Source: a virus. Taken from it: a DNA stretch of 20,199 bases. The stretch lies in the IMG/VR virus record IMGVR_UViG_3300034073_000123, positions 1 to 20,199 of that record. The stretch is one strand, 5' to 3'. The translations under genes were made by a program, and so were the position numbers. This document shows positions 1 through 20,199 of this stretch, piece by piece (within the stretch, counting starts at the first letter, position 1; each line of letters begins with the position of its first letter). The notes beneath the pieces were generated by a model. It did no database searches. It was given only the letters and a program-made list of their open reading frames with translations, and was not told where the DNA came from.

Positions 1-887
1 CATATTTTGATTCAATTGTGTGGGATGAAAAAGATAGGATAACCCCATTGGTTCAATCAATTAACTCTGATACTGGTGACTTTGATTATAGGCTCATTGC
101 AGTACAATCATGGCTCTTGGGTATCATAGAATCAATATACATTGACAATCCAAATATCTTACAATTGATTTTTGCAGGAAAGCAAAATACTGGTAAATCA
201 GTATTTTTTAAGCAATTACTACCAAAGCAACTATCAAGGTATTTTGGTTTGTCACAATTGGATAATGGTAAGGATGACCAGATACTTATGTGCGAAAAAT
301 TACTCATTCTTGATGATGAATATAGTGGAAAGGCTAAAGAGGATGCAAAACTAATAAAAAGATTACTTTCAGCACCTCACTTTGATATCAGAGAGCCGTA
401 CGGCAGACAAAACGTTAAAATGAAACGTATCGCATCCCTTTGTGCTACTACAAATGAAACTAAAATACTCAATGATATTACAGGAAACCGAAGAATACTT
501 GTATTAGAGGTTATTGGGAAATTTGATTACGAACTATATAACAGTATAGATAAAGAGCAGCTTTTTGGACAATTGTACGATATGCACAAAAGAGGATATG
601 AGGCACAATTAAATGATGCAATGATTGATTTAATGAAAGAATATACCCATGCAAGGAATTCTGAACCTTCAGTTGAAGAAGAATGCTTGGAAAAATTGTT
701 TCACAATCCAACAATACATGATGGATATAGCTATTTAACAAATACTGAAATAGTCTCAATTATAATGGATAAAATGAAATTGAGAGTCGGGTCAAAAAAA
801 CTTGGTATTGTATTAAAAGAACTTGGGTATGAGCAAAAAAAGAAGAATGGAGTTCAAAAATATCAGATTATGCAGAAATTAGGGTAG
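1..887 (+). CDS. VapE/D5-like phage primase-helicase ATPase, C-terminal part (5' partial)
   Basis: This is the C-terminal part of a P-loop replication ATPase of the virulence-associated E (VapE) type, expected to unwind DNA at phage or prophage replication. The frame is open to the left edge (YFDSI precedes the GTG at 18), so the true start lies outside the window. Counting from that GTG, a Walker A motif GKQNTGKS lies at about 54-61, Walker B LLILDDE at 95-101, a sensor-like CATTNE at 142-147 and the family's DITGNRR arginine motif at 153-159. The last 70 residues (NTEIVSIIMDKMKL then a KLGIVLKELGYEQKKK stretch) look like a small winged-helix domain, as found at the C-terminus of many Bacteroidetes VapE proteins (DUF3874-like). 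Any primase domain would be upstream and is not seen. The family call is from motifs; the exact subfamily is uncertain. Confidence 0.85.
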   Translation, partial: YFDSIVWDEKDRITPLVQSINSDTGDFDYRLIAVQSWLLGIIESIYIDNPNILQLIFAGKQNTGKSVFFKQLLPKQLSRYFGLSQLDNGKDDQILMCEKLLILDDEYSGKAKEDAKLIKRLLSAPHFDIREPYGRQNVKMKRIASLCATTNETKILNDITGNRRILVLEVIGKFDYELYNSIDKEQLFGQLYDMHKRGYEAQLNDAMIDLMKEYTHARNSEPSVEEECLEKLFHNPTIHDGYSYLTNTEIVSIIMDKMKLRVGSKKLGIVLKELGYEQKKKNGVQKYQIMQKLG

Positions 888-900
888 GTTGGGCAACTTC

Positions 901-929
901 GGGTAACTTCAAAAATGACGAAGTTACCC
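901..929. repeat. Perfect 10-bp inverted repeat after the helicase gene
   Basis: GGGTAACTTC at 901-910 is the exact reverse complement of GAAGTTACCC at 920-929, separated by a 9-base loop. It starts 13 bases after the helicase stop codon. No T-run follows on either strand, so it does not look like a classical intrinsic terminator. It carries two copies of the GGGTAAC unit facing each other and may be a protein-binding palindrome or an mRNA 3' end hairpin. Confidence 0.75.
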
Positions 930-964
930 TACTCAAACTCAATGTAGATAAGGCTTTCAGCGTA

Positions 965-1103
965 TTAGGGTAACTTGGGTAAGATAAATTCCTATAAAAG
1001 GTTATAAAATATTATATTATAGACAGTATATATAACGCGTGATTTTTATAGCACCTTATAGGAAGGCGTTTTGAAGTTGCCCAAGTTACCCAAGTTACCC
1101 TAA
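965..1103. repeat. Nested inverted repeats (18-bp outer arms, 9-bp inner arms)
   Basis: The outer arm TTAGGGTAACTTGGGTAA (965-982) is exactly mirrored at 1086-1103. Inside it, TTCCTATAA (989-997) is mirrored by TTATAGGAA (1056-1064). The enclosed core is strongly AT-rich, and a shorter TATAAAA/TTTTATA pair lies further in. The whole could extrude as a long imperfect cruciform or fold as an RNA stem with a long loop. The right arm overlaps the three 9-base iterons at 1076-1102. Confidence 0.8.
1076..1102. repeat. Three tandem 9-bp iterons (GTTRCCCWA type)
   Basis: Three adjacent 9-base units, GTTGCCCAA, GTTACCCAA and GTTACCCTA, start at 1076, 1085 and 1094. The same unit in reverse orientation recurs at 889-897 and 966-982. 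The regular 9-base phasing suggests binding of a small multimeric protein along one stretch of DNA. Confidence 0.7.
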
Positions 1104-1136
1104 AAAAATATTTCGCCATAAATATCTAAATCTGAT

Positions 1137-1144
1137 TAATTTTG
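1137..1144 (+). promoter_or_regulatory. Candidate Bacteroidota -7 promoter box (TAATTTTG)
   Basis: TAATTTTG fits the Bacteroidota -7 consensus TAnnTTTG. A partial -33 match, TTTC, is at 1111-1114, spaced 22 bases, slightly longer than usual. The ATG of the packaging operon's first gene is only 5 bases downstream, so transcription would begin at or very near the start codon. It would drive the small protein, terminases and head genes. Confidence 0.45.
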
Positions 1145-1149
1145 TTTAA

Positions 1150-1362
1150 ATGGCAAAGAAAGGTTTTTACATACGGCATAATACCAAAGACAATAGCATA
1201 ATGCTCAATGTCTTTGTGGACGATTTTAAGGCGTATTTAGACACTTTGCAAACAAATGAAGGTTGGGTTAAGCTGAGGATATTTGAGAGGCAAGAAGTGG
1301 ACTCTAAAGGCTTTACACACGATATGCAAGTAATTCAGATGAAAACTGGTAATGATGGGTAA
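1150..1362 (+). CDS. Small conserved-looking phage protein of unknown function (70 aa)
   Basis: I do not recognise this protein. It is 70 residues, soluble, with no membrane segment or signal peptide, and predicted mixed alpha/beta: a basic N-terminus (MAKKGFYIRHN), a central acidic VDDFKAYLDTL helix, and a beta-like C-terminal half. It is the first gene after the repeat-rich gap and overlaps the small terminase start by 8-11 bases, so it is translationally tied to the packaging genes. There is no Shine-Dalgarno sequence. The ATG sits 5 bases after a TAnnTTTG box. A DNA-packaging accessory role is possible from position only. Confidence 0.7.
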   Translation: MAKKGFYIRHNTKDNSIMLNVFVDDFKAYLDTLQTNEGWVKLRIFERQEVDSKGFTHDMQVIQMKTGNDG

Positions 1363-1744
1363 GAAAACGATAGTTGACGTAGATATCAAAAAAGAGGCTT
1401 TTATAAAAGCCTATCAGAATAACTTTGGCAATGTTACTCAATCCGTTGAGGCGGTTGGCGTAACACGTTCTGCATATTACAAGTGGGTAAAAGATGATCC
1501 TAAATTCTTGGCTAAACTCGAAGCGGTAGAACCGAAAGAGATTAAGAAGGATTTCATTGAAACGGCTCTTATGCGTAAAATTCGTGAAGGAGATACCGCT
1601 GCAATTATCTTTGCGAGTAAGACTCAGTTAAAGGATAGAGGGTATATAGAACGCCAGGAACTGACTGGTGCCGATGGCGATAAATTGGGAGCATTCACCG
1701 TAGAAATAATCAATGGGGCAACCGCTGAAAATACAAACAAGTAG
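1352..1744 (+). CDS. terS: Terminase small subunit (phBC6A51/helix-turn-helix type)
   Basis: This DNA-recognition subunit of the packaging motor should bind the phage packaging site and deliver it to the large subunit. Residues about 10-50 form a helix-turn-helix/homeodomain-like region (KAYQNNFGNVTQSVEAVGVT then RSAYYKWVKDDPKF), the pattern of phage small terminases that recall transposase HTH domains. The rest is helical (LMRKIREGDTAAIIFASKTQ, followed by KDRGYIER), matching the oligomerisation region of this family, with a short disordered tail. ATG at 1352 and ATG at 1355 are both possible starts. The gene overlaps its upstream neighbour by 8-11 bases and the large terminase by 32 bases, an arrangement that supports the assignment. 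Confidence 0.85.
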   Translation: MMGKKTIVDVDIKKEAFIKAYQNNFGNVTQSVEAVGVTRSAYYKWVKDDPKFLAKLEAVEPKEIKKDFIETALMRKIREGDTAAIIFASKTQLKDRGYIERQELTGADGDKLGAFTVEIINGATAENTNK

Positions 1745-2861
1745 AGTATTCGAAATCCTAAAGGATTCTAATTCCCGTATCACTGTGATGCAGGGCGGAT
1801 CTCGTAGCGGTAAGACTTACAACATAATCCTCTGGTTTATCATCAAACTCTTACAAGAACGTGGTAAAACCCTTTCCATTGTGAGGCAGTCACTTCCGAG
1901 TATCAAGGGTTCGGTATTACGTGATTTCATTGAGATTCTGCTGAAAATGGGGATTTACGATGAATCTAACCACAATAAGACCGAGCAGACATATAATCTG
2001 AATGGGAACCTGGTTGAGTTCGTTTCGGTTGACCAACCGCATAAAATACGGGGAAGAAAGAGAACCTACCTCTTCATGAACGAATGTACTGAAATGTCAT
2101 ACGAGGCATGGGTGCAGCTTACCATGAGAACTGAGGGTAAGATTGTTCTTGACTATAACCCATCAGATGAATATCATTGGGTGTTTGATAAGGTTATCCC
2201 AAGGGATGATGCTGATTTCTATATCACAACGTATAAAGACAATCCATTCCTGCCGAAGGAACTTGTAGCAGAAATTGAACGGCTAAAGGATGCAGACGAA
2301 AACTACTGGCTCGTTTATGGACTTGGTCAAAAGGGAAACCAGAACGATACAGTTTACACGCATTGGAGGCCAGTAACCAAGATGCCAGAAGGTGAGACTG
2401 TCTACGGCTTAGACTTTGGTTTCAATAATCCGAGTGCAATGGTTAAGGTGGTATTTCATGATGGTGGTATATATGCTGAAGAGATGCTATATGAAACCAA
2501 GCTGACAACAAATGACCTTGTAGAGCGGATAAAGAATCTTGGTATTTCAGCCTACGATGAGATATTCTGCGACTCCGCTGAGCCAAAGACGATTGAGGAA
2601 CTTGTTCGGAATGGTTTTAATGCCAAGCCTTCGAATAAGGATGTGTTTGTAGGTATCCAAAAGATAAAATCTTTGCCTTTCTTTGTGCTTGAAACATCAG
2701 CCAATCTTATCAAGGAACTTAAGAATTACAAATGGAAAACAGATAAGAATGGTAAACGATTGGATGAGCCTGTAAAGTTCATGGATCATGCCATTGACGG
2801 ACTTAGATATAGTGTATACACGAAATTAAACGCACCTCAGTTGACCTGGGGTATAATATAA
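1713..2861 (+). CDS. terL: Terminase large subunit (Terminase_3, PBSX-like)
   Basis: This is the packaging motor ATPase and headful/cos nuclease that drives DNA into the prohead through the portal. The ATPase domain shows Walker A GGSRSGKT (28-35), Walker B YLFMNE (119-124, with E124 the likely catalytic glutamate) and the coupling motif LDYNPSDE (146-153). The C-terminal RNase H-like nuclease has the expected acidic residues D234 (GLDFGFNN), D287 (FCDSAEP) and D358/D362 (MDHAIDGLRYS). At 382 aa it is slightly short but complete in motifs. The ATG at 1713 overlaps the small subunit by 32 bases. The portal gene follows after 4 bases. Confidence 0.96.
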   Translation: MGQPLKIQTSRVFEILKDSNSRITVMQGGSRSGKTYNIILWFIIKLLQERGKTLSIVRQSLPSIKGSVLRDFIEILLKMGIYDESNHNKTEQTYNLNGNLVEFVSVDQPHKIRGRKRTYLFMNECTEMSYEAWVQLTMRTEGKIVLDYNPSDEYHWVFDKVIPRDDADFYITTYKDNPFLPKELVAEIERLKDADENYWLVYGLGQKGNQNDTVYTHWRPVTKMPEGETVYGLDFGFNNPSAMVKVVFHDGGIYAEEMLYETKLTTNDLVERIKNLGISAYDEIFCDSAEPKTIEELVRNGFNAKPSNKDVFVGIQKIKSLPFFVLETSANLIKELKNYKWKTDKNGKRLDEPVKFMDHAIDGLRYSVYTKLNAPQLTWGII

Positions 2862-2865
2862 CAAC

Positions 2866-4242
2866 ATGGGTATTTTAGATATATTCAAAAAGAAAGGACT
2901 AAATCCGAATATCGGAACGCAAAGGGAAGTACAAGCCGTTAATGGTGTTGTACTTCAGCCGTACTATCAACAGGCTTATGTTGATGATGGTTATCTGGGG
3001 AATTCTGATGTTTACGCAATTGTGACATTCCTTGCGAGGAAAGCGGGTTCAATTCCGTGGTATGTGTACAAGATGAAGCCAGGGGAGAAGGCGAAGACCT
3101 CATTAGAGCGTTACAAGCAACTATCCAAAGGTCTGCACAACAAAGGTGCGTTTGAACGTGCCTTGATGGAGCGGAAAAACGCCTATGAGGAGAATATGGT
3201 AACGGGAACTCCCTTGGCTAAACTTCTTGAGCGACCGAACCCTCAACAGGCTCAAGACCAGTTCTTTCAGAACTTATTCGGGTATAGAATTCTCAGCGGG
3301 GAGGGTAATATATACGGCAACGATGGAAACATAGAGAATGGCAAGTTCCTTGAACTAAACGTACTGCCTACTCAATTACTTGAGATTTATCCTGATCCTA
3401 ATGACCTTTACGGATTGATTGGATATAAGTTGATGGTGGCTCAAGGTATTAACATTCCAAAGTCTAACGTTTGTCATTGGAAGTCTTGGAATCCTGATTT
3501 CAACGATGTGACTCGTTCTCACTTGAGAGGTGTTTCTCCACTTCGCTCAGCGTGGAAACTACTTAGGATGTCAAATAACGCAGCCGATGCGAGTGCTAAG
3601 ATGACACAGAATGGGGGTGCAAAGGGTGCATTAGTCCCAGAGGTGGTAAATAACAATGTGCCTCAAATGACACCTGAACAGGCATCAATTATCCAACGTG
3701 CCATCAATGAGCGTATAAATGGAACGGATAATAAAGGCTCTATTGGCGTCATGCAGTATCCGTACAACTACCTAAACTTCGGGTTGTCATCCGTTGACAT
3801 GGAACTTGTCAAGACTCTGCAAATGACACTACATCAATGGTGTAGAGTATTTGGTATGCCTATTGTGTTGTTCGATACTGACACTTCAAGCTATAACAAC
3901 TACACCAATGGTATGCGTGATCTGATTACGAACACCATTGCACCACTTTGTGCGGAGTTGAGAGATGAACTCAACGCTTGGCTTGTTCCAAGGTTTGGGG
4001 AGAACGTATATATCGATTACGACATTTCAGCACTACCAGAACTACAAGCAGACATGGAGAAGATGGTGGCTCAGCTCAAACAAGCCGATTGGCTGACATT
4101 TGATGAAAAACGTACTGCGATGGGTTATGAAGAAAAGGGTGGTGCTTATGCATCATCTTATGTTGGTAGTGGCATGATGCCACTTGAAATGGCAATGATG
4201 GATTTAACGGTACCTGATGACAATAATGGAAATGGTGTATGA
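2866..4242 (+). CDS. Portal protein (HK97 family)
   Basis: The portal forms the dodecameric ring at one head vertex through which DNA enters and leaves and to which the terminase and connectors dock. The 458-aa length and layout match HK97-type portals: an N-terminal basic start (MGILDIFKKKG), then a conserved VYAIVTFLARKAGSIPWYVY block at about 50-70, the LLERPNPQQAQDQFFQNLFG region near 122-143, a YGNDGNIENGKFLELNVLP segment, and WGRV-like HQWCRVFGMPIVLF near 326-339 followed by NTIAPLCAELRDELN, typical of the stem and wing. The C-terminus is acidic and Asn/Gly-rich (VPDDNNGNGV). No frame disruption is seen. It lies between terminase and minor head protein, as expected. Confidence 0.95.
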   Translation: MGILDIFKKKGLNPNIGTQREVQAVNGVVLQPYYQQAYVDDGYLGNSDVYAIVTFLARKAGSIPWYVYKMKPGEKAKTSLERYKQLSKGLHNKGAFERALMERKNAYEENMVTGTPLAKLLERPNPQQAQDQFFQNLFGYRILSGEGNIYGNDGNIENGKFLELNVLPTQLLEIYPDPNDLYGLIGYKLMVAQGINIPKSNVCHWKSWNPDFNDVTRSHLRGVSPLRSAWKLLRMSNNAADASAKMTQNGGAKGALVPEVVNNNVPQMTPEQASIIQRAINERINGTDNKGSIGVMQYPYNYLNFGLSSVDMELVKTLQMTLHQWCRVFGMPIVLFDTDTSSYNNYTNGMRDLITNTIAPLCAELRDELNAWLVPRFGENVYIDYDISALPELQADMEKMVAQLKQADWLTFDEKRTAMGYEEKGGAYASSYVGSGMMPLEMAMMDLTVPDDNNGNGV

Positions 4243-4396
4243 GAAATACCCAAAGACACAAGCAGAACGTAACTGCTTGATAGAGAAGAGGATGATGGAT
4301 GCCTTGAGGGCAGCGTATAAAACAAGATTAGAAAATGAACGCAAAGCAGCGGAAGGAATACTGGATGAAAACGGAGAGACTCAGAGCAGGCCTTGA
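4232..4396 (+). CDS. Possible small protein between portal and MuF genes (54 aa)
   Basis: A 54-codon frame starts with ATG at 4232, overlapping the portal 3' end by 11 bases, and stops with TGA at 4394-4396, 62 bases inside the minor head protein gene. The product starts MVYEKYPKTQAERNCLIEKR and continues as a charged, probably helical peptide rich in Lys, Arg and Glu, ending in a hydrophilic tail. It fills the otherwise empty 92-base gap between portal and minor head genes in a region where every other gap is only a few bases. I do not recognise a family. The large overlap with the next gene argues for caution. It may be a genuine small head-module gene or a chance frame. Confidence 0.5.
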   Translation: MVYEKYPKTQAERNCLIEKRMMDALRAAYKTRLENERKAAEGILDENGETQSRP

Positions 4397-5210
4397 CAAA
4401 AAGTACTTTGAGCAGATTCAACAATCTGTTTGGAATACTTTCAAGCGTTTTGCTCGTGACATCGAAGTCATCGGCATTGATGCTGCACGTTCACGCCTTG
4501 GATTGGATTTGTGGGATAAGGAGATGCTCAAGATATTTGAAGCCATGTACAAAGAATCCGTTTTGCTATTTGGCAATAGTGTTTATCGTGCATTGAGGAT
4601 TGAATCACAAAAGGCAGAAACCTTTGGATTTAATCGTGAGTGGACTGATGCGGTGTTGGAGTTCTTGCTGAAGCAGGGATTCACTCTGGTTGCTGATATA
4701 ACTTACACGACTAAGAAGAAACTAAACGACATCGTGACTAAAGGCATTGAAGAAGGATTAGGCGTGGATGAGATTGTGAAACTGATTTTATCTGATGAGA
4801 ATTTAGGCTATTCAGATATGAGGGCAAGAAGGATTGTGAGAACTGAGGTTATGCGGTCATCGAATATTGGAGCAATGAAAGGAGCGGAGGCACATGGATT
4901 TTATGTAGATAAAGAATGGATTTCAGCAAGGGATAAGCGAACACGAAGAATCCCTGAGGATGAATTTGACCATGTGCAGATGGATGGTAAAGTTGTACCG
5001 TTTGAAGAGCCGTTTACCTCAACGGGGAAGAAAGGTGAGCCTGTTGTAATTATGCAGCCTGGTCAGTTGAGTGATGAATCTAATGGAATATTTGCACCCC
5101 CAGGATTTACTATCAATTGCCGTTGCACTGTTGGGTTTATTCCAAAGAGAGATGCCAATGGTAGGCTTTTAAGGAAACCAAAATTAAATGAACCTCAAAT
5201 AATATCATAA
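4335..5210 (+). CDS. Minor head protein, SPP1 gp7 / Mu gpF-like (Phage_Mu_F)
   Basis: This is a minor capsid component associated with the portal and often ejected or needed for DNA delivery. The C-terminal half carries the Phage_Mu_F domain: RRIVRTEVMRSSNIGAMKGA at about 167-186, WISARDKRTR with DHVQMDGKVV, then the signature GFTINCRCTVGFIP near 254-267, with paired cysteines (C260, C262) preceding a charged tail. The N-terminal half (1-160) is helical. An in-frame TAG at 4329-4331 lies just before the ATG, so 4335 is the earliest ATG. The stop codon shares one base with the start of the protease gene (TAATG). The 291-aa length is normal for the family. Confidence 0.88.
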   Translation: MNAKQRKEYWMKTERLRAGLDKKYFEQIQQSVWNTFKRFARDIEVIGIDAARSRLGLDLWDKEMLKIFEAMYKESVLLFGNSVYRALRIESQKAETFGFNREWTDAVLEFLLKQGFTLVADITYTTKKKLNDIVTKGIEEGLGVDEIVKLILSDENLGYSDMRARRIVRTEVMRSSNIGAMKGAEAHGFYVDKEWISARDKRTRRIPEDEFDHVQMDGKVVPFEEPFTSTGKKGEPVVIMQPGQLSDESNGIFAPPGFTINCRCTVGFIPKRDANGRLLRKPKLNEPQIIS

Positions 5211-6361
5211 TGCCGATTTATAGATGCGACAACGGGAAATATAGGATTGGGGATGGTGAATGCGTATTCACGTCAAGAGAATCAGCAGAAAGAGCCTATG
5301 TTGCTTATTTAGCGGAGGAAGAGAATGAATACAAAGAAGAAACCTACAACGACTACCCAGAGGCTGCAACGAATAATGCAAAGAAAGTTCTGAAATGGAG
5401 GGAGGAATATGGTGATGAAGTTAGTGGGATGACTGCCGTAGGTTGGAATCGTGCTAATCAGTTAGCTAACAGAGAGCGTTTAAGCCGTGCAACGATAGCC
5501 AAAATGGCAGCGTTTGAGAGGCATAGGCAAAACGCTGAAGTAGCACCCGAATTCAAAGAAACACCTTGGCGTGACAATGGTCATGTCGCTTGGCTTGGTT
5601 GGGGTGGTTCAGCAGGAGTAGAATGGGCCCAAAGAAAATTAAATCAAATAGACAATAAAAAAAGTATGATATACAATTACAAACATCAGAGCATTGATAT
5701 AAAAGATGTTGATGCGAAACAAGGTATAGTTACAGGCTATTTCTCCGCATTCGGAAATGTGGACTCCGATGGTGACATCATGATGCCAGGTGCGTTCAAG
5801 CGTTCTATCCAAGACTGGGGGCCAGAAGCTAAAGGCAGAGTAAAGCACTTAATGAATCATGATCCAAGTAAGCCATTGGGCAAAATCATTGAACTCAAGG
5901 AGGACAATTACGGGTTATATTACCGTTCAAAGATAGGCAGCCACAAACTTGGTCAGGACTTCATCAAGATGGTTGAATCAGACCTCATTAAAGAGCATTC
6001 AATTGGATTCCGTATTCTGCGTGAGCAAAAAAACCAAGATGCCAATGAGATACATGAAGTGATGCTTTTTGAAGGTTCTTCACTCACTGCATGGGGTGCG
6101 AATGAAGCAACTCCAATTGTGAATATGAAGTCAATAACTGATTTAACCGAATATAAAAATACTATTCGTAATTTTGAGAAGTTTATCCGTGATAGCGATG
6201 TCACCGATGAAACGATTGAACTCTGTCTAATAAAAGTAAGACAACTCGCACAGGCGGTTGAAAAAATGAGTACCACGATGGTTACTGAAAAAGAGCCAGA
6301 GCAGGGAAAAGAGATAAAAGTGCCAGTGGACTCATTTATAAACATTATCAAAAACATTTAA
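5210..6361 (+). CDS. HK97-type prohead protease with extra N-terminal domain (383 aa)
   Basis: The C-terminal part (from about 153) is an HK97-family prohead maturation protease, which cleaves the capsid delta domain after assembly. It shows GYFSAFGNVDSDGDIMMPGAF (split here as GYFSAFGNVDSDGD and MMPGAF) at 176-196, the catalytic histidine region HLMNHDPSKPLGK with H217, and the serine motif EHSIGF with S264. E288 in LFEGSSLT is a candidate third residue. About 150 residues precede it: a short MPIYRCDNGKYRIGDG module, a KKVLKWREEYGDEVSGMT block and a PWRDNGHVAWLGWGG block. This extra domain recurs in my memory in phage head proteins but has no assigned function I can state. An internal ATG at 5666 (M153) would give a stand-alone protease. 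The last ~80 residues are a helical tail. Confidence 0.88.
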   Translation: MPIYRCDNGKYRIGDGECVFTSRESAERAYVAYLAEEENEYKEETYNDYPEAATNNAKKVLKWREEYGDEVSGMTAVGWNRANQLANRERLSRATIAKMAAFERHRQNAEVAPEFKETPWRDNGHVAWLGWGGSAGVEWAQRKLNQIDNKKSMIYNYKHQSIDIKDVDAKQGIVTGYFSAFGNVDSDGDIMMPGAFKRSIQDWGPEAKGRVKHLMNHDPSKPLGKIIELKEDNYGLYYRSKIGSHKLGQDFIKMVESDLIKEHSIGFRILREQKNQDANEIHEVMLFEGSSLTAWGANEATPIVNMKSITDLTEYKNTIRNFEKFIRDSDVTDETIELCLIKVRQLAQAVEKMSTTMVTEKEPEQGKEIKVPVDSFINIIKNI

Positions 6362-6363
6362 CA

Positions 6364-7533
6364 ATGGAAGAATTAAAAAAATTTGAGGATGCTCTTGCAT
6401 CCAAGTTGGCGGAGCAAAAAGCTGCCGTTACAGCAGAAAACGAAAAGGCTGCTAAAGCCTTCGAAACACGCATTGAGCAAATCAATGAGCAACTTGTAAA
6501 GAACAACCAATCTCTTGAAGAGGCTCGTAAAGATGCTCTTGAAGCTAAAGCAGCATTGGGTAAAATCAATGCTAAAACAGAATCTAAAGTAGCTACCTCT
6601 TACGCAGAGCATATTAACGCTATCAAAGCCGAGATTGCTAATGTTGTAGAGAAAGGTTACAATGACATCAAATCTGCCGTTCGTAATGGTGGTAAAGGTT
6701 TTTCAGCAGACCTTGACCTCAAAGCCGTAGGCACAATGACCATCAGCAACAACCTGACTGGTTCTGTTTACACATCTTATGTTGACAATCCTGCCCTGCG
6801 TTCATTCGTGAACCCACACCTCCGCAGCGTGTTCAACATCATCCCTGTAAGCACTGGTTCAGTATCTTTCCCACGTGGGAACACACCCGTTGGTGAAGGT
6901 TCTTTCGGTAAGCAAACTGAAGGTTCTGCAAAGCCTCAAGTTGACTACGATGTAACCGTGGTTAACACAGCATTGTCATTCATCGCAGGTTACGCTAAGG
7001 TATCTCGTCAAATGATTGATGATCTGCCTTTCCTTCAAGCCTACTTGCAGCAGTCTCTCATTGAAGATTTCCAAAAGGCTGAAGACACCTACTATCTGAA
7101 TGCCATCGCTGCATCAGCTACCGCAGGTGTTTCTTCTGGTGCTAACACCGCTGAGAAGTTCATCGATTACCTCGCTCAATTGGGTGCTGCGAATTGGACT
7201 GCAAACATCGCTTTGACCACTCACGCAGGTTGGGCAGGATTGCTGAAAACCAAAGGATCTGATTATTCAGTACCAGGTGGCATGACTATTGACCTCAATG
7301 GTAATGTACGTATCGCAGGTGTTCCTGTAATCCCTCATAGCCTTGTAACTGCCTCCAAGATTTATGTTATGGATTCTACCAAGTTTGCCATTGCTCAACA
7401 ATCTGGTCTTGCAGTAAGGTCTACGGAGTTTGATCAAGACGACTTCATCAAGAACCTCATCACTTTCCGTTGTGAGGCTCGTTGCGAATTGTTGCAGTTC
7501 CAACCTGGAAGTGCGGTATATGGTGCTATCTAA
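6364..7533 (+). CDS. Major capsid protein (HK97 fold)
   Basis: This is the main shell subunit of the head. Residues 1 to about 75 are a charged Ala/Lys/Glu-rich coiled coil (KLAEQKAAVTAENEKAAKAF and beyond), the scaffold-like delta domain normally removed by the upstream protease. The rest follows the Phage_capsid pattern: a flexible E-loop region with an SVYTSYVDNPALRSFVNP stretch, the spine/P-domain with SFIAGYAKVSRQMIDDLPFL, and an A-domain with a VPGGMTIDLNGNVRIAGVPV stretch near the end. Length 389 aa is typical. By eye the codons here favour C-ending and GC-richer forms compared with neighbours, consistent with high expression. It starts 2 bases after the protease stop and is followed by a terminator. 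Confidence 0.94.
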   Translation: MEELKKFEDALASKLAEQKAAVTAENEKAAKAFETRIEQINEQLVKNNQSLEEARKDALEAKAALGKINAKTESKVATSYAEHINAIKAEIANVVEKGYNDIKSAVRNGGKGFSADLDLKAVGTMTISNNLTGSVYTSYVDNPALRSFVNPHLRSVFNIIPVSTGSVSFPRGNTPVGEGSFGKQTEGSAKPQVDYDVTVVNTALSFIAGYAKVSRQMIDDLPFLQAYLQQSLIEDFQKAEDTYYLNAIAASATAGVSSGANTAEKFIDYLAQLGAANWTANIALTTHAGWAGLLKTKGSDYSVPGGMTIDLNGNVRIAGVPVIPHSLVTASKIYVMDSTKFAIAQQSGLAVRSTEFDQDDFIKNLITFRCEARCELLQFQPGSAVYGAI

Positions 7534-7555
7534 ATCCTGTTTCTTGCTAAATAAT

Positions 7556-7592
7556 GGGGATGGTGTAAAAGCCTTCCCCTATTTTTGTTTTT
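7556..7592 (+). terminator. Rho-independent terminator after the capsid gene
   Basis: GGGGATGG (7556-7563) pairs with CCTTCCCC (7572-7579) with one T-T mismatch around an 8-base loop, followed by TATTTTTGTTTTT. It starts 22 bases after the capsid stop codon. It would end or reduce transcription so that capsid mRNA is most abundant and the methyltransferase/glycosyltransferase and tail genes receive read-through or a separate promoter. Confidence 0.7.
7580..7587 (+). promoter_or_regulatory. Possible -7 promoter box overlapping the terminator T-tract
   Basis: TATTTTTG fits TAnnTTTG and ends exactly 5 bases before the next ATG (7593), the same spacing as the box at 1137-1144. No TTTG is found at the expected -33 position, and a terminator T-tract can match by chance, so this is a weak candidate. 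Confidence 0.25.
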
Positions 7593-8081
7593 ATGCCATA
7601 TTCATACGATTACTTTAAGCAAGAGTTTTACTATCACATGAAATCTACGTTCCCATTGGGTATGAATATACTTGATGTTGGTGTAGGGTCTGGGCAGTAT
7701 GGTAGAAATCTAAATGATAAGTTTAAGATAAACGCTCTTGAGATATTCGAGCCGTATGTTGAGCAATTTGGGTTAAAGTACGTTTATGATAACGTAATTA
7801 TAGGGGATATTAGGCAGTTTGATACAACTGGCTATGATTATGTCATAATGGGTGATATCTTAGAGCATTTGACATATTATGAAGCAAAAGAGGTATTGAA
7901 TGGCATAAAGTGTAAGTATATGTTTGCAGTACCTTACAAAATGAAACAAGGTGAGGTAAATGGCAACATACATGAAACGCATCATCAGGATGATTTGACT
8001 CATGAATTGGTACTTAATAGGTATCAAGGTGTAAGATGTTTATTTCACAATTTGGACTATGGCTATTATGTAAACTATTAA
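7593..8081 (+). CDS. SAM-dependent methyltransferase, class I
   Basis: A small (162 aa) Rossmann-fold methyltransferase. Motif I is ILDVGVGSGQYG (26-37), followed by an acidic residue ending strand 2 (E50 in NALEIF), a GDIRQF segment (71-76) and the YDYVIMGDILEHL motif (81-93) that resembles the UbiE/small-molecule methyltransferase type. It lacks the NPPY/DPPY motif of N6-adenine or N4-cytosine DNA methylases and the PC motif of C5 enzymes, so base methylation of DNA is unlikely. A sugar, small molecule or protein is more likely as acceptor. The gene sits between the capsid terminator and a glycosyltransferase gene and is 3 bases from the latter. The ATG lies immediately at the end of the terminator T-tract. 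Confidence 0.85.
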   Translation: MPYSYDYFKQEFYYHMKSTFPLGMNILDVGVGSGQYGRNLNDKFKINALEIFEPYVEQFGLKYVYDNVIIGDIRQFDTTGYDYVIMGDILEHLTYYEAKEVLNGIKCKYMFAVPYKMKQGEVNGNIHETHHQDDLTHELVLNRYQGVRCLFHNLDYGYYVNY

Positions 8082-8084
8082 ACT

Positions 8085-9059
8085 ATGAACGTACTTGCAT
8101 CAATTCATTTATATCCTCCAGAACATAATTGCGGTGCAGAATATATGTTGCATGGCATATTAAAGCACTTACAATCTGAAGGGCATCACATAAAAGTACT
8201 CCTCCATCAAGCCAATCACTACAAAATAACCAATAACTACGTTTTCGATGGTATTGATGTCTTCCCACCGAATGCAAATGTCATCGAAGGCTTAATGAGA
8301 TGGTCAGATGTGGTATTCACACATTTGGATTACACAAGGTGGACAATTCACACGGCTAAACTATATAAAAAGCCAGTATTTCACCTTATACATAATTCTC
8401 ATCCTTACCCTGAGATAATTGATGCGGAGAATAAACAACATATCATTTATAATTCTTTTTGGCTAAAAGACTTACTGAATTATAATTTTAGTAGTTTTGT
8501 ATTGACCCCACCTTGTGACTATCGTTATTACGATACTAATACTGACACTTCCAAGAATACTTACATTACACTAATTAACTTAAACGAAAACAAAGGGGGT
8601 AAGGTCTTTGCAGATATTGCCAGAGCAATGCCACATAAACATTTTCTTGGTGTTCTTGGTTCATATGATGAGCAAGTAACCGAAAATCTGCCTAATGTGG
8701 TGTATGTGAAGAATAATCCGAATATACTTGATACTTACAAACAGACTCGAATTTTACTAATGCCTTCGGAATATGAAAGTTGGGGAAGAACGGCAACAGA
8801 GGCAATGTCAAGTGGTATCCCCGTGATTTGCACTGAGGCAGATGGGTTAAAGGAAAACTGCGGTAAAGCAGGTATTTACATTAAAAACAGAACCGATGTT
8901 AAGGAATGGGCCAGAAGAATTACTGAACTTGATGAAGAAAAAGCCTATAGTTCAGCATCAAGAAAAGCAAAAGCAAGAAGCAGAGAACACGATCCAAGAG
9001 AAGCACTTAATCAATTCTCAACTTGGTTCAAAGAAAAAGTTAACGAATGGTATACATAA
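8085..9059 (+). CDS. Glycosyltransferase, GT4-like (GT-B fold)
   Basis: A 324-aa GT-B enzyme that transfers a sugar from a nucleotide-sugar donor. The N-terminal acceptor half starts with MNVLASIHLYPPEHNCGAEY, including the glycine-containing loop of GT4 enzymes (GAEYMLHGILKHL). The C-terminal donor half shows NENKGGKVFADIARAMP, then MPSEYESWGRTATEAMSSG with the GT4 EX7E pair at E231 and E239. The C-terminal tail is basic and helical. The acceptor is unknown. Beside a methyltransferase and within the structural operon, modification of a virion protein glycan or of host surface sugar is plausible. The reading frame overlaps the connector gene by 13 bases. The codon and base use of this pair looks more AT-rich than the capsid gene, in keeping with an acquired cassette. 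Confidence 0.87.
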   Translation: MNVLASIHLYPPEHNCGAEYMLHGILKHLQSEGHHIKVLLHQANHYKITNNYVFDGIDVFPPNANVIEGLMRWSDVVFTHLDYTRWTIHTAKLYKKPVFHLIHNSHPYPEIIDAENKQHIIYNSFWLKDLLNYNFSSFVLTPPCDYRYYDTNTDTSKNTYITLINLNENKGGKVFADIARAMPHKHFLGVLGSYDEQVTENLPNVVYVKNNPNILDTYKQTRILLMPSEYESWGRTATEAMSSGIPVICTEADGLKENCGKAGIYIKNRTDVKEWARRITELDEEKAYSSASRKAKARSREHDPREALNQFSTWFKEKVNEWYT

Positions 9060-9604
9060 ATAGCGTAGTTATTCAAGCCGATGCCGTTGCAGAGCCTGTG
9101 AGTAGGACTGATGCAAAGAATTGGATGAGGATTGACTACACCACCGATGATACTTTAATTGACAACCTTATTTCCGCTGCAAGACAACATCTTGAGAAAT
9201 TAACGGGTAGGTCATTTGCTAATAAGCTGATACAAGCCAATGTTGAATGCACTGGTCAGAATCCTAAAGTATGGATTATCGATTTACCTTATTCTCCTTT
9301 AGTCTGCGTTAATAGCGTGACGATGAAAGAGGGAATTAATGACAACGAGACTTTGACTGCTAATGATGACTATGAGGTGATAGGTGGTAAGTTGTGGATT
9401 TACCTACCAGGAACCTACACTGTAACGTATCAAGCAGGGTATGGGACACTGCCCAATGATTTGAGAAATGATATACTGACATTGGTTTCATGGATGTATG
9501 AGAACAGGGGTAAGAAGATGAATGCTGATCCTAAACAATCGGTTTCGCAGTATCCTTCATGGGAAGGACTTAACTATCACCAATATAGGCAAGTTGTTAT
9601 TTAA
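9047..9604 (+). CDS. Head-tail connector protein (gp6-like)
   Basis: A DNA-packaging/head completion adaptor predicted to dock onto the portal after packaging. The hallmark N-terminal part is an alpha-helical block with PVSRTDAKNWMRIDYTTDDT then LIDNLISAARQHLEKLTGRS at about 18-57, typical of HK97 gp6/phiE125 gp8-like adaptors. A beta-rich middle (QANVECTGQNPKVWIIDLPY) and a conserved GYGTLPNDLRNDILTLVSWM block near 130-149 follow. Length 185 aa is in range. It overlaps the glycosyltransferase gene by 13 bases at its start and shares one base (TAATG) with the next gene. The overlap ties it translationally to the upstream modification gene. Confidence 0.88.
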   Translation: MVYINSVVIQADAVAEPVSRTDAKNWMRIDYTTDDTLIDNLISAARQHLEKLTGRSFANKLIQANVECTGQNPKVWIIDLPYSPLVCVNSVTMKEGINDNETLTANDDYEVIGGKLWIYLPGTYTVTYQAGYGTLPNDLRNDILTLVSWMYENRGKKMNADPKQSVSQYPSWEGLNYHQYRQVVI

Positions 9605-10065
9605 TGGCGAAAGGTTTTAACATAGAGGTTTCAGATAGAGCAATTAACAATATTCTTAAAAAATATAAGAATAAAGTTAATGATGCTGCTATTGAGATTG
9701 ACTTGGAACTTGGTGCAGCAGGAGTTAAAATGGAGAATATGGCTAAGAGACTTGCTCCTGTTGATAATGATGTAGTCAATTCGACAAAAGGAAGACTTCA
9801 GGGATCAATATCACTTGCCAAAAAAGAATTTTTGGTATACGAATTAGTTGCGGGGGTTGATTACGCACCTTATCATGAATTTGGCACGGGTGCGAATTAT
9901 CAGGTGCCTGAGTACAAAGAATGGGAAGAAATAGCTGCAAAGTTTAAAGGAAAAGGCATAAGACAAGTGAATATAATGCCACGACCATTCATGAGACCAA
10001 GTATATTGAAATACTGGCCAGAATTTAAGAAAAGAGTAATAGAGGTATTGAAATATAATAAATGA
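9604..10065 (+). CDS. HK97 gp10-like head-tail joining/neck protein
   Basis: A neck protein of the HK97 gp10 family, thought to act in head closure or tail joining. The signature is YAPYHEFGTG at about 82-91 and the MPRPFMRPSI ending at about 121-130, both standard for this family. The N-terminal half is a long amphipathic helix (AINNILKKYKNKVNDAAIEI). The 153-aa size fits. It follows the connector with a 1-base overlap and shares an ATGA with the next gene. Confidence 0.9.
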   Translation: MAKGFNIEVSDRAINNILKKYKNKVNDAAIEIDLELGAAGVKMENMAKRLAPVDNDVVNSTKGRLQGSISLAKKEFLVYELVAGVDYAPYHEFGTGANYQVPEYKEWEEIAAKFKGKGIRQVNIMPRPFMRPSILKYWPEFKKRVIEVLKYNK

Positions 10066-10493
10066 AAGATACTTCAAATAACATACGTGTAATTTATGTC
10101 AACGCCTTAAATGGTAACTTGTCTTACAATGGGCAAGATGTTCCTGTTTATGGGCAAACACCATTTCGCACTACTCCGAAAAACTATGTTGTAATATCCT
10201 CAATCACCGAATCAGCGAATAATAACAATCAGTATTTCGGAAACTTTGTGGATGTTGTAATTGACATATTCAGCGAACAATACCGAGTGTATGATAACGC
10301 AGTTGTAGATAATATCTCATCACAAATATTAAACATATTAATTCCTGATACTGCCGTTGATGGGTTTAGTGATAGTGATTTCGTGGTATACCCAACGGCA
10401 AGGACTTCATCAAATTATTTACCATTGCAAAATGGCGATAATTTTGTAGCGAGAAAGATAATAACAATTAGTAATTTAGTAAATCAAAAATAA
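10062..10493 (+). CDS. Probable tail completion protein (gp17/DUF3168-like position)
   Basis: The 143-aa product has no motif I recognise firmly. It occupies the exact slot of the HK97 gp11/SPP1 gp17-type tail completion protein, between the gp10-like protein and the tail tube protein. Its pattern fits: an N-terminal YVNALNGNLSYNGQDVPVYG segment, a VVISSITESANNNNQYFGNF segment followed by an IDIFSEQYRVYDNAVVDNIS helix, and a C-terminal strand IITISNLV. It would terminate the tail tube and join it to the head. Starts by ATGA overlap. Function is inferred mainly from position. Confidence 0.6.
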   Translation: MKDTSNNIRVIYVNALNGNLSYNGQDVPVYGQTPFRTTPKNYVVISSITESANNNNQYFGNFVDVVIDIFSEQYRVYDNAVVDNISSQILNILIPDTAVDGFSDSDFVVYPTARTSSNYLPLQNGDNFVARKIITISNLVNQK

Positions 10494-10499
10494 AGTAAA

Positions 10500-10943
10500 A
10501 TGGGACAAGTTTTAGGTAGTTTACAAAGCGTTGAAATCGACATCACCAATGTCGGAACAACTGGTTTTAGAAGTCTTGTTTGTCTGCGTACATCATCCAT
10601 CAATACTACAATGGATGCAACGGTTGAGCAGACTAATTGCGGAGTTCTTACATCTCCTTCAGAGCCTCAAATGACTGTTGATTTTGATGCTATTTGTGAA
10701 GTAGCACCAACTGCAACTCAAATTTCATACGAAGACTTGTTGACTTGTGCTAAAAATAAAACCATCGTAATGGTTAGGGTACAAAATCCAACAGTTACTG
10801 GTTCATCTGAAGGAACTGCCTATTATCATAGGTTTAGCGGTTACATAACCGACCTTACTTGGAATCAAGCCACAAGCGAATTCATTAACTTCTCAGGTAC
10901 AATTCAATCAACTGGTGCTTTGGATGTTGATCCTGCTGCATAA
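10500..10943 (+). CDS. Major tail tube protein (TP901-1-like)
   Basis: Predicted to form the hexameric rings of the siphovirus tail tube. The sequence is beta-rich, with the small-residue start GQVLGSLQSVEIDITNVGTT, an internal FRSLVCLRTSSINTTMDATV segment and the C-terminal FSGYITDLTWNQATSEFINF followed by SGTIQSTGAL. The strand-turn pattern ending in a Gly/Ser-rich tail suits tail tube proteins. It lies directly before the tail assembly chaperone and tape measure genes, as always in siphovirus tail modules. It is short (147 aa). A second tube-like protein (16015-16620) exists, so the roles could be shared. Confidence 0.78.
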   Translation: MGQVLGSLQSVEIDITNVGTTGFRSLVCLRTSSINTTMDATVEQTNCGVLTSPSEPQMTVDFDAICEVAPTATQISYEDLLTCAKNKTIVMVRVQNPTVTGSSEGTAYYHRFSGYITDLTWNQATSEFINFSGTIQSTGALDVDPAA

Positions 10944-10952
10944 ATCTAAAAT

Positions 10953-11336
10953 ATGAACTACTGCACTATAACTATGAATGGCACTAAGACTGGTATTAAA
11001 TTCGGCATGGCATCATTTAGGTACTTAGGTGATGGTAAACTTGTCGAAGGCAAGACTCACAAAGGTGATGAACTCAATGAAATTGGAATAGCACATATAC
11101 TTTATTCTGGGTATTGGAATAACTGCATCGTAAAGGATGCAGAGCCTGAGTTGACTTTCTCCGATTTCGTGGACTATATTGAATCCAATTTGCGTAATGA
11201 AGAGGCAATGATTGAGATAAGGAACGCATTGGAGATATGGACAAAGAATGAGTTCATCAAGCAAGTGAATGAGCCAGAAGCAAAAAAAAAGACTTCACCT
11301 TCGAAGAGATTGAAGCCTACGCCTTCGGGGAAATGA
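10953..11336 (+). CDS. Tail assembly chaperone, first part (gpG-like; frame 0 product)
   Basis: This is the upstream tail assembly chaperone reading frame, ending in the zero frame at 11336 (127 aa). Residues 1-105 look folded (LGDGKLVEGKTHKGDELNEI, IEIRNALEIWTKNEFIKQVN), while the last ~15 residues after the A-run (KTSPSKRLKPTPSGK) look like unfolded filler. This is typical of a frame that is normally left by -1 frameshifting. It lies between tail tube and tape measure. It should coat the tape measure protein and bring tube subunits to it. Confidence 0.8.
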   Translation: MNYCTITMNGTKTGIKFGMASFRYLGDGKLVEGKTHKGDELNEIGIAHILYSGYWNNCIVKDAEPELTFSDFVDYIESNLRNEEAMIEIRNALEIWTKNEFIKQVNEPEAKKKTSPSKRLKPTPSGK

Positions 11337-11584
11337 TGCTGCTGCCTAATGAGTTTTACAAGATGTCACCACGGCATTTTTCACTAATGCTCAAAGGACA
11401 TCAGGAAAAGAAGGTTGATGATTACAGACAAACGAGATTATTAATGTTTACGATGGTTCGTTTGCATGGTGATCCGAAATCTTCACCTAAGTCACCAGAA
11501 GCACTTTGGGAGTTGCCAGGTGATGAGGTAAAAGGAATGACCGATGAAGACTATCGGGAAATATTTAAACGTTTGGTAAAATGA
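10953..11584 (+). CDS. Frameshift product: tail assembly chaperone gpG-gpT type fusion (210 aa)
   Basis: A -1 slip on A AAA AAG at 11285-11291 gives 113 codons of frame 0 followed by 97 codons of the -1 frame, total 210 aa. The -1 frame is closed by TGA at 11270-11272 and has no ATG before 11333, yet it encodes convincing protein directly after the slip: DFTFEEIEAYAFGEMMLLPN continuing into EFYKMSPRHFSLMLKGHQEK. The stretch from GAC at 11291 to the ATG at 11333 is hard to explain unless ribosomes arrive by frameshift. This mirrors the lambda G/GT arrangement; the fused protein bridges tube subunits and tape measure. See the stem-loop at 11299-11330. Confidence 0.85.
11273..11584 (+). CDS. Tail assembly chaperone, second (-1 frame) segment
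   Basis: This reading frame is open from 11273 and ends at TGA 11582-11584. Its first ATG at 11333 would give only an 83-aa product, but the open stretch upstream reads as coding. Features: EMMLLPNEFYKMSPRHFSLM then LKGHQEKKVDDYRQTRLLMF, with a TMVRLHGDP tail, matching the P-x-EFY-x-MSP pattern of phage tail assembly chaperone C-terminal segments. Its stop codon overlaps the tape measure ATG (ATGA). It is normally made as the C-terminal part of the frameshift fusion. Independent initiation at 11333 is less likely but not excluded. Confidence 0.75.
   Translation, partial: ARSKKKDFTFEEIEAYAFGEMMLLPNEFYKMSPRHFSLMLKGHQEKKVDDYRQTRLLMFTMVRLHGDPKSSPKSPEALWELPGDEVKGMTDEDYREIFKRLVK
11285..11291 (+). 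promoter_or_regulatory. -1 ribosomal frameshift slippery site (A AAA AAG)
   Basis: Within a run of nine A bases (11282-11290) the zero-frame codons are AAA (11283), AAA (11286) and AAG (11289). The heptamer A AAA AAG at 11285-11291 is the canonical bacterial -1 site. A tRNA-Lys slip moves reading to the frame starting GAC at 11291. Confidence 0.85.
11299..11330 (+). other. Candidate frameshift-stimulating stem-loop
   Basis: CTTCGAAG (11299-11306) pairs with CTTCGGGG (11323-11330), 8 pairs including two G-U, with a 16-base loop. It begins 7 bases after the slippery heptamer, within the 5-9 base spacing typical of stimulatory structures. The weak outer pairs mean the effect may be modest. Confidence 0.5.
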
Positions 11585-13605
11585 ATGAAGACTTTATATT
11601 TCGGCTTGGTGCGGATGTCTCATCGTTTACCAAGTCTATTGCCGAGGTTGAGAAGGAACTTGACTCAGCACGTAAAGCCATTAAAGGTGCTTTAGGTGAT
11701 GACCTTGTAAAAGGTAATCAGTATGTTGAGCAACTCGAACAATCGTTAAAGGATTTAAAAGCAACAGGCGTACAAGTACCTGGAGCAGCAAAGGCAGCAA
11801 CAGAGATAAAAAACATTAGTCCTGCTGCACAAAAAGCACAAAACACCCTCACAGGATTATCAGGAGTAGTTCGTGACTTACCATTCGGGTTTATTGCGAT
11901 ACAAAATAACTTACCAATACTTGCCGACCAATTTACCGCACTATCAAAAGAATCTGGGGGAGTTGGTGGTGCTTTAAAGGGATTAGGTGGTGCGTTAATA
12001 GGTCCTGCAGGTGTAGCTTTTGCATTCGGAGCAGTTACATCAATAGTTACAGGACTTATACAAGAATATGGTTCTTTAAGCGAGGCTTTAAATGTTATAC
12101 TTGGTATTACTAAACCACTAACTGAAGCACAAAAAGCATATAATAAAGCATCATTTGAAACGGCAGGGAATGTAGCTGCGGAAGAGTCAAAGGTTAATAT
12201 TCTTACTAAAACACTACTTGACAATAAAAAGCCACAAGCGGATAGACTTGCAGCTTATGGAGAACTAAAAAAGGTTGCTCCTGATGTTGTTAGTGGTATA
12301 AAAGATGAGAATGCACTAACAAATGAGAGTAACCTTCTTATTGCAGCTAATAGTAAATTAAGGGCAGAGTCAGTAAGATTAAAAGTTCAAGAAGCAGGAA
12401 TTACGGCTGCTTTGACTACTAATGAAACCAAATTAGCTGAATTAAGGGCAAAACTTGCAACGGCTACTGATGAATATGTAAAATCTGCTGATGCACTTAA
12501 TAAAAGCGACAAACAAGCAATAATAACTGGTTTAGGTTCAGTTTCAGCACAACAACTTGCACTTGATGCGTTTAATAATAACGCAAAAGCGGTAAAAGAG
12601 TTAAATGGTCAAATTGCAGTACTGACGGGCGAGAACCAAAAATATTTAAACCAACTTGACCCAGTCGTAATTGGACTTGCTAATATAAATGAGCAGACAA
12701 GAAAACAAGTTGAAGGTTTAAAAGAATCAAATAAAGAAACGGATAAAGCTACCGCAGAATCTAAAAAAAGAACAAAGCAATTAGAGAGAGAAGGTGTTGC
12801 AATCGCAAAAAAAAGCAAAGCGGATGAAAAAGCTCTTGAAAAATTAAGAGAACAAAGAACAATAAGAGTAACGGCTCAACTTGAAGTTGATTTTCAACGT
12901 AGAGGTAATATTAATACTTCTGAGATACTTAAAAAACGTATTAAAGAAACTCAAAAGGAAGTAGAAAGAACGGCAGGTGCAATTCAAGTACCTTTAGTTT
13001 TCCCTGGTGTTAATCCTTTGGCTTTATTGCAAAATATAAAACTTGCACAAGCTGAATTTAAGAAACTTAAAGAGGCTGCTAATTTACAAGCAACTACACA
13101 ACTTATTTCTGATACTTTCTTTAGTCCAATAAATGAGTTATTTAATAACCTTATCTCTGGTGCTAAAAACTCAATGCAAGAATTTGGTAAAGCCATTACA
13201 AGTGCATTAAAACAATTAGTTGCGAAAATCATTGCAACGGGTATTATTCAGATCATAGGTGTGTTAATATCAGGTGGTTTTGGTGCAGCTAAAGGTGGTG
13301 CAGCTAATGGATTTAAAGAAGTATTAAAGGGCATTGGCTCTGCATTCGGTTTTAAATTCGAAGCCAACACATTTAAAAACGCTTTTGATTTCGCAGGTAT
13401 AGCTAATGGATTGCAAAATGCAATCAATAGTGTAAATACTTCACTTGCCTTCCAAGGTTCATTAGCAGGGGTTTCTAATCCTAATTTCGGAGGCGTAACT
13501 GGTGGTGGAATGGCAATGAGTGGAGCGGTTAACGTAGTTTTGAGAGGACAAGACTTAGTAGGATCATTGAACAGAACAAACGCACAAATTAATCGAGTTG
13601 GCTAA
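11581..13605 (+). CDS. Tape measure protein
   Basis: This long protein sets tail length and helps DNA enter the host. It is helix-rich, with coiled-coil-prone Lys/Glu/Gln runs in the N-terminal 60 residues (FTKSIAEVEKELDSARKAIK) and around 390-450. Hydrophobic segments lie near 97-150 (FGFIAIQNNLPILADQF then GGALKGLGGALIGPAGVAFA) and near 545-565 (ATGIIQIIGVLISGGFGAAK), as in tape measures that span the host membrane. At 674 aa it predicts a tail of roughly 100 nm using the usual 0.15 nm per residue. No lytic transglycosylase or peptidase domain is recognisable. It follows the chaperone pair by ATGA overlap, which is the canonical position. Confidence 0.92.
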   Translation: MNEDFIFRLGADVSSFTKSIAEVEKELDSARKAIKGALGDDLVKGNQYVEQLEQSLKDLKATGVQVPGAAKAATEIKNISPAAQKAQNTLTGLSGVVRDLPFGFIAIQNNLPILADQFTALSKESGGVGGALKGLGGALIGPAGVAFAFGAVTSIVTGLIQEYGSLSEALNVILGITKPLTEAQKAYNKASFETAGNVAAEESKVNILTKTLLDNKKPQADRLAAYGELKKVAPDVVSGIKDENALTNESNLLIAANSKLRAESVRLKVQEAGITAALTTNETKLAELRAKLATATDEYVKSADALNKSDKQAIITGLGSVSAQQLALDAFNNNAKAVKELNGQIAVLTGENQKYLNQLDPVVIGLANINEQTRKQVEGLKESNKETDKATAESKKRTKQLEREGVAIAKKSKADEKALEKLREQRTIRVTAQLEVDFQRRGNINTSEILKKRIKETQKEVERTAGAIQVPLVFPGVNPLALLQNIKLAQAEFKKLKEAANLQATTQLISDTFFSPINELFNNLISGAKNSMQEFGKAITSALKQLVAKIIATGIIQIIGVLISGGFGAAKGGAANGFKEVLKGIGSAFGFKFEANTFKNAFDFAGIANGLQNAINSVNTSLAFQGSLAGVSNPNFGGVTGGGMAMSGAVNVVLRGQDLVGSLNRTNAQINRVG

Positions 13606-16015
13606 AGCACTAAAATATCAAATGGCATTTAAAACAGTTGACAATAAAGATGTCACTGTTGACTTTCGTGTTGAAGGTGCAACTGGGCCTGTGATTGAAT
13701 TACAGGCAGGTGTGCGACCTGTGGTATTTCGTGAGTATAATACTGATGAGGATATTTTTAAGCCAATAAGAGCGTTCCTATGCGAGATACAGATAATGAC
13801 AAATGTTAATGGGGTAACGCTTGATACTTTCATAGCAAATAATGATACTGACATTGAAGCTATCGTACATTATAATGGGTACTATGGAATTAGTACATGG
13901 TATGGCTATATTTTACAAGATGACATTGAAGAGGTATGGGATGATGGGAATCACTACTTGATTGTTAGAGCAGCAGAGGGGTTTGGTTTACTAAAAAACA
14001 TCCCTTTTGCCGTAGCAGGTGCCGAGCCAGTTGGTAAATATACACCACTTCAATTTATTGAAAATGCTTTATCCACTCTCACATCTGGTGTTACGGCTGA
14101 TTATTATGTGCTTAATAATCTGTTTCACGATAGCATGGTTGATACTGCGGGTAGGCATCCGCTCAATCAATGCTATATTGATGCGAAAACCTTTCAACAA
14201 GAAGCGACTGTTTATGATGATTGCTATACTGTGATTGAAAAGATTTGTGCTGCCTTTGGGCAATCAATTTTCTTTGATGGGCAAATGTGGTTATTTAGAC
14301 CAGAAGAACTTTACACATCGTACAATAATAATCTAAGGGTTGCAAATGTCACATCGGTAAATCAGTTTGAGATACTTACAAGATATGACATCGAAATAGG
14401 TGTAGGAAGAGAGATGCAACCGATAATGCCTGAGATGTTAAGGAGTGTGAATCGGGCAACAAAGTTTGATGAGGTTGATTTCTATTATAATGGCTTTGAT
14501 GAAATGTTGCAAAATGAAACATTTGCAAGAGGTGCATTGACATCATCAAGTGCAACAACAAAAACATATAATGTAGATTCTTGGACATTTCGAAGAGGTG
14601 GACTTGATTCTACTACGGCAGGGACAGGAACATTCGCAGCCAGGGAAATTTTTAACTCATCTTTAGGCGGTGGTTTACTTGAGCGTTATATTTTCTTAGA
14701 TTTAGCAACACCCGCAAGTGATTACCAATTTGTAAAATCACAATCGGTTGCAGTACCATCATTAGGTATTATAAAGTTTACCACCGATATAAAATGGGCA
14801 AATACAATTACTAATGATTTTGTCGAAGTAGCTTGGGTAATTTTGCAATCAGGCTCAACTTATTACTGCCTTAATGAAGAAGGCGAGTGGATTCTTGCAT
14901 TGTCTCTTAATGCTGCAACTGCAAGTTTTATTAGGTTAGATATTTCTGCAAGTTCAAATGTAGATATGACAACTTGGAACACAATACAAGTTGAATCAAA
15001 TATTTTACCAGTTGCAGGAAATGTAACAGTTTATCTTGGCTCAAGGACTACATCAACTGCGAATATTGTTTATTATAAAAATATGGAGTTTGAATATCTA
15101 TCCTCATTTGAATCTGGGCAAGATATTCGTAAAATATTAGGTATAAACTCATTGTATACAAAATCAACTACAATAAATAACTCATATAAAGATGAGATAT
15201 ACCTTGATGACCATTTCTCAGCATTGCATAAAGGTGCAATATTCCAAAGTGACCAAACTACTTTAACTGATGCGGATTGGTACAGATATAGATTTGCAGG
15301 TGAATCATACGGATTCCGTAGGCAGAATGCAACGGCAAGATGGCAACATAATCGATTTAATAGGAATAAAATTGATGTAAATATTTACGGCATTTCATGG
15401 GATACTGGCAGCGGTTTTGAACTCATGAACTTTAAGAATACTTATAGGTTCATGGATGATGACGTAAACAAAGTTTACTACCCTGCTAATATTAGTGAGA
15501 TTGATCTTGTGAATAATACTTGGTCAGGTAGCCTTGTTGAGGTATGGGATCAGACTAAAGACCTACCTACATCACAGACTTTTGAGGCTGATTTCACGCT
15601 TGGCACTTATACTACTTCACCACTTACCGCTCCACTTACATTGGTTACTTCTGGAGGTTTTAGCATTCAGACAAGTAACACGGCAAGGTATGATGCAGCT
15701 ACGACACTAACAACACCCGTCACGGTTGGTATTTTTGGAAATGTTTCGTGTTCATCTTACCCAAAAAATGTTACTTTTGAACTACGAAAATCAGGTACTG
15801 CAATACGGACTATAACTTACCCTGTTTATGTGGCAAATCAGCCATTTACTTTTGACTTATCCGTAGGTACGCAGACAATAGCTACAAATGATACTTTTAC
15901 TGTAGTAATTACTGGTCATTCATCAGTTACAATTGGAGGAGGAGATATGAAGATTAACACACCAGGAACGGCTTATACTTTCGATACTTACACAGATAAT
16001 TATTTATATCAATAA
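13598..16015 (+). CDS. Tail tip/baseplate hub-like protein (large minor tail protein)
   Basis: Large (805 aa) beta-rich protein directly after the tape measure gene, the place of distal tail/tip (Dit/Tal-like) proteins. The start is unsettled: TTG at 13598 (8-base overlap with the tape measure stop) gives MAKALKYQMAFKT, whereas ATG at 13622 begins at MAFKT. I prefer TTG because homologous-looking phage proteins begin with a (M)ALKYQ segment; this is from memory. The first ~330 residues (RPVVFREYNTDEDIFKPIRA, TVIEKICAAFGQSIFFDGQM) look like a hub. About 340-510 is a separate beta-sandwich, possibly carbohydrate-binding (FVEVAWVILQSGSTYYCLNE). About 550-650 carries conserved aromatic strands. 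The C-terminal ~140 residues form an Ig-like or jelly-roll beta domain. It likely contacts the host surface. Structure-based family is unproven. Confidence 0.7.
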   Translation: MAKALKYQMAFKTVDNKDVTVDFRVEGATGPVIELQAGVRPVVFREYNTDEDIFKPIRAFLCEIQIMTNVNGVTLDTFIANNDTDIEAIVHYNGYYGISTWYGYILQDDIEEVWDDGNHYLIVRAAEGFGLLKNIPFAVAGAEPVGKYTPLQFIENALSTLTSGVTADYYVLNNLFHDSMVDTAGRHPLNQCYIDAKTFQQEATVYDDCYTVIEKICAAFGQSIFFDGQMWLFRPEELYTSYNNNLRVANVTSVNQFEILTRYDIEIGVGREMQPIMPEMLRSVNRATKFDEVDFYYNGFDEMLQNETFARGALTSSSATTKTYNVDSWTFRRGGLDSTTAGTGTFAAREIFNSSLGGGLLERYIFLDLATPASDYQFVKSQSVAVPSLGIIKFTTDIKWANTITNDFVEVAWVILQSGSTYYCLNEEGEWILALSLNAATASFIRLDISASSNVDMTTWNTIQVESNILPVAGNVTVYLGSRTTSTANIVYYKNMEFEYLSSFESGQDIRKILGINSLYTKSTTINNSYKDEIYLDDHFSALHKGAIFQSDQTTLTDADWYRYRFAGESYGFRRQNATARWQHNRFNRNKIDVNIYGISWDTGSGFELMNFKNTYRFMDDDVNKVYYPANISEIDLVNNTWSGSLVEVWDQTKDLPTSQTFEADFTLGTYTTSPLTAPLTLVTSGGFSIQTSNTARYDAATTLTTPVTVGIFGNVSCSSYPKNVTFELRKSGTAIRTITYPVYVANQPFTFDLSVGTQTIATNDTFTVVITGHSSVTIGGGDMKINTPGTAYTFDTYTDNYLYQ

Positions 16016-16620
16016 TGGCAGATCCAGTAAAAGCAGAAGGTTTAGTCATAGCGTACACGATAGGTAGTACAATCTACCCTTTAGCGTGTGCGAAAAACGC
16101 AACTATGACCATCTCAAGGGATATGCTTGAACTCGCTCCTAAAACAAATAACACACATAGGCAGTTTATTCCTGGCAAGAGGGCAGCTACAATAACGGGG
16201 TCGGGACTTGTGAAGATTGTTGGTACTACTCAACATGGAATTGATTTCTTTGAGGACTTATTAACCACGGTTGATACCAAATACACTGCTTATCTTGACA
16301 TCATTGATCCGCAGAATAACTATCGGGTTTATCAGTTCCAATGTTACGTTACCGAGGTTTCGTATGATTCAACGGTGAACAATTTCGCTCAGTATAATTA
16401 TTCATTACAAGTAACTGGAGGGTTTACAGAGTTGACCGTTGTAGATACATACACAGTTAGTGGTGGAACCATTACGGGTCGTTCAACATCAACTCATAAA
16501 CTTGTGGCAATTGGTTATGGTGGGAAATGGTATTATAATTATTCTGTGGTAGGAACAACAATCACACTTGGAACGGCATTGAATGGTACTTCAGTCGTGG
16601 CAGCTTATATAACATTATAG
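16015..16620 (+). CDS. Second tail-tube-like protein (201 aa)
   Basis: The first ~145 residues follow the TP901-1-like tail tube pattern: KAEGLVIAYTIGSTIYPLAC with ATMTISRDMLELAPKTN, then GKRAATITGSGLVKIVG and FAQYNYSLQVTGGFTEL. A C-terminal ~50-residue strand-rich extension (VSGGTITGRSTSTHKLVAIG) looks like an Ig-like add-on. It overlaps the tip protein stop by one base (TAATG) and sits downstream of the tape measure and hub genes, not in the usual tube position. It could be a tail terminal ring/Dit-like adaptor or a second tube subunit. The first tube protein at 10500 is much shorter and lacks the extension. Confidence 0.6.
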   Translation: MADPVKAEGLVIAYTIGSTIYPLACAKNATMTISRDMLELAPKTNNTHRQFIPGKRAATITGSGLVKIVGTTQHGIDFFEDLLTTVDTKYTAYLDIIDPQNNYRVYQFQCYVTEVSYDSTVNNFAQYNYSLQVTGGFTELTVVDTYTVSGGTITGRSTSTHKLVAIGYGGKWYYNYSVVGTTITLGTALNGTSVVAAYITL

Positions 16621-16623
16621 AAT

Positions 16624-16962
16624 ATGTCAGAACATAATTTAAAAACAATTCGCAAAGGTGATACGTGGAGCATGGATTTGTCATTTTATGAAGAACCCTG
16701 CGAAACAACACCTATTGACGTGAGTACATGGACTTTCAAACTCATGGCTAAGAACTCAGCAGGAGTAACTCAATGGACTTGGGACAATGCCATCTTTGTA
16801 GCAGGAGCAACAACTAATCAGAGAATAGTTACACTCTCGGCAGTAACTACTGCAACTTATGCCGTTGGTGAGTTTGCCTATGATTTGCAAGTAACCACGG
16901 GAACGGGTACTTATACCTATATGACTGGTTTTGTAATCGTTGAAGACCAAATAACAAGCTAA
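16624..16962 (+). CDS. Small baseplate/fibre-associated beta protein (112 aa)
   Basis: Starts with an SEHNLKTIRKGDTWSMDLSF motif, a pattern (KGDTW...DLSF...PIDVSTWTFKL) seen in the N-terminal domain of phage upper-baseplate or fibre proteins (BppU/DUF2479-like). The remainder is beta-rich (VTLSAVTTATYAVGEFAYDL and MTGFVIVEDQITS). It is a single-domain version with no C-terminal fibre. It sits 4 bases after the tube-like gene and overlaps the fibre gene start by one base, so it is likely a tail tip or fibre adaptor. Family assignment is tentative. Confidence 0.55.
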   Translation: MSEHNLKTIRKGDTWSMDLSFYEEPCETTPIDVSTWTFKLMAKNSAGVTQWTWDNAIFVAGATTNQRIVTLSAVTTATYAVGEFAYDLQVTTGTGTYTYMTGFVIVEDQITS

Positions 16963-19196
16963 TGACAATCAAAGTAACATATAATGTGACGGATGTTTAT
17001 GTAACTCAGGAGGTTTCGCCTGTTTATATAAATGTATCATATAGCACTGGGGGTGGATCAGGTGCAGCCGTTTGGGGCAGTATTACAGGAACCCTATCCG
17101 ACCAAACCGACCTCCAAACTGCTCTCGATGGTAAAGTACCATATACGGGAGCAACGCAAGACGTGAGCCTTGGGGAATACGGCATTAATGTTGGTAATGT
17201 TATTTACGATACTACGCCAACGGGAATACCTACAGACCAAGGGGCAACGTATTGGGATGACCAAGCGGAGACGGTGGCACTTGTGATGAACGGAACGATT
17301 CAAAAAATCGGTGAGGATACATTTTATCATGTAAAAAATAGCACGGGTTCAACGATAGCCAAAGGTGTTGCAGTAAGGTTTGCTGGTAGTGATGGTGCGA
17401 GTGGTAAGATATTGATAGCACCATTTTTAGCGAATGGAACGTACCCATCGCAGTATTACATGGGGATTACGGCTGAGGAGATAGTTAATGGTGCTGATGG
17501 TAAAGTTTATCATTTCGGCAAGATAAGAGGCGTAAACACATCGGCATTTACTGATGGTGACATACTTTATTGTTCTACAACTGTTGCAGGTGGTTTTCAG
17601 ACTGCTGCTCCATCTGCTCCGAATAACATAGTCATTGCTGCTGCTGTGATAAACGCTGCGAATAACGGCACGTTGATGGTTCGTACAACAACGGGTAGTA
17701 ACATCAATACCGATGAGGGGGTGCTATTGACTACACCAACAAGCGGTGAGGTGCTGAAATACAACGGCTCACTTTGGGTGAACGATAGCGTGAGCGGTGC
17801 ATTAGGTTACACCCCTGCCAATGCAGCAACGACACTCACAATTAATGGGGTGACTTACGATTTGAGTACCTCACGCACATGGTCGGTTGGTAGTATTTCG
17901 GGGTCAGGTGCAAGTGGGCAGGTGGCTTATTGGACAGGAACGAGTAGTCAGAGTGGAAGTAATAATCTGTTTTGGGATGCAAGTAATAGCAGATTAGGAG
18001 TTGGCACAAATACGCCAAATTCAACACTTAGTGTTGCAGGTAATTTAAACATATCAGGAGGAACACAAGATTATATATTTAGCAAAAGGGGTAATGTAGT
18101 TTTAACATTGCAAAGCCAAAACTCAGGATTATTACAACAGACAGAATATTACACCAAAGATGGAGATGGTACTGATGACAATGGCTTTTCAATATTTGCA
18201 AAAGGCATCCCATCAGATATATCAAACTTTGAGCAGTTTAGATATTTTTATTCATCTTCTTTACAGAGTTATATAATTGGAACTAATAAAGGCGGTACGG
18301 GTTCTGATAGGGATATAAGAATAGGTAATACCTTAACGCCAACTGATTTGGTAATAAAGGCTACTACTGGAAATGTAGTTATAAACTCAACATCAGACGG
18401 CGGTCAACGCCTCCAAGTGCAAGGCACAACCTTACTCAACGGCAACGTAACCTTCTCATCCTCAACGGGGATGACTTGGGATGCGACAAACTCACGGCTT
18501 GGGATTGGGACTAATGCGCCATCAACTCAATTTCATGTTTCAGGTGCAAATGCAGGTATCTATTTAACAAGAATTTCACCTAATGAATCGTTTATTCTTA
18601 TAAGCAATACATCTGTGACTACTGGTGGGCAAATTCGAGGACTTGGGAATTCGGTAGGATTGCGTTTTACAAATCCAAATAGCACAACTGAATGGGCAAG
18701 ATTTCATTCTACTGGCAACTTTGGAATAGGCACAGGCGCAACCGACTCAGGCGAACGCCTTCAGGTGACGGGGACAATGAAGGTGACGGGGGCTGCAACT
18801 ATTTCATCAACAAATGACATCCTCACATTGGTTGGGGGTAGCGTAAGGACTACATTCAAAATGGGTGGTACGGCAGGTGGTTATACTGAAGTAGTCGGTA
18901 ATGGTACTGATTTTTATTTTACCACTAATGGAAACACTAATATTAGTTTTATAACTAATAACCAAGATAGGATGAGGATGACGGGTTCAACAGGTAATTT
19001 ACTCATTGGAACTACAACTGACATTGCATCTTCTTTGGTAACAATGAACTCAACTACTAAAGGCTTCCTACCTCCTCGAATGACAACCACACAAAAGAAC
19101 GCTATCAGTTCCCCTGCTGCGGGATTGGTTGTGTATGATACAACCGACAACAAGCACTATGGATATGATGGTACAACATGGAACGCATTTTATTAA
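16962..19196 (+). CDS. Tail fibre / receptor-binding protein with repeats
   Basis: A 744-aa Gly/Thr/Ser/Asn-rich fibre. The N-terminus (1-35) is a short TIKVTYNVTDVYVTQEVSPV stem likely docking to the tip; about 40-70 shows the DQTDLQTALDGKVPYTGATQ fibre motif. A collar-like block lies at 120-210 (VKNSTGSTIAKGVAVRFAGS). Several repeats follow: WDASNSRLGVGTNTPNSTLS (17973 on) and WDATNSRLGIGTNAPSTQFH (18477 on), plus two GERLQVTG-type repeats (18366-18425, 18711-18773). The C-terminal ~45 residues contain GFLPPRMTTTQKNAISSPAA and GLVVYDTTDNKHYGYDGTTW, the ending I recognise from many Bacteroidetes phage fibres; there is no S74 intramolecular chaperone. It should bind the host. Ends 9 bases before the next gene. 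Confidence 0.88.
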   Translation: MTIKVTYNVTDVYVTQEVSPVYINVSYSTGGGSGAAVWGSITGTLSDQTDLQTALDGKVPYTGATQDVSLGEYGINVGNVIYDTTPTGIPTDQGATYWDDQAETVALVMNGTIQKIGEDTFYHVKNSTGSTIAKGVAVRFAGSDGASGKILIAPFLANGTYPSQYYMGITAEEIVNGADGKVYHFGKIRGVNTSAFTDGDILYCSTTVAGGFQTAAPSAPNNIVIAAAVINAANNGTLMVRTTTGSNINTDEGVLLTTPTSGEVLKYNGSLWVNDSVSGALGYTPANAATTLTINGVTYDLSTSRTWSVGSISGSGASGQVAYWTGTSSQSGSNNLFWDASNSRLGVGTNTPNSTLSVAGNLNISGGTQDYIFSKRGNVVLTLQSQNSGLLQQTEYYTKDGDGTDDNGFSIFAKGIPSDISNFEQFRYFYSSSLQSYIIGTNKGGTGSDRDIRIGNTLTPTDLVIKATTGNVVINSTSDGGQRLQVQGTTLLNGNVTFSSSTGMTWDATNSRLGIGTNAPSTQFHVSGANAGIYLTRISPNESFILISNTSVTTGGQIRGLGNSVGLRFTNPNSTTEWARFHSTGNFGIGTGATDSGERLQVTGTMKVTGAATISSTNDILTLVGGSVRTTFKMGGTAGGYTEVVGNGTDFYFTTNGNTNISFITNNQDRMRMTGSTGNLLIGTTTDIASSLVTMNSTTKGFLPPRMTTTQKNAISSPAAGLVVYDTTDNKHYGYDGTTWNAFY
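17973..18773 (+). repeat. Internal fibre repeats
   Basis: Two ~69-base units (17973-18041, 18477-18545) encode WDAxNSRLGxGTNxP. Two ~60-base units (18366-18425, 18711-18773) encode the (G/E)RLQV-G motif. They are diverged at DNA level (about 60% by eye in the best stretch) but clear in protein. They mark repeating fibre shaft modules within the fibre gene. Confidence 0.75.
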
Positions 19197-19205
19197 AATC
19201 AATAT

Positions 19206-19499
19206 ATGAAACAAATAACCCCTTTCGCAGTATGGTTCAACGGTGCAAACGTTGATGCCGAGTATTTCGCAATGAAATCAATAGACGATAATTTGGAAGA
19301 CCAAGCACAATTCTATTGGCAGTTATTCGCCAAAACGCAGGATGCTGAAGGTAATGATGTAGTCGGTCAAGCACTCTCTCAAGGTAACTTGACTATGAGC
19401 GGTCAGGATTACTCCGATTGGGGAAATCAAGGTGGTTCTGACATTAACAATTGGGCATATTCTTGGGCAGCTAATATTCTGAACATTACTATCCTATGA
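19206..19499 (+). CDS. Small conserved-looking fibre-linked protein (97 aa)
   Basis: I do not recognise a named family. The protein begins MKQITPFAVWFNGANVDAEY, contains a DDNLEDQAQFYWQLFAKTQD acidic/aromatic block and ends with a SGQDYSDWGNQGGSDINNWA aromatic-rich segment followed by NITIL. It has no signal peptide or membrane segment. It lies between two fibre genes, 9 bases after the first, and shares an ATGA with the second, so a fibre assembly or fibre-tip role is likely by context. Confidence 0.65.
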   Translation: MKQITPFAVWFNGANVDAEYFAMKSIDDNLEDQAQFYWQLFAKTQDAEGNDVVGQALSQGNLTMSGQDYSDWGNQGGSDINNWAYSWAANILNITIL

Positions 19500-20199
19500 G
19501 GATAAACAAATCCTTAATAACTTATATCCCTGCATCGGGTGCGGGTAGTGGTACGGTGACATCTGTTGCGTTATCTGCTCCAACGGGGTTTACTGTGAGC
19601 GGATCTCCCGTTACAAGTGCAGGAACACTTGCCTTAGCCTTTACTACTGGCTATGGCATCCCTCCGCTCATGACGGGTAATAGTGGCAAGTTCCTCACCA
19701 CCAATGGCACAACAATGTCATGGGTGAATATTAGCGGGACTGATGTTACGGGTGCTGCTCTGACTGAGGTGGATGATACCAACGTAACACTCACCCTTGG
19801 TGGTACGCCATCAACGGCACTACTTCGCTCAGTGTCAATGACTCTTGGATGGGCAGGGCAACTTGCCGTCTCACGAGGCGGTTCGGGTGCGGCTACACTC
19901 ACGGGTGTTCTCATCGGTAATGGTACATCCGCATTCACAGCAGTAACAGGAGGCCCAAATCAGATACTTCGTGTTAACGGCACGGCTACGGGTTATGAGT
20001 TCTATACGGCATCGTTTCTGACAAATCCGATGACGCTCAATTATGACATGATTTATCAGGCGAGTGGCGTTCCTGCAAGGCTACCTGGCCCGACATCATC
20101 CACAAAGCAATTTCTTACCGCTCAAGGTAATGGCACGGCTACAACATCACTTGGGTGGGGTACGATAGCTACTGCCGACATACCATCGGCTGCACTTAC
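19496..20199 (+). CDS. Second tail fibre / collar-repeat protein (3' partial)
   Basis: Open from ATG 19496 (ATGA overlap with the previous gene) to the window edge with no stop, so it is truncated here (234 complete codons plus). The product begins MRINKSLITYIPASGAG and soon reads GTVTSVALSAPTGFTVSGSP then AGTLALAFTTGYG, followed by the LAVSRGGSGAATLTGVLIGN motif. These are hallmarks of repeat-rich phage tail fibre and collar proteins. By eye the DNA is clearly more GC-rich than the helicase end, suggesting recent exchange of a host-range gene. Probably a long fibre; its C-terminal receptor-binding part lies outside the window. Confidence 0.85.
   Translation, partial: MRINKSLITYIPASGAGSGTVTSVALSAPTGFTVSGSPVTSAGTLALAFTTGYGIPPLMTGNSGKFLTTNGTTMSWVNISGTDVTGAALTEVDDTNVTLTLGGTPSTALLRSVSMTLGWAGQLAVSRGGSGAATLTGVLIGNGTSAFTAVTGGPNQILRVNGTATGYEFYTASFLTNPMTLNYDMIYQASGVPARLPGPTSSTKQFLTAQGNGTATTSLGWGTIATADIPSAAL

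Follow-up and report, generated by a model that had tools for sequence, protein, structure and literature searches.

Organisation of the locus

The sequence analysed, referred to here as the window, is a 20,199-bp stretch of DNA from the IMG/VR virus collection. It opens with the 3′ part of a gene for a VapE-type helicase (Rep), the stop codon of which (885–887) is followed by a gap spanning positions 888–1149 and by an ORF of 70 residues that starts at position 1150. The family search with this ORF gave no match. Further downstream, the window encodes a TerS-like protein, TerL, portal, a Mu F-like protein, protease, capsid, head-tail adaptor and tail proteins. These virion and packaging genes identify the element as a tailed phage and not a satellite, and a PICI satellite was rejected as a candidate on this gene content. 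A BLASTN search of window positions 1–2900 against annotated phages returned no match. The host is probably a member of the Bacteroidota, based on the promoter described below, the BT4734-like domain and the hosts of related loci found in genome contigs. Elsewhere in the window, between the capsid and head-tail connector genes (7593–9059), we observed an ORF of 162 residues without a PHROG match, which by eye resembles a methyltransferase, and a glycosyltransferase-like gene (PHROG 26352, 2170).

The features of the rep gene and of the adjoining gap are as follows:

3–887, plus strand: 3′ part of rep, encoding a VapE-type SF3/AAA+ helicase with a C-terminal winged helix (Pfam VapE-like, 1.8e-30); cut at the window edge
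792–824, plus strand: predicted recognition-helix codons, residues 264–274 (SKKLGIVLKEL; AlphaFold2 model); the counterparts of these residues in relatives predict the 3′ iteron word
831–869, plus strand: predicted beta-wing codons, residues 277–289 (AlphaFold2 model); the counterparts of these residues in relatives predict base 6 and the 5′ iteron word
882–890, plus strand: degenerate iteron GGGTAGGTT, spanning the stop codon of rep
891–899, plus strand: iteron GGGCAACTT
901–909, plus strand: iteron GGGTAACTT
921–929, minus strand: inverted iteron GGGTAACTT
933–962, plus strand: 30-nt spacer element TCAAACTCAATGTAGATAAGGCTTTCAGCG, common to origin modules of unrelated Reps
968–976, plus strand: iteron GGGTAACTT
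977–985, plus strand: degenerate iteron GGGTAAGAT
986–1073, no strand: AT-rich core, presumed melting region (richest in A+T at about 981–1040)
1074–1082, minus strand: iteron GGGCAACTT
1083–1091, minus strand: iteron GGGTAACTT
1092–1100, minus strand: iteron GGGTAACTT
1107–1144, plus strand: imperfect dyad (1107–1125) and promoter-like box TAATTTTG (1137–1144), forming the right-hand edge of the exchanged module
1150–1362, plus strand: conserved ORF of 70 residues, the first gene past the origin

The heptamer GGGYAAC, on which the original prediction of an origin was partly based, occurs seven times in the gap, on the plus strand at 891, 901 and 968 and on the minus strand at 923–929, 1076–1082, 1085–1091 and 1094–1100. 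We identified the true repeat unit as the 9-mer GGGYAACTT, which has seven exact copies in the gap (three on the plus and four on the minus strand) and eight in the whole 20-kb window, the eighth being located at 19856. The number expected from 100 dinucleotide shuffles of the whole window is far smaller (mean 0.33, maximum 2). The three copies at 1074, 1083 and 1092 are phased as had been proposed, with a spacing of exactly 9 bp. Two degenerate copies, GGGTAGGTT at 882 and GGGTAAGAT at 977, complete a register of 9–10 bp and bring the array to nine units. The order of these units is + + + − / + + / core / − − −, with the 30-nt element in the spacer that follows the inverted copy. The array had been described as lying beside the gene for the replication ATPase and starts at the vapE stop codon; the AT-rich core was likewise recovered, reaching up to 88% A+T in 40 bp.

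Both inverted repeats that had been described are present, namely a perfect repeat of 18 bp (965–982/1086–1103) and a pair of 9 bp (989–997/1056–1064). They are by-products of the opposed iterons, and their pairing is not conserved: in locus L006 both repeats are broken, whereas L028 has a broken outer repeat and L005 a reduced inner one, with most iterons retained in each of these relatives.

To the right of the array, the dyad and the TAATTTTG box show a layout that is identical in 16 relatives, whichever replication module sits on their left. Bacteroidota promoters follow the consensus TAnnTTTG, and we read TAATTTTG as a putative box of this type. The two elements together probably represent a late promoter with its operator, leaving hardly any leader before the ATG at 1150. 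The suggestion that the gap might serve as a “master regulatory hub” is weakly supported: this conserved putative late promoter does abut the array, but the same promoter is found in relatives that have no array.

Relationship of the Rep to known initiators

Full-length relatives of the window Rep comprise 705 residues (as in L005) and contain BT4734-like_N (BT4734_N), PriCT_2 and VapE domains. In L005, the region upstream of the replication genes (153–485, minus strand) also encodes a protein of 110 residues that matches only the C-terminal DNA-binding domain of DnaA (Bac_DnaA_C, 1.8e-11). The sole PDB sequence relative of the window Rep is 7pds (profile E = 5.4e-19), the structure of PriRep1 with dsDNA, which from its name and family we take to be a SaPI Rep. 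The same entry is the top fold match (E = 1.2e-13), and the SaPI5 primase-helicase 7ola was matched by fold as well (E = 3.7e-06). Examined as the candidate initiator, the window Rep is thus an SF3/AAA+ helicase related to SaPI Rep. An origin of the iteron-plasmid type (RepA/Pi/TrfA), which would have an initiator of a plasmid Rep family and direct iterons, mostly accompanied by DnaA boxes, was also considered and rejected, the initiator candidate being a VapE helicase and the iterons lying in both orientations; DnaA boxes were judged by eye.

Iteron arrays follow most VapE-type rep genes

We collected 97 VapE-Rep loci from viral contigs, genome contigs and phage records, and 79 distinct loci with enough flanking sequence were tested for an array, defined as five or more copies of a single 7-mer no further than 420 nt from the rep stop codon. 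The scan of genome contigs yielded no relative when a single protein was used as the query and 22 loci, mostly from Bacteroidota, when an alignment was used. An array was present in 57/79 distinct loci, as compared with 11/1317 control windows of the same loci and 1/395 shuffles. The 22 loci under the threshold include six with four copies, nine with three and seven with nothing detected in the 420 nt. Rather than being absent from relatives or scattered at random, the repeats are therefore found just 3′ of most surveyed VapE-type rep genes. On this basis, the origins of many uncultured phages could be located in sequence data alone, by inspecting the DNA that immediately follows a VapE-type rep gene.

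The arrays usually start within a few bases of the rep stop codon, which lies inside an iteron in L051, L061 and L062. Many relatives show the arrangement + + − / + (+) / core / − − − with quite different words, and others vary the order; examples of other arrays are those of L050 (GGGTAAGAT) and L157 (TGGACAACTT). In many relatives, an AT-rich core again separates opposed iteron sets. From relative to relative, the word changes in all its copies together, including the left copies that lie outside both arms of the inverted repeats. In Flavobacterium phage mumin (L047), one of the loci with nothing detected in the 420 nt, a GGTAACC array is located about 640 nt downstream of rep, beyond a gene for a T5orf172-domain nuclease (5163–5726), which perhaps entered the rep-ori module as a homing-type insertion. 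The 7-mer scan detected no array in Nonlabens P12024S or Cellulophaga phi46:1, the Reps of which are distant VapE proteins.

The rep gene and the array are exchanged together

Using the 70-residue ORF, we identified relatives of the same phage lineage that have in common the promoter block, this ORF and, where the contig reaches, TerS or TerL. Among these near-identical phages, the replication genes differ, and the rep gene and the array are exchanged together. The window-type VapE Rep is accompanied by the GGGYAACTT array, a different VapE Rep (L011, L013 and L025) by a GTTAAGGA array, and DUF3987 Reps (L012, L014, L015, L017 and L024) by GGTGTAAA or TGTGTAA arrays. No iteron array was detected in the phages with a DnaG/DnaB-type protein (L016, L018, L020 and L021). 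Since the word, and the presence of the array itself, follow the replication gene within a constant flank, the array and the initiator gene form a single exchanged unit.

In the four DnaG/DnaB-type phages, a primase-helicase of 585 residues replaces the VapE Rep and the origin, and the short gap contains a GGTGGTG...CACCACC inverted repeat. Two more distant relatives with the 70-residue ORF, L033 (about 3243–3428) and L034 (about 4975–5251), have ATCGCGT arrays elsewhere in the contig, possibly the origins of a different initiator.

The 30-nt element has the form AAACTCAAT-N10-TTTCAGCG and was identified in the window, in L013 (5709–5738) and in L024 (around 5883–5912, minus strand). Its matches have a density of 0.21 per kb within origin regions, against 0.03 per kb in other sequence, and it occurs in only 7/79 surveyed origins. 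The element is common to modules with unrelated Reps (VapE versus DUF3987), which suggests that a factor besides Rep acts at the origin; it may be the binding site of such a second factor or a seam of module exchange. Its identification as a DnaA box was rejected: in the window, its reverse complement includes TTATCTACA, but by eye L013, L024 and L007 have not retained this sequence.

Residues of the Rep winged helix co-vary with the iteron word

The largest Rep clade comprises 77 loci with 64 distinct rep-ori pairs, and for these we compared three parts of the iteron with each of about 650 Rep columns. With word classes set after inspection, majority words used as labels and relatedness corrected only partly, the 5′ word was best predicted by one wing residue (NMI 0.78), such that K corresponds to TGGAC/GCACC, I/V to GTTGC and L to GCATC/GTATC. 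Base 6 was fully predicted by a second wing residue (U = 1.00; T/M for A, R/L for C and A for T), although by the symmetric score another, near-invariant wing column is placed higher. The 3′ word was best predicted by two residues of the recognition helix that are one turn apart, with Q..S corresponding to CTT/CCT, N..Q to GCA and H..T to GGT. All these residues map to the recognition helix and the wing predicted by AlphaFold2, which in the L067 Rep span residues 276–286 and 289–307, respectively.

On a tree built from the Rep sequence without the winged helix, the 5′ word changed at least 18 times, and the key wing residue also changes in 12/14 edge-disjoint pairs that differ in this word. 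The Reps of L165 and L167 differ at only 4/650 residues, all of them in the wing, and the iteron word changes from GTATCAAC to GGACAAC. Within the clade of the window Rep, a helix start of L-G-[SV]-K is found with iterons ending in ..ACTT, and L-S-x-[KR] or LYPRK with ..AGAT or GGAT. This match holds also where the 5′ half differs (L244 and L251), and it corresponds to about 5/5 versus 0/7 distinct helix motifs as counted by eye (p about 0.001).

The spelling of the iteron thus changes with a few residues in the DNA-reading tip of Rep, so that sequence alone points to the reader protein and indicates roughly how it reads. The strong co-variation supports the prediction that the Rep C-terminal domain would recognise its cognate iterons. 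We tentatively propose, with somewhat less than even confidence, that DNA reading by the winged helix of VapE-type Reps obeys a code of nearly one residue to one base, in which the wing would specify the 5′ half and base 6 and the helix the 3′ half. Such a code would have been switched many times, leaving close relatives with mutually orthogonal origins, perhaps through selection against cross-use or against origin-directed attack, of which PLE/Odn is a known case. We found no residue-to-base code of this kind in the literature searched. The relatives constitute a natural mutagenesis set in which single winged-helix residues go with single iteron bases, including the Rep pair that differs at four residues, and they open initiator specificity, origin orthogonality and the exchange of replication modules to direct tests with small constructs.

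A probable Rep-bound origin and alternative explanations

Based on these observations, the gap is very probably the replicative origin of a tailed phage, bound by the phage’s own VapE-type primase-helicase and built to the PICI/Sfi21 design. The original prediction of a phage origin is strongly supported by the position of the array 3′ of most VapE-type rep genes, its exchange with rep, the co-variation of its spelling with the DNA-reading residues and the precedent of Sfi21. The cumulative GC/AT skew, which had been suggested as a check, climbs along the whole contig in both the window and a 29.8-kb relative (G001), and because of this continuous rise it is uninformative and lends no independent support to an origin.

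By analogy with SaPI Rep and Cch2, the C-terminal winged helix of Rep would bind the 9-bp GGGYAACTT unit; from the co-variation, the recognition helix would read its 3′ half and the beta-wing its 5′ half. As the iteron sets face each other over the AT-rich core, Rep would assemble as two opposed oligomers. The core would then melt, Rep could load itself for bidirectional unwinding, and its primase part would be expected to start synthesis.

The conserved promoter-like box and dyad directly after the array, together with the common occurrence of opposed operators in phage control regions, would also suit repeats that act as operators, through which a phage regulator or Rep controls rep and the terS/late operon, with replication starting elsewhere. 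We consider this improbable, given that the promoter block and the downstream genes stay constant in relatives with another word or no array. The array tracks the rep gene and not the promoter, its word tracks the winged helix of Rep itself, and the recurrent AT-rich core between opposed sets likewise argues against operators. Autoregulation by Rep may still occur as a side effect.

Perfect arms of 18 bp enclosing a 9-bp pair could alternatively indicate a hairpin or cruciform (a terminator, a structured RNA or a single-strand origin), with the iteron appearance being secondary. The breakage of arms in L006 and L028 while most iterons persist, together with the concerted change of all word copies, including left copies in neither arm, makes this very unlikely; a search for terminator-like sites and Rfam families revealed no such site and no family near threshold. 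We give just as little weight to a recombination or packaging site beside terS, whether a module-exchange seam, pac/cos or an attachment site. Although the array adjoins the packaging genes and marks a boundary of module exchange, and the 30-nt element is common to different modules, the array follows rep and not terS: vapE is not adjacent to terS in the Cellulophaga and Flavobacterium phages, and the mumin array stays on the vapE side. The word also depends on Rep residues. An origin bound by Rep is thus our preferred explanation of the array.

Comparison with known replication origins

In the origins of PICIs, an AT-rich region lies between two iteron sets immediately 3′ of rep, an organisation described as “shared by ... 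no other known bacterial replicon” (PMC6092414). SaPI Rep is reported to read iterons directly downstream of its own gene via its C-terminal domain (PMC7581432). The locus described here resembles these systems in that the origin is located directly 3′ of the rep helicase gene, in the window as well as in most relatives, and in that iteron sets (left units at 882–985, right units at 1074–1100) flank the AT-rich core. The helicase likewise carries a C-terminal domain predicted to read DNA, with PriRep1 (7pds) as the closest solved structure to the window Rep. In contrast to PICIs, the window represents a tailed phage with virion genes, probably of Bacteroidota, the Rep of its relatives includes a fused BT4734_N/PriCT_2-type primase, and the left arm of its array has an extra inverted iteron and the 30-nt spacer element.

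Two further systems are comparable. The C-terminal domain of SCCmec Cch2 reads downstream iterons in vitro (PMC7581432), but this protein belongs to the D5/Primase_Cterm family, its 23-bp site contains only three AAGTG iterons, and the element is unrelated. In the Vibrio PLE, the DNA-binding domain of the initiator co-varies with the origin, and replication occurs only with cognate pairs (PMC8263062). This satellite differs in its RepA_N initiator, for which helicase activity is not predicted, and in its semi-palindromic iterons of about 30 bp.

Another comparable system is the Streptococcus thermophilus phage Sfi21 (NC_000872), also a tailed phage, the annotated origin of which (34487–34784) is a stretch of about 300 bp that encodes no protein and immediately follows a D5/SF3-type gene. 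We counted nine AGTAAC/GTTACT copies in this region, in both orientations, around a core of up to 95% A+T. The Sfi21 iteron differs from that of the window, its Rep is assigned by Pfam to Pox_D5/DUF5906 and not to VapE, and the profile comparison of this Rep with the window family is insignificant (E = 0.054). The type of origin is therefore already known, and Sfi21 shows that its design was known earlier in tailed phages, which makes the statement of exclusivity to PICIs (PMC6092414) too narrow. Our analysis adds tailed phages, probably of Bacteroidota, to the elements with a PICI-like origin.

Follow-up and report, generated by a model that had tools for sequence, protein, structure and literature searches.

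How does a tailed phage read two short open reading frames (ORFs) as one tail assembly chaperone, and is it the ribosome or the RNA polymerase that changes the frame between them? The question is raised by a stretch of viral DNA of 20,199 nucleotides (here called the window), which carries a structural module of the tailed-phage type, with genes for the small and large terminase subunits, portal, head morphogenesis, protease, and major capsid; 3' of these head genes lie connector genes, the major tail protein gene, two chaperone ORFs (G and T), and an ORF of 674 amino acids. G, T, the slip run, and the two neighboring genes of the pair are on the plus strand. The upstream neighbor of the pair, at 10500 to 10943, matches phrog_1407, major tail protein (E value, 2e-7), and the downstream neighbor, at 11581 to 13605, matches phrog_30292, which has no listed function; the latter ORF stands where Cellulophaga and Bacteroides phages have their annotated tape measure genes and is the putative tape measure gene. 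Two short ORFs are therefore found where a G/GT-type chaperone is expected, between the genes for the major tail protein and the putative tape measure protein. Because the named hosts of phages with the same T family are Cellulophaga, Flavobacterium, and Bacteroides and the best matches of the window's terminase are Parabacteroides and Bacteroides phages, the host of this phage probably belongs to the Bacteroidota. One contig of this Bacteroidota-type phage family (L135, positions 1 to 4679) has been assigned to a metagenome-assembled genome that bears the label Sphingomonadaceae, and a binning error is the probable cause. Within the window, a small methyltransferase-like gene (7593 to 8081) and a family 4 glycosyltransferase gene (8085 to 9059) lie between the major capsid and head-tail adaptor genes, an odd place for genes of either kind.

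Gene order and family matches, each of the latter weak alone, together allow the ORF pair to be assigned securely as a G/T tail assembly chaperone. For T, PF09550 (Phage_TAC_6) was matched by all 11 aligned relatives, the window itself scoring 21.9 bits, just under the cutoff of 23.4. The window's T matches phrog_16333 (E value, 9e-10), a membership shared by all T proteins tested from the window, 11b, F4, and Cellulophaga lineages, and T of Flavobacterium phage 11b matches phrog_441, tail assembly chaperone (E value, 3e-4); PHROG 16333, for which no function is listed, appears to be a family of tail chaperone T domains. For G, PF12363 (Phage_TAC_12) was weakly matched by 7 of 23 relatives of the 113-amino-acid part (best E value, 9e-4). 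A sequence profile search of solved structures returned no relevant match, the best hit in a fold comparison of G was an unrelated protein (Z, 2.4), and comparison with viral models gave weak matches only, several of them named tail assembly chaperone.

The G gene occupies the zero frame from 10953 to 11336 and specifies 113 amino acids up to the slip site, or 127 if translation ends at the TGA at 11334 to 11336; the 113-residue part is conserved across an alignment of 23 G sequences, and the linker around the slip run varies in both length and sequence. The T frame (-1) is closed by a TGA at 11270 to 11272, is then open from 11273 to 11584, and has its first ATG at 11333; the T domain proper, 97 amino acids plus a stop at 11291 to 11584, would be read after a slip only. 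An earlier note on this DNA had described this blocked -1 frame without an ATG before 11333, had regarded the zero-frame tail as filler, and had expected a product of 210 amino acids. The ORF coordinates bear out the first point; the tail past the slip (11292 to 11336), 14 codons plus TGA in the window, is 1, 6, 12, or 14 codons long among relatives and differs freely in sequence; and 113 and 97 residues make 210. Conservation, synteny, and matches to chaperone families all give strong support to the broader proposal of the note, a programmed -1 fusion of the chaperone genes, but the ribosomal mechanism that it invoked is not the sole candidate and perhaps not the main one, and the selected element is a run of nine A residues (A9) rather than a heptamer only. 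What the sequences show is conservation of the run, the frames, and the gene order, together with the avoidance of A9 elsewhere, and we infer the fused protein, its function, and the machine that slips; that G and T are joined through a -1 frame change at 11282 to 11291 appears near certain.

At the junction, the codons GCA AAA AAA AAG (11280 to 11291), in frame with the G ORF, contain the A9 run at 11282 to 11290, followed by G at 11291. Two in-phase heptamers are thereby formed, A_AAA_AAA at 11282 to 11288 and A_AAA_AAG at 11285 to 11291, the second of which had already been recognized in the earlier note and is a part of the longer run. Scans of viral contigs provided relatives with T identities of 58 to 99%, of which 70 were distinct after removal of duplicates. 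In 69 of these 70, the run is exactly A9G, T lies in the -1 frame, and the gene order is kept; the heptamer, the conservation of which had been put forward as a check in relatives that keep both genes, is retained in the same 69. L105 (positions 2992 to 3000) is the sole close relative with A8 rather than A9; the difference is due either to sequencing error or to natural variation, and in the latter case G and T would stand in a changed frame relation. Immediately 5' of the three lysine codons stands GCA, CCA, ACA, or TCA, the third base of which is synonymous and lies outside A_AAA_AAG; this base, 11282 in the window, is A in 69 of 69 sequences, compared with at most 84% uniformity in 28 other fourfold-degenerate columns in G and T. 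A lone A9 in the window is not rare by codon shuffling, with 0.5 runs of exactly nine and about 1.2 runs of nine or longer expected, and the evidence for A9 is its conservation, not its presence in the window. Judged by this conservation, the slip element comprises all nine A residues of A9G and extends beyond the heptamer A AAA AAG.

Runs of A8 to A11 occupy the corresponding position in four further lineages of the T family phrog_16333, where they occur in each of the three codon phases and are associated with frame changes in either direction. Among 88 distinct loci of the lineage of Flavobacterium phage 11b and Cellulophaga phage phi10:1, contigs included, the run is A9 in 70, A10 in 16, A11 in 1, and A8 in 1, so that 87 of 88 have A9, A10, or A11, and it begins at codon position 1 or 3. 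All 10 loci of the Bacteroides phage F4 lineage have A9, beginning at codon position 2 or 3, and F4 itself is -1. Cellulophaga phage phi18:1 has A9, phi39:1 and phi10:1 have A8, and a 59% relative of phi39:1 (L190) is without A9 (GGGGAAAAAG, -1). Runs of at least nine A residues are thus found at 69 of 70, 87 of 88, and 10 of 10 loci in three lineages, with starts at codon positions 1, 2, and 3, and therefore it is the length of the run that is kept, as expected of transcriptional slippage, and not the phase of one heptamer.

The direction of the frame change offers a second line of evidence. A mixed direction in one gene has been used as a criterion for transcriptional realignment and a uniform direction as one for ribosomal frameshifting (PMC3711429). 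T lies in the -1 frame in the window, 11b, and F4 lineages and in the +1/-2 frame in Cellulophaga phages phi18:1, phi39:1, and phi10:1; the direction is uniformly -1 inside each close family. Because both patterns occur, mixed between lineages and uniform within close families, and because an ATG precedes the run in two of the three +1 cases, we take the mixed direction as suggestive only of transcriptional realignment. In those two phages, phi18:1 (L059, positions 2486 to 2514) and phi10:1 (L192, positions 1468 to 1490), the acidic linker of G, GATGATGAG, gives an ATG ATG that shortly precedes the A8/A9 run in the +1 frame of T, and T may there have a start separate from G.

The other genes of these phages that we surveyed lack A runs of such length. 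In 109 nonredundant other ORFs of at least 150 amino acids each, taken from loci of these phages and totalling 132 kb, runs of at least nine A residues numbered 0, where drawing synonymous codons at random predicts 9.7 (Poisson P, 6e-5), and A8 was observed 15 times compared with 23 expected. In-phase heptamers are not avoided in the same ORFs (A_AAA_AAA, 54 observed and 64 expected; A_AAA_AAG, 24 observed and 26 expected). Since heptamers are tolerated in long genes and A9 occurs only at this junction, the avoidance fits a hazard that depends on run length, arising from polymerase or replication slippage, better than it fits a ribosomal heptamer hazard; the process reflected may be replication slippage and not transcription.

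A downstream stimulatory structure is common in ribosomal -1 frameshifting, although not universal. The earlier note had proposed a hairpin at 11299 to 11330 and had looked to its conservation in relatives. A complementarity of 8 bp does exist there, but the segment folds no better than shuffled sequences (z, +0.22; about +0.8 against codon-preserving shuffles), and it shows no covariation, no pair being changed on both sides in 15 relatives. A longer fold 3' of the slip in the window was not better than shuffles, none of the 22 sequences of the window's clade folds significantly downstream of the slip (mean z, -0.42; none below -2), the 11b lineage likewise has no downstream structure (mean z, +0.2), and no upstream nascent-RNA stem was detected (mean z, -0.07). 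A Shine-Dalgarno-like stimulator was sought and amounts to a 4-base match in just 9 of 69 sequences, consistent with the behavior of Flavobacterium johnsoniae, in which Shine-Dalgarno pairing is rare and frameshifting at the prfB site is poor (PMC12421855).

Downstream folds with z below -2 were found in 34 of the 70 sequences, all from sister clades. Directly 3' of A9G in one sister clade (L103, positions 877 to 951; L090, positions 2561 to 2635; L116; L043; and relatives), a stem of 13 bp begins 4 nucleotides past the run, with z values down to -4.3; it has no counterpart in the window's clade. Across 22 distinct sequences this stem shows 13 cells with two-sided change compared with 4.1 in shuffles, and its pairing is 80.8% compared with at most 53.5% when slid. 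We infer that a downstream stem can act on ribosomes only, since it is untranscribed while the polymerase is on the run, and the covarying stem therefore makes ribosomal frameshifting likely in the relatives that bear it.

The most serious alternative to polymerase slippage is programmed -1 frameshifting by the ribosome at the tandem pair of heptamers, A_AAA_AAA and A_AAA_AAG, in the manner of lambda G/GT, with the extra A residues raising efficiency and some lineages adding a stimulatory stem. We regard this as a substantial possibility, though not the probable explanation. It would draw on slippery heptamers that are in phase for a -1 shift in every member of the close family, on the strong covarying stem of the sister clade, on the uniform direction inside families, and on the known precedent in tailed phages, which is ribosomal (PMC5009743). 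The same stem, for which a polymerase has no need, the same uniformity of direction, and the lack of A9 in L190 are points against polymerase slippage. However, ribosomal frameshifting leaves unexplained why A is invariable, whichever of the three codon phases the run begins in, even at run positions that the in-phase heptamer does not cover, why heptamers occur freely elsewhere yet runs of nine or more A residues are absent, and why the shift is +1/-2 on the A8/A9 runs of Cellulophaga phages, and the window's clade has neither stem nor Shine-Dalgarno-like stimulator. The synonymous base at 11282, the retention of the run in three phases, the mixed direction, and the avoidance of A9 together favor run-length-dependent slippage, the simplest form of which would be polymerase slippage of the kind known from Thermus dnaX, over slippage on a heptamer only.

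It is very unlikely that no fusion takes place and that T is instead made as a protein of its own, through coupled translation from the ATG at 11333. This codon does overlap the TGA of G (ATGA), but the T-frame motif E-I-E...A-F-G, which lies immediately after the slip at 11306 to 11329, 5' of that ATG, is invariant in relatives, and separate translation is improbable because a start at T's own ATG would lose it. The first T-frame ATG is 63 to 198 nucleotides into the open frame in many relatives, and in the close family, where T is -1 in 69 of 70, it falls within or after the conserved motif, leaving T in another frame with no complete start of its own; coupling, moreover, gives no reason for the keeping of A9G. 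An assembly or sequencing error that split one continuous gene can be practically dismissed: long homopolymers are indeed error prone and L105 reads A8, but the same nine A residues recur in 69 distinct sequences from many independent contigs and also in the isolate genomes of Flavobacterium phage 11b, Cellulophaga phage phi18:1, and Bacteroides phage F4.

We lean, on the strength of these comparisons, toward RNA polymerase slippage on A9 as the main route to the GT protein. Under this scheme, the polymerase would slip at 11282 to 11290 and add one A to some mRNAs, and ordinary translation of these A10 transcripts would pass from G into T; G alone would form most of the product and the 210-amino-acid GT fusion a minority. 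The ribosome may contribute by slipping -1 at the two in-phase heptamers, a route that is probably important in the stem-bearing sister clade, so that one run may serve both kinds of slippage. Analogy with lambda suggests that G coats the tape measure protein and T recruits the major tail protein. Bacterial RNA polymerase is known to slip on runs of nine A residues (PMC5009743).

Comparison with established systems clarifies what is shared and what differs. The slip motif of lambda G/GT is GGGAAAG. Lambda makes about 30 G molecules per GT, with G on the tape measure and T recruiting the tail tube protein, and it resembles our locus in the order major tail protein, G, T, tape measure, in the -1 position of T, and in the fusion of two short ORFs (PMC5009743); in contrast, the slip element here is A9G, an extended A run which suggests that the polymerase may slip. 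In dnaX of Thermus thermophilus, a run of nine A/T likewise serves as a transcriptional slip element that yields two products per gene (PMC5009743), but the gene is another one, and tau is a single ORF shortened by slippage, whereas here slippage would give access to a second ORF. In tssM1 of Citrobacter rodentium, poly(A) precedes a premature stop, insertion of an extra A allows the longer protein to be made, and the ratio of the two forms matters; that run is A11 in a secretion gene, with an efficiency of about 20%, and the slippage was shown by RT-PCR mass spectrometry (PMC4256274). The chaperone of Lactobacillus phage LfeSau, annotated as a joined CDS, shares the G/T pair, the -1 shift, and the neighbors, but its slip region, GCA AAA AAC, has no run of nine A residues and is a short heptamer of the canonical type. 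To our knowledge, G/GT chaperone frameshifting has almost always been taken as ribosomal. Our search of the open (PMC) literature found no paper tying transcriptional slippage to tail chaperones. The G/GT fusion is already well known, and the lineage-wide A9 and a possible shift to the polymerase were not encountered in the literature searched.

Whether the tailed phages of Bacteroidota in general make GT through RNA polymerase slippage on a conserved A9, instead of or besides ribosomal frameshifting, is a proposition that we hold to be evenly balanced. If it is true, the phages of one host phylum have moved recoding from the ribosome to the polymerase, or use both, and a recoding event that is among the most widespread in phages has there changed its mechanism. 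PHROG 16333 gains a suggested function, and an A9 run between the genes for the major tail protein and the tape measure protein provides a simple mark that would let annotators join pairs of chaperone ORFs that at present are annotated as hypothetical proteins.
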